Under the pieces are notes generated by a model, which was not told the origin of the DNA, did not search any database, and was given only the letters and a program-made list of their open reading frames with translations. The position numbers and the translations under genes were made by a program. From NCBI RefSeq assembly GCF_000743535.1, contig NZ_AVCJ01000001.1:62001-126000 (forward strand): a DNA stretch of 64,000 nt, read 5' to 3'. Below are positions 1 to 64,000 of the stretch, piece after piece. Numbering within the stretch: the first letter of the stretch is position 1; each line of letters starts with the position of its first letter. This DNA comes from Arenimonas donghaensis DSM 18148 = HO3-R19 (GTDB lineage: Bacteria; Pseudomonadota; Gammaproteobacteria; Xanthomonadales; Xanthomonadaceae).

Positions 1-691
1 GCAGGTCGATGCCGCCGGCGTGGATGTCGATGCTGTCGCCCAGGTGGGCCTCGGCCATGGCCGAGCATTCGATGTGCCAGCCCGGGCGGCCGATGCCCCA
101 GGGCGATTCCCAGCCGGGCAGGTCGGGCGTGGACGGCTTCCAGAGCACGAAGTCGCCCGGGTCGCGCTTGTAGGGCGCGACCTCGACGCGGGCTCCGGCC
201 AGCATTTCGTCCGGGTCGCGGCGCGAGAGGCGGCCATAGTCGGGATAGCTGCCGACCGAGAACAGCACGTGGCCGTCGGCGGCGTAGGCGTGGCCGGAGG
301 CGATCAGCCGCTCGATCATCGCGATGATGTGCGGGATGTGGGCGGTGGCATGCGGCGTGACGTCCGGCGGGGCGATGCCCAGGCCGGCCATGTCCTGGGC
401 GAAGGCCTCGGCGAACTTGCCGGTGATCTCGCCGATGGCCACGCCCTGCTCGCGGGCGGCCTGGTTGATCTTGTCGTCGACATCGGTGATGTTTCGGGCG
501 TACACCACCCGGCCGTAATGGCGGCGCAGCAGGTTGGCGAGCAGGCCGAAGACCACGTAGGGGCGGGCATTGCCGATATGTACGTAGTTGTAGACCGTGG
601 GCCCGCAGACGTACATCGTGACCCGGTCCGGATCCTGGGGTTGGAAAACCTCCAGCTGTCGGGTCAGGGTGTTGTAGAGGCGCAGTTCCAT
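1..691 (-). CDS. cysS: Cysteinyl-tRNA synthetase, N-terminal part (cut by window edge)
   Basis: This gene charges tRNA-Cys with cysteine in the cytoplasm. Reading the minus strand from an ATG at 691-689 gives a protein starting [14 protein letters not shown], followed by the zinc-site cysteine in YVCGPTVY, the class I synthetase signature YVHIGNARP (HIGH equivalent), [10 protein letters not shown], and later GWHIECSAM, which carries a second zinc ligand. These are hallmark CysS motifs in the expected order. About 230 of the usual ~460 residues are present; the KMSKS half lies beyond base 1. The gene is divergent from the glycine-zipper gene across about 120 bp. The identification is firm; only the C-terminus is unseen. 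Confidence 0.95.
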
Positions 692-811
692 GGCGGGGCA
701 GGCAGTCAAAGTCCTGAGTCTAGCAAGCCAGACCCCCCGTTTAACGAAATTCTTAGGCAAGGGTTCAGCGTCGGGATGCTTGAATTCCGCCGTCCGCCCG
801 GAGGTTTCCCC

Positions 812-1378
812 ATGTCGTTCGCCCTGCGTCTGCTCCCCCTGCTGGCCCTGGCCGCCACCCCGGCCCTGGCCCAGTACCCGTCCGATCCTTACGAGCAGGA
901 GGATTACGGCCAGTACGAAGCCGCGCCGGTGCCGGAAAACGTCAGCTATGGCTACGCCCAGGTGCTGCGTGCCGACGAGGTGACCCAGATCGTTCGCACC
1001 CGGACCCCGGAAGAGCGCTGCGACGGCGTCGAATACCGCCAGTCGGGGCAGACCACCGGCGGCACCGTGATCGGCGCACTGGTCGGCGCGGCCCTCGGCA
1101 ACCAGGTGGGCAAGGGCAATGGCCGCAAGGCCGCCACCGTCGCCGGTGCCGTCGCCGGCGGTGCCATTGGCAACAACATCGCCCGCAACAAGGCCGAGGC
1201 CGAAGCCCGCGGCTGCCGCATCGTCGAGGTCGAGCGCGAGGAGCGCCAGGTCGTCGGTTACGACGTCGAGTACATGTACAAGGGCGAGAAGTACATGTCG
1301 CGCCTGCCCTACGACCCGGGCAATCGCCTCCGCATCCGGGTCGCTGTGACCCCGGACGAGACCGGCTACAGCCGCTGA
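812..1378 (+). CDS. Glycine-zipper 2TM-domain envelope protein
   Basis: This is a 188-residue exported protein. Residues 1-20 form a clear Sec signal peptide ([20 protein letters not shown], then QY). Residues about 86-130 are a double glycine zipper ([18 protein letters not shown], then [15 protein letters not shown]) of the Rickettsia 17-kDa antigen/SlyB type, which in this family inserts in or spans the outer membrane. No lipobox cysteine follows the signal peptide, so it is not a classical SlyB lipoprotein. The C-terminal third is a beta-rich tail. The ATG at 812 was chosen because GGAGG lies about 6 bases upstream and the signal peptide begins there. A structural envelope role is inferred from the family. 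Confidence 0.8.
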
Positions 1379-1416
1379 GTTGCGGCCGTGCCGGCCCGCC
1401 GGCATACTCCTCCCCC

Positions 1417-1521
1417 ATGACCTGCACCGCCCCCACCGCCGCCGTGATGACCTCCGCCTGGATGGCGGCGGGCATGACCTCGCGTGCGCGTCGACCGGAA
1501 GCCCACATCCACGCTGGGTAG
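1417..1521 (+). CDS. Putative Arg-rich attenuator leader peptide
   Basis: This is a 34-codon open frame starting at ATG 1417 and ending at TAG 1519-1521. Near its end it reads [14 protein letters not shown], with Arg codons CGT, CGT and CGA at 1483, 1489 and 1492. No Shine-Dalgarno sequence precedes 1417, but the predicted RNA start is only about two bases upstream, so translation could be leaderless. In-frame ATGs at 1447, 1462 and 1474 are alternatives; the last gives a 15-residue peptide. The frame overlaps the pause hairpin exactly where an attenuation leader should. The sequence is visible; the function is inferred. Confidence 0.5.
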
Positions 1522-1546
1522 CCGGGGGCGAGTGCCTGTCCGACTG

Positions 1547-1580
1547 AAAGCCCAGCCCCGTGCTGGGCTTTTTTGTTTTT
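1547..1580 (+). terminator. Rho-independent terminator of the argF' leader
   Basis: A perfect 10-bp stem (AAAGCCCAGC 1547-1556 and GCTGGGCTTT 1562-1571) encloses a 5-base loop and runs into TTTTTTGTTTTT. It lies 40 bp upstream of argF', so it can only act as a conditional terminator. Its left arm is also complementary to 1513-1519. Confidence 0.85.
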
Positions 1581-1620
1581 CGCGCCTCCCGAACCTCCTT
1601 TTCACTCCATGGAATCCCCG

Positions 1621-2625
1621 ATGAAGCACTTCCTCAACACCCAGGACTGGTCCCGCGCCGAGCTCGACGCCGTGCTGGCCGAGGCCGCGGCGTTCCGCCA
1701 GGGCAAGGCCAGCCAGGCGCTGAAGGGCAAGTCCATTGCCCTGGTGTTCTTCAACCCCTCGCTGCGCACGCGCACCAGCTTCGAGATCGGTGCCTTCCAG
1801 ATGGGCGGGCACGCGGTGGTGCTGCAGCCGGGCAAGGATGCGTGGCCGATCGAGTTCGAGCTGGGCACGGTGATGGACGGCGAGGCCGAGGAGCACATCG
1901 CCGAAGTAGCGCGGGTGCTTTCGCGCTACGTGGACCTGGTGGCGGTGCGGGCCTTCCCGAAGTTCCAGGACTGGTCGGTGGACCGCCAGGACACCGTGCT
2001 GCGCAGCTTCGCGAAGTATTCGACGGTGCCGGTGATCAATCTCGAGACCATCACCCATCCCTGCCAGGAGCTGGCCCACGCCCTGGCGCTGCAGACGCAC
2101 TTCGGTACGCCGGACCTGCGCGGCAAGAAGTTCGTGCTGACCTGGACCTACCATCCCAAGCCGCTCAACACGGCCGTGGCCAATTCGGCCCTGACCATCG
2201 CCACGCGCCTGGGCATGGACGTGACCCTGCTGTGCCCCACGGCCGAATACGCCCTGGACGAGCGTTACCTGGGCTGGGCCCGCGACAACGTGGCGGAATC
2301 GGGCGGCAGCTTCCGGATGAGCCACGACATCGAGGAGGCCTACACCGGCGCAGACGTCGTGTACGCCAAGAGCTGGGGCGCGATTCCGTATTTCGGCCGC
2401 TGGGACCAGGAAAAGCCGATCCGCGACGCGCACAAGCACTTCATCGTCGACGAAGCCAAGATGGCGCTGACCAACCGCGGCGTCTTCAGCCATTGCCTGC
2501 CGCTGCGCCGCAACGTCAAGGCGACCGATGCGGTGATGGATTCGCCGCAGTGCATCGCCATCGACGAAGCCGAAAACCGGCTGCACGTGCAAAAAGCCGT
2601 GATGGCGGCGCTGGCCACGCAGTAA
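1621..2625 (+). CDS. argF': N-acetylornithine carbamoyltransferase (AOTCase)
   Basis: This cytoplasmic transcarbamylase converts N-acetylornithine and carbamoyl phosphate to N-acetylcitrulline, the xanthomonad variant of step six of arginine synthesis. Its 334 residues carry the carbamoyl-phosphate loop SLRTRTS (47-53), HPCQ (146-149) and HCLPLRR near residue 290. They also show the GKDAWPIEF and EEHIAEV segments typical of AOTCase rather than ornithine transcarbamylase. The start was set at ATG 1621 ([10 protein letters not shown]), which matches known AOTCases; an ATG 48 bases upstream adds an unrelated tail. It is the first structural gene of the arg run and lies just behind the attenuator. 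A dedicated deacetylase two genes later supports the assignment. Confidence 0.96.
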
Positions 2626-2680
2626 CTCCCCTTTTCCCGCCTTTCCCTGCACGGGGAGGGGCTTTCCAGAGAAATTCCCC

Positions 2681-3877
2681 ATGTCCGACAAGCACATCGT
2701 CCTCGCGTTTTCCGGCGGCCTCGACACCAGTTTCTGCGTGCCTTACCTGAAGGAGCGCGGCTGGGCCGTGCACACCGTCTTCGCCGACACCGGCGGCGTG
2801 GATGCCGACGAGCGCGCCTACATCGAGGCGCGCGCCGCCGAGCTCGGCGTCGCCAGCCACGTCACCGTCGATGGCGGGCCGGCGATCTGGGACGGCTTCG
2901 TCAAACCCTTCGTGATGGCGGGCGAGGGCTACCAGGGCCAGTACCCGCTGCTGGTGTCCGACCGCTACCTGATCGTCGACGCAGCCCTCAAGCGTGCCGG
3001 CGAGCTGGGCACGCGGGCCATCGCCCACGGCTGCACCGGCATGGGCAACGACCAGGTGCGCTTCGACCTGGCGGTGAAGGCCGCCGGCGACTACCAGATC
3101 GTCGCGCCCATCCGTGAAATCCAGAAGGAACACACCCAGACGCGCGCTTACGAGCAGGCCTACCTGGAAGAGCGCGGTTTCCAGGTGCTCGCCAAGCAAA
3201 AGAGCTACACCATCAACGAGAACCTGCTGGGCGTGACGCTCAGCGGCGGCGAAATCGACCGCTGGGAAATCCCGGGCGAGGGCGCCCGCGGCTGGTGCGC
3301 ACCGCGTGCCGAGTGGCCGGCCGATGCCTTGCAGGTGGCGATCACGTTCAAGGCGGGCGAAGCGGTGGCCCTGGATGGCCAGGCCATGCCCGGCGCGAAG
3401 CTGCTGGCGACCCTGAATGGCCTGTTCGGCAAGTACGGCGTCGGCCGCGGCATGTACACCGGCGACACCACCATCGGCCTCAAGGGCCGGATCATCTACG
3501 AGGCCCCGGGCCTGGCCGCGCTGCTGGCCGCGCATCGCGCGCTAGAAGAAGCCGTGCTGAGCAAGCACCAGAACCGATTCAAGCCGGACGTGGCCCGCAA
3601 ATGGGTCGAGCTGGTGTACGAGGGTTTTTACAACGACCCGCTCAAGGCCGACCTGGAAGCCTTCCTCGTCTCCAGCCAGCGCTGCGTCAACGGCGAGGTG
3701 GTGCTGCAGACCCAGGGTGGCAAGGTCGATGCCGTGGCCGTGCGCAGCCCGCACCTGCTGCACGCCAAGGGCGCCACCTACGCCCAGTCCGCCGACTGGG
3801 GCGTCGAAGAGGCCGAAGGTTTCATCCGCCTGTTCGGCATGTCCAGCACCCTGTGGGCCGAGGTCAACCGCAAGTGA
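2681..3877 (+). CDS. argG: Argininosuccinate synthase
   Basis: ArgG condenses citrulline and aspartate using ATP to make argininosuccinate. Its 398 residues open with [18 protein letters not shown], where SGGLDT is the PP-loop that binds ATP. The later segments [13 protein letters not shown] and [12 protein letters not shown] fit the family, and the length is normal. It follows argF' after 55 bp and its stop overlaps the start of argE' in a GTGA arrangement (3874-3877), so the two are probably translationally coupled. It takes citrulline released by the argE' product and feeds ArgH. Confidence 0.95.
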
Positions 3878-4974
3878 GCGCATTGCTTCCCGACGTCCTC
3901 AAGCACCTCGAAGCCCTCGTGGCTTTCGACACGCGCAACCCGCCGCGCGCCATCGGCACCGACGGCATCTTCGACTACCTGCGCAGCCAGCTGCCGGGCT
4001 TCGAGGTCCGGGTCACCGACCACGGCGCCGGCGCTGTTTCGATGCTCGCGGTGCGCGGAAATCCGAAGCGTGTTTTCAACGTGCACCTGGACACCGTGCC
4101 CGGTTCGCCGCACTGGAGCGCCGATCCACACGTGCTGCGCGTCACCGACGAGAAAGCCATTGGCCTGGGCGCCTGCGACATCAAGGGCGCCGCCGCCGGC
4201 CTGGTGGCGGCCGCCAACGCCACCACCGGTGACGCCGCCTTCCTGTTCAGTAGCGACGAAGAAGCCAACGATGCCCGCTGCATCGCCGCCTTCCTGGCCA
4301 GCGACCATGGCTTCGACGAGGCAATCATCGCCGAGCCGACGCTGTGCGAAGCGGTTCTGGCCCACCGCGGCATCAGCTCGGCGCTGATGCGCTTCCAGGG
4401 CCAGGCCGGCCATGCGTCCGGCGCCGATGCTTTTGAACTCAGCGCGGTGCACCAGGCGATGCGCTGGGGCACGCGCGCGCTCGAGCATGCCAAGGCGCAG
4501 TCCCATGCCCGCTTCGGCGGCCTGACCGGCCTGCGCTTCAACATCGGCCGCATCGAGGGCGGCATCAAGGCCAACATGATCGCGCCGGCCGCCGAGTTGC
4601 GCTTCGGCTTCCGGCCGCTGCCGTCGATGGACATGGACGGCCTGCACGCGCGGTTCCGCGAACTGGCCGACGCCAAGGCGCTGGCCCACTACGAAGAAAC
4701 CTTCCGCGGCCCCTCGCTGCCTGCCGGCGACGTCGCCCGCGCGGAGGAAAAGCGCCTGGCCGCCCGCGACCTGGCCGACGAGCTCGGCCTGCCGATCGGC
4801 AACGCGGTCGATTTCTGGACCGAAGCCTCGCTGTTCTCGGCGGCCGGCCTGACCGCCTTCGTCTACGGCCCGGGCGACATCGCCCAGGCCCACACCGCCG
4901 ACGAGTGGGTGGCCCTGGAACAGCTGGCCACCGCCGCCAACACCTACCACCGCCTGCTGGAGCAAACCGCGTGA
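3874..4974 (+). CDS. argE': N-acetylcitrulline deacetylase (M20 family)
   Basis: This zinc-dependent M20 hydrolase removes acetate from N-acetylcitrulline to give citrulline, replacing ArgE or ArgJ in xanthomonads. Its 366 residues show the M20 metal ligands in order: [18 protein letters not shown], the general base pair in [12 protein letters not shown], and a C-terminal His in [13 protein letters not shown] at 3874 overlaps the argG stop and is the first start giving the family N-terminus ([16 protein letters not shown]). The position beside an AOTCase gene supports acetylcitrulline over acetylornithine as substrate. Succinyl-diaminopimelate desuccinylase is a related family but fits the context less well. 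Confidence 0.92.
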
Positions 4975-6278
4975 CCGAGATGCGCACCACGATCGTCCGC
5001 CTGCTGTCGAACATGGCCAGCGCCAAGGAGATCCAGCAGTACCTCAAGCGCTTCTCGCAGGTGGACGCGGCGCGCTTCGCGGTCGTCAAGGTCGGTGGCG
5101 CCATCCTGCGCGACGAGCTCGATGCGCTGGTGTCCTCGCTGTCCTTCCTGCAGCAGGTCGGCCTGACGCCCATCGTCATCCACGGCGCCGGTCCCCAGCT
5201 GGACGAGGAAATGACCGCCGCTGGCATGGACAAGAAGATCGTCGACGGCCTGCGGGTCACCGACAGCGCCGGCCTGGCCGTCGTGCGCCGGGTCGCCCAG
5301 CGAGAGAACCTGCGCCTGGTCGAGGCCCTGCAGGCCCAGGGCGTGCGCGCCACGTCCATCACCGCCGGCGTGTTCGAGTGCGGTTACCTGGACCAGGCGA
5401 AATTCGGCCTGGTCGGCCAGGTGCAGCGCGTGGACGAGGCCGGCATCCAGGCGGCGATCAAGGTCGGCTCGATCCCGGTCATCGCTTCGCTGGGCGAGAC
5501 CGCCGGCGGGCAGATCCTCAACATCAACGCCGACTGGGCCGCCAACGAACTGGTCAAGGCGCTGCAGCCGTACAAGATCATCTTCCTCACCGCCACCGGC
5601 GGCCTGCTCGACGGCGACGGCGAGGTGATCGACTCGATCAACCTGAGCACCGAATACGAAACCCTGCTGGCCCAGCCCTGGTTGCACTCGGGCATGCGGG
5701 TGAAGATCGAGCAGATCCACGACCTGCTGATGCAGCTGCCGCTGTCGAGCTCGGTGTCGATCACCCGGCCCGACCAGCTGGCCAAGGAGCTGTTCACCCA
5801 TCGTGGTTCGGGAACCCTGGTGCGCCGCGGTGAAAAGGTGCGCAAGGTAACCCGCTGGGACGAAATGGATCCCGAGCGCCTGCGGCGGCTGGTCGAGCGT
5901 GGTTTCGGCCGCAAGCTGGCGCCGGACTATTTCGAGACCACCAAGCTGCTCAAGGCCTACGTGAGCGAACACTACCGTGCGGCGCTGCTGATCACCGACG
6001 AAGATGGCCTGCCGCACCTGGACAAGTTCGCCGTCAGCGACGACGCCCAGGGCGAAGGCCTGGGCCGCGCCGCCTGGCAGGTGATGCGGGACGATACGCC
6101 GGCGCTGTTCTGGCGCGCCCGCGAAGGCAACCCGGTGAACGACTTCTATTTTGCCGAAGCCGACGGCTGCCTCAAGGGCGAGACCTGGAACGTGTTCTGG
6201 TACGGCCTGGAGGGCTGGGACCAGATACGCTACGCCGTGGACCATTGCCTGGCCCGCCCGGCCACCCTCAAAGGTTGA
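4971..6278 (+). CDS. argB: Bifunctional N-acetylglutamate synthase/kinase
   Basis: This 435-residue fusion makes N-acetylglutamate and phosphorylates it, the first two steps of arginine synthesis. Residues about 30-285 form an amino-acid kinase domain ([26 protein letters not shown]). Residues about 290-435 form a GNAT-type acetyltransferase domain with [12 protein letters not shown] as the acetyl-CoA loop. The fused arrangement is known from Xanthomonas and Xylella and resembles vertebrate NAGS. GTG 4971 overlaps the argE' stop; ATG 4980 is an equally reasonable start. A separate argA is not expected in such genomes. Confidence 0.93.
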
Positions 6279-6280
6279 AC

Positions 6281-6886
6281 ATGCAGAACCTGCACTGGAC
6301 GATCCCGCCGATCCTGGAAGGCCACCACGTCAAGCTCGAGCCGCTGCAGCCCGGGCACGGCGAAGAACTGCTGGCCGCGGCCGCCGACGGCGAGCTGTGG
6401 AACCTCTGGTACACCTCGGTGCCCAGCAGCGAAACCGTGCGCGGTTACCTCGCCCGCGCCATGGCCGAGCGCGAAGCCGGCATCGCGATGCCCTTCCTGG
6501 TGCGCGACGCCAGCGGCGAGCCGGTGGGCAGCACGCGCTATTTCCGCATGGACCCGGTGATCCCCAGCCTGGAGATCGGCTACACCTGGTATTCGGCGCG
6601 GGTGCAGCGTTCGGCCCTGAACACCGAGGCCAAGCGCCTGCTGCTGGGCCATGCCTTCGATGCCATGGGCTGCAGCGTGGTCGAGCTTCGCACCCACGTC
6701 ATGAACCATCGCTCCCGCGCCGCCATCGAGCGCCTGGGCGCGCACTTCGACGGCATCCTGCGCCGGCAGATGCGCATGCCCGACGGCCACCTGCGCGACA
6801 CCGCGGTGTATTCGATCCTCGACACCGAGTGGCCGGTGGTGCGGCGCGGCCTGGACTTCAAGCTCGAGCACGGGGGCAGGGCATGA
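6281..6886 (+). CDS. GNAT acetyltransferase in the arginine cluster
   Basis: This 201-residue protein has the RimJ/RimL-like GNAT layout: a first strand with [13 protein letters not shown], a central [10 protein letters not shown] segment, and [20 protein letters not shown], where a late Asn and His follow the usual pattern for binding acetyl-CoA. The substrate is unknown. The gene sits 2 bp after argB and overlaps argC by 4 bp (6883-6886), so it is transcribed and probably translated with the pathway. A role in arginine synthesis, or in acetylating an intermediate or ribosomal protein, can only be guessed. ATG 6281 was preferred because it starts right after the argB stop. Confidence 0.8.
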
Positions 6887-7829
6887 GCCACCGGATTTCC
6901 CTCGGCCTGGTGGGCGCCCGCGGCCATGTGGGCGCCGAGCTGATCAAGCTGGTCGTGGCGCACCCTTGTTTCGAGCTGGCCTTCGTATCGTCGCGCGAGC
7001 GCGATGGCCAGCGCCTGGCCGACCACGAGCCCACCTACGCGGGTGGACTGCGCTACGCCAACCTCGATCCCACTGCGGTGGCGGGGCAGGGCGTGGATGC
7101 CCTGGTGCTGGCCCTGCCCAACGGCATGGCGGCGACGTTCGTGGCCGCGCTGGACGCCGCCAGGGCCGACCCGGTGGTGGTGGATCTGTCCGCCGACTAC
7201 CGTTTCGACGATGGCTGGTATTACGGCCTGCCGGAACTCAACCGCGGGGTCGCCGACGGCGCCCGCCGCATCAGCAACCCGGGCTGTTACGCAACGGCCA
7301 TGCAGCTGGCGCTGGCGCCGCTGCGCGACGCATTGGCCGGCCCGGCGCAGTGTTTTGGTGTCTCCGGCTACAGCGGTGCCGGCACCGGCCCGTCGGACAA
7401 GAACGACCCGGACAAGCTGCGCGACAACCTGATGCCGTATGCGCTGGTGGACCACGTGCACGAGCGCGAGGTCACCCGCCAGCTGGGCCACGTCGTGGAG
7501 TTCATGCCGCACGTGGCGCCGCATTTCCGCGGCATCACCCTGACCGCGAACATGCACCTGGAACGGGCCTTCGACCGCGACGAAGTGCTGGCGCGTTTCC
7601 GCGATGCCTATGCCGACGAACCGCTGGTGGACGTGCTGGACGCTGCCCCGTGGGTCAGCCGCATCGCCGGCCGCCATGGCGCCGAAGTGGGCGGCTTCAC
7701 CCTGTCGGCGGACGGTCGGCGGCTGGTGGTGGTGTCCACGCTGGACAACCTGCTCAAGGGGGCCGCCACGCAGGCCCTGCAGAACCTCAATCGGGCCTTC
7801 GGCCTGCCCGAAACCATGGGAATCGATAC

Positions 7830-7833
<4 letters not shown>
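6883..7833 (+). CDS. argC: N-acetyl-gamma-glutamyl-phosphate reductase
   Basis: ArgC reduces N-acetylglutamyl phosphate with NADPH to the semialdehyde. Its 316 residues start with a Rossmann glycine motif ([14 protein letters not shown]), carry the catalytic Cys135 in [10 protein letters not shown], and contain [12 protein letters not shown] and [11 protein letters not shown], the second of which supplies the catalytic His. Start ATG 6883 overlaps the stop of the GNAT gene and is preceded by GGGGG. Its own stop overlaps the argH start (7830-7833). Confidence 0.95.
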
Positions 7834-9116
<1,283 letters not shown>

Positions 9117-9136
9117 CGCGTTCGGGAGACGCACCG

Positions 9137-9901
9137 ATGGCTGAATCTGCACAGGCCGGATCCAGGCAGGGCGCAGGCGGGCCTGTACTGCTGCCGATGG
9201 CGGGCATCTACCTGGCGGTGATGGCAGCCCAGTTCATCAGCCTGGCCTTCGGCCGCCTCGACGCCGGGCAGAGCCTCGCTTCGATCGCCCTTCCCAGTTT
9301 CGTGTTCCTGACCCTGCTGACGTTGCCGGCGTGTTGGGTCGGGGTGGTCGCAGGGCGCCAGTTGGGACTGGGCATCCTGCGAAGCGGCGCGGGCTCGGGA
9401 GGATCGGCCGGCGGCGTGGGACGCGGCATCGCGCTCGCAAGTGGGCTCGGCCTCCTGCTCGGTGGCGTCTTGCTGGCTCTGCGCTTCGCTTGCCAACCCT
9501 ACCTTCCGCCGGAGCTCCCCGAGCTCGGCTTTCGCGGCGTCGGCGGCGGACTGGCGGTTTCCGTGGGCGCCGCCGTCGGCGAAGAAGTCTGGTTCCGGTT
9601 CGGGCTGATGTCCGCCTTGCTCTGGGTGGCCGGCCGCGTCTTGCGCGTCGGCGCGCTCCGCGATGCCGTGTTCTGGCTCGTGATCGTCCTGGCATCGATG
9701 GGCTTTGCCCTGGCGCATCTGCCGCAGCTGGTCTCGTATGGCGCTTCAGCGCCCTTCGCCGTCGGGGCGACGATCGCGGGAAACGTTGCGGTCGGAATCC
9801 TCTATGGCTGGTGTTTCTGGCGCTTGGGGCTGCTGGCAGCCATCGCGGCCCACTTTTCCGTCGACCTGGTCTTGCACGTGATAAGCGCGCTGATCGTCTG
9901 A
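9137..9901 (+). CDS. CPBP-family intramembrane metalloprotease
   Basis: This 254-residue membrane protein has roughly seven hydrophobic segments and the CPBP (CAAX protease/ABI) motifs in order: EEVWFR at 149-154, FALAH at 190-194, and His239 in AAHFSVD. These Glu and His residues form the proposed glutamic/metal active site inside the membrane. Substrates of bacterial members are mostly unknown; some serve in bacteriocin immunity or peptide processing. It starts 20 bp after argH with GGGAG upstream, so it could be read through from the arginine genes, but no functional link is visible. Confidence 0.85.
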   Translation: MAESAQAGSRQGAGGPVLLPMAGIYLAVMAAQFISLAFGRLDAGQSLASIALPSFVFLTLLTLPACWVGVVAGRQLGLGILRSGAGSGGSAGGVGRGIALASGLGLLLGGVLLALRFACQPYLPPELPELGFRGVGGGLAVSVGAAVGEEVWFRFGLMSALLWVAGRVLRVGALRDAVFWLVIVLASMGFALAHLPQLVSYGASAPFAVGATIAGNVAVGILYGWCFWRLGLLAAIAAHFSVDLVLHVISALIV

Positions 9902-9973
9902 GCGGCCTCGACCGGCTCATCGTGGCGCTCGATGCGCAGGCTGCATTCGGCTGAAGCCGGGGATTGCCGGCGA

Positions 9974-10720
9974 TCAGGTGGCGTCCGGAGGTGGCGATGG
10001 TTCCCGGTTTCTCCAGCGCGTGAACCACGCGAAGAGCGGTATCACCACGCCGAGCGGCGCATAGACCCAGCCCGCAACGGGCATGGCATGCGGCATCGCG
10101 GCAGCGACCGCCGTCGAGAGCAGGCCCGCCGTGAAAAGGACGCACCATGTGACGATTTCCACCTTGGTTTCGACCCGCTCGGCATGGCTCAGGCCCAAGA
10201 GCGCACGGCGTCGCCAGGCGTGCACGTTCAGCAGCACGATGCTCGCGGACATGGCCATGAATCCCACGCCATAGACGACGAACATCCGGTTGACGTCCTC
10301 ACGTCCGGTCAGACCCAGCGTATCGAGCTCGGGGCCCACCGGCAGCCCGGTGAGCGTCGCGATAAAGCCCGAGAGCGCGCTGGTCATGTAGCGCAGCGGA
10401 TAGACGAACAGCAGTACCGTGAAAACCAGCAGGCAGCTGAGGAGGATCGTATTGCTGTCATCGAGCCCGAAGCGTCGGCTCCAGCGGTGGTGGGCGTTCC
10501 AGAAGACCATGAGCAGGGTGGCGCCGAGCAGGAAGCCCGGCACATGCACCAGCGTGTCGGCCAGCGATTGCATGGTGGTCGGCGGATCAAGCGAAATGAC
10601 GAGCAGCGTGAGCGCGAAGGCAAAGGCAGCATCGGTGAAAGTTTCGATGCGCGTCATTTCGCGTCCACGCACGCGAAAACCGTCCGGATCCCGATGCGCG
10701 GGCTGATGTGGATCGTTCAT
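9974..10720 (-). CDS. TMEM175-like (DUF1211) membrane protein, probable K+ channel
   Basis: This 248-residue protein has about six transmembrane helices and the family hallmark RIETFTDAAFAFALTLLV at 24-41, equivalent to the RxxxFSD motif that lines the selectivity region of TMEM175 channels. Bacterial homologues conduct potassium without a TVGYG filter. It lies convergent to the CPBP gene and is not obviously in an operon. The first ~20 residues are hydrophilic, and an internal Met at residue 22 is a possible later start. Confidence 0.8.
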   Translation of the reverse strand: MNDPHQPAHRDPDGFRVRGREMTRIETFTDAAFAFALTLLVISLDPPTTMQSLADTLVHVPGFLLGATLLMVFWNAHHRWSRRFGLDDSNTILLSCLLVFTVLLFVYPLRYMTSALSGFIATLTGLPVGPELDTLGLTGREDVNRMFVVYGVGFMAMSASIVLLNVHAWRRRALLGLSHAERVETKVEIVTWCVLFTAGLLSTAVAAAMPHAMPVAGWVYAPLGVVIPLFAWFTRWRNREPSPPPDAT

Positions 10721-10819
10721 TGGCTGCGATCTCCCCTCGACAAGGCCTGGGGTGTCTCTCGACTCGGTGCCTGCATTCTTCCAGACATACTCAAGGCACG
10801 GCGAACCGCTGCGCCGAGG

Positions 10820-12163
10820 CTAGTCGGCCTTGGGGTGCCTGAGTACCTTCAGGGACACCGCCAGCACCAGGGCTGCACCCACACCCAGTACCGCCCACAG
10901 CAACCACCGCTGCCAGTCCTGGCCCCGCTTCGGCGCCAGGGCCGCTTCACCGCCGGCTTCCATCCGGATGCCCAACGTCGCGGGCGCGGGCGGGGTGCTG
11001 GAGGCTTCCAGTGCGGCCTTCACCGGGTAGTCGGCACGCTCGGCGCGCAGGCTGCCCGCGGCCAGCGTGTACGGGCCGGGGCCCTGGGCCAACAGCACGA
11101 AACGCTCGGGGCGGTAGCTCAGCAGCAGCTTGGGCGCCTTGGTGAGCGCGGGCTGGGTGGTGAGGCGCCACTCGCGGTCGCGGCGGCTGTCGATGTCGGG
11201 TGGCAGGTGCCGGACTTCGTCGCTGCCGCTGCCCAGGCGGAAGGCGGCGAAGTTGGCGACCGGACGCCACCAGTCTTCGCCGGGATTCTTCGAACCGATC
11301 TGGGTGGCGGCGACGGTGTTGGCGTCGGCCAGTTGGATGTCGGCGCGGGCCACGGCGACGGGGCCGGGGGACATGAAGTCGTAGACGCCCGGCTGCTGGG
11401 TGTAGGCGGTGCCGGTGAGTTCGAGTTCGATCCACGCGCGGTCGTCGCCGCTCTCGACACGACGTTCGGCGGACAGCGACGCCAGCGCCGGCCAGTTGCC
11501 GTCGCCTTCGATCGCCAGGCGCAGGTAGCGGGCGTCGGTGGCGGGGAATTCCAGCTGCAGGCGCTCGATGCGCAGGCCGTTGTCGTCCAGGGCGACCAGG
11601 GGCATGCCGCTGCCCAGGCGCTGCCAGTCGGCCAGGTCGTCGGAGGCGCTCAGGCGGACTCGCAGGTTCACCGGCAGCTCGGCGGTTTCGGCCAGGGCCA
11701 CGTGCAGCACGGACACCGGCGGCGGCTCGTCGCCGCGGTCGATCAGCAGGTCGTGGCGTTCGTCGGGGACCGGCGCATCTTCCTGGGTGCGCAGGTCGAG
11801 GCCGCGCAGGCGGCCGCTGGCGTCGCGCTCCAGGCGCAGGGCCAGGCTTTCGGGCTGCCCGGCGGCAGGCAGGGGCACGCGCAGCCAGGGCACCGGGTCG
11901 CGCTTGGCCTCTTCAAGTTTCTTCGGCGGCCATGGCGCGAAGGCCACGGGTTCCCCATTGGCATTGAAGACGGCCAGGTCGCGCAGGTCGTTGCGGGTGA
12001 CGTATTGCAGCACCTCGGCATCGAGCTCGAGCACGTAGGCCGATGCCTCGCCTTCGGTCTGGATGGGCCATTGCCAGGCGTAGTCCTGGGCGGTGTCGGC
12101 CGCGCCTGCGGCGGCGGCGAACAGGGAAGCCAGTGCGGCGGTAGTCAGGATGGAAAGGCGCAT
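10820..12163 (-). CDS. DUF3999 family exported membrane-anchored protein
   Basis: This 447-residue protein has a signal peptide (MRLSILTTAALASLFAAAAG), a large periplasmic region rich in beta strands, and one C-terminal transmembrane helix (WLLWAVLGVGAALVLAV) followed by a short basic tail. I recognise it as DUF3999, a family found next to DUF2339 genes, as here. ATG 12163 lies 4 bp after the DUF2339 stop, and GGAG within the end of that gene serves as its ribosome site. An upstream start would lie inside DUF2339 and lose the signal peptide. The function is unknown; membrane-associated partnership with DUF2339 is inferred from the pairing. Confidence 0.8.
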   Translation of the reverse strand: MRLSILTTAALASLFAAAAGAADTAQDYAWQWPIQTEGEASAYVLELDAEVLQYVTRNDLRDLAVFNANGEPVAFAPWPPKKLEEAKRDPVPWLRVPLPAAGQPESLALRLERDASGRLRGLDLRTQEDAPVPDERHDLLIDRGDEPPPVSVLHVALAETAELPVNLRVRLSASDDLADWQRLGSGMPLVALDDNGLRIERLQLEFPATDARYLRLAIEGDGNWPALASLSAERRVESGDDRAWIELELTGTAYTQQPGVYDFMSPGPVAVARADIQLADANTVAATQIGSKNPGEDWWRPVANFAAFRLGSGSDEVRHLPPDIDSRRDREWRLTTQPALTKAPKLLLSYRPERFVLLAQGPGPYTLAAGSLRAERADYPVKAALEASSTPPAPATLGIRMEAGGEAALAPKRGQDWQRWLLWAVLGVGAALVLAVSLKVLRHPKAD

Positions 12164-12167
12164 GCGC

Positions 12168-14921
12168 TTACTCCGAACGGGGTGGGGTGGGGGCGATGCG
12201 GCCAACGACGATCAGCAGCAGGCCCACGACCACGAAGGACACGATGCCGGCGATGTTGCCGACGAACTGGCGATCCACGACCAGCAGCTTGAGCAGCACC
12301 ACGCCGAGCAGGCCAGCGCCCAGCCACCACAGTGCGCGATCGCCCCGGCGCGAGCCCAGGATCCAGACGGTCACGCCGGCCACGCACCAGGCCACGGTCA
12401 GGCTGGCCTGCGCCAGCGTCTCGCCCAGCAGGTCGGCCGACCAGGGCAGGTCGGCCAGCTGGTGGCAGGCACGCAGCACGCCCATGGAAAGCGTGAACAA
12501 GGCCGCGCCCGCCCAGGCCAGCCAGCCCAGCCGGTGCACGTCGCTGTGCGAACGCAGGAATTGCGCCGCGGTCACCAGTCCCAGCAGCAGGAACAGTTCC
12601 AGCGGGTTGAGCACCGGCAACCAGGGCAGGGGCGAGCTGTCACCCGCCAGGAAGTGGCCAAACAGCCAGCCCATGGCCAGACCGAACCCGGCCATCGCCA
12701 GCCAGGCGCTCCGCCAGCGCGGGAACTCACCCGCGACCGGCCAGCCGCCGATGTCGGGGCGTTTCCAGGCCAGCACGAACAGCACCGCCAGCGGCGCCAG
12801 CACCGCCGGCAACAACCAGCCGTCGGCCAGTCCTTCCCTGTCGCCAAGCACGCGCACCAGGGTGATGCCACCGGCCATCGCGACGGTGCTCAGCCAGGCC
12901 AGGTGGGCGAGGATCAGACCGAACGAGCGCGGCGCGCGCAGGGCCCGCAGCGTCAGCAGGGCGCCTGCCAGCAGCGGCCACCACAGCAGCAGCGGCCAGT
13001 CGAACAGCGTCGTGTCGTAATGGTCCTGCGAGAACAGCGACAGCGGCAGCAGCATCACCACCGAGGCGGCGACCGGCCAGGACAGGCGCGGCCAGACCAT
13101 CGGCTTGCGCAGGGCGGCGGCCAGCGCGGCGGTCAGCAGGCAGAAGCCGGCGTAATACAACGCATCGAACTGGGGCGAGAGGTTGACCGCGATCTCGCGC
13201 ACGCCCAACAGTACCCAGAAGCCCAGGCCGACCAGGAACAGCAGGATCTGCAGCACCCGCGACGCGCCGGCGCGCATGTAGAAGAACGATGCGCCCAGCC
13301 AGCCCAGGGCCAGCAGGCCCAGGTTCATGGCGTGGCCGTTGATCACGAAGCGGTCCGCCCGGTCGAAGCTCGATCCCAGGTTCCAATCAACGAGGCTGAC
13401 CACCCACGCACCGCAGGCCAGCACCAGCAGCACCAGGCCGGACCAGCGCGTCAGGCGCCGGCCCTGGCGCAGGCCCAGCCAGACCATGCCCAGGCCCTGC
13501 AGGGCCCAGGCCGCGGACGTCCAGCGTGCGTTGAGCGCCAGCGGGATCGCCAGCGTGGCGAACACCACGCCCATGCCGGCGGCGCTTTGCGCCAGGTCGC
13601 GCAGGCGGGCATTGCGCGTGGCCCATAGCGCCAGCCCGGCGAAGATGGCGGCCACAACCACCGCGCTGGTGGCCAGGCCGAAACGGTCGCCTTCGAGCAG
13701 GCCCACCTGCATCGGGAAGGCCAGCAGCGGCGTACCGAACAGCAAGGTGCCGTCGACCTTGCCGTTCCTGCGGCGGCCCGCCAGCGCGTACAGCACCGGG
13801 ATGGCGACGTAGAACAGGAAGAACAGCACCAGGAACGGTTCGACGGTCGCGAACAGCTCGGGCCGGTAGTACTTCGCGCCCCAGACGCCCCCGATGGCGA
13901 AGGTGAAGACAAAGCCCACCAGGTTCAGCGCCCGCCAGGGTTTTTTCCAGGCAATGGCGAACACCGCGGCGTTGAGCACGGCGTAATAGCTGAAGAGCGC
14001 CACGTGGTTGCCGGTGCCGGTGGACAGCAGCACCGGCGCCAGGTAACCGCCGATGAAACCCAGCACGGCCAGGGCCGGCGCGTCCTGTTTCACCGCCAGC
14101 ACGCTGGCGCCAGCGACCAGGATCACCACCATCGCGAAGGCCGGCATGGCAGCCAGCACCTCGTAACGTCGGAAGGCCGCGAACACCACCAGCAGCAGGA
14201 TGCCGATGGCACCGCCCTGCAGGCTCAGGCCGAAGGCCGGGCGCTCGGCGGCGTTGCGCAGGCCCCAGATCAGCAGGGCGATGGCGGCCGCGGCGATGCC
14301 CGCCAGGCGCAGCTCGATCGGCACCACCAGCCAGCCGGCGTCGGCGGCGTACTTGATGCCCGCGGCGACGCCGAACATCAGCACCAGCACGCCCAGCTTC
14401 ACCGGCACGTTGCCTTCGAACAGCCAGGCCTTGGCGGCCAGCACGGCACGGGTGAGGGGGTCGGGTTCGGCCGGTTCGGCCGGAGCTTCGACGCGTGGGG
14501 CCGGCGCGGTCGCGGCGACGGCGCGGGCGGCTGCGGGTCCGGGCTGGCCGGGGATCGGCGGCGGCTGGCGCACGCCGGAAGCCGGGGCGGGCGCTGGCGT
14601 CGTTTCGATGGGGGCGGTGGACGTCGGTCCGGGGCCGGGCGAAACCGCCGGGGCATCCACTTCAGGGCGGGTGCCCGTGCTCGAGGCTTCCGCTTCAGGC
14701 ATGGCGGCCGGGGCGGGGCGGGCCTGGGCAGTGGCCGCCGCGGTCTGGCCACGCAGCGCGGCCATCTGTTGTTCGAGCTGGCCCAGGCGGCTACGCAGGC
14801 GGAGCAGGGCGCCAAACAGCGCGCCGAGACCAGCGCCGGCCAGGAACCCGAAGAACATGCGGCTTTCGTCGGCGACCAGGGCGCCCAGCAGCGCGCCAAT
14901 GAAACCCAGGATCCAGCTCAT
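12168..14921 (-). CDS. DUF2339 multi-spanning membrane protein
   Basis: This is a 917-residue protein with a hydrophobic N-terminal hairpin (1-35), a short coiled coil (LGQLEQQMAALRG), a Pro/Ala-rich linker (about 60-165) and more than twenty predicted membrane helices. It matches the DUF2339 family, whose function is not established. The start was placed at ATG 14921 (MSWILGFIGALLGALV) because GGGGAAACGG precedes it and the N-terminal helix begins there. It is followed after 4 bp by DUF3999, so the two should form one operon. Confidence 0.85.
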   Translation of the reverse strand: MSWILGFIGALLGALVADESRMFFGFLAGAGLGALFGALLRLRSRLGQLEQQMAALRGQTAAATAQARPAPAAMPEAEASSTGTRPEVDAPAVSPGPGPTSTAPIETTPAPAPASGVRQPPPIPGQPGPAAARAVAATAPAPRVEAPAEPAEPDPLTRAVLAAKAWLFEGNVPVKLGVLVLMFGVAAGIKYAADAGWLVVPIELRLAGIAAAAIALLIWGLRNAAERPAFGLSLQGGAIGILLLVVFAAFRRYEVLAAMPAFAMVVILVAGASVLAVKQDAPALAVLGFIGGYLAPVLLSTGTGNHVALFSYYAVLNAAVFAIAWKKPWRALNLVGFVFTFAIGGVWGAKYYRPELFATVEPFLVLFFLFYVAIPVLYALAGRRRNGKVDGTLLFGTPLLAFPMQVGLLEGDRFGLATSAVVVAAIFAGLALWATRNARLRDLAQSAAGMGVVFATLAIPLALNARWTSAAWALQGLGMVWLGLRQGRRLTRWSGLVLLVLACGAWVVSLVDWNLGSSFDRADRFVINGHAMNLGLLALGWLGASFFYMRAGASRVLQILLFLVGLGFWVLLGVREIAVNLSPQFDALYYAGFCLLTAALAAALRKPMVWPRLSWPVAASVVMLLPLSLFSQDHYDTTLFDWPLLLWWPLLAGALLTLRALRAPRSFGLILAHLAWLSTVAMAGGITLVRVLGDREGLADGWLLPAVLAPLAVLFVLAWKRPDIGGWPVAGEFPRWRSAWLAMAGFGLAMGWLFGHFLAGDSSPLPWLPVLNPLELFLLLGLVTAAQFLRSHSDVHRLGWLAWAGAALFTLSMGVLRACHQLADLPWSADLLGETLAQASLTVAWCVAGVTVWILGSRRGDRALWWLGAGLLGVVLLKLLVVDRQFVGNIAGIVSFVVVGLLLIVVGRIAPTPPRSE

Positions 14922-14983
14922 CCGTTTCCCCGACGGTGTGGTTGCGGGGAGTGTAGCGGAGGTGTGAAGGCAGCCGGCAAACA

Positions 14984-15008
14984 AAAAGGCCGCACGAGGC
15001 GGCCTTTT
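14984..15008 (-). terminator. Terminator downstream of tRNA-Pro
   Basis: AAAAGGCCGC (14984-14993) pairs with GCGGCCTTTT (14999-15008) around a 5-base loop. Read on the minus strand it ends in five T residues, placed about 10 bp after the tRNA 3' end, so it should end the tRNA transcript. Confidence 0.85.
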
Positions 15009-15017
15009 GGGTTCGAT

Positions 15018-15094
15018 TGGTCGGGGAGACAGGATTTGAACCTGCGACTTCTACGTCCCGAACGTAGCGCTCTACCAGGCTGAGCTACACCCCG
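15018..15094 (-). tRNA. tRNA-Pro (CGG anticodon)
   Basis: On the minus strand 77 bases fold as a tRNA with encoded CCA (15018-15020). The anticodon stem CTACG/CGTAG encloses loop TTCGGGA, giving anticodon CGG, which reads CCG proline codons. The D arm GTAGCTCAGCCTGGTAGAGC and T loop GGTTCAAATCC are normal. The acceptor stem CGGGGTG/CTCCCCG has one T-T opposition at the sixth pair. A terminator follows directly. Confidence 0.95.
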
Positions 15095-15223
15095 AGGGAT
15101 CGAGCCGGCAATTCTAGGGACTCGGGCCCGATTCGGCAAGCCCGACGTGCCGGGTGGGTCCGGCGGGGCGCGCCCGGCGGGCCGCAGCCGCTAGAATGCG
15201 GCGGTTCGCCCAGGAGTGCCGTC

Positions 15224-16612
15224 TTGATCAAGCCCCGCACCACGCCCGGGGTCATGGAGCTGCTGCCCCGTGACCAGATTGCCTTCCAGCGCATGCTGGA
15301 CGTCATCCGCCGCAACTATGAACGTTTCGGCTTCCTGCCGGTGGAAACGCCGGTGTTCGAGCTGTCCGAAGTGCTGCTGACCAAGACCGGCGGCGAGACC
15401 GAGCGCCAGGTCTATTTCGTGCAGTCCACGGGCGCCCTGGCCAATGCCGCCGAAAGCGACGGCAGCCAGCCCGAACTGGCGTTGCGCTTCGACCTCACCG
15501 TGCCCCTGGCCCGCTACGTCGCCCAGCACGAACACGACCTGGCCTTCCCGTTCCGGCGCTACCAGATCCAGCGCGTCTACCGCGGTGAACGCGCCCAGCG
15601 CGGCCGCTTCCGCGAGTTCTACCAGTGCGACATCGACGTCATTGGCAAGGACACGCTCAGCGTGCGCCACGACGCCGAGATGCCCGCCGTCATCCACGCC
15701 GTGTTCTCGGAGCTGGGCGTCGGCGAGTTCACCATCCAGCTCAACAACCGCAAGCTCCTGCGTGGTTTCTTCGAAGGCCTGGGCATCGCCGAAGGCGAAC
15801 GCCAGGCGCTGGTGCTGCGCGAGATCGACAAGCTCGACAAGCGGGGCGCGGACGCCGTGCGCGCGACACTGGTCGGTCCGGATTTCGGCCTGGCCGACAA
15901 TGTCGCCGACAGGATCATGGCCTTCGTGCAGGTGCGCTCGAACTCGCACGCCGACGCGCTGGCGCGGCTGGACGCACTGGGCAGCGGCAACACCACGCTG
16001 GCCGAAGGCGTGGCCGAGCTGCGGGAGGTCATCGGGCTGCTCAAGGCCCAGGGCGTGCCCGAGACCGACTACGCGGTGAACTTCTCGATCGCCCGTGGCC
16101 TGGACTACTACACCGGCACCGTCTACGAAACGACCCTGGACGCGCACCCGCAGATCGGCTCGGTCTGCTCCGGTGGCCGCTACGAGAACCTGGCCAGCTC
16201 CTATACGAAGTCCCGGCTCCCCGGCGTCGGCATTTCCATCGGCGCCACGCGCCTGTTTTTCCAGCTGCGCGAGGCCGGCATCCTGTCCACGGCGGAAAGT
16301 TCGGTGGACGTCATGGTCGGCCTGATGGACGAAGCCCGCCTGGCCGATTCGCTCGACATCGCCCGCCAGCTGCGCGGCGCCGGCATCAATGCCGAAGTGC
16401 AGATGGAAGCCAAGAAGCTGGCCAAGCAGTTCCAGTACGCCGACAAGGCCGGCATCCGGTTCGTTGTGCTGTACGGCGAGGATGAAGCCGCGCGCAACGT
16501 GGTCACGGTCAAGGACCTGCGCGCCAAGGAACAGTTCGAAGTCGCCCGCGACGACCTGGCCAGGACCTTGCGGGTTGAAATCGAACAGCAGCGCGCCATG
16601 GGAGGCGTCTGA
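15224..16612 (+). CDS. hisS: Histidyl-tRNA synthetase
   Basis: HisRS charges tRNA-His. The 462-residue class II enzyme begins [16 protein letters not shown] and carries [26 protein letters not shown] with [14 protein letters not shown], and the histidine-specific [13 protein letters not shown]. It ends with a [11 protein letters not shown] segment and an anticodon-binding domain. The start is a TTG at 15224: AGGAG lies 8 bases upstream and no ATG gives the conserved N-terminus. The histidine ammonia-lyase gene follows 1 bp after the stop, an unusual pairing of histidine use and breakdown. Confidence 0.94.
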
Positions 16613-16613
16613 C

Positions 16614-18512
16614 ATGAAGCCCATCACCCTCGACGGCCGCAGCCTCAACCGCGCCCAGGTGGCCGAGATCGCGCACGGCGCGCCGGTCACGCTCGACGCC
16701 GGCCAGATGAAGGCGGTGCAGCGCGCCGCCGACTTCCTGGCCGACCAGGTCAAGAAGCAGGAGCCGATCTACGGCGTGTCCACCGGCTTCGGCTCCAACG
16801 CCGACAAGCTGCTGGGCTCGCGTCGCGTGCGCCAGGGCATGCCCGGCGCGGTGGAGACCGGCGAAACCGTGCTGCAGGAATTGCAGCGCAACCTCATCGT
16901 CACCCATGCCGTTTGCGTGGGCGAACCGTTCGCGCCCGATGTCGTGCGCGCCATGCTGGCGATCCGCATCAACACCCTGATGATGGGCCACTCGGGCATC
17001 CGCCCGCAGGTCCTGGAAGCGCTGGCGGCCATGCTCAACGCCGGCATCGTGCCGGTGGTGCCGCGCAAGGGCAGCGTCGGCGCCAGCGGCGACCTGGCAC
17101 CGCTGTCGCACCTGGCCATCGTGCTGCTCGGCGGCGGCGAAGCCTTCTACGACGGCCAGCGGCTGCCCGGTGCCGAGGCCCTGGAACGCGCCGGCCTGCA
17201 GCCGGTGACGCTGTCGCACAAGGAAGGCCTGGCGCTGAACAACGGCACCGCCCAGATGCTGGCCACCGCCGTGCTGGCGATCGAAAAGCTCGAGGACCTG
17301 CTCGACACCGCTGATCTCGCCGGCGCCATGACGCTCGACGCCTTCGCCGGCCGCCTGCGCGCCTTCGACCCGCACGTGCACGCACTGCGCCCGCATCCGG
17401 GCCAGGTGCACGTGGCCAGGCAGCTCCAGCGACTGCTGGCCGGCTCGACCCTGTCCGACATCGCCTACCACCTGGTGCCGAAATTCCGTTCCTGGCAGCC
17501 CGAGAGCTGGCAGGACGAAGAGCAACAGGCCCTGGGCTTCGACATCGGCTGGGACTGGGTGCCGCTCACCCAGCGCCATGGCCGCGAACGCTTCTACCAG
17601 CGGTTCCGGCCCTTCCGGGGCGGCAAGAAGCACCAGCCGCAGGACAGCTACTCGCTGCGCTGCATCCCGCAGGTGCATGGCGCCGTGCGGGACGCGCTGG
17701 AACAGGCCAAGCGCGTGATCGACATCGAGCTCAATGCCGTCACCGACAATCCGCTGCTGTTCCCGGGGCTGGAAGGCGCCAGGGAGATCGAAGACCAGGT
17801 GGTCTCGGCCGGCCACTTCCACGGAATGCCGCTGGCGCTGGCGATGAGCTACCTCAAGGCCGCCATCCCGGTGCTGGCCTCGATCTCCGAGCGGCGCCTG
17901 AACAAGCTGGTGGATCCGGCCACCAACGATGGCCTGCCGGCCTTCCTGATCGGCAACGAAGATGGCACCGAAAGCGGCTTCATGATCGTGCAGTACACCG
18001 CCGCCGCGCTGGTGAACGACCTGTGCAGCCGCGCCCACCCGGCCAGCGTGTATTCGGTGCCGACCAGCGCCAACGCCGAGGACCACGTATCCATGGGTGC
18101 CAACGAAGGCCGCCACGTGCTGGAGATGGTGGAGGACCTGGCGCATGTGCTGGCGCTGGAGCTCTACACCGCCGCCCAGGCCCTGGATTACCGCCGCGAC
18201 ATGATCAACGCCGCCCGCGCCCTGGCGCGCGCCGCCGACGCCGAGGGACTGGCGGCGAAGGTGCAGGGTGCGCCGCTGCCCGGCCATGCCGACCGGGTGC
18301 CGTTCCTGGAGGAAGTCGAAGGCCTGCGCCGCGAGCTGGCCGAGTCGGCCGAGTTCGAACCCGGTGTCGCCGTACGTGCCGCCTGGGCCGCGCTTCGCGA
18401 GGCGATTCCGTTCATGCCGCGAGACCGGGCGATGGACGGTGACGTCAACGTCGCCGTCGAACTGGTTCGCCGCGGCACCCTGCTGCGCGCCGCGCGCCAG
18501 GCCCTGGACTGA
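16614..18512 (+). CDS. hutH: Histidine ammonia-lyase-like MIO enzyme with an extra insert
   Basis: Members of this family eliminate ammonia from histidine to give urocanate. The MIO prosthetic group forms from Ala-Ser-Gly in GSVGASGDLAPLSHL, and YGVSTGFGSNADKL, QDSYSLRC and NEDGTESGFM are present. The selectivity pair in LIVTHAVCVG keeps the His typical of histidine lyases rather than the His-Leu of tyrosine lyases. The protein is 632 residues against about 510 for usual HutH; roughly residues 285-340 form a Trp- and Arg-rich insert, and the C-terminus is also long. It sits beside hisS, with no hutU, hutI or hutG nearby. The MIO class is certain; histidine as substrate is probable. Confidence 0.75.
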   Translation: MKPITLDGRSLNRAQVAEIAHGAPVTLDAGQMKAVQRAADFLADQVKKQEPIYGVSTGFGSNADKLLGSRRVRQGMPGAVETGETVLQELQRNLIVTHAVCVGEPFAPDVVRAMLAIRINTLMMGHSGIRPQVLEALAAMLNAGIVPVVPRKGSVGASGDLAPLSHLAIVLLGGGEAFYDGQRLPGAEALERAGLQPVTLSHKEGLALNNGTAQMLATAVLAIEKLEDLLDTADLAGAMTLDAFAGRLRAFDPHVHALRPHPGQVHVARQLQRLLAGSTLSDIAYHLVPKFRSWQPESWQDEEQQALGFDIGWDWVPLTQRHGRERFYQRFRPFRGGKKHQPQDSYSLRCIPQVHGAVRDALEQAKRVIDIELNAVTDNPLLFPGLEGAREIEDQVVSAGHFHGMPLALAMSYLKAAIPVLASISERRLNKLVDPATNDGLPAFLIGNEDGTESGFMIVQYTAAALVNDLCSRAHPASVYSVPTSANAEDHVSMGANEGRHVLEMVEDLAHVLALELYTAAQALDYRRDMINAARALARAADAEGLAAKVQGAPLPGHADRVPFLEEVEGLRRELAESAEFEPGVAVRAAWAALREAIPFMPRDRAMDGDVNVAVELVRRGTLLRAARQALD

Positions 18513-18520
18513 CCGTGTAC

Positions 18521-18578
18521 CCCTGTGGGAGGGACTTCAGTCCCGAAGCCTTTCGGGACTGAAGTCCCTCCCACAGGG
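18521..18578. repeat. REP pair, variant A (GGGAC stem)
   Basis: This is a near-perfect inverted repeat: TGTGGGAGGGACTTCAGTCC on the left, its complement on the right and GCCT in the centre. It lies between the convergent hutH and diguanylate cyclase genes and could also end transcription. It is one of the REP family copies in this window. Confidence 0.9.
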
Positions 18579-18588
18579 CGGCTGCGAA

Positions 18589-20400
18589 CTACCCGGTGAC
18601 GTCTTCGGCCGCGTGCACGCAGTTGCGGCCGCGGTCCTTGGCCGCGTACAAGGCATCGTCGGCGCGGAGCAGGGCGTCGTCCACGCCCAGGCCATTGCCC
18701 GGGCGCAGCACGAACACGCCGATGCTGGCGCTGATGCCGATGTTGCTGCCGGCGTAACGAACCGGCTCGCTGCAAATGCGCACCCGCAGCTGTTCCGCCA
18801 GGTGCAGCAGGCGGTCGCCGGCCATGTCCGGCACGACGGCGACGAACTCCTCGCCGCCGAAACGCGCGATCACCGCGCCGTGCACCGACAGGCTGTCGGT
18901 GAGGCAGCGGCCCATCCAGCGCAGGCATTCGTCGCCGGCCAGGTGGCCATGGGTGTCGTTGACACCCTTGAAGTGGTCCAGGTCGATGAGCAGGACACCC
19001 AGCGGCTGCCGGTGCTCGGCGGCGTGGTGCATCTGGTGTTCGAACAGGTCGCGGAAATGCCGGCGGTTGAACAGCCCGGTCAGGGCATCGCGGCGGTTGG
19101 ATTCACGCAGGCGCTGGTTGGCTTCGGCCAGCTGCTCAAGGGCCGTGCTCAGTTCGGACGTGCGCCGGGCGACGTGGCGTTCGAGCTGTTCGTTGTGCTC
19201 GCGCACCAGCACCTCGTTTTCCCCGCGCAGCTTGGCGTAGCGGTAGGCCAGCGCGAACGAGAGCAGGATCATCTCCAGCGCCGAACCGATCTGGATGCCG
19301 TATTCGGTGAGGAAGTTCTTGGGCAGCAGCCCGAAGGAGACCGACGCGTAGAGCGCGGTGCCGAACAGCAAACAGCCCCAGGCCAGCAGGAAAACCTTGG
19401 CCGGCGCATAACCCCGGCGCAGGGAGATCAGCGCCAGCGCCAGGATGAACAGGGCGCCCGGGAAGACGGCCAGGGTCATCGGCAGCACGACCGCGCGGTA
19501 GGGCAGGACGAAGGAGCCCAGGCCCATCAGGAGGTAGAAGGCCATGACCCCCAGGGACACCCGGTTGGCCCAGGGAATGCGCTCGGGAAGTTCCAGGAAG
19601 ACGCGGCAGAACTGGTGCATCGCGACCTGCGAAATCGCCATCGACAGCGGGATCGAGTGGTTGGCCAGCCACGGTGAATTGGGCCAGAAGTACTCGAAGG
19701 ACAGGCCGTTCAGGCACAGCACTACCAGGCCGAAACCCGCGACGTGGAACATGTACCAGAAGTGGCTGGCATCGCGCAGCGACAGCCACAGCACCAGGTT
19801 GTAGCAAAACAGCGCCACCAGGATGCCGTAGAACAATCCGATGCCGAACTGGGTGTCGCGTTCGCGCTCGGCGAAGGCGGTTGGCGTGTACAGCACCAGC
19901 GGCACCTGCATCGAGCTGCGGCTCTGCACCCGCATCAGCAATTCCACCCGGCTGCGCTGGGGCAGGTCGAGCCAGAAGTTCGGCTGCCGGTAACTGATGC
20001 TGCGCGCCGAAAAGGGCAGGTTGTCGCCCGAGGCCATGTGCTCGACCCGGCCGTCCGGGTAGCGCAGGTACAGGTCGATGTTGTCGAGCAGCGGGTAGTG
20101 CAGCACCAGCAGCCAGCGTCGCAAGCTGGGGTGCGCGTTGAAGACTTCGGCGTGGAACCAGTAGGCGCCCTCGGTGAAGCCGAACGCGTCGCTGCCGCCG
20201 GGCAGGGGCGCGAACTCGCCGCGCCCGGCGCGGGCAAACATGGCCGTGGCGTCGGCGCGGCCGTCGGGGTCGACGAAATAGCCCAGGTGGGGCGTCAGGG
20301 GGAGCTGGTCGGAGTATTCGTCCAGTTGCGCTGGCTGGGCCTGGGCCATCGAGGCCATGGCGACCAGCAGCAACGCCAGGAACACCGATATTGGACGCAT
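18589..20400 (-). CDS. 7TMR-DISM membrane diguanylate cyclase
   Basis: This 603-residue sensor should make cyclic di-GMP. It has a signal peptide (1-20), a periplasmic 7TMR-DISM extracellular domain (about 30-160), seven membrane helices (about 180-385), a coiled coil (about 390-430) and a C-terminal GGDEF domain beginning RRDALTGLFNRRHF. The active site reads FGGEEF, a functional variant. No RxxD inhibitory site is seen at the usual place upstream. The start was set at ATG 20400 (MRPISVFLALL), which gives the signal peptide; a longer frame upstream would run through the his promoter. It is divergent from the TrpR-like regulator and its ligand is unknown. Confidence 0.9.
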   Translation of the reverse strand: MRPISVFLALLLVAMASMAQAQPAQLDEYSDQLPLTPHLGYFVDPDGRADATAMFARAGRGEFAPLPGGSDAFGFTEGAYWFHAEVFNAHPSLRRWLLVLHYPLLDNIDLYLRYPDGRVEHMASGDNLPFSARSISYRQPNFWLDLPQRSRVELLMRVQSRSSMQVPLVLYTPTAFAERERDTQFGIGLFYGILVALFCYNLVLWLSLRDASHFWYMFHVAGFGLVVLCLNGLSFEYFWPNSPWLANHSIPLSMAISQVAMHQFCRVFLELPERIPWANRVSLGVMAFYLLMGLGSFVLPYRAVVLPMTLAVFPGALFILALALISLRRGYAPAKVFLLAWGCLLFGTALYASVSFGLLPKNFLTEYGIQIGSALEMILLSFALAYRYAKLRGENEVLVREHNEQLERHVARRTSELSTALEQLAEANQRLRESNRRDALTGLFNRRHFRDLFEHQMHHAAEHRQPLGVLLIDLDHFKGVNDTHGHLAGDECLRWMGRCLTDSLSVHGAVIARFGGEEFVAVVPDMAGDRLLHLAEQLRVRICSEPVRYAGSNIGISASIGVFVLRPGNGLGVDDALLRADDALYAAKDRGRNCVHAAEDVTG

Positions 20401-20481
20401 AGCCGCCGAATTCCCCCGAGTCGGCCCAACTCTAGACCGCGTGCGCAGGGATGACCAGCCGAACCGACCCGCAAAAGGCGC

Positions 20482-20510
20482 TTGACAATGTAATAGCGCG
20501 TTATTACATT
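20482..20510 (+). promoter_or_regulatory. his operon promoter with overlapping palindromic operator
   Basis: A strong sigma-70 promoter is visible: TTGACA at 20482-20487, a 17-bp spacer and TACATT at 20505-20510. A 24-bp palindrome (20487-20510) with arms AATGTAATA and TATTACATT around GCGCGT fills the spacer and the -10. A bound repressor would block polymerase. The TrpR-like gene begins 9 bases downstream, so it is the obvious candidate to bind here and repress itself and the his genes. Binding is inferred, not shown. Confidence 0.8.
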
Positions 20511-20518
20511 GGCCGCCC

Positions 20519-20845
20519 ATGAAGCGCCGCGATCCCGCCACCCGCCCCGACAACGCCGACCTCGACGCCCTGGTCGCGGCTTTGCTGAGCCTGCGGGCAC
20601 CGGCCGAGCTGCGGGCCTTCCTCGAGGACCTGTGCACGCCCGCCGAACTCGAGGCCCTGGCCGACCGCTGGCGGGTCATCCCGTTGCTGCAGCAGGCGGT
20701 TCCCTACCGCGAGATCCACGAGCGCACGGGCGTCAGCGTCACCACCATCGGCCGCGTCGCCCGCTGCCTCGAGCGCGGCGCCGGCGGCTACCGCCTCGCC
20801 GCCGAACGCCACGCCGACACCCTGCCGCACGACGCGGCGCACTGA
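20519..20845 (+). CDS. TrpR/YerC-family repressor, probable regulator of the his operon
   Basis: This 108-residue protein has a TrpR-type helix-turn-helix: [20 protein letters not shown], then [20 protein letters not shown], the recognition helix region. TrpR-family proteins respond to an amino acid; here the his genes follow 29 bp downstream, so histidine is the likely co-repressor (comparative work has called such regulators HisR). ATG 20519 lies only about two bases after the predicted RNA start and has no Shine-Dalgarno, so the message is probably near-leaderless. The family is clear; the effector is inferred from position and the operator. Confidence 0.85.
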
Positions 20846-20874
20846 ATTCCCCTTTTACCGACCCGGAGGGCGTC

Positions 20875-21774
20875 ATGAGGACGCACGACCGCCTGCGCAT
20901 TGCCATCCAGAAATCCGGACGCCTGTCCGACCCCGCCCGCGACCTGCTCGCGCGCGCCGGCCTGGCGTTCCGGGAAAGCCGCGACCGGCTGTTCTGTTAT
21001 GGCGAATCCCTGCCCATCGACCTGCTGCTGGTGCGCGATGACGACATCCCCGGCCTGATCGCCGAAGGCACCTGCGACCTGGGCGTGGTCGGCCAGAACG
21101 TGCTCGAGGAGCAGGCGCTCGAACGCGCCGCCAGCGGCCAGCCGGAGGCCTACCGCGCCATCCGCGAGCTGGGTTTCGGTCGCTGCCGGCTTTCGGTGGC
21201 CGTGCCCAATGACTGGGACTGGCCCGGCCCCGGACGCCTGGCTGGCCTGCGCATCGCCACCAGCTATCCGCAGCTGCTGGCGCGCTGGCTGGCGGCACAG
21301 GGCGTGGCGGCCGATCCGGTGGTGCTGTCGGGCTCGGTGGAAATCGCGCCGCGCCTGGGCAAGGCCGAGGCCATCTGCGACCTGGTGTCCACCGGCGCCA
21401 CCCTGATGGCCAACCAGCTCAAGGAAGCCGCCAAGGTGTTCGAGAGCCAGGCCGTGCTGGCCGCGCCGGCCCAGCCCTTCGGCGATGCCCGCGCCGAACT
21501 GGCGGCGATGCTGCTGCGCCGCCTTGACGCGGTCCTGAGCGTGCGCGCGAGCAAGCTGGTCCTGTTCCAGGCCGCGCGCGACGCGGTGCCGGGCCTGATC
21601 GAACTGCTGCCCGACGCCGAACCGCCCACCGTGATGGCCATCGAGGGCCAGCGCGACCAGGTCGCCCTGCAGGCCCTTTGCCGCAGCGCCATGACCTGGC
21701 AGCGGCTGGAAGACATGAAGCGCGCCGGGGCCACGGGCCTGCTGGTGCTGCCCGTGGAGCAGATGCTGGCATGA
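20875..21774 (+). CDS. hisG: ATP phosphoribosyltransferase
   Basis: HisG joins ATP and PRPP in the first step of histidine synthesis and is normally feedback-inhibited by histidine. Its 299 residues match the long form with a C-terminal regulatory domain: [30 protein letters not shown] and the PRPP loop [13 protein letters not shown]. The start ATG 20875 has GGAGGG about 7 bases upstream. The first two codons of hisD overlap its stop, so no hisZ is needed. Confidence 0.95.
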
Positions 21775-23069
21775 AGCGACTGGACTGGACATCGATGGGC
21801 CCCCAGGCCCGGGAGCGCGCCCTGGCACGCCCCGGTGGCAGCGAGCAGGGCGAACTGGAAACCGCGGTGCGCCGCGTCTTCGGCCAGGTGCGTGAAGACG
21901 GCGACGGCGCCCTGCGGGCGCTGACCCGCCGCTTCGACGGCGTCGAGCTGGCTCAGTTCGCGGTGGACGACTACGAATTCGCCCACGCCGAAGCGTCCCT
22001 GGACCCGGCGCTGCGCGCTGCCATGGTCGAAACCATCGCCCGCCTCGAAACCTGGCACCGCGCCGGCATGGGCGCGGGCTTCGAGGTGGACACCGCTCCC
22101 GGCGTCGCCTGCGGGCGGATGCTGCGGCCGATAGCGCGGGTCGGGCTGTACGTGCCGGCCGGCTCGGCGCCGCTTCCGTCCACCGCGCTGATGCTGGGCG
22201 TGCCGGCGGCGCTGGCGGGTTGTCCGCAGGTGGTGCTGTGCACGCCGCCACGCGCCGACGGCCGCGCCGACCCGGCGGTGCTGGTGGCGGCGAAGCTGTG
22301 CGGCATCGACCAGGTCTTCAAGCTCGGCGGCGCCCAGGCGATCGCCGCGATGTCGCTGGGCACCGACTCGGTGCCACGCTGCGACAAGCTGTTCGGACCG
22401 GGCAACCGCTACGTCACCGCCGCCAAGCAGCACGCGGCGATGATGGCCGGCGGCCCGGCCATCGACATGCCCGCCGGCCCGTCGGAAGTGCTGGTGATCG
22501 CCGATGCCGGCGCACCGCCGGTGCACGTCGCCGCCGACCTGCTGTCGCAGGCTGAACACGGGCCGGATTCGCAGGTGATCCTGGCCACCAACTCGGCGGC
22601 GCTGATCGATGCGGTTGACCACGAGGTCCGCAGCCAGCTGATGGCACTGCCGCGCCGCGAGATTGCCGGCCAGGCCCTGCAGCACGCCCGCCTGTGCCTG
22701 GTCGCGAACCTGGACGAAGCCTTCGCGCTGTCGAACGACTACGCCCCCGAACACCTCATCCTGGCCCTGCGCGAACCGCGGGCCTGGCTCGACAAGGTCG
22801 AAAGCGCCGGTTCGGTCTTCCTGGGCGATTACGCGCCAGAAGGCCTGGGTGACTACTGCTCGGGCACCAACCACGTGCTGCCCACCCACGGCGCCGCGCG
22901 TGCCTGGAGCGGCGTCAGCGTCGCGAGCTTCCAGAAGGCGATCAGCTACCAGGAAGTCAGCCGGGAAGGCCTGGCCGCCATCGGCCCGGCGGCGGTGACG
23001 ATGGCGCGTGCTGAGGGCCTGGAAGCCCATGCGCAGTCGGTGCTCCGGCGCCTGGAGGCGTCGGCATGA
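21771..23069 (+). CDS. hisD: Histidinol dehydrogenase
   Basis: HisD oxidises histidinol to histidine in two NAD-dependent steps. The 432-residue protein contains [26 protein letters not shown], a zinc-ligand stretch AEHGPDSQ and the catalytic Glu-His pair in DYAPEHL. It overlaps hisG at its start (21771-21774) and hisC at its end (23066-23069), both by 4 bp, implying coupled translation. Confidence 0.96.
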
Positions 23070-24148
23070 GCGCGCTGCTCGAGCTGGTTCGCGAAGACCT
23101 GCGGGCGTTCGCCGGTTATGCCTCGGCGCGCCGCAGCGGCAGCAACGGCAGCATCTGGCTCAATGCCAATGAAAGCGCCTGGCGCAATCCCGCCGACGGC
23201 GGCCTGGGCGTGAACCGCTACCCCGAGCCCCAGCCCGAGGCGCTTCGCAGCCGGCTGGCATCGCTGTACGGCGTGCGCGCCGAGCAGGTGCTGGTCGGCC
23301 GCGGCAGCGACGAAGCCATCGACCTGCTGGTCCGCGCCCTGTGCCGGCCGGGCCAGGACGCAGTGGTGATCGCGCCGCCGGTGTTCGGCATGTACGCGGT
23401 CAGTGCCCGCCTGCAGGGCGCGCCGCTGGTGGACGTGCCGCTGCGCGACGGCGGCAACGGCTTCGAGGCCGACCTCGACGCCATCGCCAGTGCGGCCATC
23501 GCCCACGGCGCCAAGCTGGTCTTCATCTGTTCGCCGGCCAATCCGACCGGGCAGTCCATTGCCGCCGGCGACCTGCGCGACCTGGCACGGCGACTGGCCG
23601 GGCGGGCCCTGGTGGTCGTCGATGAAGCCTACGGGGAATACAGCGACCAGCCCTCGCTCGCCCGCGACATCGACGCGCAGCCCAACCTGGCCGTGCTTCG
23701 CACCCTGTCCAAGGCGCACGCGCTCGCGGCGGCACGCATCGGCTGCCTGCTGGCCGACGCCAGCCTGGTGCAGGTGCTGCGCAACTGCCAGGCGCCGTAC
23801 CCGCTGCCGTCGCCCTGCGTGCAGCTGGCCCTGGCCGGCCTGTCGGAACCCGCGCTCGCCCTGACCCGCCAGCACGTGCAGACGGTGCGCGGCGAGCGCG
23901 AACGCCTGCGCGCGGAGCTGGCCGCGTGCCCCGGCGTGCGCCGGGTCTACCCTTCGCAGGGTAATTACCTGCTGGTGCGTTTTGAAGATGCCAGCCTGGC
24001 CTTCGCGCGCCTGCTGGCGGCCGGCGTGGTGGTGCGCGACATGCGCGCCTCGCCGCAGCTGGGCGACGCGCTGCGCATCAGCATCGGCAAGGCCGAGGAA
24101 AACGATGCGGTGCTGTCGGCGCTGCGGACGGGGAGGGCGGCGGCATGA
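23066..24148 (+). CDS. hisC: Histidinol-phosphate aminotransferase
   Basis: HisC is a PLP enzyme converting imidazole-acetol phosphate to histidinol phosphate. Its 360 residues show the fold-type I pattern: [36 protein letters not shown] and the PLP-binding lysine (about Lys216) in [16 protein letters not shown]. It overlaps hisD and hisB by 4 bp each. Related aromatic aminotransferases exist, but the operon makes HisC the right call. Confidence 0.95.
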
Positions 24149-25233
24149 GTGGCCAGCGCATCCTGTTCGTCGACCGCGACGGCACGATCATCGAGGAGCC
24201 GCCCGATTACCAGGTCGACGCCCTGGACAAGGTCCGCTTCGTCGAAGGCGTCATCCCGGCCATGCTGCAGCTGCGCGACGCCGGCTGGCAGTTCGTCATG
24301 GTGACCAACCAGGACGGGCTGGGCACGGCGTCCTTCCCGCGCGAACAGTTCGAGGCGCCGCAGGCGCTGGTGCTGCAGGTGCTTGGATCGCAGGGCATCG
24401 TCTTCCGCGACATCCTGGTGGACGAGAGCTTCGAACACGAGAACAAGCCCACCCGCAAGCCGGGCCTGGGACTGCTGATGCCCTACCTGCGCGACCGCTC
24501 GATCGACCTGGAGAATTCGGCCGTGGTCGGTGACCGCGAGACCGACCTGCAGCTGGCCCGCAATCTCGGCTGCCGCGGCTTCCGCCTGGCGCCGGGCCCG
24601 GACACCTGGGCCGGCATCGCCCATGCGCTCGCCGCGGCGCCGCGTACCGCGGTGGTGGAGCGCACCACCCGGGAAACGCGCATCCGCGTCGCCGTCGACC
24701 TCGACCGGCCGGCGGAGCCGAAGGTCCGGACCGGCCTGGGCTTCTTCGACCACATGCTCGAACAGCTCGGCAAGCACGGCGGCTTCGCGCTCGACCTGCG
24801 TTGCCAGGGCGACCTGCACATCGACGAACACCACACCGTCGAGGACTGTGCCCTGGCCCTGGGCCAGGCGCTGCGCGAGGCGCTGCAGGACAAGCGCGGC
24901 GTGAGCCGGTACGGCGACTCGGTCGGCCGCGGCGCCATCACGCTGCCCATGGACGAAACCCTGGCGGGCGCGGCGGTGGACCTGTCCGGCCGGCCCTACT
25001 TCGTCTTCGAAGGCCAGTTCGGCCGTAGCGAAGTCGGTGGCCTGGCCACCGAGCTGGTGCCGCACTTCTTCCGCTCGCTCGCCGACGAGGCGCGCATCAG
25101 CCTGCACCTGCGCGTGCAGGGCGAAAACACCCACCACCAGGTGGAAGCCTGTTTCAAGGCGGTGGCACGCGCGCTGCGCAAGGCCATGCGTCGCGAAGGC
25201 CGGGAGCTGCCCAGCACCAAGGGTGTGCTGTGA
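24145..25233 (+). CDS. hisB: Bifunctional histidinol-phosphatase/imidazoleglycerol-phosphate dehydratase
   Basis: The 362-residue enterobacterial-type fusion catalyses two non-consecutive steps. Residues 1-165 form a HAD phosphatase (FVDRDGTI with both catalytic Asp). Residues about 170-362 form the dehydratase with paired metal sites DEHHTVEDC and [10 protein letters not shown]-like [14 protein letters not shown]. It overlaps hisC upstream and hisH downstream. Xanthomonads share the fused form with enterics. Confidence 0.96.
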
Positions 25234-25826
25234 AGGTCGTGCTGGTGGATGCCGGCGGCGCCAACCTCGGGTCGGTGCACTACGCGCTCGGGCGCCTGGG
25301 CATCAAAGCCCGGGTGAGCGGCGACGCGGCCGAGATCGCCGCCGCCGACCGGGTGATCCTGCCCGGCGTCGGCGCGGCCGGGCCGGGCATGGCGCGTCTG
25401 CGCGAACTGGGCCTGGTCGAAACGCTGCGCCGGCTGGACAAGCCCCTGCTCGGCATCTGCCTGGGCATGCAGCTGCTCTACGAATCGTCCGAAGAAGGCG
25501 GCGTCGATTGCTTGGGCCTGCTGCCCGGCCGCGTGCAGCGGATGCCGGCGGCGCCGGGCCTGCGCGTGCCGCACATGGGCTGGAACCGGCTGCAGCGGCG
25601 AACCGACAGCCCGCTGCTCGAAGGCATTCCCGAAGGCGCCCAGGTGTATTTCGTGCACGGCTATTGCGCGCCGGTGGACGCCAGCTGCCTCGCCAGCAGC
25701 CAGCACGGTGAGGCGTTCGCCGCCGTCGTGCAGCGCGGCCGCGTCGCCGGCGCGCAGTTCCACCCGGAACGCTCCGGTCCCTTCGGCTCCCGCCTGCTGG
25801 CCAACTTCATCGAACAGGGTTCGTGA
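25230..25826 (+). CDS. hisH: Imidazole glycerol phosphate synthase, glutaminase subunit
   Basis: HisH hydrolyses glutamine and passes ammonia to HisF. Its 198 residues have the class I glutamine amidotransferase triad: Cys in [13 protein letters not shown], and His and Glu in AQFHPERSG. The start is GTG 25230, overlapping the hisB stop; no ATG gives the conserved [15 protein letters not shown] start. It forms a heterodimer with the hisF product encoded two genes on. Confidence 0.95.
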
Positions 25827-26575
25827 TGGACACCTTCACCGTTTATCCCGCCATCGACGTGCGCGAAGGCGCCGTGGTGCGTTTGCGCCAGGGCGACTAC
25901 GGACAGGAAACCCGCTACCCGGCCGACCCGTTCGCGCTGGCGGCGCAGTACGCCCGGGCCGGCGCCCGCTGGCTGCACCTGGTCGACCTCGATGCCGCCC
26001 GCGCCGGCGGCTACACGCTGGCGCCGCTGTTGCGGCGGCTCAAGGCCGAAACGCCGCTGCAGGTGCAGACCGGCGGCGGCGTGCGCGCCGAAGCCGACGT
26101 CGATGCGCTGCTCGAAGCCGGGGCCGACCGCGTCGTGGTCGGGTCGCTGGCCGTGAAGGAACCGGGCCGCGTCGCCGCCTGGGTGGCGCGTTACGGCGCT
26201 GCGCGACTGACGCTGGCGCTCGACACGCGACGCGATGCCCAGGGCCGCTGGCGCCTGCCGGTGCACGGCTGGACCGAGGAGGGCGGCAAGGAACTCGACG
26301 TCCTGGCCGCCGCTTATGACGAAGTCGGCCTGCGCCACCTGCTGTGCACCGACATCAGCCGCGACGGCATGCTGTCGGGCCCGAACATCGACCTGTACCG
26401 CTACCTGTGCCAGCGCTTCCCGCGGCTGGCGGTGCAGGCCTCAGGCGGCGCCCGTGACCTCGCCGACGTCACCGCGGCCCGCGAGGCCGGCTGCGGCGGC
26501 ATCGTGCTGGGCAAGGCCTTGCTCGACGGCAAGCTCGACCTGGGCGAAGCGCTGGCGGAGGGTGCGCCATGCTGA
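25826..26575 (+). CDS. hisA: ProFAR isomerase (HisA)
   Basis: HisA isomerises ProFAR to PRFAR. Its 249-residue TIM barrel has [10 protein letters not shown] with catalytic Asp11, phosphate loops [16 protein letters not shown] and [11 protein letters not shown], and the second catalytic Asp in [12 protein letters not shown] 25826 overlaps the hisH stop by one base; a GTG three bases earlier is possible. Its 3' end overlaps hisF by 7 bp. Confidence 0.95.
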
Positions 26576-27345
26576 GCCGCCGGCTGATCCCCTGCCTGGA
26601 CGTGCGCGATGGCCAGGTGGTCAAGGGCGTGCAGTTCCGTGACCACGTGGTCATGGGCGCGATCGAGGACCTGGCGCTGCGCTATCGCGACGAAGGCGCC
26701 GACGAACTGGTGTTCTACGACATCACCGCCAGCCCCCAGGGGCGCGGCGTCGATGTCGCGTGGGTGGAGCGCGTGGCCCGTTTGCTGGACATCCCGTTCT
26801 GCGTGGCCGGCGGCATCCGCGGCGTCGAACAGGCGCGGGCGGTGCTGCATGCCGGTGCCGACAAGGTGTCGGTGAACACGCCGGCGCTGGACCGCCCGGC
26901 GCTGGTGTCCGAGCTGGCCGCTGAATTTGGCGTGCAGTGCGTGGTGGTGGGCATCGACAGCCTGCGCGATGACGACGGTGAATGGCGGGTGCGCGCCTAC
27001 ACCGGCGACCCCGACCGGACCCAGGCGCTGCCGCGCCGCACCCTGGACTGGGTGCAGGACGTGCAGGCCCTGGGCGCGGGTGAAATCGTACTCAACTGCA
27101 TGGGCGCCGACGGCGTGCGCAGTGGCTACGACATCGAACAGCTGCAGGCCGTGCGTGCCGTCTGCCACGTGCCCCTGGTGGCATCCGGGGGTGCCGGCGA
27201 GTCCGCGCACTTCGCCGCGGCGTTCGAACAAGCCGACGTCGACGCGGCCCTGGCCGCCAGCGTCTTCCACGCCGGTACCGTCCGGATCCGGGATCTGAAA
27301 GCTACGCTGCGCCAGCGCGGCATCGAGGTGCGAGATGACGCCTGA
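26569..27345 (+). CDS. hisF: Imidazole glycerol phosphate synthase, cyclase subunit
   Basis: HisF closes the imidazole ring using ammonia from HisH and also releases AICAR for purine synthesis. The 258-residue TIM barrel starts [20 protein letters not shown] with catalytic Asp11; the later [15 protein letters not shown] holds the usual region of the second Asp phosphate site, although the family DGT is here [21 protein letters not shown] is the last phosphate loop. It overlaps hisA and hisIE. Confidence 0.95.
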
Positions 27346-27949
27346 ACAAATCGAGACGCTGGCTTGGGACAAGCAGCAGGGCTTGTTGCCGGTCATCGTC
27401 CAGGACGCCGACAACCAGCGCGTGCTGATGCTGGGCTACATGGACCGCGCCGCTTTGGCCGCGACCCTGGAAACCCGTCGTGTCACCTTCTACAGCCGCA
27501 GCAAACAGCGTCTGTGGATGAAGGGCGAGTCCAGCGGCGACGTACTGGATCTGGTGTCGCTGGAAGCCGATTGCGACGCCGACACGCTGCTGGTGCAGGC
27601 GCGTCCGGCCGGCCCGACCTGCCACCTGGGCCGTACCAGCTGTTTCCCGAGCGCACCCGGCGGATTCCTGCCCGAACTCGACGCCCTGGTGGCACAACGC
27701 GAACGTGAGCGCCCCGAAGGTAGCTACAGCACGCGCCTGTTTGCCGACGGCACCCGCCGCATCGCCCAGAAGGTGGGGGAAGAGGGCGTGGAAACCGCAC
27801 TGGCCGCCGTCGCACAGGACGATGCCGCCTTGCTCGGCGAAGCCGCCGATCTCGCCTTCCACCTGCTGGTGTTGCTGCGTTCGCGTGGTCTGGGCTGGTC
27901 CGATGTCGAGGCCGTGCTGCGCGAACGCCACGCTGCGGCTGCAGGCTGA
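27335..27949 (+). CDS. hisIE: Bifunctional PR-AMP cyclohydrolase/PR-ATP pyrophosphatase
   Basis: The 204-residue fusion catalyses steps two and three. The HisI half (1-110) has [17 protein letters not shown], the metal ligands in [12 protein letters not shown], and [12 protein letters not shown]. The HisE half (115-204) is an all-alpha pyrophosphatase with [16 protein letters not shown]. It overlaps hisF by 11 bp and ends the operon, so hisGDCBHAFIE is complete. Confidence 0.95.
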
Positions 27950-27992
27950 GGGCAGGCAGGCAATAATGCCGGCTCCCGACCTGGAGCCCGGC

Positions 27993-29564
27993 ATGCGAGC
28001 ACTTCTGGTTTTTTTGCTGGTGACCTGCGCTGCCATGCCTGAAGCGCTGCACGCGCGGGCCTGCAGGGCCGGCCTGGTTTTCGAAGACCGCGACGGGGAT
28101 GGCCAGCAGGGCGAGGGCGAGCCGGGGCTGGCCGGCATCGCCGTTTCCGACGGGCAGCGGATCGTTCGTACGGACACGCTGGGCCGCTGGAAGCTGCCGC
28201 TGGCGCACGGGCCCAGCGTGTTCGTGATCAAGCCGCCCAGCCATGGGCTGCCGACCGGCGCCGACGGCCTGCCGGCGTTCTGGCGTCCCTTGCCGCGCAG
28301 GGGTGACGAGTCTGCGCCGGATGTGGATTGCGCTGCCTTCGCGCTGCGCCCCCGTGCCGCTCCGGCTCCCGAACCGCTGAAGGTTCTGTTGATGGGCGAC
28401 CCGCAGCCCAAGACGCTGGTCGACGTTGTTTATTACGAGCGCGACATCGTGGCGCCGCTCGTGGTGGCCGCCGATGGCAATCCCGTCGCCGACCTCGGCC
28501 TGACCCTGGGCGACGTGGTCAGCGACGACGCCTCCCTGTATCCGCGGATGATCGAACTCACTGCGCGCCTGCGTACGCCCTGGCTGCACGCCGCGGGCAA
28601 CCACGACCTGGATTTCCAGGCCATGGGCGACGTCCGTTCGCTGGACAGCTTCCATCGCCACTTCGGCCCGGACACGTTCGCCTGGGAAGAACCGCAAGCC
28701 AGCTTCATCGTGCTCGACGACGTCATCTACCAGCCCCGGGCGGGCAAGCCGTACATCGGTGGCCTGCGCAGGGAGCAGTTCTTCTTCCTCGAGGCCTACC
28801 TGGCGACGGTGCCGCGTGATCGCCGCCTGGTGCTGGTCGCGCACATTCCATTTTTCGACGAGCCTGGTCGCGAAACCTTCCGTCAATCAGACCGTGAGCG
28901 CTTGTTCGCGATGCTGGAACCGTTCGAAAACGTCCTGCTGCTCACCGCCCACGGCCACGTGCAGCGCCACTATCGCCACGGGCCAGCCGACGGCTGGCAC
29001 GGCAGCGAGCCGCTGCACGAGTACAACGTGGGCGCCGCCTGCGGCGGTTACTGGAGCGGCGAAAAAGACGCCGACGGCATTCCCGACGCGCGCATGTCCG
29101 ACGGCACGCCCAACGGCTACGCCCGGGCCGAATTCCGCAGTGACGGAAGTTACGGCCTGTTCTGGCAGGTCGCGCGCGGCGGCGACGCGGCCATGCACCT
29201 GCACGCGCCCCGCGTACTGCGCACCGGTTCCTACCCGGCGGCGGGCGTTTACGCCAATGTCTACATGGGCGAGGCCGACACCCGCGTTGAATTCCGCATC
29301 AACCAGGGCCCGTGGCGCCCGATGGCACGCACCGACGAGCCCGACCCGGCGCTGCGCCGCGAGAACCTGCTCGACGACGCCACCAGTATCCTGCGTGGGT
29401 ACGACCGTCTGCCCGAAGCCGAGGCCACGACCCACCTGTGGCGGGCAACGCTGCCGACGGATCTGGGTGACGGGGACCACGCGGTGGAAGTGCGCGCCTT
29501 CGACCGCTGGCGCGGCGAGGTCCGCGCGTCCACGACCTATCGGCTGGTGGACGCGTCGCCCTAG
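27993..29564 (+). CDS. Exported calcineurin-like phosphoesterase (MetallophosN/MetallophosC)
   Basis: This 523-residue protein has a signal peptide ([21 protein letters not shown]). An N-terminal Ig-like domain follows, with a Ca-binding-type [13 protein letters not shown] loop. The metallophosphoesterase core comes next ([42 protein letters not shown]), then a C-terminal beta domain. The GDxQ variant in place of GDxH occurs in this subfamily. Substrate is unknown; periplasmic or surface phosphoester cleavage is likely. The start ATG 27993 gives the signal peptide. It lies 43 bp after hisIE and its TAG stop shares the palindrome CTAG (29561-29564) with convergent mtnC. Confidence 0.85.
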
Positions 29565-30250
29565 GGCGTTATGGCGGTGAAATCCTCGACGCGTTGATGG
29601 CCGTGCGTGGCCTCGCCCAGGCGCGGGGCAGGGTAGTCCTGACGCCGGTCCACCAGCACGGTGTCCAGGCCGGCCTCGCGCGCGGCATCGAGTTCTTCCA
29701 CGACGTCCGACAGGAACAGCACCTGCGCCGCCGGCACGCCCAGGGCTTCGACGATGCGCCGGTAGCTGGCGGCCTCGCGCTTGCCGCCCATCTCGGTGTC
29801 GAACCAATTCGAGATCATTCCCCTCAGGTCACCGGCGTCGGAGTGTCCGAAGAAGAGATGCTGAGCCGGAACCGATCCCGACGAATAAACATTGATCGAA
29901 TGCCCCGCCGCATGCCAGGCCCGCAGCGCGTCCACCGCGTCCGGATACACGTGCGCCGTGAAGTCCGCCTGGCCGTAGCCGTCCTTCCAGATCATGCCTT
30001 GCAGGGCTTTGAGTGCGGTGTGCTTGCGGTCCTGGTCGATCCAGCCCTGCAGGGTCTCGACGATCATGTCGTCCTGGCACAACCCGCCGCTTTCGGCCGC
30101 GACCTGGTCGAGCCACTTGCGTACGTCCGGCTCGTGCCCGCGGGCCGCCACGAACGCCGGCAGCGCCCGCCGGGCGTAGGGAAACAGCACGTCCTTGACG
30201 AACGAGATGCTGGACGTGGTGCCTTCGATGTCGGTGAGGATGGTTTTCAT
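29561..30250 (-). CDS. mtnC: Enolase-phosphatase E1 (2,3-diketomethylthiopentyl-1-P)
   Basis: MtnC enolises and dephosphorylates the diketone intermediate of methionine salvage. Its 229-residue HAD protein starts [18 protein letters not shown], with both catalytic acidic residues, followed by [11 protein letters not shown] (Ser motif) and [16 protein letters not shown]. It overlaps mtnD by 4 bp, and the mtnB-mtnD-mtnC order is typical. The isomerase mtnA and kinase mtnK are not in this window. Confidence 0.95.
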
Positions 30251-30804
30251 CCCGCCTGGCCGGGCTCGTAGCGGGGGAAACGCCGGGCGATGTCGGTGCC
30301 GGTGAAGTGGCCGACCCAGCCATCGGCTTCGGTGAAGAAGCGGATGGCGATGAAGCTCGGCTCCGGACCCATGTCGAACCAGTGCGTGGTGCCGTCGGGC
30401 ACGCCGACCAGGTCGCCGGCCTCGCAGCGGATTTCATAGACCTTGTCGTCCACGTGCAGCGAGAACAGGCCCGAGCCGGCGACGAAGAAACGCACTTCGT
30501 CTTCCTTGTGGTAGTGCTCGTCCAGGAACTTGGCGCGGGCCGCGTCCTTGGCCGGGTTGTCCGGCGAAATCGACACCACGTCGACGCTGTTGAAGCCGTT
30601 TTCGGCCACCAGGCGGTCGATGTCGGCGCGGTAGGCAGCCATCACCTCGTCCGGCGAGGCGCCGGGCTGAAGAGGCGCACTGGCCTGCCATTGTTCGAAG
30701 CGCACGCCGATGGGCGCCAGGCGGGCGGCCATTTCTTTCTGGTCTTCGGTCACCGACAGCGGGGTGGCCGGATCATCGTGCTTGAAGATCCGAAGGCGGC
30801 TCAT
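30247..30804 (-). CDS. mtnD: Acireductone dioxygenase
   Basis: MtnD oxidises the acireductone to formate and the methionine keto acid when Fe-loaded; a Ni form gives an off-pathway CO-releasing reaction. The 185-residue cupin has the metal site [11 protein letters not shown] (His, His, Glu) and a second His in [14 protein letters not shown] 30804 ([10 protein letters not shown]) overlaps the mtnB stop by 4 bp; longer frames upstream lie inside mtnB and are not supported. Confidence 0.95.
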
Positions 30805-31436
30805 GATTGCAGTCTCCTCAGGTCGAGTTCGCAGGACAGCAGGAATTCGAAGGCTTCCAGGTGCCGGCGGGCCTCGGCCATGTCCTTGCCCCAGGCATAG
30901 AGCCCGTGGCCATTGATCAGGTAACCCCACATCGGCTGCTGGTCGAGCAGGGTTTCGACCCACCCGGCCAGTTCGTCCATGTCCTGGGTGTTGGGCAGCA
31001 CCGGTACGTCGACCGCCATCTCGTGGGTCTGGTTGCCGGCGAAGGCCTTGAGCAGTTCGTAACCCTCCAGGTGCACGTGGCCCTGGGGCGCATACAGGCG
31101 CGAGGCCACCGTCTGCACGTGGGAATGGGTGTGCAGCACGCAGCCTACGTCCGGGTAGCGGGCATAAAGCTGGGTATGGAGCAGGGTCTCCGCCGACGGG
31201 CGGTGCTCGGTGGCGACGGGCTTGCCGGCCAGGTCCACGACCATGATGTCCGAGGCCAGCAGCTTGCCCTTGTCGCGGCCGGACACGGTGATCGCGGCAT
31301 GGCGATCGTCCAGGCGCATCGAGAAGTTGCTGCTGGTGGCCGGGGTCCAGCCCAGGGCGGACAATTCGCGGGTGGCGGCGACGATTTCGTCGGCCCGGTT
31401 GGCCAGTTGGGCCGGGTCGTAGGGCAGGGTGTTCAT
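30801..31436 (-). CDS. mtnB: Methylthioribulose-1-phosphate dehydratase
   Basis: MtnB removes water from methylthioribulose phosphate in methionine salvage. Its 211-residue class II aldolase fold has [10 protein letters not shown], the zinc His cluster [11 protein letters not shown] and a C-terminal [12 protein letters not shown] 31436 was chosen at the conserved N-terminus. A TAAACT -10-like element (31450-31445 on this strand) puts the RNA start almost at the ATG, and no Shine-Dalgarno is seen, so a near-leaderless message is possible. Confidence 0.93.
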
Positions 31437-31475
31437 GGGGCCAAAGTTTAGCCGAAGGGGCCCCCCGTCGTCGGC

Positions 31476-31517
31476 TTGACCTGCATCAACACGGCATTCA
31501 CCTGTCCGGCGTAAACT
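31476..31517 (+). promoter_or_regulatory. FNR/Anr-type box and -10 upstream of HiPIP
   Basis: TTGAC-CTGC-ATCAA (31476-31489) matches the FNR consensus TTGATnnnnATCAA at nine of ten bases. A -10 like TAAACT lies at 31512-31517, predicting RNA start near 31524, which puts the box centre at -41.5, the standard class II activator position. There is no good -35, as expected for an activated promoter. The box is also about 44 bases from the possible mtnB start on the other strand. Confidence 0.65.
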
Positions 31518-31558
31518 GCGCCCAGCCATCGGAAATCCTCCGTAGCCAAGGAGTCCCC

Positions 31559-31879
31559 ATGAACACCCCGAACACCTCCCGCCGCGGCTTCCTGGTCAAG
31601 GCCGCCCTGTTTGCCGTCGCCGCCCCCTTCGTGGCCCCGGCCCTGGTCGGCCAGGCCTACGCCCAGGAGCTCAAGCCGCTGCCGCTGGACAACCCGCAGG
31701 CCAAGGCCCTGGCCTACGCGCTGGATGCCTCGGCCGTGAAACACCCGAGCTACAAGCCGGGCAGCAACTGCGCCAACTGCCAGTTCTTCACCGCCGCCAG
31801 CGGCGCCTGCACGCTGTTCCCGGGCTTCTCGGTGCCCGCGGCCGCCTGGTGCAGCGCCTGGGCCAAGAAGGCCGCCTGA
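31559..31879 (+). CDS. High-potential iron-sulfur protein (HiPIP), Tat-exported
   Basis: This 106-residue periplasmic electron carrier has a Tat signal peptide ([16 protein letters not shown]) ending near AYAQE. The mature protein carries the four [4Fe-4S] ligands Cys71, Cys74, Cys84 and Cys98 in [15 protein letters not shown] and WCSAWA, the HiPIP spacing. Tat export fits a cofactor inserted before transport. AAGGAG sits 5-6 bases before ATG 31559. The FNR-type box upstream suggests induction when oxygen is low. HiPIPs can donate electrons to terminal oxidases or reductases; the partner is not visible here. Confidence 0.95.
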
Positions 31880-31931
31880 GCCACGCCTCTCCCGGCCGTC
31901 TCGGCCGGTGAGACGCCCCGGAGGCTAGAAT

Positions 31932-31964
31932 CCCCGGCATCACCAGATGCCGGGGTTTTCTTTT
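31932..31964 (+). terminator. Terminator after HiPIP, containing the rmuC start region
   Basis: CCCCGGCAT (31932-31940) pairs with ATGCCGGGG (31947-31955) and is followed by TTTTCTTTT. It ends the HiPIP message. The rmuC TTG start lies inside the T tract and its only Shine-Dalgarno-like GGGG is the right arm of the stem. Just upstream (about 31892-31916) are two mutually exclusive small hairpins. Confidence 0.8.
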
Positions 31965-33303
31965 GTCCGCAACACAGCTCGTATTCCTTCTGATCGGCGT
32001 CCTGGCCGGTGCCGCGCTGGCTTTCGTCGTGGTTTCGGCCGGGGCCCGGCGCCAGCGCGAGGCCCAGCAGGCCGAACAGCGCGAGGACCGCGCCCGGCTC
32101 GAGGCCGAACTGCGCGACCAGCGCGCGGCCCGGGACGCCAGTGAAACCCGCGCCGCTGCCGCCGAAGCCCGCGCCGCCGCGCTCGAGGCCCGCCTGGCGG
32201 CCGAGCAGGCCGCCGCCGACCAGCGCTACCGCGACCTAGAAAGCGCCCGCGAACGCCTGAAGTCCGAGTTCCAGGCCCTGGCCGCGGAAATCCTCGAGGA
32301 CAAGTCAAAACGTTTCGGCGAACAGAACGCCAGCCAGCTGGGCCAGTTGCTCAACCCGCTGCGCGAGCAGCTGGTGGATTTCCGCAAGGTCGTTTCCGAC
32401 ACCTACGAAAAGGAAGGCCGCGAGCGGGTCACCCTGCAGGCCGAACTCAAGCAGCTGCTTGAACTCAACCGCCAGCTCAGCGACGAGGCCGGCAGCCTTA
32501 CCCGCGCCCTGACGGCCGACAACCGCACCCAGGGCTACTGGGGCGAGCTCAAGCTCGAACGCCTGCTCGAAAGCGCCGGGCTCGAGAAGGGCCAGCAGTA
32601 CCTCACCCAGGAAAGCTTCAAGGACGAAGCCGGCGACCGATACCGGCCCGATGCCGTGCTGCTGCTGCCCGAGGAGCGCCACATCGTGGTCGATGCCAAG
32701 GTGGCGCTGCTCGACTACCAGCGCGCCTGCGCCACCGACATCGACGACGGCGAGCGCGAACGCTTCCTGGGCCAGCACACGGCGGCGCTGAAGAGCCACG
32801 TGCGCGAGCTGGGCGACAAGGACTACAGCCGCCTCAAGGGCCTCACCAGCCCCGACCTGGTGCTGATGTTCGTACCGGTGGAAGCGGCCTTCCTCGAAGC
32901 CCTGCGCCGCGACCCGGGCCTCTACGACTTCGCCTTCGGCAAGAAGATCATCCTGGTCGGGCCCAGCAACCTGCTGGCCTCGCTTCGGCTGGTGGCGCAG
33001 ATCTGGCGCACCGAGGCCCAGACCACCAATGCCCGGGCCATCGCCGACCGCGGCGCGGCCCTGTACGACAAGTTCGTCGGCTTCACCGAGGACCTGGGCA
33101 AGGTCGGCGAGCACCTCGAGCGGGCCCAGAAGGCCCAGCACGACGCCGTACGCAAGCTGGCCCAGGGGCCCGGCAACCTGGTGCGCCAGGCCGAGATGCT
33201 GCGCGACCTGGGCGTGGCGCCCACCAAGAAGCTGCCGGCGGCGCTGAAGGACGCGTCGCTGCCGGACGAGGGTGGGGGCCCGGAGGACGTGGAAGCCCCA
33301 TAA
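31963..33303 (+). CDS. rmuC: RmuC-family DNA recombination protein
   Basis: RmuC limits inversion at short inverted repeats and is thought to act as or with a nuclease. The 446-residue protein has an N-terminal membrane helix (LVFLLIGVLAGAALAFVVV), a long Ala/Glu/Arg coiled coil (about 25-110), then the RmuC domain with GYWGELKLERLLESAGL, YRPDAVLLLP and the restriction-endonuclease-like VVDAKVALLDYQ. TTG 31963 is the only start that keeps the membrane helix. A protein acting on inverted repeats is of interest in a genome with many REP palindromes, but no link is shown. Confidence 0.92.
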   Translation: MSATQLVFLLIGVLAGAALAFVVVSAGARRQREAQQAEQREDRARLEAELRDQRAARDASETRAAAAEARAAALEARLAAEQAAADQRYRDLESARERLKSEFQALAAEILEDKSKRFGEQNASQLGQLLNPLREQLVDFRKVVSDTYEKEGRERVTLQAELKQLLELNRQLSDEAGSLTRALTADNRTQGYWGELKLERLLESAGLEKGQQYLTQESFKDEAGDRYRPDAVLLLPEERHIVVDAKVALLDYQRACATDIDDGERERFLGQHTAALKSHVRELGDKDYSRLKGLTSPDLVLMFVPVEAAFLEALRRDPGLYDFAFGKKIILVGPSNLLASLRLVAQIWRTEAQTTNARAIADRGAALYDKFVGFTEDLGKVGEHLERAQKAQHDAVRKLAQGPGNLVRQAEMLRDLGVAPTKKLPAALKDASLPDEGGGPEDVEAP

Positions 33304-33307
33304 CCCC

Positions 33308-33362
33308 CTGTGGGAGGGACTTTAGTCCCGAAGGCTTTTCGGGACTGAACTCCCTCCCACAA
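33308..33362. repeat. REP pair, variant A, diverged arms
   Basis: Two inverted variant A units (TGTGGGAGGGACTTTAGTCC on the left) lie around GGCT. The left loop is TTTA instead of TTCA and the right arm carries one stem change, so this copy is older than 18521-18578. It lies between rmuC and the symporter gene. Confidence 0.85.
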
Positions 33363-33451
33363 CGCCACCTGGGCGGCCCTTCACGCCAGCCTGTGGGCAG
33401 CGGGGCACCGCTCGGGTTAGGCTGCGCGCTGGCTTGGGAGGAGCTGCAACA

Positions 33452-34987
33452 ATGCTGAAACGCCTTTTGATGGTCGCCATGATGTGGCTGGCCGTGGGAT
33501 CCGTGGCCGTCGCACAGGAGGCCGTCGAGGGGACGGTCGCCGAACCGACCACCGCCGAGCGCATCGACGCGACGGTGCGGCCGATCGCCGACGCCGTGTC
33601 GCGGGCCATCTTTTTCGAAGTGCCGGTCGGAGGCGTGGGTTTTCCGCTGATCGTAGGCTGGCTGATCCTGGCCGGTTTCATCTTCACGATCTATTTCGGC
33701 TTCATCAACGTGCGTGGTTTCAAGCACGGTTTCGACCTCATCAGCGGCAAGTACAGCGATCCAAAGGCAAAGGAAGCCGGTGAAGTCAGCCACTTCCGCG
33801 CGCTCACCTCGGCGGTGTCCGGCACGGTGGGCCTGGGCAACATCGCCGGCGTGGCGGTGGCGATCACCATCGGCGGCCCCGGTGCCACCTTCTGGATGAT
33901 CCTGGCCGGCCTGCTGGGCATGAGCTCGAAGTTCGTCGAGTGCACCCTGGGCGTGATGTACCGCCTGGAAAAACCCGACGGCACGATCTCGGGCGGCCCG
34001 ATGTACTACCTCAGCCGCGGCATTTCCGAGAACTATCCGGGCCTGCGCCTGTTCGGCAGCGCGTTGGCGATCATCTTCGCCCTGTGCGCCATGATGGGCG
34101 CGATCGGCGCCGGCGCCATGTTCCAGGCCAACCAGGCCTATGCGCAGATCGAGAACGTCACCGGCGGCATGACCAACGGCAGCCTCTGGTTCGGCCTGGC
34201 GTACGCCATCCTCGGCGGCATCGTCGTGATCGGCGGCATCACCCGCATCGGTTCGGTCACCGCCCGCCTGGTGCCGACCATGGCGGCGCTGTACGTGGTC
34301 GGCGCGCTGTTCGTTATCTTCACCAACTTCAGCCAGGTGCCGGCGGCGTTCGGGGCGATCATCGACGGTGCCTTCACCGCCGAGGGCGTCACCGGCGGCG
34401 TGATCGGCGCGCTGATCCAGGGCTTCCGCCGCGCCGCGTTCTCGAACGAGGCCGGCCTGGGCTCGGCGGCCATCGCGCACTCGGCGGTCAAGACCAAGGA
34501 GCCGCTGACCGAGGGCTTCGTCGCGCTGTGGGAACCGTTCATCGATACGGTCGTCATCTGCACCATGACCGCGCTGGTGATCATCATCACCAACCAGCAC
34601 ATCGTCGGCGGCGCCGACGGCGTGCAGCTGACCTCGAACGCGTTCGCGACGATCGGCGACTGGACGCCCTATGCGCTGGCGGTGATCGTGCTGCTGTTCG
34701 CGTTCTCCACGACCATCACCTGGGCCTACTACGGGGCCAAGGCCTGCAGCTTCCTGTTCAAGGAATCCAAGGTCGCCCTGTACGGCTTCAAGTTCTTCTA
34801 CCTGGCCATGGCCGTGGTCGGCTGCACCATGCCGCTGGGCAGCATCGTCGACATCGCCGACGCCCTGCTGTTCATCATGGCGATCCCGAACCTGATCGGC
34901 GTCTACCTGCTGATGCCGGTCGTCAAGAAGCACCTGGACGCCTACTGGGCCCGCCTCAAGTCCGGCGAAATCAAGAAGTTCGCCTGA
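33452..34987 (+). CDS. Sodium:alanine/glycine symporter (AGCS family)
   Basis: This 511-residue inner-membrane transporter has about eleven helices and the AGCS landmarks GTVGLGNIAGVAVAITIGGP, FWMILAGLLGMSSKFVE and FSNEAGLGSAAIAHSAVKT. It should import alanine, glycine or a related amino acid with sodium. Residues 1-21 look like a cleavable signal peptide (ending AVAQ), an extension seen in many gammaproteobacterial members. GGAGGAG precedes ATG 33452 by 8-9 bases. It is apparently monocistronic, ending in the REP-terminator composite at 35001-35058. Confidence 0.9.
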   Translation: MLKRLLMVAMMWLAVGSVAVAQEAVEGTVAEPTTAERIDATVRPIADAVSRAIFFEVPVGGVGFPLIVGWLILAGFIFTIYFGFINVRGFKHGFDLISGKYSDPKAKEAGEVSHFRALTSAVSGTVGLGNIAGVAVAITIGGPGATFWMILAGLLGMSSKFVECTLGVMYRLEKPDGTISGGPMYYLSRGISENYPGLRLFGSALAIIFALCAMMGAIGAGAMFQANQAYAQIENVTGGMTNGSLWFGLAYAILGGIVVIGGITRIGSVTARLVPTMAALYVVGALFVIFTNFSQVPAAFGAIIDGAFTAEGVTGGVIGALIQGFRRAAFSNEAGLGSAAIAHSAVKTKEPLTEGFVALWEPFIDTVVICTMTALVIIITNQHIVGGADGVQLTSNAFATIGDWTPYALAVIVLLFAFSTTITWAYYGAKACSFLFKESKVALYGFKFFYLAMAVVGCTMPLGSIVDIADALLFIMAIPNLIGVYLLMPVVKKHLDAYWARLKSGEIKKFA

Positions 34988-35000
34988 CCCCCGGCACCCT

Positions 35001-35058
35001 CTGTGGGAGGGACTTCAGTCCCGAAAGAACGGCCCGCGAAAGCGGGCCGTTCGTTTTT
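35001..35058 (+). repeat. REP half-site fused to a terminator (left copy)
   Basis: A single variant A unit (35001-35025) runs straight into a terminator: GAACGGCCCGC (35027-35037), GAAA, GCGGGCCGTTC (35042-35052), GTTTTT. It ends the symporter message. An inverted relative of the whole composite lies at 35454-35506, so the two bracket the small gene between them. Confidence 0.85.
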
Positions 35059-35106
35059 CCATGGAGGGGGAAGCCGGGGCGTCCGCGGACGCGGTAGTCT
35101 GTGCGC

Positions 35107-35421
35107 ATGACTCCCAGGCAAGTGGTTCGCTCCAGGTGCGAAAAGGCGCTTTGGCTTTTGCTCATCGTGCTTGCATTGTTCATCGCGCTGGCGCTCATCA
35201 AGCCAGCTCCGCCTGCCGGCTGGATCGGAGGTGTCCTTTTCCTCGTCTTCGCCGGTGCGGCGACCTACGCGAACTGGGTCATTGACTGCCCGAAATGCCA
35301 GGTTCCGTTTGGTCAAATGGTCTGGCAGGTGTCGTTTCCAAGCATCGGCCTGATGCCGATCAAGGTTTGCCCCCATTGCGCCCTGGACCTGGACAGCGAA
35401 TGGCCCTTGCGTCGGGACTGA
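35107..35421 (+). CDS. Small membrane protein with a CPxC zinc-ribbon-like pair
   Basis: This 104-residue protein is not recognised. It has two membrane segments (about 14-32 and 38-57), then a cytoplasmic or periplasmic tail with DCPKCQVPFG and KVCPHCALDL, two CxxC knuckles about 24 residues apart that should bind zinc or iron. ATG 35107 was chosen; GTG 35101 is an alternative. It stands alone and is bracketed by inverted REP-terminator composites, so it may be an independently acquired unit. No function is proposed. Confidence 0.65.
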   Translation: MTPRQVVRSRCEKALWLLLIVLALFIALALIKPAPPAGWIGGVLFLVFAGAATYANWVIDCPKCQVPFGQMVWQVSFPSIGLMPIKVCPHCALDLDSEWPLRRD

Positions 35422-35453
35422 CGGGTCGTTCGAACTGAATCGGGGTCCGCAAC

Positions 35454-35506
35454 AAAAGCGGCCCGCTTTCGCGGGCCGCTTTTCGGGACTGAAGTCCCTC
35501 CCACAG
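35454..35506 (-). repeat. REP half-site fused to a terminator (right, inverted copy)
   Basis: AAAAGCGGCCCGC (35454-35466) and GCGGGCCGCTTTT (35471-35483) form a 13-bp stem with a TTTC loop, joined to one variant A REP unit at 35483-35506. On the minus strand it is the mirror of 35001-35058. It can terminate from either side. Confidence 0.85.
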
Positions 35507-35522
35507 AGGGGAGGGTGGGCGG

Positions 35523-36878
35523 TCAGCCCAGTATCTTGGCGGCCAGGACGATGAGCACCAGCACCGGGGCGATGATGCAGATCAGGAAGCGCCAGACCTG
35601 GTAGCCGCGGTCGCCGAGGTGGGACAGCTGGTCACGGGAGATCTTGCGGCTGAGCGTGTAGCCGGCGAACAGCGCGATCAGCAGGCCGCCGACCGGCAGC
35701 ATGATGTCCGAGGCGACGAACTCGATGGCGCCCTGCAGGTCGCGGCCGAACACGCGCACGTTCTGCCAGACGTTGAAGCCCAGGGCCGTCACCAGGCCGA
35801 TGGCCCAGATCACCAGCGCCGCAATGACTGCCGACTTCTTGCGCGACAGGCTGCCTTTTTCGACCAGGAAGGCGGTCGGTGGCTCGAGCAGCGAGATCGA
35901 CGAGGTCCAGGCGGCCACGAACAGCAGGCCGAAGAACGCCACCGCGTACGGGATGCCGAAGGGCATGTCGTTGAAGGCCAGCGGCAACGAGGTGAAGATC
36001 AGGCCCGGGCCACCGCCCGCCGGATCCAGGCCAAAGGCGAACAGCACCGGGAAGATCGCCAGGCCGGCCAGCAGGGCGATGGTGGTGTCCATGCCGGCCA
36101 CCGTGACCGCCACCCGCGGGATCGAGATGTCCCGGGGCAGGTAGGCGCCGTAGGTCATGATTCCGCACATGCCGAGGCTGAGCGAAAAGAAAGCCTGGCC
36201 CAGCGCGGCGAGCAGGGTGTCGCCGGTGACTTCGCTGAAGTCGGGCTTGAACAGGAACTCGAAGGCCTGGCCGATCTTGCCGGTGCTGACGCCGTAAGCC
36301 AGCAGGCCCAGCAGGATCAGGAACAGCAGCGGCATCAGGAACTTCACCGCACGCTCGAGGCCCTTTTCCACGCCCATCGCCACCACGCCCACGGTCACCA
36401 GCATGAAGACGCTGTGCCAGAACACCAGGGTGGTCGGGTTGGCCAGCAGGGTGGTGAAAGTGGCGCCCGGGTCGGTGATCGGCGCGCCACCGAAGATCTG
36501 CGCGACGTACAGCCAGGCGTAGTGCAGGGTCCAGCCGCCGACCACGCTGTAGAAGCTGAGGATGGCGACCGCGGCGAGCATGCCGATCCAGCCGATCACG
36601 GTCCAGCCGCCGCTGTGGCCGCCTTCGCGGGTGAGCTTGCGCAGCGTGTTCACCGGGCTCATCCGGCCCTGGCGACCCATCAGGATCTCGGCCGCCATGA
36701 TCGGCAGGCCGACCAGCAGGATGCAGCCCAGGTAGATCAGCACGAAGGCGCCGCCCCCGTTGTCCGAGGCCAGGTAAGGGAAGCGCCAGATGTTGCCCAG
36801 GCCCACCGCCGAACCGCTGGCGGCCAGGATGAAGGCCAGACGCGAGGACCACATGCCGTGGATCGAGTTGTTATCCAT
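35523..36878 (-). CDS. Sodium-dependent transporter, NSS/SNF family
   Basis: This 451-residue membrane protein has about twelve helices and the neurotransmitter:sodium symporter start SGSAVGLGNIWRFPYLASDN, followed by NGGGAFVLIYL, the sodium and substrate site of helix 1 in LeuT-like carriers. It should import an amino acid; which one is unknown. ATG 36878 (MDNNSIHGMWSSRL) is preceded by AAGAAGA. It follows the NhaC-type gene by 19 bp on the same strand, so the two probably share a transcript. Confidence 0.9.
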   Translation of the reverse strand: MDNNSIHGMWSSRLAFILAASGSAVGLGNIWRFPYLASDNGGGAFVLIYLGCILLVGLPIMAAEILMGRQGRMSPVNTLRKLTREGGHSGGWTVIGWIGMLAAVAILSFYSVVGGWTLHYAWLYVAQIFGGAPITDPGATFTTLLANPTTLVFWHSVFMLVTVGVVAMGVEKGLERAVKFLMPLLFLILLGLLAYGVSTGKIGQAFEFLFKPDFSEVTGDTLLAALGQAFFSLSLGMCGIMTYGAYLPRDISIPRVAVTVAGMDTTIALLAGLAIFPVLFAFGLDPAGGGPGLIFTSLPLAFNDMPFGIPYAVAFFGLLFVAAWTSSISLLEPPTAFLVEKGSLSRKKSAVIAALVIWAIGLVTALGFNVWQNVRVFGRDLQGAIEFVASDIMLPVGGLLIALFAGYTLSRKISRDQLSHLGDRGYQVWRFLICIIAPVLVLIVLAAKILG

Positions 36879-36897
36879 CGTCAATCTTCTTCTTCGG

Positions 36898-38394
36898 TTA
36901 GTCGTGGGAGGGGCCGGCGCGGTGCTGGATGGCCACCTGGGGTTTGGTCTTGAGGATCTTGAAGCCAACGTAGGCCAGGATGCCGGCGATCACCGGATTG
37001 ACCAGGTTGAACAGCGCGTAAGGCAGGTAGTCGAGCGTGGCCACGCCCAGCGTCGCGGCCATGTAGGCGCCGCAGGTGTTCCACGGAATCAGCGGCGAGG
37101 TGATGGTGCCGGCGTCCTCAAGGGCGCGCGAAAGGTTTTCCGGCGCCAGGCCGCGCTTTTCGTATTCGCTCTTGTAGATGCGGCCCGGCAGCACGATGGC
37201 CAGGTACTGGTCGGCGGCCAGCACGTTGGTGCCAAAGGCGGTGATCAGGGTCGCGACGATCAGCGAGCCGGTGGAGCGGGCCATCTTGAGCACGCTGCGG
37301 ATCAGGCGCTCGAGCAGGCCGACCTTGTCCATCACCGCGCCGAAGCTCATCGCGCAGATGATCAGCCAGACGGTGTTGAGCATGCTGGCCATGCCGCCGC
37401 GGTTGAGCAGGTCGTCGACGGCGGCGTTGCCCGATTCACCCTTGTATCCGTCGAACAGCGCCGTCCAGGCGCCCGAAAGCAGGGCCATCGGCCGCGCCAG
37501 GTCGTCGTTGCCGGCCAAGGCGACCACCAGCTCGGGCTGGAACACCACCGCGAAAACGGCGCCGAGCAGGGCGCCGATGAAGATGGTCGGAAACGCCGGG
37601 AAGCGCTTGATCGCCAGCGCAAACACCACGACCAGCGGGATCAGCAGGTGCGGACCGAGGTTGAACTGCTTATCGAGTTCGGCGGAAAGATTGCCGAAGC
37701 CCACGGCGGCATCGCCGGCGACCGCGCCGACGGACAGGAAAGCGAAGCCGACCAGGGCGATGGCCAGGCTGGGCAGGGTGGTCCAGGTCATGTGCCGGAC
37801 ATGGGCGAACAGCTCGCCACCGGCGGCCGCCGGCGCCAGGTTGGTGGTGTCGGACAGCGGCGACATCTTGTCGCCGAAATAGGCGCCGGAGATGATCGCG
37901 CCGGCGGTGATCGCCACGTCCAGGCCCAGGCCCTGGGCGACGCCGATCAAAGCCACGCCCAGCGTGCCGGCCACGGTCCAGGAGCTGCCGATGGTCAGCG
38001 CGACGACAGCGCAGACCAGGCAGACGGCCGGATAGAAGAAGGATGGGTGCAGGATGGCCAGGCCGTACTGGATCATCGTCGGCACGGCGCCGGAGAGGAT
38101 CCAGGTGCCGATCAGGGCACCGACGGCCAGCAGGATCAGGATGGCCGTGGTGGCGATGGAGATGCCGCTGATGAAGGCGTCCTGGATATCGTCCCAGCGC
38201 ATGCCGTTGCGCAAGCCGACCAGGGCGGCGATGCCGGAGGCCAGCAGCAGCGAGATCTGGTTGGCGCCGTAGGACGAGTTGTCGCCGTACAGGTAAACCG
38301 CCAGTGGCAGCAGGATGAACAGCGCCAGCAGCGGCAGCGAGGCCTGCAGCAGGCTCGGTTCGCGGCCCGTGCGGACCGGCGGGTGGTCGGACAT
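36898..38394 (-). CDS. nhaC: NhaC-type Na+/H+ antiporter
   Basis: This 498-residue ion transporter has about twelve helices and the NhaC signature regions GAIISGAYFGDKMSPLSDTT, IGSSWTVAGTLGVALIG and ITSPLIPWNTCGAYMA. Members exchange sodium for protons, and some exchange malate for lactate. It is upstream of the NSS transporter in the same direction, an arrangement in which one expels sodium while the other uses the gradient. The substrate pair is inferred from the family. Confidence 0.85.
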   Translation of the reverse strand: MSDHPPVRTGREPSLLQASLPLLALFILLPLAVYLYGDNSSYGANQISLLLASGIAALVGLRNGMRWDDIQDAFISGISIATTAILILLAVGALIGTWILSGAVPTMIQYGLAILHPSFFYPAVCLVCAVVALTIGSSWTVAGTLGVALIGVAQGLGLDVAITAGAIISGAYFGDKMSPLSDTTNLAPAAAGGELFAHVRHMTWTTLPSLAIALVGFAFLSVGAVAGDAAVGFGNLSAELDKQFNLGPHLLIPLVVVFALAIKRFPAFPTIFIGALLGAVFAVVFQPELVVALAGNDDLARPMALLSGAWTALFDGYKGESGNAAVDDLLNRGGMASMLNTVWLIICAMSFGAVMDKVGLLERLIRSVLKMARSTGSLIVATLITAFGTNVLAADQYLAIVLPGRIYKSEYEKRGLAPENLSRALEDAGTITSPLIPWNTCGAYMAATLGVATLDYLPYALFNLVNPVIAGILAYVGFKILKTKPQVAIQHRAGPSHD

Positions 38395-38490
38395 GAACGC
38401 TCTCTCCCCAGAGGTTATCGCCCGAGTTTACCCGAGCCCGCCGGCCGCCGTGGGTAGACTGATGGCCTGTCCCAACCTTCCCGGAGCACC

Positions 38491-39039
38491 ATGACCCCCG
38501 CCTTCGACCTGGCCGCCGCACTGGCCGACTATCGCCGTCGCCACCCCGGGGAGTCGGCGGTGGTGGACCTGTTCCAGGGCCTGCTGGCCGATCCGGGGCC
38601 GATCTACGAGCGGCGCCGGCTGGGCGGCCATTTCACCGGTTCGGCCTGGCTGGTGGACCGGACCGGCGAGCGGGTGCTGCTGACCCATCACCGCAAGCTC
38701 GGGCGCTGGCTGCAGCTGGGTGGGCATGCCGACGGCGACCCCGACCTGGCGGCCGTGGCGCTGAAGGAGGCGCAGGAGGAATCCGGGCTGGCGGACCTGG
38801 TCGTCGAGCCGGCGGTGTTCGACCTGGACCGGCACGCCATCCCGGCCCGCGGCGAGGTGCCGGAACACTGGCACTACGACGTGCGATTCGTGGTGCGGGC
38901 GACGGGCAGCGAGGACTTCCTGGTTGGCGAAGAGTCGCTGGACCTGGCGTGGAAGCCGGTGCGTGACATGGCTAACGACCCCGGCGCGGATGAGTCGCTG
39001 CGCCGCATGGCGCGGAAGTGGCTTTTCGGGACCTTGTAG
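38491..39039 (+). CDS. Nudix hydrolase
   Basis: This 182-residue protein cleaves a nucleoside diphosphate linked to another moiety; the substrate is unknown. The Nudix box spans LGGHADGDPDLAAVALKEA then QEESGL. The metal-binding EExG core is intact, but the early Glu position is Pro and the usual Arg is Lys, deviations that do occur in GGHADGD-type members. Its TAG stop (39037-39039) lies inside the GTAGGAG start of a REP element, so the REP defines the C-terminus WLFGTL. Confidence 0.88.
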   Translation: MTPAFDLAAALADYRRRHPGESAVVDLFQGLLADPGPIYERRRLGGHFTGSAWLVDRTGERVLLTHHRKLGRWLQLGGHADGDPDLAAVALKEAQEESGLADLVVEPAVFDLDRHAIPARGEVPEHWHYDVRFVVRATGSEDFLVGEESLDLAWKPVRDMANDPGADESLRRMARKWLFGTL

Positions 39040-39113
39040 GAGCGCCTTCAGGCGCGAATCTTTTTGCCTTTGCCTTTGGCAAAGAAGAAATTCGCGCCTG
39101 AAGGCGCTCCTAC
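39036..39113. repeat. REP pair, variant B (GCGCC stem), with spacer hairpin
   Basis: Two inverted GTAGGAGCGCCTTCAGGCGC units flank a spacer containing TTTGCCTTTGGCAAAG, which itself folds. The left unit supplies the Nudix stop codon. It lies between the convergent Nudix and EF-P-like genes. Confidence 0.9.
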
Positions 39114-39124
39114 ATGTCGTTGGC

Positions 39125-39688
39125 TCAGGCGCGGCCGGCGAACTCGCCCGTGGTCGTGTTCACCAGGATGCGCTCGCCGTTGACGATGTACTCGGGCACC
39201 ATGATTTCCAGGCCGGTGCTGAGCCGGGCCGGCTTGGGCCGCTTGGTGGCGGTGCCGCCCTTGAGTTCGGGCGGGGTCTCGACCACTTCGAGCTCGACGC
39301 TCGGCGGCAGCTGCACGGCCACCGGTGCGTCCTCGATCAGCTGCACGTAGCAGTCTTCCAGGCCGTCGGTGATATAGCCGGCGGCGTCGCCCACGACATC
39401 GGCGTCGAGCTGGTAGGGCGTGTAGTCCTCGGCGTCGAGGAAGACGAAGGCCTCGCCGTCCTTGTAGCTGAAGGTGCTGGCGCGACGGGTCAGTTCGACC
39501 TCGCGCAGCTCGTCGTCGGCGCCCTGGCTGAGGTCGTACTTCACCCCGCCGGGCACGCTGTACATGGTGAAACGGAACTTGACGTTGCCGCCGCGGCCCT
39601 GCGGCGAGCTGCGTTCGATGTCGCGGACCTGGTAGACGGTGCCGTTGTACTCAACGACGTTGCCCTTCTTGATGTCGGAAGCTTTCAT
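39125..39688 (-). CDS. efpL: Elongation factor P-like protein (YeiP/EfpL)
   Basis: This 187-residue EF-P paralogue binds between the P and E sites and relieves stalling in subsets of difficult sequences. It has the three beta-barrel domains, starting [20 protein letters not shown], and ends with [17 protein letters not shown], the YeiP hallmark. The tip loop SSPQGRGG carries Arg32 where EF-P has the modified Lys, as in E. coli YeiP, so no EpmA-type lysylation is expected. The start is ATG 39688. The short-chain dehydrogenase gene lies 17 bp upstream on the same strand. Confidence 0.92.
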
Positions 39689-39705
39689 GGATTGGCTCGG
39701 TGGGT

Positions 39706-40476
39706 TTACTTGGGGGCCAGGCGCACGGCGCCGTCGAGGCGGATGGTTTCGCCGTTGAGATAGCGGTTGGACAGGATATAGGCGACCAGGTCGGCGAACT
39801 CTTCCGGCCGGCCCAGGCGCGACGGGAACGGGATGGACGCCGACAGCGACTGCTGCACCGATTCGGGCATGCCGTCGACCATCGGGGTCCAGAAGATGCC
39901 GGGCGCCACGGTGTTGACGCGGATGCCGAAGCGGGCGAGCTCGCGCGCCATCGGCAGGGTCATGCCGACCACGCCGCCCTTGGAGGCGGAATAGGCGGCC
40001 TGGCCGATCTGGCCCTCGTACGCGGCCACCGAGGCGGTGTTGACGATGACGCCGCGCTCGCCTTCGTCGCCGGCGTCGTTGTGCTGCATCAGGTCGGCGG
40101 CGGCCTTGGCGACGTTGAAGCTGCCGACCAGGTTGACCATCACGGTCGTGGCGAAGTTCTTCAGGGGCATCGGCGCCTCCTTGCCCAGCACGCGGCCGGC
40201 ACCGAGGATGCCGGCGCAGTTCACCGCGGCGTTGAGGCCACCGAGGAAGGCCTTGGCTTCGGCGAGGTTGCCGGCGACCTGGGCCTCGTCGGTGACGTCG
40301 GTCTTCCAGTAAGCGGCCTTTTCCACGCCCAGCTCGGCCACCGCGTCCGCGCCCTTGGCGTCGTTGATGTCGAGCAGGGCGACCTTGCCGCCGCCGGCCA
40401 CCAGGTGCCGGGCCACGGCCAGGCCCAGGCCGGAAACGCCGCCGGTGATGACGGCGCGGGTGTCTTGGATCTTCAT
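39706..40476 (-). CDS. Short-chain dehydrogenase, 3-hydroxyacyl-CoA dehydrogenase type 2-like
   Basis: This 256-residue NAD-dependent enzyme has the SDR cofactor loop TGGVSGLG (11-18), NCAGILGAG, a catalytic Ser in [11 protein letters not shown], and YSASK with catalytic Tyr and Lys. The sequence style ([16 protein letters not shown]) resembles HSD17B10, which oxidises 2-methyl-3-hydroxybutyryl-CoA in isoleucine breakdown. That fits the nearby leucine and acyl-CoA genes. A more general 3-hydroxyacyl-CoA role remains possible. Confidence 0.85.
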
Positions 40477-40530
40477 CGGTGCCCCCAGGGGAATGCGAAA
40501 GCCGGGATTTTACCCGTTTGCACGCCCCCT

Positions 40531-40607
40531 GTAGGAGCGGCTTCAGCCGCGAATCTCTTGACTTTGCCTTTGGCAAAGAAGGACTTCGCGGCTGAAGCCG
40601 CTCCTAC
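40531..40607. repeat. REP pair, variant C (GCGGC stem), with spacer hairpin
   Basis: Inverted GTAGGAGCGGCTTCAGCCGC units flank a spacer with ACTTTGCCTTTGGCAAAG. The right unit provides the TAG stop of the PAS-GGDEF-EAL gene at 40604-40606 on the minus strand. Confidence 0.9.
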
Positions 40608-43150
40608 AGGGAGCTGGCGGGCTGGCCGGTCTGGCGCAGGTAGGCGGCGAAGGCGTCCGGGTCGAGGGCCGGGCTGAACAGGAAGCCCTGGCCGGTGCGC
40701 ACGCCCAGGCCCATCAGGAAGTCGCGCTGCACGCTGCTTTCCACGCCCTCGGCGACCAGGTCCAGGCCCAGGGCCTGGGCGATGCCGGCGACGGCCTGGC
40801 AGATCGCCGCGTCCGACTCGTTGCCGGGCACGCCCCTGAGGAAGGGCTGGGCCAGTTTCAGGCCGTGGATCGGCAGCCGGCGCAGGTAGTTCAGCGCGCT
40901 GTAGCCCTCGCCGAAGTCGTCGATGGTCAGCACCACGCCCAGCTTGCGCAGGCCTTCGAAGGTGCGGTGGGTGTCGGGCGCGTCCTCGATCAGGACGCGC
41001 TCGGTGAATTCCAGCTCAAGCAGTTCGCCCGGGAGTTGGTTTTCCTGCAGGCAGGCTGCAACCAGCGGTACCAGGTCCTCGGTGAGGAACTGGCGGTAGG
41101 ACACGTTCACCGCCACCCGCGCCGGGGCCAGTCCGGCCTTGCGCCAGGCGGCCATCTGCCGGCAGGCGGTCTGGATGACCCAGCCGCCGATGCGCACGAT
41201 GTCGCCGGTGGTCTCGGCGTGGTTGATGAAAACCTCCGGGCTCAGTTCGCCCAGGGCATGGTTGCGCCAGCGGATCAGGGCTTCGGCCGATCGCACGTGG
41301 CCATCGGCGAGGTTCACCAGGGGTTGGTAGACCAGCCGGAATTCGCCGTTGTCCAGGGCCTTTCGCAGCTGGGCCTCGACCTGGACGCGGTCGTGCTGCT
41401 GCCGGGCCAGCTCCGGGGTGAAGGTCTGCCAGGTGTTGCGGCCACGGCGCTTGGCGTCGTACATGGCGGCGTCGGCGTTGTTGACCAGCTGCTGCACGGT
41501 GGCGCCATGTTCCGGGTAGCGCGCCAGGCCGACGCTGGTGGTGATGGTGAATTCCTCGCCGGCGTAGCGGAAGCTGTCGCCGAAGGCCTGCGTGATGCGC
41601 GCCGCCAGCGCCTCCGCGGCGCCGGGATCGTCCTTGTTGCTGGCCAGCACCAGGAATTCATCGCCGCCGAAACGCGCCAGCACGTCGTCGTCGCCGGCGC
41701 AGCTTTCGAGCCGCCGCGCGGCGTTGATCAGCAGCTGGTCGCCGGCGGCGTGGCCGAGCAGGTCGTTGACCAGCTTGAAGCGGTCGAGGTCGATGTAAAC
41801 GACGGTCAGCCCTTCTTCGCCCTCCATCACCCGGCGCTCGAGTTCGGTCAGTACGCCGTCGCGGTTGAACAGCCCGGTCAGGGCGTCGGTGCGGGCCTGG
41901 CTGCGCAGGGCTTCCTCGATCTGCCGGCGCTGGTTGATGTCCTGCAGGATGCCGGTGATGCGCGCGGTCATCGGCACCCGGCTCTCGGACTGGCCGATAA
42001 GGCGCGCCCAGTGCGAGCGGCCGTCGGGGCGGCGCAGCTGGACCTCCATGTCGAAGGCGCCGCCGTCGCGCAGCACGCTCTGCAGGGCCTCCTCGACCCG
42101 CGGCCGGTCGGCGGGCACGACCTGGGTCAGCGCCTCGCGCAGCGTGCGTGGGGGATCGTCGCGCCGGCCCAGGATGCGCAGCGCTTCATCGGTGAAATAC
42201 AGGCGCTCGCGGCCGCCGTCCCATTCCCAGCCGCCGATGCGGGCCAGGGCCTGGGTGCGCAGGAACAGCGCGCTGTCGCGCTTGAGATCGGTGACGTCGG
42301 AGAACAGCGAGATCACCCGGTAGGGCGTGCGTTCGCCGGGCCGGAACTGCGGCACCGAGGTCGCCGACAGCCAGGTCAGCTGCTTGCGGCCGGTGTGGTA
42401 CACGCCCATCAGGGTGGATTCGATGATGCGTCCGGTACGCGCCGCGCGCATCACCGGCATGTCGCCGAAACGCAGCGGCCAGCCGCGGTGGTCGACCACG
42501 CGCCAGTCCTGCCAGCGCAGGCCGGTGACGATGTCCTCGTCTTCGGAAAGTCCCAGGATGCGCATGGCGGCGGCATTGGCCGACAGCACGTTGCCTTCGT
42601 GGTCCTGGATCATCACGCCCTTGTCGATGACCGACAGCAGGGTGTTGAGGTTTTCCTCGGCCTCGCGCCGGCCGGTGAGGTCGCGGGCCACGGCGATGAC
42701 GAACTGGTGCGGGCCGTCCTCGAAGCGCGCCGAGTGCACTTCCACGGGGAAGCGGCTGCCGTCGGCACGCTGGTTGTAGACCTCGATCACGTGCGTGCGC
42801 TTGCGGGCCAGGGTCTCGAGCACCGGCACCATGTGGTCGGCCGGCAGGTCCGGGTTGATCACGTGCACCAGCTTGCCGACGATTTCGTCGCGGGGCAGGC
42901 CGTAGGCCTGTTCGCCGGCGGTGTTGAGGTCGATGATGCGGCCCTCGGCGTCGATCAGGCTGACCGGGTCGGGCACGGCGTTGAACAGCTTGAGGTAACG
43001 CAGGCTGGCGCTATCGGCCTCGCGGCGCAGTTCGTGCAGCGTGGCCAGCAATTCGGACAGCAGCACCGGGTCGTCGCAGCCACGGCCTTCGGTCAGCAAG
43101 GCCTCGAGCTGGGCCAGCATCGCCTCGTCGTCGTGCCTGGCCTCGTCCAT
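40604..43150 (-). CDS. PAS-GGDEF-EAL cyclic di-GMP signalling protein
   Basis: This soluble 848-residue protein has an N-terminal coiled coil, three PAS-like domains (about 45-165, 170-290, 300-415), a GGDEF domain (about 425-590) with intact FGGDEF, and an EAL domain (about 600-845). The EAL core keeps EALIRW, ELEFTE, the IDDFGEGYSAL acidic pair, VAEGVE and a late GQGFLF. The usual LKID segment reads LKLAQPF, keeping Lys but replacing Asp with Ala. The protein could therefore make cyclic di-GMP with weakened or altered hydrolysis. No membrane segment is seen. Its last codon and stop come from a REP element. Confidence 0.93.
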   Translation of the reverse strand: MDEARHDDEAMLAQLEALLTEGRGCDDPVLLSELLATLHELRREADSASLRYLKLFNAVPDPVSLIDAEGRIIDLNTAGEQAYGLPRDEIVGKLVHVINPDLPADHMVPVLETLARKRTHVIEVYNQRADGSRFPVEVHSARFEDGPHQFVIAVARDLTGRREAEENLNTLLSVIDKGVMIQDHEGNVLSANAAAMRILGLSEDEDIVTGLRWQDWRVVDHRGWPLRFGDMPVMRAARTGRIIESTLMGVYHTGRKQLTWLSATSVPQFRPGERTPYRVISLFSDVTDLKRDSALFLRTQALARIGGWEWDGGRERLYFTDEALRILGRRDDPPRTLREALTQVVPADRPRVEEALQSVLRDGGAFDMEVQLRRPDGRSHWARLIGQSESRVPMTARITGILQDINQRRQIEEALRSQARTDALTGLFNRDGVLTELERRVMEGEEGLTVVYIDLDRFKLVNDLLGHAAGDQLLINAARRLESCAGDDDVLARFGGDEFLVLASNKDDPGAAEALAARITQAFGDSFRYAGEEFTITTSVGLARYPEHGATVQQLVNNADAAMYDAKRRGRNTWQTFTPELARQQHDRVQVEAQLRKALDNGEFRLVYQPLVNLADGHVRSAEALIRWRNHALGELSPEVFINHAETTGDIVRIGGWVIQTACRQMAAWRKAGLAPARVAVNVSYRQFLTEDLVPLVAACLQENQLPGELLELEFTERVLIEDAPDTHRTFEGLRKLGVVLTIDDFGEGYSALNYLRRLPIHGLKLAQPFLRGVPGNESDAAICQAVAGIAQALGLDLVAEGVESSVQRDFLMGLGVRTGQGFLFSPALDPDAFAAYLRQTGQPASSL

Positions 43151-43201
43151 GCGGTCTCCCCAAGAACCGAACCCCGAGAATACACTGCGTCATTCGGTGT
43201 T

Positions 43202-43254
43202 TGTGGGAGGGACTTCAGTCCCGAATCGCTTCGGGACTGAAGTCCCTCCCACAG
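43202..43254. repeat. REP pair, variant A
   Basis: TGTGGGAGGGACTTCAGTCC and its inverted copy meet around CGAATCGCTTCG. It lies between the start of the PAS-GGDEF-EAL gene and the stop of the HMG-CoA lyase gene, both on the minus strand, so it is transcribed only from the right. Confidence 0.9.
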
Positions 43255-43264
43255 GATGCGTCGG

Positions 43265-44161
43265 TTACAGCGGGGCGGCGAGGGTCACCTTGCTTCCGGA
43301 GCTGCGGCCCAGCTTGCCGGCCAGCCAGCGGCCCGTCTCGACCAGCTTCGCCAGGTCGACACCGGTGGCCACGCCCAGGCCTTCGAGCATGTAGACGACG
43401 TCTTCGGTGGCGACATTGCCGCTGGCCCCGGGGGCGTAGGGGCAGCCGCCGGTGCCGGAGACCGCGGCGTCCACCACGCCCACGCCGTCTTCCAGGCAGG
43501 CCAGGATGTTGGCCAGGGCCTGGCCGCGGGTGTCGTGGAAATGCACGGCCAGCGCCGCCATGGGGACCTCGGCCGCGACGGCGCGCAGCATCGCCCGGGC
43601 CTTACCGGGAGTGCCGATGCCGATGGTGTCGCCCAGCGACACTTCGTAGCAGCCCGCTTCGTGCAGGCGACGGGCCACGCGAACCACGTCGGCCAGCGGC
43701 ACCTCGCCCTGGTAGGGGCAGCCGAGCACCGTGGACACGTAGCCGCGGACCTTCACGCCGTCGGCGCGGGCGCGTTCCAGCACCGGCAGGAAACGTTCGA
43801 TGCTCTCGTCGATCGAGGCGTTGATGTTCTTGCGGTTGAAGGCCTCGGAAGCGGCGCTGAACACCGCCACTTCGCTGGCGCCGACTTCGCGGGCGCGTTC
43901 ATAACCCTGCAGGTTGGGCACCAGCACCGGGTAGGCGACGCCGGGGCGCTGCGTGATGCCGGCGAACACCTCGGCGGCATCGGCCATCTGCGGCACCCAC
44001 TTCGGGCTGACGAAGCTGGTGGCCTCGATGCAGCGCAGGCCGGTGGCTGAGAGCCTGTCCACCAGTTCAATCTTGTCGGCGGTCGGGACCAGGGTCTTTT
44101 CGTTTTGCAGGCCGTCGCGCGGCCCGACTTCGACGATGCGGACCTCGGCTGGCGCGCTCAT
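43265..44161 (-). CDS. mvaB: Hydroxymethylglutaryl-CoA lyase
   Basis: This 298-residue TIM-barrel lyase splits HMG-CoA into acetoacetate and acetyl-CoA, the last step specific to leucine breakdown (LiuE). It has [30 protein letters not shown], the metal ligands in [12 protein letters not shown], and the Cys-bearing signature [17 protein letters not shown] 44161 overlaps the stop of the MCC alpha gene by 4 bp, linking the two in one operon. Confidence 0.95.
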
Positions 44162-46164
44162 TGCCCGGCCTCGAGCGTCAGCAGCACGGCGTCGGCTTCC
44201 ACGAACTCGCCTTCGCTGGCCTGTACCTTCTCGACGGTGCCCGCCCGCGGCGCACGCAGGCTCAGCTCCATCTTCATCGCCTCCATCACCAGCAGTTCCT
44301 GGCCTTCTTCGACGGCCTGGCCGGCCTGGGCCTTCACCACCACGACCCGGCCGGGCATCGGCGCGGTGAGACGGTCGGCGCCGGCGCCGGCTTCGCCCTG
44401 GTCGAACAGGAAAGCCGGCACGCGCTCGAGCGGGTAGCGCTGGTCGCCGTCGTGCACCAGCACGCGCGCGGCGTCGGCGCGGGCGCGCACGCGATGCTGC
44501 CGGGCATCCACGCGTGCGACCAGGCGGCCGGCGACGAAGGCGGCGCCTTGCACGCGCAGGGACAGGCCGTCCGCGCCTTCAAGCGCGTAGTCGCCGGCAC
44601 TGCCGTGGGCGCGCAGTTCCAGGCGTTCGCCGCGGTAGTGGAAACACAGCAGGCGCTCGCCGCCGTGGCCCAGGCGCCAGCCATCGGCGATGCCCCAGGG
44701 CGAAGACGGATCGTTGCTGGCGGCGGTGGCGGCGTGCGTCGCGGCTTCGTCGTGCAGCAGGCAGGCGGTGGCGGCCAGGGCCAGCAGGTCCGGCAGCAGC
44801 GGGTCTTCCTTGGGCAGCACGTCCTCGAGATGGCGGTCCAGGTAGGCCGTGTGGATGGTGCCTTCGACGACCTCGCGGTGGCGGACCAGCTTTTCCAGGA
44901 AGGCGATGTTGGACTTCGGGCCGACGACCTCGCAGTCGGCCAGGGCCTCGCGCAGGCGGGCGAGGGCACGCGGGCGATCGGCGTCGTGCACGATCAGCTT
45001 GGCGATCATCGGGTCGTAGTGGATCGTGACGGTGTCGCCCTCGACCACGCCGGTGTCCAGGCGCACGTGGGCGCTGGCGTCGGGAAGTCGCAGCACCTCG
45101 AGCCGGCCGGAGCCCGGCAGGAAACCCTGGGACGGGTCTTCGGCGTACAGGCGCACTTCGATGGCGTGGCCCTGTCGCGTGATGGCGTCCTGGGCCAGCG
45201 GCAAGGGTTCGCCGGCGGCCACGCGCAGTTGCCACTCCACCAGGTCCAGGCCGGTCACCAGCTCGGTGACCGGATGTTCGACCTGCAGGCGGGTATTGAT
45301 TTCCATGAAGTAGAAATCGCCCTGCGGGCCCACGATGAATTCGACGGTGCCGGCGTTGACGTAGTCGATCGCGCGGGCGGCTTCGACCGCGGCCTGGCCC
45401 ATGCGCTCGCGCAGTTCCGGGGTGACGAAGGGCGAGGGCGATTCCTCGACGACCTTCTGGTAGCGCCGCTGGGCCGAACATTCGCGTTCGCCCAGGTGGA
45501 TGACCTGGCCGTGGCTGTCGCCGAAGACCTGGATCTCGATGTGGCGCGGCGTTTCGACGAAGCGTTCGAGCAAAACGCGGTCGCGGCCGAAGGCGCTGGT
45601 GGCTTCGCGCTGGCAGCTTGCCAGCGCCGCGGCGAATTCCTCGCTGGCGCGCACGATGCGCATGCCCTTGCCGCCGCCACCGTGGGCCGCCTTGATCATC
45701 AGCGGGTAGCCGATGCCGTCGGCTTCGCGCTGCAACAGCGCCGGATCCTGGTCTTCGCCGGTGTAACCGGGCACGACCGGCACGCCGCGCGCCTGCATCA
45801 GCTGCTTGGCGCCGGCCTTGCTGCCCATCTTGCGCATGGACGCGGCCTTGGGCCCGATGAACACCAGCCCGGCGGCCTCGACGGCTTCGGCGAAGTCGGC
45901 GTTTTCGCTGAGGAAGCCGTAGCCCGGGTGGATGGCCTGGGCGCCGCTGAGGCGGGCGGCCTCTAGGATGGCATCGCCGCGCAGGTAGCTGTCCTGCGGC
46001 CGCGGCCCGCCGATCGGCCAGGCCTCGTCCGCCAGCCGGGCATGCTGGGCCCCGGCATCGGCCTCGGAATAGACGGCGACCGTGCGGATGCCCAGCGTGC
46101 GGCAGGTGCGGATGACCCGGCAGGCGATTTCGCCGCGGTTGGCGATCAGTACTTTTTCAAACAT
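44158..46164 (-). CDS. liuD: 3-methylcrotonyl-CoA carboxylase, biotin-carrying alpha subunit
   Basis: This 668-residue subunit carboxylates its own biotin with ATP and passes the carboxyl to the beta subunit, which acts on methylcrotonyl-CoA. The biotin carboxylase part (about 1-450) has [17 protein letters not shown], the Gly-rich ATP loop HGGGGKGMR and [13 protein letters not shown]. The biotin domain ends with EAMKMEL, carrying Lys631. Acyl-CoA carboxylases for acetyl-, propionyl- and geranyl-CoA are related; the neighbouring HMG-CoA lyase and hydratase identify leucine breakdown. ATG 46164 was preferred to GTG 46179. The beta gene lies about 4 kb away, beyond feoAB. Confidence 0.92.
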
Positions 46165-46222
46165 TTGGTTTCTGGCCACGTAGCAATACGGAGTCGGCGT
46201 CCCGAGTGTACCCGGCGCCCGG

Positions 46223-47008
46223 TCAGGACCACGAAGGCCGGCGCTTTTCCAGGAAAGCGGCCAGGCCTTCCTGGCCTTCGGGGGAAACGCGCAGGCGGGC
46301 GATGAGCGCGGCGTTCTGCATGTCGGTGGCGGCGGCGGATTCCGGGCTCATGCCGGCCATGCGCAGCGCCAGCTGCTTGGCTTCACGCTGGGCCAGGGGG
46401 CCGCCCTTGAGCCAGAAGTGCAGCGTGCGATCCAGGCGCTCGTCGAGCTGGTCGGGCGCGGTGGTTTCGTGCAGCAGGCCGATGGCCCGGGCTTCGTGGG
46501 CCTCGATGATTTCGGCGCCGGTGAACAGGCGGCGCGCGTGCCGGCCGCCGATGGCCTGCACCACGTAGGGGGAGATCACCGCCGGCACCAGGCCGAGCTT
46601 CACTTCCGAGAGCGAGAACTTGGCCGTATCCACGCCGATGGCGTAATCGCAGCAGGCGACCAGGCCGACGCCGCCGCCGTAGGCCGAACCGTTCACCCGG
46701 CACAGGGTCGGCTTGGACAGGAAGTTCAGGGTGCGCATGAGCTTGGCCAGGCGCAGGGAGTCGTCGCGGTTCTCGTCCTCGCTGGCCTGGGCCATGCGGC
46801 GCATCCAGCCCAGGTCGGCGCCGGCCGAGAAGGTGGCGCCGTCGCCGGTCAGGACCACGGCGCGCACGCCGGCGTCGGCGTCCAGGGCTTCCAGGGCGCC
46901 GGTCAGTTCGGCGATCAGCTCGTCGTCGAAGGCGTTGTGGACGGACGGGCGGGCCAGGGCCAGGCGGGCGACGGGGCCGTCGCGGTCGAGTCGGATGGCG
47001 GAGGTCAT
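46223..47008 (-). CDS. liuC: Methylglutaconyl-CoA hydratase (enoyl-CoA hydratase family)
   Basis: This 261-residue crotonase-fold enzyme hydrates 3-methylglutaconyl-CoA to HMG-CoA. It carries the oxyanion-hole stretches FSAGADLGWMRRMA and VNGSAYGGGVGLVACCDYAI, and KLGLVPAVISPYVV with the catalytic acid region. The AxxLGWM pattern is typical of LiuC/AUH-like members. ATG 47008 has AAGGAG upstream. It lies 58 bp before the MCC alpha gene on the same strand. Confidence 0.9.
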   Translation of the reverse strand: MTSAIRLDRDGPVARLALARPSVHNAFDDELIAELTGALEALDADAGVRAVVLTGDGATFSAGADLGWMRRMAQASEDENRDDSLRLAKLMRTLNFLSKPTLCRVNGSAYGGGVGLVACCDYAIGVDTAKFSLSEVKLGLVPAVISPYVVQAIGGRHARRLFTGAEIIEAHEARAIGLLHETTAPDQLDERLDRTLHFWLKGGPLAQREAKQLALRMAGMSPESAAATDMQNAALIARLRVSPEGQEGLAAFLEKRRPSWS

Positions 47009-47096
47009 GCGGGCTCCTTCAGGCAAGCGGCCATGATAGCGGCTGGGTTCCGGTCGCCGGCACCCCGGGCGGCTGTCGCGGCGGCCGGGAACGGCT

Positions 47097-47115
47097 TATA
47101 ATGCGAATCATTCTC
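47097..47115 (+). promoter_or_regulatory. Fur box overlapping the feoA -10
   Basis: The 19-bp stretch matches the classical Fur consensus (GATAATGATAATCATTATC) at 15 positions and contains a perfect TATAAT at 47097-47102. Fe-Fur bound here would hide the -10, giving repression in iron-replete cells. The feoA ATG follows about 17 bases after the box. Confidence 0.88.
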
Positions 47116-47131
47116 ACCTGAGCCGCCGCCC

Positions 47132-47377
47132 ATGGTCCTGTCCGATCTGCCCACCGGCAATGAAGCCATCGTCTCCGACGTGCACGACGCCGGACCGGGC
47201 GACGCCGTCGCGCGGCGCCTTCGCGACATCGGTTTCGTGCCCGGCGAAAGCGTTCGCCTGCTGACCCGCGGGCCGCTGGGCGGCGAGCCGCTGCTGGTGC
47301 AGGTGGGCTTCACCCGGTTCGCCATGCGCCGGCAGGAAGCCGCGCGCGTGAAGCTCGAGGTCGCGCCGGCCCAATGA
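47132..47377 (+). CDS. feoA: Ferrous iron transport protein A
   Basis: FeoA is a small SH3-fold cytoplasmic protein that works with FeoB. The 81-residue protein has VARRLRDIGFVPGESVRLL and a late FTRFAMRRQEAARVKL, the family's two strands. It follows a Fur box and overlaps feoB by 4 bp (47374-47377). No strong Shine-Dalgarno is seen. Confidence 0.93.
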   Translation: MVLSDLPTGNEAIVSDVHDAGPGDAVARRLRDIGFVPGESVRLLTRGPLGGEPLLVQVGFTRFAMRRQEAARVKLEVAPAQ

Positions 47378-49209
47378 GCGCGCTCAACATCGCCCTGGTC
47401 GGCAATCCCAACTGCGGGAAGACCGCGCTGTTCAATCGCCTCACCGGCAGCCGCCAGAAGGTGGCCAACTACGCCGGCGTCACCGTCGAGCGCAAGGAAG
47501 GCCAGTTCCGCACGCCGGCCGGACGCGGCGTGCGCGTGCTGGACCTGCCGGGCGCCTACAGCCTGGATGCGACCAGTCCCGACGAAGCCATCACGCGGGC
47601 GGTCTGCCACGGCGAACTGCCCGGCGAACCGGTGCCCGACGTGCTGGTGTGCGTGGCCGACGCCACCAATCTGCGCCTGCACCTGCGTTTCGCGCTGGAA
47701 GTGCGGCGACTGGGCAAGCCGATGGTGCTGGCCCTGAACCAGATGGACCAGGCCCGGCGCCGCGGCATCGTTATCGACGTGCCGGCGCTGCAGGCGCGCC
47801 TGGGTATTCCCGTGGTCGAAACCGTCGCGGTGAAACGCGATGGCGCTGCCGCCTTGCTGGCGCAGCTCGATGACGCCGCGCCCACGGCCCCCGAGCCGGG
47901 CGACGACCAGGGCGACCTGCATGCCCAGGTGCAGGCCCTGCTGGCCGAAGCGGTGACCATGCCCGACCGCACTAGCCGCCTCGACGAGCGTCTGGATCGC
48001 TGGCTGCTGCACCCGGTGTGGGGGTTGGTGATCCTGGCGGCGGTGATGTTCCTGATGTTCCAGGCGGTCTTCAGCTGGGCCGGGCCGCTGCAGGACACGC
48101 TGGCGGGCTGGATCGGCCTGCTGGGCGAAACCCTCGGCGGGCTGCTGCCCGACGGCGCACTGCGCAGCCTGGTGCAGGACGGCATCTTCGCCGGCCTGGG
48201 CACGGTGATGGAGTTCCTGCCGCAGATCCTGCTGCTATTCGTCTTTATCCTGGCACTGGAGGAATCCGGCTACCTGCCGCGTGCGGCCTTCCTGCTCGAC
48301 AAGCCGATGCGTGCCTGCGGCCTGACCGGGCGCAGCTTCATCCCGCTGCTGTCGAGCTTCGCCTGCGCGATCCCCGGGGTCATGGCCACGCGTTCGATCC
48401 AGGACCCGCGCGATCGCCTGGCGACGATCTTGGTGGCGCCGCTGATGACCTGTTCGGCGCGGCTGCCGGTGTACGCACTGCTGATCGGCGCCTTCATTCC
48501 CGACCAGTCGGTGTGGGGCGTGTTCAACCTGCAGGGCCTGGTCCTGTTCGGGCTGTACGTGGCCGGCATCGTCAGCGCGATGGGCGCGGCCTGGGTCATC
48601 CAGAAGGTGCGCCACACCGAAGGCGAACACGTGCTGCTGCTCGAGCTGCCCAGCTACCGGCTGCCGAACCCGCTGGACCTGGGCATCGGCCTGTGGGAAC
48701 GCGCCAGCATCTTCATGCGCCGGGTCACCGGCATCATCCTGTCGCTGACGGTGCTGCTGTGGTTCCTGGCCAGCTACCCGGCGCCGCCGGAGGGCGCGAC
48801 GCTGCCGGCCATCGACTACAGCCTGGCCGGGCGTATTGGCCACTGGCTGGAACCGATCTTCGCGCCGATCGGCTTCAACTGGCAGATCTGCATCGCGCTC
48901 ATTCCCGGCCTGGCCGCGCGCGAAGTGGCGGTGGCGGCGCTGGCGACGGTGTACGCGCTGTCGGCCAGCAACGACAGCGAGGCGATCACCCAGCTCTCGC
49001 CGCTGCTGGCCGCCGACTGGTCGCTGGCCACGGCGCTGTCGCTGCTGGTCTGGTACGTCTACGCGCCCCAGTGCCTGTCCACCATCGCGGTGATCAAGCG
49101 CGAAACCAACAGCTGGAAGCAGGCGGGGTACGCCACGGTGTACCTGTTCGCGCTGGCCTACCTGGCCTCGCTGATCACCTACCAGCTGACCGCGTGGCTG
49201 ATGTCATGA
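47374..49209 (+). CDS. feoB: Ferrous iron transporter B
   Basis: FeoB imports Fe(II) across the inner membrane. The 611-residue protein has an N-terminal G domain (GNPNCGKTALFNRLTG, DLPGAYSLDA, NQMD) and about eight to ten membrane helices with the Gate-type segments GLTGRSFIPLLSSFACAIPG and CSARLPVYALLIGAFIP; the cysteines in these Gates are thought to lie along the iron path. It is shorter than the ~770-residue E. coli protein, as is usual for xanthomonads. A Cys-rich small protein gene follows 31 bp on. Confidence 0.95.
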   Translation: MSALNIALVGNPNCGKTALFNRLTGSRQKVANYAGVTVERKEGQFRTPAGRGVRVLDLPGAYSLDATSPDEAITRAVCHGELPGEPVPDVLVCVADATNLRLHLRFALEVRRLGKPMVLALNQMDQARRRGIVIDVPALQARLGIPVVETVAVKRDGAAALLAQLDDAAPTAPEPGDDQGDLHAQVQALLAEAVTMPDRTSRLDERLDRWLLHPVWGLVILAAVMFLMFQAVFSWAGPLQDTLAGWIGLLGETLGGLLPDGALRSLVQDGIFAGLGTVMEFLPQILLLFVFILALEESGYLPRAAFLLDKPMRACGLTGRSFIPLLSSFACAIPGVMATRSIQDPRDRLATILVAPLMTCSARLPVYALLIGAFIPDQSVWGVFNLQGLVLFGLYVAGIVSAMGAAWVIQKVRHTEGEHVLLLELPSYRLPNPLDLGIGLWERASIFMRRVTGIILSLTVLLWFLASYPAPPEGATLPAIDYSLAGRIGHWLEPIFAPIGFNWQICIALIPGLAAREVAVAALATVYALSASNDSEAITQLSPLLAADWSLATALSLLVWYVYAPQCLSTIAVIKRETNSWKQAGYATVYLFALAYLASLITYQLTAWLMS

Positions 49210-49240
49210 TCCGTCGCCAGACGACGCTCGGGAGCCTTCC

Positions 49241-49483
49241 ATGAGCCCGCAGCTGCAAGCGCTGTTGGTGGCGATGATCGTGCTGGCCTGCAGCCTGTCG
49301 CTGCTGCGCCGCCTGGCGCCACGCACGGCCTGGCAGGCGCAGGCGCGGCTGTCGTATTTCCTCGAACGCAGCGACCGCCCGGCCTGGCTGCGCCGCCTCG
49401 GCCAGTCCCTGCGCCCGCCGATGCAGGCCAGCGCCGCCGCCTGCGGCACCGGCGGCTGCAACACCTGCAACACCTGCAAGTAG
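49241..49483 (+). CDS. Small Cys-rich membrane protein downstream of feoB
   Basis: This 80-residue protein has one N-terminal membrane helix (LQALLVAMIVLACSLSLL), a basic cytoplasmic stretch and a tail CGTGGCNTCNTCK with four cysteines spaced like a metal-binding site. It resembles the FeoB-associated or DUF6587 small proteins found in this position and could play an FeoC-like role. It is the third gene of the Fur-controlled operon. GGGAG precedes ATG 49241. Confidence 0.75.
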   Translation: MSPQLQALLVAMIVLACSLSLLRRLAPRTAWQAQARLSYFLERSDRPAWLRRLGQSLRPPMQASAAACGTGGCNTCNTCK

Positions 49484-49494
49484 CACCTTGATCT

Positions 49495-49574
49495 CTGTAG
49501 GAGCGCCTTCAGGCGCGAATCTTTTGACTTTGCTTTGGCAAAGCAAAGCTTCGCGCCTGAAGGCGCTCCTACAG
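49495..49574. repeat. REP pair, variant B, at the 3' end of the RAYT gene
   Basis: Inverted GTAGGAGCGCCTTCAGGCGC units flank the spacer TTTTGACTTTGCTTTGGCAA. The right unit supplies the RAYT stop codon TAG (49569-49571, minus strand). It also follows the feo operon. Confidence 0.92.
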
Positions 49575-50057
49575 GAGGGATGTGTCGGTGAGCCAGGCGG
49601 CGTCCCAGAAGGGGTAGTTGCCTGCGCGATCCGCCAGCCCGGCGCGCAATGGGTTTCCCACGAGGTAGCGGGCTACGGCGCGCAGGCATTCATCGTTCCT
49701 GATGGCCCGGTCATGGAAGCCTCGGGACCATAGGGCACCTGTGCGGCCTGTCATGAGGTTGAAGCTTGAAGCGGTTGCGCCCTTTGCCTGTCCAACAACC
49801 TTGGACAACTCGCCGGAACATTCAAGCACCAACAGGCCATGCCAATGGTCGGGCATCAGCACCCAGGCCATAAGCCGGGCCTTCGGCCAAGTCGAGGGTT
49901 CGCTGACCAGGCGGGACATGGCGGCACCTGGCTCCCAATCCCTGAAAACCCGCTCGCGCCGATGCGTGGTGAAGGTCAGGAAGTAGGCTTGCCCACTCAA
50001 GGAGCGACGGCCTTTGCGGAGCGACGCCTGGCCCGGTGTATTCAGGAGGAATGGCAT
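49569..50057 (-). CDS. REP-associated tyrosine transposase (RAYT)
   Basis: This 162-residue HUH single-strand nuclease belongs to the family that handles REP hairpins. Its active site shows His71 and His73 in WVLMPDHWHGLLVL and the catalytic Tyr131 in ARYLVGNPLRAGL. The N-terminal SLRKGRRSLSGQAYFLTFTT is a common RAYT start; ATG 50057 was therefore preferred to ATG 50093, which adds 12 unrelated residues. It is flanked on both sides by variant B REP pairs whose GTAG tetranucleotide is the known RAYT recognition feature. It interrupts the leucine genes and is the probable source of at least variant B. Confidence 0.93.
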   Translation of the reverse strand: MPFLLNTPGQASLRKGRRSLSGQAYFLTFTTHRRERVFRDWEPGAAMSRLVSEPSTWPKARLMAWVLMPDHWHGLLVLECSGELSKVVGQAKGATASSFNLMTGRTGALWSRGFHDRAIRNDECLRAVARYLVGNPLRAGLADRAGNYPFWDAAWLTDTSLL

Positions 50058-50114
50058 GCCACCAGCATGCAGCGCCACCTGCCAGGAGCCCATCGGAGCC
50101 CATCCACATTTTTT

Positions 50115-50190
50115 GTAGGAGCGCCTTCAGGCGCGAAGCTCTGCTTCGCCAAAGCAAAGTCAAAAAATTCGCGCCTGAAGGCGCTCCTAC
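50115..50190. repeat. REP pair, variant B, at the 5' end of the RAYT gene
   Basis: Inverted GTAGGAGCGCCTTCAGGCGC units flank a spacer that is the reverse complement of the one in other variant B copies (GCCAAAGCAAAGTCAAAA). The pair is therefore inverted relative to 49495-49574, so the RAYT is bounded by oppositely oriented copies. Confidence 0.9.
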
Positions 50191-50205
50191 AGGGGTGGGG
50201 CCGGG

Positions 50206-51813
50206 TTACATGCGGAAGACGCCGAAGCGGTCTTTTTCGATGGGGGCGTTGAGGCTGGCGGAGATGGCGAGGCCCAGGACGCGGCGGGTGTCGGCGGGGT
50301 CGATGATGCCGTCGTCCCAAAGGCGCGCGCTGGCGTAGTAGGGGTGGCCCTGGTGTTCGTACTGGTCGCGGATGGGGGCCTTGAAGGCTTCTTCCTCGTC
50401 GGCGGACCAGGTCTTGCCGGCGCCTTCGATGCCGTCGCGCTTGACCGTGGCCAGGACGCTAGCGGCCTGTTCGCCGCCCATCACCGAGATGCGGGCATTG
50501 GGCCACATCCACAGGAAACGGCCGCCGTAGGCGCGGCCGCACATGGCGTAGTTGCCGGCGCCGAAAGACCCGCCGATGACCACGGTGAACTTGGGCACGT
50601 GGCTGCAGGCCACGGCGGTGACCATCTTGGCACCGTCCTTGGCGATGCCGGCGTTTTCGTATTTCTTGCCGACCATGAAGCCGGTGATGTTCTGCAGGAA
50701 CACCAGCGGGATGTCACGCTGGTTGCACAGTTCGATGAAGTGCGCGCCCTTGAGCGCGCTTTCGGCGAACAGGATGCCGTTGTTGGCGATGATGCCCACC
50801 GGGTAACCGTGGATGTGCGCAAAGCCGCAGACCAGGGTCTTGCCGTAGCGCGCCTTGAACTCCTGGAACTCGCTGCCATCGACAACGCGGGCGATGACCT
50901 CGCGGATGTCGAAGGGCCGGCGGGTGTCCTTGGGGATGACGCCGTAGAGCTCTTCAGCCGGGTAGAGCGGTTCGCGCGGCGGCAGCACGGCCACCGGCAG
51001 CTGCTTGCGCCGGTTGAGGTGCCGGACCACGTCACGGGCGATCTGCAGCGCATGGCGGTCGTTTTCAGCGAAGTGGTCGGCGACGCCGCTGACGGACGTG
51101 TGCACCTCGGCGCCGCCAAGTGATTCGGCGTCCACCACTTCACCGGTGGCGGCCTTCACCAGGGGCGGGCCGCCCAGGAAGATCGTGCCTTGTTCCTTGA
51201 CGATGATCGATTCGTCGCACATCGCCGGCACGTAGGCGCCGCCGGCCGTGCAGCTGCCCATCACCACGGCGACCTGCGGGATATTCTTCGCGCTCAGCCG
51301 GGCCTGGTTGTAGAAGATGCGGCCGAAGTGCTCCTTGTCCGGGAAAACCTCGTCCTGCAGCGGCAGGAAGGCGCCGCCCGAATCGACCAGATAGATGCAG
51401 GGCAGGTGGTTTTCCAGCGCCACTTCCTGGGCCCGCAGGTGCTTCTTGACCGTCATCGGGAAGTAGGTGCCGCCCTTGACGGTGGCGTCGTTGGCGACGA
51501 CCACCACCTCGGTGCCATGCACGCGGCCGATGCCGGTGATGACGCCGGCGGCCGGCGCGGCGCCGTCGTACATGCCCTCGGCGGCCAGGGCCGACAGTTC
51601 GAGGAAGGGGGAGCCGGGGTCGAGCAGGGCGGCGATGCGCTCGCGCGGCAGCAGCTTGCCGCGTTCGGTGTGCTTCTTGCGCGGCTTCTCGCCGCCGCCC
51701 AGGGCGACCTGGGCCAGACGCGCCTCCAGGTCCTGCACCGCGGCGCGCAGCTGCGCGGCGTTGTCCTGGAAGGCCGGGTCGCGGGGATCGATGTGGCTGC
51801 TGAGGATGCTCAT
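50206..51813 (-). CDS. liuB: 3-methylcrotonyl-CoA carboxylase, beta subunit
   Basis: This 535-residue carboxyltransferase moves CO2 from biotin on the alpha subunit to methylcrotonyl-CoA. It has the two-domain crotonase-like fold with [18 protein letters not shown] and [20 protein letters not shown], the oxyanion loops that distinguish MCC beta. The start is ATG 51813 ([18 protein letters not shown]). It is separated from its partner gene by ECH, feoAB and the RAYT, unlike the compact liuRABCDE order. Confidence 0.95.
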
Positions 51814-51856
51814 GCGCTCGGTTCTTGGGGCAATCCCCCGAGTTTAAGCGCCCCGG

Positions 51857-51890
51857 CAAAAAAAAACCGCCGGCACGGGGCCGGCGGTTT
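51857..51890 (-). terminator. Terminator of the Ala-rich lipoprotein gene
   Basis: AAACCGCCGGC (51864-51874) pairs with GCCGGCGGTTT (51880-51890); read on the minus strand it ends in nine T residues. It lies 20 bp past the stop of the gene at 51911-52273. Confidence 0.9.
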
Positions 51891-51910
51891 CCTTGGCGAC
51901 GCTGCGGGGA

Positions 51911-52273
51911 TCACTCCTCGCCGGCGGCGGCCTCTTCGTCGGTGGTGATGGCTTCGTCGGCGTTCTCGGCGGCTTCGTTCGCCGCGTTCTCGATGGCGTC
52001 ACCGGCATTTTCCATGGCGTCCTTCATTTCGTCGCCGGCTTCTTCCATCTCGTCGCCCATTTCGTCCATGGCGGCGTTGGCTTCGGCAGCGGCTTCTTCC
52101 ATGTTGGCTTCGGCGTTGGCGGCGGCGGCCTCGGCGATGTCACCGGTTTCTTCGGCGGCGTTCTCGATCGCGGCGCCGGCTTCGTCGGCTTCCTGCTCGG
52201 TCTGCGGGCTGCAGGCGGCCAGGCCGAAGGCGAGGGCGATGGCGGAAGCAAGTGCAAGGGTCTGGGTGCGCAT
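51911..52273 (-). CDS. Ala/Glu-rich helical lipoprotein
   Basis: This 120-residue protein has a lipoprotein signal (FGLAAC lipobox, Cys21). Beyond it comes an almost uninterrupted run of Ala, Glu, Asp, Asn and Met (for example EEAGDEMKDAMENAGDAIEN), predicted as one long acidic amphipathic helix or coiled coil. I recognise no family beyond this Ala-rich lipoprotein type. AAAGGAAC precedes ATG 52273. A paralogue of the same design lies 95 bp upstream, so the pair probably arose by duplication. Confidence 0.75.
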   Translation of the reverse strand: MRTQTLALASAIALAFGLAACSPQTEQEADEAGAAIENAAEETGDIAEAAAANAEANMEEAAAEANAAMDEMGDEMEEAGDEMKDAMENAGDAIENAANEAAENADEAITTDEEAAAGEE

Positions 52274-52368
52274 GTCTGATGTTCCTTTAATTATGGTTTT
52301 CGCGACCAGTGTCGGTCGCCGTTGGGCAGCATACCCGTGTCGAAGGGCAAGTGCGATTCAGTGCTGTA

Positions 52369-52749
52369 TCAGTCGTTGCCTTCGGCGGCTTCGTCGGCGG
52401 CCTGTTCGGCCACGTCCGCAGCTTCCTCGGCGATGTCTTCGGCCTGCTCGGCCATGTCGGCAGCAGCGTCGGCCATTTCCTCGGAACCCGCGGCAACCGC
52501 GTCGGCAGCGGCGTCGGCAGCGACGTCGGCTGCGTCAGCAGCGACTTCGGCCGAGCTGGCCGCGGCATCGGCCGCAACTTCGGTGGCAGCGTCGGTGGCT
52601 GCCGCGGAAGCTTCGGCGGCCTCCATGGCCGCGTCGTCGGCGGCCGCGGCGGCGTCTTGAGCTGCATCGGCCGCCTGCTCAGCTTGGTTGGAGCAGGCTG
52701 CCAAGGCCAGGCCGAGGGCCGTGGCGAGCAGCATCTTGTTCAGGGACAT
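52369..52749 (-). CDS. Ala-rich helical lipoprotein (paralogue)
   Basis: This 126-residue protein has a lipobox LALAAC (Cys17 by ATG 52749) followed by a near-continuous Ala/Asp/Glu helix with a short repeating ADAAADV-like pattern. It contains no aromatic residues or cysteines after the signal. The start MSLNKMLLATALGLALAAC was chosen because it begins the signal peptide; a longer frame runs into the promoter. Such helices may sit in the periplasm as spacers or stress proteins, but no function is known. Confidence 0.75.
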   Translation of the reverse strand: MSLNKMLLATALGLALAACSNQAEQAADAAQDAAAAADDAAMEAAEASAAATDAATEVAADAAASSAEVAADAADVAADAAADAVAAGSEEMADAAADMAEQAEDIAEEAADVAEQAADEAAEGND

Positions 52750-52785
52750 GGATGAATTCCTCGTCTGGACGTAGGGAAAACAAAA

Positions 52786-52840
52786 CGTGTTCGGAATGAA
52801 CACGCCGACAAAATCATGTCAGGAACTGAACGGGAGTCAA
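52786..52840 (-). promoter_or_regulatory. Promoter and 7-bp palindrome before the lipoprotein pair
   Basis: On the minus strand TTGACT (52840-52835), a 16-bp spacer and CATGAT (52818-52813) predict an RNA start near 52806. Just downstream CGTGTTC (52786-52792) and GAACACG (52798-52804) form a palindrome at about +2 to +20, which could be an operator or a 5' mRNA hairpin. The surrounding 52790-52890 is unusually AT-rich for this genome. Confidence 0.55.
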
Positions 52841-52903
52841 GCGGTCGCTTGTTTTAACTAAAATTGAACGAATTACTGATCAGGACTAAACAAGCCCTGT
52901 GAA

Positions 52904-52928
52904 CGGGCGCCCCGCGGTGCGGGGCGCC
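52904..52928 (-). other. GC-rich stem-loop after the thiolase gene
   Basis: GGGCGCCCCGC and GCGGGGCGCCC form an 11-bp stem with a 3-base loop directly after the thiolase stop. No T tract follows, so it may protect the mRNA end or act as a weak terminator. Confidence 0.55.
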
Positions 52929-52935
52929 CCGGCGC

Positions 52936-54111
52936 TCAGGCGAGTTCGATCGCCAGCGCGGTCGCTTCGCCGCCGCCGATGCACAGGGCGGCCACGCCGC
53001 GCTTGCCGCCACGGCGCTTGAGCGCATTGACCAGGGTCACCACCAGCCGGGCGCCGGAGGCGCCGATGGGGTGGCCCAGGGCGCAGGCGCCACCGTGCAC
53101 GTTGAGCTTGTCGTGCGGCACGCCCAGCTCCTTCATCGGGGCCATGGCGACCACCGCGAAGGCTTCGTTGACCTCGAACAGGTCGACGTCGCCGACCTTC
53201 CAGCCGGCCTTGTCCAGCACCTTCTGGATCGCCGTCACCGGGGCGGTGGTGAACCACTCGGGCGCCTGGGAATGCGTGGCGTGCGCCACGATGGTGGCGA
53301 TCGTGGCCAGGCCCTGGGCCTTGGCGGCTTCTTCCGAGGCCAGCACCACGGCGGCGGCGCCGTCGTTGATCGACGAGGAGGCCGCGGCGGTGATGGTGCC
53401 GTCCTTCTTGAAGGCCGGGCGCAGGGTCGGGATCTTCTCGATGTTGCAGCGGCCGGGCTGTTCGTCGGTGTCGAACACGACGTCACCCTTGCGGCCACTG
53501 ACGGTGACCGGGGCGATTTCGTCCTTGAACGACCCATCGGCCTGCGCCGCCAGGGCGCGGCGCACGGATTCGGCGGCGTAGGCGTCCTGCTCTTCGCGGC
53601 TGAAGCTGTACTTTTCGGCGCACTTCTCGCCGAACACGCCCATGGCCTGCTTGTCGTAGGGGTTGACCAGGCCGTCCCAGGCCATGTGGTCGAGCATCTC
53701 GGTGCTGCCGAACTTGGTGCCGGTGCGCGAGTTCATCAGCAGGTGCGGCGCGTTGGTCATCGACTCCATGCCGCCGGCGACGACGACGCTGGCCGAGCCG
53801 GCCTTGATCAAGTCGTGGCCCATCATGATGGCCTTCATGCCCGAGCCGCAGACCTTATTGATGGTGGTGCAGCCGGCGGAGATCGGCAGGCCGGCGCCCA
53901 GTGCCGCCTGGCGGGCGGGGGCCTGGCCCAGGCCGGCGGGCAGCACACAGCCCATGATGACTTCATCGACCTTGTCGGCGGCGATGCCGGCCTGTTCAAC
54001 CGCAGCCTGGATGGCGGTGCTGCCCAACTGGGTGGCGGGCACGCCGGTGAACTGGCCCAGCAGGGCCCCGAGGGCGGTGCGCTTGGCACCGGCGATGACG
54101 ACCTTGGACAT
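52936..54111 (-). CDS. Acetyl-CoA C-acetyltransferase (thiolase II)
   Basis: This 391-residue enzyme interconverts acetoacetyl-CoA and two acetyl-CoA, so it can use acetoacetate made by HMG-CoA lyase after CoA activation. It has the acylated Cys88 in NKVCGSGMKA, NEAFAVVAM, HGGACALGHPIGASGAR and the second Cys in ALCIGGGEATA. All four thiolase motifs are intact. It lies between isovaleryl-CoA dehydrogenase and the lipoprotein genes, on the same strand as the leucine genes. It could also serve PHB or isoleucine breakdown. Confidence 0.94.
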   Translation of the reverse strand: MSKVVIAGAKRTALGALLGQFTGVPATQLGSTAIQAAVEQAGIAADKVDEVIMGCVLPAGLGQAPARQAALGAGLPISAGCTTINKVCGSGMKAIMMGHDLIKAGSASVVVAGGMESMTNAPHLLMNSRTGTKFGSTEMLDHMAWDGLVNPYDKQAMGVFGEKCAEKYSFSREEQDAYAAESVRRALAAQADGSFKDEIAPVTVSGRKGDVVFDTDEQPGRCNIEKIPTLRPAFKKDGTITAAASSSINDGAAAVVLASEEAAKAQGLATIATIVAHATHSQAPEWFTTAPVTAIQKVLDKAGWKVGDVDLFEVNEAFAVVAMAPMKELGVPHDKLNVHGGACALGHPIGASGARLVVTLVNALKRRGGKRGVAALCIGGGEATALAIELA

Positions 54112-54166
54112 GACGACTCCGGGAGGTGTGGGGAATTCCCCATTATATGCCGCCCGCCAAGCCCCG

Positions 54167-54251
54167 GTAGGAGCGGCTTCAGCCGCGAAGCTTCTGATTT
54201 CGCCCTGGTTGCCGGGCCCTGGAAAAGATTCGCGCCTGAAGGCGCTCCTAC
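54167..54251. repeat. Chimeric REP pair (variant C left, variant B right)
   Basis: The left unit is GTAGGAGCGGCTTCAGCCGC and the right unit is the complement of GTAGGAGCGCCTTCAGGCGC, around a spacer (GATTTCGCCCTGG...) unlike the other copies. The two arms cannot pair fully with each other. It separates thiolase from isovaleryl-CoA dehydrogenase. Confidence 0.85.
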
Positions 54252-54261
54252 AAGGGGGCGC

Positions 54262-55419
54262 TCAGCCGCGGTCTTCGAACAGTTCGCGGCCGATCAGCAT
54301 GCGGCGGATTTCGTTGGTGCCGGCGCCGATGGCGTAGAGCTTGGCGTCGCGCAGGATCCGGCCGGTGGCGTATTCATTGATGTAGCCATTGCCGCCCAGC
54401 GCCTGGATGCCTTCCAGGGCGACCTGCACCGCCGACTCGCTGGCGTGCAGCAGGCAGCTGGCGGAATCGACCCGGCTGGCGTGGCCGGCGTCGAAGTCGC
54501 GCGCCACCTGGTAGGCGAACGCCCGGGACGACTGCAGCGCGGTATACATGTCGGCGATCTTGCCCTGCATCAGGCCGAAGGTGCCGATGGCCGCGTCGAA
54601 CTGCTTGCGCTCGCGCACGTAGGGCAGGGCGATGTCCAGCGCCGCCTGCATCAGCCCCAGCGGGCCGCCGGTGAGCACCAGGCGCTCGGTGTTGAGGCCG
54701 CTCATCAGGACCTTCACGCCCTGGTTCACTTCGCCCAGCACGTTTTCCGCCGGGATTTCGCAGTCCTCGAACACCAGCTCGCAGGTGTTGGAGCCACGCA
54801 TGCCCAGCTTGTCGAGCTTCTGGGCGGTGGAGAAACCCTTCATGCCCTTCTCGACCAGGAAGGCGGTCATGCAGCGCGAGCCCGCGTCCTTGCCGGCGGT
54901 GCGCATGTAGACCACCAGCACGTCGGCCTCGGGGCCGTTGGTGATCCACATCTTGTTGCCATTGGCGACCCAGACGCCGTCGCGAAGTTCGGCGCGGCAG
55001 CTCATCGAGCCGACCACGTCGGACCCGGCGCCCGGCTCGGACATCGCCAGCGCGCCCTTGGACTCGCCGCTGCACAGCTTGGGCAGGAACTTGCGACGCT
55101 GCTCGTCGCTGCCGTTGGCGTAGAGGTTGGCCACGCACAGGTTGCTGTGCGCGCCGTAGCTCAGGCCGACCGAACCCGAGGCGCGGGAGATTTCCTCCAT
55201 CGCCACCAGGTGGGCCAGGTAGCCCATGTCCGAGCCGCCGAATTCCGAGGGCACGGTCAGGCCCAGCAGGCCCATCTCCCCCAGCTTGGGCCACAGGTCC
55301 TGCGGGAAGGCGTTGTCTTCGTCGATCTGCGCCGCCCGCGGGGCGATCTCGCTGTCCGCGAAGCGCCGGACGGCGTCGCGCAGGGCGTCGAGGTCTTCAC
55401 CGAGGGGGAAAGGGCGCAT
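54262..55419 (-). CDS. liuA: Isovaleryl-CoA dehydrogenase
   Basis: This 385-residue FAD acyl-CoA dehydrogenase oxidises isovaleryl-CoA to 3-methylcrotonyl-CoA. The catalytic Glu245 lies in the helix G position as [15 protein letters not shown], the feature that separates isovaleryl-CoA dehydrogenases from most others, where Glu is near residue 370. [12 protein letters not shown] and [12 protein letters not shown] are family motifs. ATG 55419 was used. Electrons pass to ETF. It supplies the substrate of the MCC genes on its left. Confidence 0.94.
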
Positions 55420-55488
55420 GGACGACTCCGTGTCTGTGGGTAACGCAATGATGACCGGGCCGCCGTGGCGGCCCGGTCAAGGCCGGGC

Positions 55489-56589
55489 TCAGTTGCCCCG
55501 GCGGCCCTGGAAGCGCGGCGCGGCGGCGCCCAGGTGCGGCAGGCGCAGCTTGCCGATGGCGGTGATGCGCTCTTCGGCCATGCGGTCGGCGGCCTTGTAG
55601 GTCGGGATCTTGTCGCGGTCGGCGATCTCGAAGATGCGGCCCAGGTTGTAGTAGATGGTGCGCATCATGCGCATGGCGCGCTCGCGGTTGTAGCCGTCGA
55701 TCTCGAGCGAGACGTTCATCAGGCCGCCGGCGTTGACGGCGTAGTCCGGGGCATAGAGCATGCCGCGCTTTTCGAGCTCGACGCCGATTTCGTCGTTGGC
55801 GAGCTGGTTGTTGGCGGCGCCGCAGATGACCTTGCACTTCAGGCGCGGCAGGGTCTGTTCGTTGATGGTGCCGCCCAGGGCGGTCGGCGAGTACACGTCG
55901 GCGTCGACGTCGTAGATGTCGTCCAGGGCCACGGCCTCGCAGCCGAACTCATCGACGGCGCGCTGCACGGCGGCCTTGTTGATGTCGGTGACGAAGACCT
56001 TGGCGCCGCGCTCGCGCAGCAGCTTCACGAATTCCATGCCGACGTGGCCGACGCCCTGCACGGCGTAGGAGTACTTGCCCACGTCTTCGTCGCCGAACTT
56101 CACCTGCAGCGAGGCCAGCAGGCCCTGCAGGGTGCCGTAGGCGGTGAACGGCGACGGGTCGCCCGAACCACCGTGCACCTGGTGCACGCCGGTGACGTAG
56201 TCGGTTTCGCGCAGCACGTATTCCATGTCGTTGACGTCGATGCCGACGTCCTCGGCGGTGATGTAGCGGCCGCCCAGGGAGTTCACGAAACGGCCGAAGG
56301 CGCGGAACAGCGCTTCGGACTTGTCCTTGTTCGGGTCGCCCCAGATCACCGCCTTGCCACCGCCCAGGTTCAGGCCCGACACGGCCGCCTTGTAGGTCAT
56401 GCCGCGGCTCAGGCGCAGCACGTCCTTCAGGGCCTCTTCCTCGGAGGCGTACGGCCACATGCGCGTACCGCCCAGGGCCGGGCCCAGCACGGTGTTGTGG
56501 ATCGCGATGATGGCCTTCAGGCCCGCGTCCTTGTTGTGGCAGAACACCACTTCCTCGTGGTTCGAGGTCGAGATGGTTTCGAAGATCAT
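55489..56589 (-). CDS. ldh: Leucine dehydrogenase (Glu/Leu/Phe/Val dehydrogenase family)
   Basis: This 366-residue NAD enzyme deaminates leucine, and often valine and isoleucine, to keto acids, the entry to the pathway encoded beside it. It has the catalytic lysines Lys67 in SRGMTYK and Lys79 in NLGGGKAVIWGD, a GVGHVGMEF Rossmann loop and ICGAANNQLA. ATG 56589 with GGAG upstream was preferred over a start 19 codons earlier. Phenylalanine dehydrogenase is a relative; the gene context favours leucine. The AT-rich stretch at 56640-56700 should hold its promoter. Confidence 0.92.
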   Translation of the reverse strand: MIFETISTSNHEEVVFCHNKDAGLKAIIAIHNTVLGPALGGTRMWPYASEEEALKDVLRLSRGMTYKAAVSGLNLGGGKAVIWGDPNKDKSEALFRAFGRFVNSLGGRYITAEDVGIDVNDMEYVLRETDYVTGVHQVHGGSGDPSPFTAYGTLQGLLASLQVKFGDEDVGKYSYAVQGVGHVGMEFVKLLRERGAKVFVTDINKAAVQRAVDEFGCEAVALDDIYDVDADVYSPTALGGTINEQTLPRLKCKVICGAANNQLANDEIGVELEKRGMLYAPDYAVNAGGLMNVSLEIDGYNRERAMRMMRTIYYNLGRIFEIADRDKIPTYKAADRMAEERITAIGKLRLPHLGAAAPRFQGRRGN

Positions 56590-56744
56590 GGAAGGCTCCG
56601 GTCTGGCGGACTGCGCGGGGCCGGGGTCGGCGCCTCGTGCGATCAAACTTGAAATAAAGCCCGCAAGTTATTGAATTTAATGGCCTGCAATATGCAATCG
56701 CAGGGCCTCGCCGGCTGGCGGCGCGGCGTAGTGTAAAGCAAACG
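56590..56744. promoter_or_regulatory. Intergenic region upstream of leucine dehydrogenase
   Basis: The first part of the 490-bp gap between leucine dehydrogenase and the gene at 57082 is AT-rich around 56640-56700 and must hold the leucine dehydrogenase promoter, but no element stands out. No gene was seen in it. The rest of the gap holds the candidate RNA (56745-56962) and a chimeric REP pair. Confidence 0.4.
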
Positions 56745-56962
56745 CTCTAGCCGGGCAGGGCCGTGCGTGGCGGGTCGCCCGGGTACGTCCGTCGGCCAGG
56801 ACGGACCGTCCGGCGGTGGCGCCGCAGCGGCATGGCCGATGCGCCCCGGTCCCGGCGTTGGTCTAAGTGCTTGGCGGTTTTGTCTCTCCCCGGAGAACCG
56901 CCAGCCTCCAACCCTAGAGCAGGGTTCGTTGGGCGACCACCGCGTGGTCGCCCTTTTTTTTT
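56745..56962 (+). ncRNA. Candidate structured small RNA ending in a strong terminator
   Basis: No convincing reading frame was found here. The + strand folds into GGCGGTT...AACCGCC (about 56872-56902) with a C-rich loop including TCTCTCCCC, AACCCT/AGGGTT (about 56910-56926), then a terminator. The extreme terminator and the 120 bp before the next gene suggest an independent transcript. The C-rich loop could pair with Shine-Dalgarno sequences, as described for sX13-like RNAs of xanthomonads, but this is not the recognisable sX13, 6S or SRP RNA. The 5' end is not defined. Confidence 0.4.
56931..56962 (+). terminator. Strong terminator of the candidate small RNA
   Basis: GGGCGACCAC (56931-56940) and GTGGTCGCCC (56944-56953) form a perfect 10-bp stem with a 3-base loop, followed by nine T residues. 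It points to a + strand transcript upstream. Confidence 0.92.
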
Positions 56963-56971
56963 GCAGTTCTC

Positions 56972-57050
56972 TGTGGGAGGGACTTCAGTCCCGAATCTTT
57001 TGATTTTCGGCCTTTGGCAAAAAAGCTTCGCGCCTGAAGGCGCTCCTACA
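56972..57050. repeat. Chimeric REP pair (variant A left, variant B right)
   Basis: The left unit is TGTGGGAGGGACTTCAGTCC; the right unit is the complement of GTAGGAGCGCCTTCAGGCGC. The spacer keeps a TTTTGATTTTCGGCCTTTGG version of the conserved one. It lies 31 bp before the next gene. Confidence 0.88.
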
Positions 57051-57081
57051 GGGTTCAGGGCCTTGGTTTAGACTGCCGGGC

Positions 57082-57732
57082 ATGGCCGAATCCACCCGCG
57101 TCGACGATCTGCCCGGCACCTTTGGTTATGGCGCCGGCGTGCTTTACGGCCTGCCGCAGCCGCCGCGCTGGATGGGCGAGGTCGGGCCGGACCTGAGCAA
57201 GGTGCTGCTGCTGATGGCCGGCGGTGAGCTGCTCTACGGCCACCTCACCGGGCTCGACTGGGAAGGCGGCAACGTGCTGCTGCGGGCCAAGGACGAGACC
57301 CTGGTGCACCCGCTGTCGGACCTGCGCGGGATCCTGCTCAGCGGCGAGGCCCGGCTGGGCCGGGCGCCGGTGGCACCCGTCGGCACCCTCACCAGCACCC
57401 TGAACTACCGCGACGGCGGCGACTGGATGCTGCAGGCGCACGCGGTGCACGTGGACCTGTTCGGCGCCGGTTTTTTCACCATCGCCGAGAGCCGGCTGCA
57501 GGCCGTGTTCGTGCCCTGGCGGGTGCTCACCGACAACGAACTGAAGCTGCGCTCGGGCCTGTCCGACCACCAGCGCGCCCGCATCCAGCGCGAGGTCGCC
57601 TTCCGCCGCGGCGCCGACATCGACCGCCTGGAAAAGGCCAGCCTGAGTCGCGTCCCGGGCGAGGTTCGCGACGATGCCGACGTCCGGCGCAGCGCGTTTG
57701 CCAAGGCCTTCTGCAAGGCCCTGGGCGGTTGA
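57082..57732 (+). CDS. Unrecognised soluble protein, possibly DUF6982-like
   Basis: This 216-residue protein has no signal peptide or membrane segment. Two similar beta-rich parts are visible: GGELLYGHLTGLDWEGGNVL ending in DLRGILLSG (about 47-92), and LNYRDGGDW ending in FTIAESRLQAVFVP (about 107-150). The pattern recalls DUF6982-type beta domains (RDG followed by LKAVFFV), but this is a visual resemblance only. The C-terminal ~60 residues are helical and charged. It precedes the TPR-sulfotransferase by 51 bp and may share its transcript. Function unknown. Confidence 0.65.
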   Translation: MAESTRVDDLPGTFGYGAGVLYGLPQPPRWMGEVGPDLSKVLLLMAGGELLYGHLTGLDWEGGNVLLRAKDETLVHPLSDLRGILLSGEARLGRAPVAPVGTLTSTLNYRDGGDWMLQAHAVHVDLFGAGFFTIAESRLQAVFVPWRVLTDNELKLRSGLSDHQRARIQREVAFRRGADIDRLEKASLSRVPGEVRDDADVRRSAFAKAFCKALGG

Positions 57733-57783
57733 GCACGCCTTGACGCATTGCCAGCGCCGGCACGCTTGCCGGACACTTCGCCC

Positions 57784-59340
57784 ATGACCACCGATGACGC
57801 CCTGGCCACCTGGCAGGCCGCCGAACAGCTGCGCGCGCGCGGCCAGGCGGTCCAGGCCGGCGAGGCCTACACCCGCCTGGCAACGCACCCGGACTGGGTC
57901 GCGCCGGCCCGCCTGCGGCTGGCCCAGGGCGCCCTGGACCGGGGCGACCTGCGCGAAGGCGTGGCCCAGGCGCTGCTGGCCCGCGACGCCGACGAGTCCG
58001 ACCCGGTGGTGCTCGAAGCCATCGTCGACCTGCTGTGCCAGGTTGGCGAACTCGAGGCCGCCCTGGCGTTGGCGCAGTCGCCGCCCCTGGTCGAGGCGCC
58101 GGACCCGGCGGTGCAGCTGGGGGTGGGCCAGCGCCTGCAGGCGCAGAGTTTCCCGGTGCAGGCCCAGGCCTTCCTGAAGCGGGCCCGCAAGCTGGGCGCG
58201 GACAGCCCGGAACTGCATTACCAGCAGGGCCTTTCGGCGCTGTACGCCGGCGAGCACGACGCCGCCGAAGCGGCCTTCGAAGCCTGCCTGGCGCGCCAGC
58301 CGCTGCACGGCGGCGCGCACCGGCAGCTGGCCAAGCTCTGCCGCGCCACGCCGGACAAGAACCATGTCTCGCGCCTGCGGGCCGCGCTGGCGGCGATGCC
58401 GGCCGACTACCCGGACGCACCGCCCCTGCACTACGCGCTGTTCAAGGAACTCGACGACCTCGGCGACATCGACGCCGCCTGGCAGGCGCTCGAGGCCGGC
58501 ATGCGTGCCCGCCGCCAACAGGTGGCCTTCGACCCGGCGCAGGAACAGGCCGTGTTCGACCGCCTGATGCAGGTGGACGGGCAGGGCGCCGCTGCCGTGG
58601 CCGACGACGGCCCCGCGCCGGTGTTCATCCTGGGCCAGCCGCGCTCGGGCACCACGCTGCTCGAACGCATCCTGGCCGGCGCCGACGACGTCGCCGACGC
58701 CGGCGAGCTGCGCGACTTCGGTTTCCAGGTGCGCTGGTGCTGCAACCGGATGGGGCGGCCCGGCCCGGACCTGGCCCTGCTGGAGGCGGCCGCGAACATC
58801 GATGAGGCCGAGCTGGGCCGGCGCTACCTGTCGCACACGCAATGGCACGCCGGCGGCAAACGCCTCTACACCGACAAGCTGCCGGCCAACTTCCTGTGGC
58901 TGGGCCACATCGCCCGGGCGCTGCCGCAGGCCAGGTTCCTGCATCTGGTGCGCGACCCGATGGACGTGGGCTTTTCCAACCTCAAGGAATTGTTCGCCGA
59001 CGCCTATCCGCACAGCTACGACCAGATCGAGATGGCCGGCCACCTGCGCCGCTACCAGGCCTTGATGGCGCACTGGCACGCGGCCTTCCCGGGCCGGATC
59101 CTGGACGTGCCCTACGATGCGCTGGTGACCGAAACCGAGGCGACGGCGCGTCGCGTCTTCGCTTTCCTGGATTTGCCCTGGCAGCCCGGCGCGGCCGACA
59201 TCGCCGGCCGCACCGGCGCCGTCGCCACCGCCAGCGCCGTGCAGCTGCGCGAACCGGTTCACGCCCGGTTCCTGGGCCAGTGGCGACGCTACGAAACCCG
59301 GCTGCAGCCGATGCAGCAAGCCCTTTCCCTTGAATCCTGA
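57784..59340 (+). CDS. TPR-repeat sulfotransferase
   Basis: This 518-residue protein has N-terminal TPR helices (about 1-270) and a C-terminal PAPS-dependent sulfotransferase domain. The 5'-phosphosulfate loop reads FILGQPRSGTTLLERIL (about 281-297) and the 3'-phosphate site FLHLVRDPMDVGFSN. Bacterial TPR-sulfotransferases may modify tyrosine, glycans or small molecules; the acceptor is unknown. The start is ATG 57784. The Sel1-repeat gene follows by 15 bp, suggesting an operon of repeat-scaffold proteins. Confidence 0.88.
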   Translation: MTTDDALATWQAAEQLRARGQAVQAGEAYTRLATHPDWVAPARLRLAQGALDRGDLREGVAQALLARDADESDPVVLEAIVDLLCQVGELEAALALAQSPPLVEAPDPAVQLGVGQRLQAQSFPVQAQAFLKRARKLGADSPELHYQQGLSALYAGEHDAAEAAFEACLARQPLHGGAHRQLAKLCRATPDKNHVSRLRAALAAMPADYPDAPPLHYALFKELDDLGDIDAAWQALEAGMRARRQQVAFDPAQEQAVFDRLMQVDGQGAAAVADDGPAPVFILGQPRSGTTLLERILAGADDVADAGELRDFGFQVRWCCNRMGRPGPDLALLEAAANIDEAELGRRYLSHTQWHAGGKRLYTDKLPANFLWLGHIARALPQARFLHLVRDPMDVGFSNLKELFADAYPHSYDQIEMAGHLRRYQALMAHWHAAFPGRILDVPYDALVTETEATARRVFAFLDLPWQPGAADIAGRTGAVATASAVQLREPVHARFLGQWRRYETRLQPMQQALSLES

Positions 59341-59355
59341 CCCACGGAATCCACC

Positions 59356-60075
59356 ATGCGCACCTTGCTCCTGCCCCTGCTGCTTTCCCTTGCCCTGACC
59401 GCGAACGCCGACGACGCGCCGGCCGGCGCCGCCGCGTTCAAGCAGGGCCAGTCGCTCTACGACAAGGGCAAGCAGGCCGAAGGCCTGGCCAAGCTCGAAG
59501 CCGCAGCCGAGGCCGGCCACGCCCCGGCCATGGCGATGCTGGGCTGGCTGTACATGAACACCGCCGAAGGCCTGCCCGAGCGCGACGTCGAACGCGGCCT
59601 CGCCTACTACCGCCAGGCCGCCGAAGCCGGCAATGCCGAAGCGGCCAACAACCTGGCCATCCATTACACCCACGCCATCGGCGTGCCCCTGGACAAGACC
59701 CTGGGCCTGCAGTGGTTCCTGCGCGCGGCGGCGCTGGGCCATGCCCCGGCGATGACCTCGATCGGCCTGTTCCACGAAACCGGCACCGTCGTGCCCGCCG
59801 ACCCGGCGCAGGCGCAGGACTGGTACCACAAGGCCGCCAAAGCCGGCGACGCCCAGGGCATGTACAACCTGGGCATGTTCCTGGCCCGTGGTGTCGCCGG
59901 CCCGGCCGACCCCGAGCGTGGCCGCAAGTGGCTGCAGGCGGCGGCCGACAAGGGCGAGCCGGCGGCGAAAGAAGCGCTGGCCAGGCTCGAGGCGGGCGAG
60001 CCGTTGGTGCCGGCCTCGGCCGACGCCGAGGGCGAGCCCGCGTCCGAAACTGGCCAGGACGCCGGTTCCGACTAA
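59356..60075 (+). CDS. Exported Sel1-like repeat protein
   Basis: This 239-residue protein has a signal peptide (MRTLLLPLLLSLALTANA) and about four to five Sel1-like repeats, for example GLAYYRQAAEAGNAEAANNL and AQDWYHKAAKAGDAQGMYNL, with the AxxGxxxAxxxLG spacing. A short acidic disordered tail follows. SLR proteins are scaffolds for protein complexes, often in the periplasm. Its target is unknown; it follows the sulfotransferase closely. Confidence 0.88.
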   Translation: MRTLLLPLLLSLALTANADDAPAGAAAFKQGQSLYDKGKQAEGLAKLEAAAEAGHAPAMAMLGWLYMNTAEGLPERDVERGLAYYRQAAEAGNAEAANNLAIHYTHAIGVPLDKTLGLQWFLRAAALGHAPAMTSIGLFHETGTVVPADPAQAQDWYHKAAKAGDAQGMYNLGMFLARGVAGPADPERGRKWLQAAADKGEPAAKEALARLEAGEPLVPASADAEGEPASETGQDAGSD

Positions 60076-60174
60076 GCCCGGGCGCGCCGGGGCGGCGCGG
60101 GGCGGGGGTTAGGGCGGACCATACGGTCGGCGCTACAATCGGGCGTATCCGTCTTTCGTTTGCGAGACCGCCCC

Positions 60175-63100
60175 ATGAGCACGCCCGCCAACCAGCTTCC
60201 CGACCGCGATCCCGAGCGCAGCCCGCTGCGTTTCGTCACCGCCGCCAGCCTGTTCGACGGCCACGACGCCGCGATCAACATCATGCGCCGGCTGATCCAG
60301 GCGCAAGGCGTGGAAGTGGTGCACCTGGGCCACAACCGCAGCGTCGAGGACGTGGTGCGGGCCGCCCTGCAGGAAGACGCCGACGGCATCGCGCTGTCGA
60401 GCTACCAGGGCGGCCACACCGAATACTTCAAGTACATGGTCGACATGCTGCGCGAGCGCGGCGCCGGCCACATCCGCGTGTTCGGCGGCGGCGGCGGCAC
60501 GATCACGCCCGAAGAAATCAGGGAGCTGCAGGACTACGGGGTCGAGCGCATCTACCACCCCAACGACGGCATGCAGATGGGCCTGGTGGCGATGATCGAA
60601 GACCTGGTGCGCCGGACCCGGGAAGCCAAGGACAAGCGGGCCAAGGGTGAGCCGGCCGACGGCAAGGGCAAGTCCGCCAAGGCCAGGAAGGACAACGGCA
60701 TCAGCCCGCGCGTGGACATCGACGACGAAATCGCCGTCGGCAAGATGCTCACCGCGCTGGAACAGGAAGCCATCGACGAATCCCAGCTGGCCTCGATGCG
60801 CAAGGAATGGCAGCTCGCCGGCGGCAAAACCCCGGTGGTCGGCCTGACCGGCACCGGCGGCGCCGGCAAGTCCAGCGTCACCGACGAGCTGATGAACCGG
60901 TTCCTGCAGCACTTCCCGGAGATGCGCATCGCGGTGATCTCGGTCGACCCGACCCGCCGCCGCACCGGTGGCGCGCTGCTGGGCGACCGCATCCGCATGA
61001 ACTCCCTGCGCAGCCCGCGCGTCTTCATGCGCTCCATGGCCACCCGCCGCCAGCACGTGGCCACCAATGCCGTGCTCAAGGACTGCGTGGCCTTCCTGCG
61101 CGCCCAAGGCTACGACCTGGTGATGGTGGAAACCGCCGGCATCGGCCAGTCCGACTCCGAGATCGTCGACCTGGTCGACTTCCCGGTGTACGTGATGACC
61201 AGCGACTTCGGCGCGCCCAGCCAGCTCGAGAAGATCGACATGCTCGACTTCGCCGAGCTGGTGGTGCTCAACAAGTTCGACAAGCGCGGCGCCGAAGACG
61301 CCCTGCGCGACGTGCGCAAGCAGTGGAAGCGCAACCGCGTCGCCTTCCAGATGAAGGACGAGGACGTGCCGGTCTACCCGACCATCGCGAGCCAGTTCAA
61401 CGACCCCGGCGTCACCTGGATGTTCGCCAACCTCTGCCGCCTCTTGAGGGAAAAGCTCGGGACTAAAGTCCCTCCCACAAAGGACGGCGACTCCCCTGTG
61501 GGAGGGACTTCAGTCCCGATAGGCTCCAGCCGCTGCGACTTCGCCCCCGAAGCCGACGTAGACGAAAAATCCCCACGCGCCACCGTCCTGATCCCCGGCA
61601 ACCGCACCCGCTACCTGGCCGAGATCGCCGAGCAGGGCCGCCAGGTCAACGCCAGCATCGAAAAGCAGGCCGAAGCCGCCGAGCGCGCCCAGCACTACTA
61701 CGAATCCCTGCGCGAACTGGGCGACCCGGACCTGCCCAAGCCGCTGGAACTGTTCGACCCGCACCACCTGGTGGTGCCCCAGCCGGGCAGCAGCGGCGCC
61801 CAGAAGGACGCCGCGCAGTGGCCCGACTGCGGCGAACGCCGCCAGGGCCTGCCGGACCGCCGCAAGATGGTGTTCCAGTGGGAGCGCCGCCAGGGCGCCG
61901 CCAGCGGCGACAACCCGAACGCGCCGCAGGTCAGCGTCGACCGCAGCCTGGTCACCCTGCGCCAGCGCTACAACGACGCGGTGAAGGCGCTGAGCGCCAA
62001 TTCGATCAACCTGCTGCGCGAATGGCCCGAGCGCCTGAAGTCGATCACCGAAGAGGTGACCGAATACACCGTGCGCGGCAAGGTCATCCGGGTCGAGAAC
62101 TACCGCGAGTCCCTGAGCCACCAGAAGATCCCGAAGATCGCCGGCCCGCAGTGGAAGAGCTGGGGCGAACTGCTGGTCTTCCTGGGCAAGGAAAACCTGC
62201 CCGGCCATTACCCCTACACCGGCGGCGTGTATCCGTATCGCCGCACCGGCGAAGACCCCATCCGCATGTTCGCGGGCGAGGGCACGCCCGAGCGCACCAA
62301 CCGCCGCTTCCATTACCTGAGCAAGGGCCAGCCGGCCGCGCGCCTTTCCACCGCTTTCGACTCGGTCACGCTGTACGGCGAAGACCCGGCCGAGCGCCCG
62401 GACATCTACGGCAAGATCGGCAACTCCGGCGTCTCCATCGCCACCCTGGACGACATGAAGAAGCTGTACTCGGGCTTCGACCTGTGCGCGCCGACCACCA
62501 GCGTGTCGATGACCATCAACGGCCCGGCGCCGATGATCCTGGCGATGTTCATGAACACCGCCATCGACCAGCAGGTCGAGAAGTACCTGCGCGAAGACCA
62601 GAAGCGCTGGGACGACGCCCACGCCAAGATCGAGAAGTTCTTCGAAGGCAAGAAGCGCCCCGAATACAGCGGCGAAGTGCCCGAGGGCAACGAAGGCCTG
62701 GGCCTGGGCCTGCTGGGCGTCACCGGCGACCAGCTGGTGGACGCGGAAACCTACGAGCGCATCAAGACCCAGACCCTGGCCACCGTGCGCGGCACCGTGC
62801 AGGCCGACATCCTGAAGGAAGACCAGGCGCAGAACACCTGCATCTTCAGCACCGAATTCGCCCTGCGCATGATGGGCGACATCCAGCAGTACTTCGTGGA
62901 CAACAAGGTCCGCAATTTCTACTCGGTGTCCATCAGCGGTTACCACATTGCCGAAGCCGGGGCGAACCCGATTTCGCAGCTGGCCTTCACGCTGAGCAAC
63001 GGTTTCACCATCGTCGAGTACTACCTGGCGCGCGGCATGCACATCGACGACTTCGCGCCCAACCTGAGCTTCTTCTTCAGCAACGGCATGGACCCGGAGT

Positions 63101-63918
63101 ACACCGTGATCGGCCGCGTCGCCCGCCGCATCTGGGCAAGGGCAATGCGCGAACGCTACGGCGCCAACGAGCGCAGCCAGATGCTGAAGTACCACATCCA
63201 GACTTCCGGCCGCAGCCTGCACGCCCAGGAAATCCAGTTCAACGACATCCGCACGACCCTGCAGGCCCTGTACGCGCTGTTCGACAACTGCAACAGCCTG
63301 CACACCAACGCCTACGACGAAGCCATCACCACGCCCACTGAAGAAAGCGTGCGCCGGGCCGTGGCCATCCAGATGATCATCAACAAGGAGCTGGGGCTGA
63401 ACTTCAACGAAAACCCCTGGCAGGGCAGCTTCGCCGTGGAGCAGCTGACCGACCTGGTGGAAGAGGCCGTCTACAAGGAGTTCGAAGCCCTAAGCGAGCG
63501 CGGCGGCGTACTGGGCGCCATGGACACCATGTACCAGCGCGGCAAGATCCAGGAAGAAAGCCTGTACTACGAGCACAAGAAACACGACGGCAGCCTGCCC
63601 CTGGTCGGCGTCAATACCTTCCTGCCCAAGGACCACGCCGGCGAGGTAATGACCGAGATCGAACTGATCCGCTCGACCCCGGAAGAGAAGGGCGCCCAGA
63701 TCGCCAATGTCCGGACCTTCCAGGCCGCGAGAAATTCTCTCAGTGCCCCCGCCACGGCGTCTTCCGGCGCGAAAAACCCCCTAAGCTACCTCCAGACCAC
63801 CGCCCGTGACCGAAAGAACATCTTCGCCGCGTTGATGGAAGCGGTGAAGACCCACAGCCTCGGACAGATCAGCCATGCGCTCTATGAGGTGGGTGGGGAG
63901 TATCGGCGGAATATGTAG
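60175..63918 (+). CDS. icmF: Fused isobutyryl-CoA mutase (IcmF)
   Basis: This 1247-residue fusion interconverts isobutyryl-CoA and n-butyryl-CoA with adenosylcobalamin; IcmF enzymes also act on isovaleryl/pivalyl-CoA. The order is a B12 domain (about 20-150, axial His30 in [12 protein letters not shown]), a MeaI-type G-protein chaperone (about 200-425, Walker [13 protein letters not shown] at 223-234, LNKFDKRG), and the mutase TIM barrel (about 590-1100). A REP pair is inserted in frame between G domain and mutase (residues about 428-449). ATG 60175 was preferred over an upstream TTG. It connects valine and leucine breakdown, matching the nearby leucine genes. Confidence 0.9.
61457..61519. 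repeat. REP pair, variant A, inside the icmF coding sequence
   Basis: TCGGGACTAAAGTCCCTCCC (61457-61476) and TGTGGGAGGGACTTCAGTCC (61497-61516) form an inverted pair around 20 bases. The 63-bp block is exactly 21 codons, has no stop, and is translated as LGTKVPPT...VGGTSVPIG in the linker of IcmF. The left loop is TTTA, as in 33308-33362. Confidence 0.9.
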
Positions 63919-63948
63919 CTTAGCGTTCGACTGCAAGAAGAGGTTGAT

Positions 63949-64000
63949 GTGACTGAGAATCCAGCATTTCATCTCAATGTGGAAGTTGGACTCCAAGAGC
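63949..64000 (+). CDS. Possible start of a further gene (cut by window edge)
   Basis: A GTG at 63949 is preceded by GAAGAGG at a normal distance and opens a frame TENPAFHLNVEVGLQE that reaches the window end. Base composition from about 63920 drops to roughly even GC and AT, unlike the rest of the window, so an acquired gene may begin here. Only 17 codons are visible. Confidence 0.35.
   Translation, partial: MTENPAFHLNVEVGLQE

Follow-up and report, generated by a model that had tools for sequence, protein, structure and literature searches.

Background

The better known case of palindromic DNA read in frame within protein genes is that of the RPEs of Rickettsia. These palindromic repeats lie in frame in protein genes and encode a conserved peptide (PMC10969869, PMC2229807), and in this they resemble the repeat pair described here in icmF, a gene for a multidomain B12 enzyme. 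RPEs, however, are about 105-150 bp long and belong to another lineage, whereas the icmF element, at 63 nt, falls short of that length and is a pair of REP palindromes whose family flanks a REP-associated tyrosine transposase (RAYT). REPINs and BIMEs with their RAYTs share with the icmF element the inverted REP pair, the hundreds of copies and the transposase flanked by its own REP; they are mostly extragenic, whereas the icmF pair is coding and has the rare -+ order of its two REPs (2 of 62 sampled clusters).

In-frame intragenic REPs of the GTAG/CGTC kind, often present as dimers, have been published by Di Nocera et al. 2013 (PMC3733652), whose text suggests that they are neutral and lie in flexible linkers or loops. 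The genes named there include tRNA synthetases in X. oryzae and others, as well as recB of X. campestris and X. oryzae, in which different REPs are found at about the same site. The likeness to icmF lies in REPs, often dimeric, that are in frame within genes; compared with the main text of that report, the icmF case involves many species, several repeat families, three linkers of one enzyme, a common frame and an internal control. The word 'mutase' is absent from that main text, and among the papers listed, our literature search yielded no title or abstract reporting REPs in icmF, while the supplement of intragenic REPs in PMC3733652 may list the gene. What seems to be new is the repeated colonisation of the linkers of one enzyme by several repeat families in a fixed frame.

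The locus is a case, with counts, of palindromic and mobile-looking DNA that has remodelled the hinges of a single multidomain enzyme again and again while the frame stays open, and it adds evidence that 'extragenic' repeats can turn into coding sequence outside Rickettsia. The places where such repeats land and the frames in which they survive map out naturally which insertion sites are tolerated, and the neutrality of linker length in a B12 enzyme chaperoned by a G protein becomes testable.

Results and discussion

The icmF gene and its insert

The window, that is the whole stretch of 64,000 nucleotides analysed here, contains an open reading frame on the forward strand at 60175..63918, with ATG at 60175 and a stop codon ending at 63918 (a TTG at 60160 is the first start in the list of open reading frames). 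Its product carries, in a single chain, the domains that define IcmF, with Pfam matches to B12-binding (residues 19-122), to the MeaB-type G domain (190-385) and to MM_CoA_mutase (best stretch 866-1240). It also has relatives in the PDB (4xc6 and others), of which the best bears the name isobutyryl-CoA mutase fused. Judged from sequence, the gene is icmF, for a putative fused isobutyryl-CoA mutase.

Within this frame, positions 61457..61519 (+) hold a REP pair, recognized from its inverted repeat and from the empty site in close relatives. The first REP (61457..61480) lies on the reverse strand with 2 mismatches to the 24-nt core, the second (61496..61519) lies on the forward strand and matches the core exactly, and a spacer (61481..61495, +) separates them. 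Extended to their full length, the arms (61457-61484 and 61492-61519) comprise 28 nt each, are 89% complementary and leave 7 nt between them. The 63 nt add 21 stop-free codons and begin at codon position 2. Residue 427 of the encoded protein, directly ahead of the insert, aligns with residue 438 of Cupriavidus IcmF. Residues 22-442 and 443-1093 of that enzyme were fitted as two fragments in the cryo-EM work described in PMC10481361, so the insert is placed where the G domain gives way to the linker leading to the mutase. A structure prediction (mean pLDDT 53.1 from 9 sequences) was too poor for use. By eye, the codons flanking the insert (TTG AGG GAA AAG and GTA GAC GAA AAA TCC, within 61420-61590) are atypical for the high-GC icmF.

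When the flanks were joined by script without the insert, a normal linker was obtained (LREKLGSSRCDF), resembling the insert-free linker of the congener G013. The initial annotation had described a 63-bp REP pair translated in icmF at a domain junction, and the DNA bears this out: it is REP DNA, in frame and free of stops. The annotation had further predicted that close relatives would lack the insert, and indeed the nearest relatives read, G021 (91% identical) and G018 (90%), have no pair at this site; both carry a different palindromic pair in icmF linker 1, between the B12-binding and G domains, where the window has none. The same insert in distant IcmFs, the annotation's own counter-case, was found in 0 of 20 readable linkers among 32 mostly distant named loci (L136-L167) that were tried. 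The reading of the insert as a single event was dropped once relatives turned out to hold other pairs at this very point. That the enzyme tolerates the insert, as the annotation supposed, is suggested by this recurrence together with the open frames.

The REP family and the RAYTs of this genome

Allowing up to 3 mismatches, the window has 11 copies of the 24-nt REP core, against a maximum of 0 over 100 shuffles; allowing up to 2, the genome has 103 + 102 = 205 copies of a 22-nt core, against 0 + 0 for the core read backwards. Apart from icmF, members of the family in the window include three pairs at 18523..18576, 33308..33362 and 43201..43254, all of which failed the open-frame test (the last had shown equal best frames on both sides in a first pass), and three single REPs recognized by core match at 35001..35024 (+), 35483..35506 (-) and 56971..56994 (+).

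Three Y1_Tnp matches were found in the genome. One of them, at C8:16823-17089, belongs to a RAYT with the motif HWHG that is flanked by two icmF-family REPs at one end and five at the other, as is typical of a REP with its cognate transposase. A second RAYT lies in the window on the reverse strand (49569..50093; open reading frame with a Y1_Tnp match at C1:111662-111988) and has pairs of another REP, GTAGGAGCGCCTTCAGGCGCGA, to either side. This second family has the GTAG head, and the icmF family reads GTGG instead; we therefore class the latter as a REP with a GTGG head. Substrates with GTGG are still cleaved in vitro according to PMC8266576. Like other REPs, the icmF family is a short imperfect palindrome within the usual 20-40 nt and of high copy number.

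For its arrangement, clusters were sampled from 40 stretches around REPs among the 100 places listed of the 205, which together with the window gave 62 clusters with 112 copies. Simple inverted pairs made up 45 of the 62 clusters, 43 in +- and 2 in -+ order. Counting as in-frame a REP that lies within an open frame and has coding signal to either side, 55 of the 62 clusters lacked this combination and 7 had it, namely icmF, L226, L231, L233, L241, L246 and L253. The repeats are thus mostly extragenic, and the 'almost always intergenic' of the initial annotation is strong for this genome.

Going by Pfam, we take L226 to be a molybdopterin oxidoreductase, L231 MetG, L233 DsbD, L241 a mannose-1-phosphate guanylyltransferase and L246 LpdA; a Pfam search with the protein of L253 gave 0 matches. 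Besides icmF, three of the in-frame REPs lie at Pfam domain junctions: that of MetG precedes tRNA_bind, that of DsbD separates DsbD_N from DsbD_TM, and that of LpdA lies between the lipoyl and FAD domains. Those of L226 and L241 lie inside one Pfam match and are not interdomain, which counts against a linker model. It was also seen, post hoc, that the two clusters in -+ order, icmF and L253, are both coding (chance about 0.011).

Recurrence at linker 2 in the family

A query spanning linker 2 of icmF, the linker that holds the window's insert, had a match in 285 of 395 family genomes; the 110 genomes with no match indicate that icmF is not universal in the family. Sixty genomes with split or partial matches were read, which with the loci read earlier gave 115 loci, 110 of them with a readable linker 2 and 5 unreadable. 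We labelled linkers as A for GTAGGAGCGGCTTCAGCCGCGA-like repeats, as B for GGGGTCAGAGT... and as none for a linker of fewer than 50 residues. The 110 comprised 52 none, 21 A, 24 B, 12 long linkers without a strong inverted repeat and 1 other. The labels were left as set, although A includes L076, which has a CCCTCTCCC-type palindrome, and L117, which has a single A-type REP from which its scored inverted repeat differs; the linker labelled other (L097) holds a decayed A-type pair. The 46 of 110 with an A, B or other label do not give a prevalence, because the set read is enriched for long linkers; within this same enriched set, inverted-repeat scores reached 13 or more in 43 of the 110 loci, and the 52 short linkers had 30-49 residues and scores of at most 9.

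Leaving out L117 (G361; single REP) and G057, which is outside the family, an in-frame palindromic pair of one of three repeat types is present in linker 2 of at least 44 of the 285 family genomes, a lower bound because genomes with a single match were read only in part. The positions of the pairs differ by only a few codons, following LREK or the corresponding residues, and pairs occur at the same point also in genomes assembled as one contig, such as G114, G131 and G135. A quick tree was built from the flanks, with a long-branch warning for L132 and L021. On it, 16 changes are required for label A and 15 for label B, of which at least 8 and at least 9, respectively, are imposed by strongly supported branches. 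In one instance, an insert is present in G026, and G023, its supported neighbour in the tree, has none at the linker 2 site. The arms of the B-type pairs vary between species yet remain paired.

In the congener G022, contigs C78 and C141 (L050, L051) break exactly at the insertion point in the icmF linker. One contig ends there and the other starts in a G/C homopolymer beside CCTACAG, as if a repeat were present.

Other linkers of icmF and other genes

Inverted repeats with a score of at least 13 were also found in linker 1 (41 of 112 loci) and in linker 3 (23 of 111), where the GTAGGAGCGACGTCAGTCGCGA pair of Pseudoxanthomonas sacheonensis DSM 19373 (L142) is an example. The internal control consisted of 195-nt windows from conserved parts of the G domain and the mutase of the same loci, of which 0 of 2040 reached a score of 13. 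The inverted repeats of linkers 1 and 3 are not all REPs; by eye, the 41 of linker 1 consist of 20 B-like pairs, 19 inverted short-tandem arrays, 1 A-type pair and 1 of another kind. In linker 1 of L098, L100, L104, L127, L133 and others, GGGACTC-like short tandem arrays face their reverse complement, both in frame. Linker 3 of L089, L097, L113 and L114 contains a further palindromic repeat with a peptide of roughly PAKAGxHGRS...MDxRLRGxD.

Of 60 genomes whose MetG linkers were read, 6 carried a strong inverted pair there, so that the effect is not confined to icmF and the idea of a hot spot in icmF only is weakened. The 60 were drawn from the 95 genomes that had a match. Handles were followed in order for the first 40, passing over a few partial matches; the last 20 depart from this order and include split matches (G105, G106, G110) and genomes chosen as carriers of icmF inserts (G105, G114, G115, G129, G131, G135). 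Because the sample was thus partly chosen, the rates for icmF and MetG are not exactly comparable. Among 20 LpdA regions, 16 of them picked for a split match, 15 were readable and 3 exceeded the threshold, two with CCTCTCCC-type palindromes and one not REP-like. The MetG linkers of L282, L289, L299, L309 and L316 have KLAAEAAPT or VGAASAA peptides without a full pair and look like decayed REPs.

Reading frame of the repeats

Forward 8-mers of the A type fall in one phase in all 22 cases in icmF linker 2 (20 loci), in all 6 in MetG (6 linkers) and in 6 of 7 in other genes of this genome, the seventh being by eye a chance 8-mer. Linker 1, in which a single A-type pair was observed, has 2 of 7 in phase, and the five others are by eye chance matches outside the inverted pair. 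Forward B-type copies keep one phase in 26 of 26 cases in linker 2 and 21 of 21 in linker 1. For the reverse 8-mers of the A type the agreement is 22 of 24 in linker 2, 14 of 15 in MetG, 3 of 5 in other genes here and 1 of 2 in linker 1. The reverse arm takes a second frame in two genes of this genome, which counts against a fixed frame. Common ancestry within icmF reduces the number of independent frame cases; it does not explain the frame agreement across different genes.

With a GTAG head, one alternative forward frame is blocked by a stop and another is open, and in the GTGG REP of this genome and in the B type all three forward frames are open. The frames in use give peptides of small residues (VGAASAA, AAEAAPT) or the least bulky option (GQSHFS, KSDSDP). 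Hydropathy was considered as the rule of frame choice and found not to be a simple one, as the forward frame used by the A type has the highest Kyte-Doolittle hydrophobicity of its three frames, yet is free of Arg.

Origin of the inserts

We consider it highly probable that the 63 nt in icmF are an opposed REP pair of a family probably spread by a RAYT, whose insertion is broad and of which selection keeps the survivors that lie in flexible linkers in a harmless frame. Directly observed are the family to which the repeat belongs, its open frame, the lack of a pair at this site in relatives, the recurrence at the same place and the common frame of the forward arms. The C8 RAYT would have moved the pair into icmF, insertions would occur broadly over the genome, and selection would purge those that break frames or folds. 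What survives would then be found in flexible linkers, in a frame yielding a small-residue or hydrophilic peptide, and the predicted IcmF, its flexible hinge longer by 21 residues, should still work.

A wider proposal is that this bacterial family continually draws new interdomain linkers from palindromic mobile repeats, that several repeat families have kept one harmless-peptide frame and live inside genes, and that IcmF, MetG, LpdA and DsbD gain, swap or lose hinges through the turnover of such elements. We offer this tentatively, as possible but on balance doubtful.

If, instead, the transposases prefer a DNA site, the linker would be a target hot spot and not a tolerant spot. The close spacing of the linker 2 pairs after LREK or its equivalent and the break of the G022 assembly at the same point agree with such targeting, which we nevertheless regard as unlikely, given that different repeat families occupy one place and that two further icmF linkers and the MetG linkers are also hit. 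Moreover, this enzyme class cleaves in vitro at dinucleotides such as CA, CT or CC (PMC8266576), and sites of this kind are too short to single out one linker.

Inserts might also be favoured beyond mere tolerance, longer hinges aiding the movement of the G domain in cofactor loading. Repeated change at the hinges of one enzyme, and a site at the boundary between the separately fitted fragments of the cryo-EM work (PMC10481361), would fit an adaptive extension of this kind. It is improbable all the same, as 52 of the 110 linkers read have only 30-49 residues, from a set in which long ones are over-represented, and as MetG, LpdA and DsbD, which are mechanically different, carry inserts too.

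A role at the RNA level seems quite improbable; here a hairpin in the icmF transcript would delay ribosomes or influence mRNA decay, giving the G domain time to fold ahead of mutase synthesis. The segment 61430-61545 does fold at -59.1 kcal/mol (z -5.05) and B-type arms diverge between species while keeping their pairing, but a strong hairpin would be expected from any recent REP pair, the repeat families differ, the 52 short linkers score no higher than 9, and such a role would not predict a common peptide frame. An artefact of assembly or annotation is scarcely credible: the assembly has 51 contigs, but the site lies inside one of 595,688 bases with flanks that continue in frame, and many other genomes, some of a single contig (G114, G131, G135), hold different pairs at the same site.

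Repeat content of the host genomes

Insertion and repeat load are loosely linked, without strict pairing. B-type repeats number only 0-3 copies in 11 of 24 hosts, so that some inserts may be old or inherited and the count of independent events correspondingly lower; the two copies of G283 are those in icmF. The A pattern has 306 copies in the genome of the window, 423 in G012 and 575 in G172; of the 20 inserted hosts tested, 17 have between 22 and 575 copies. Among hosts with no insert at linker 2, the congener G013 has 0 copies and G272 has 2, while G021 and G018 have 52 and 57. The inserted G030, G256 and G222 hold 0, 2 and 3 copies, and the arms of G030 and G256 do not fit the pattern.
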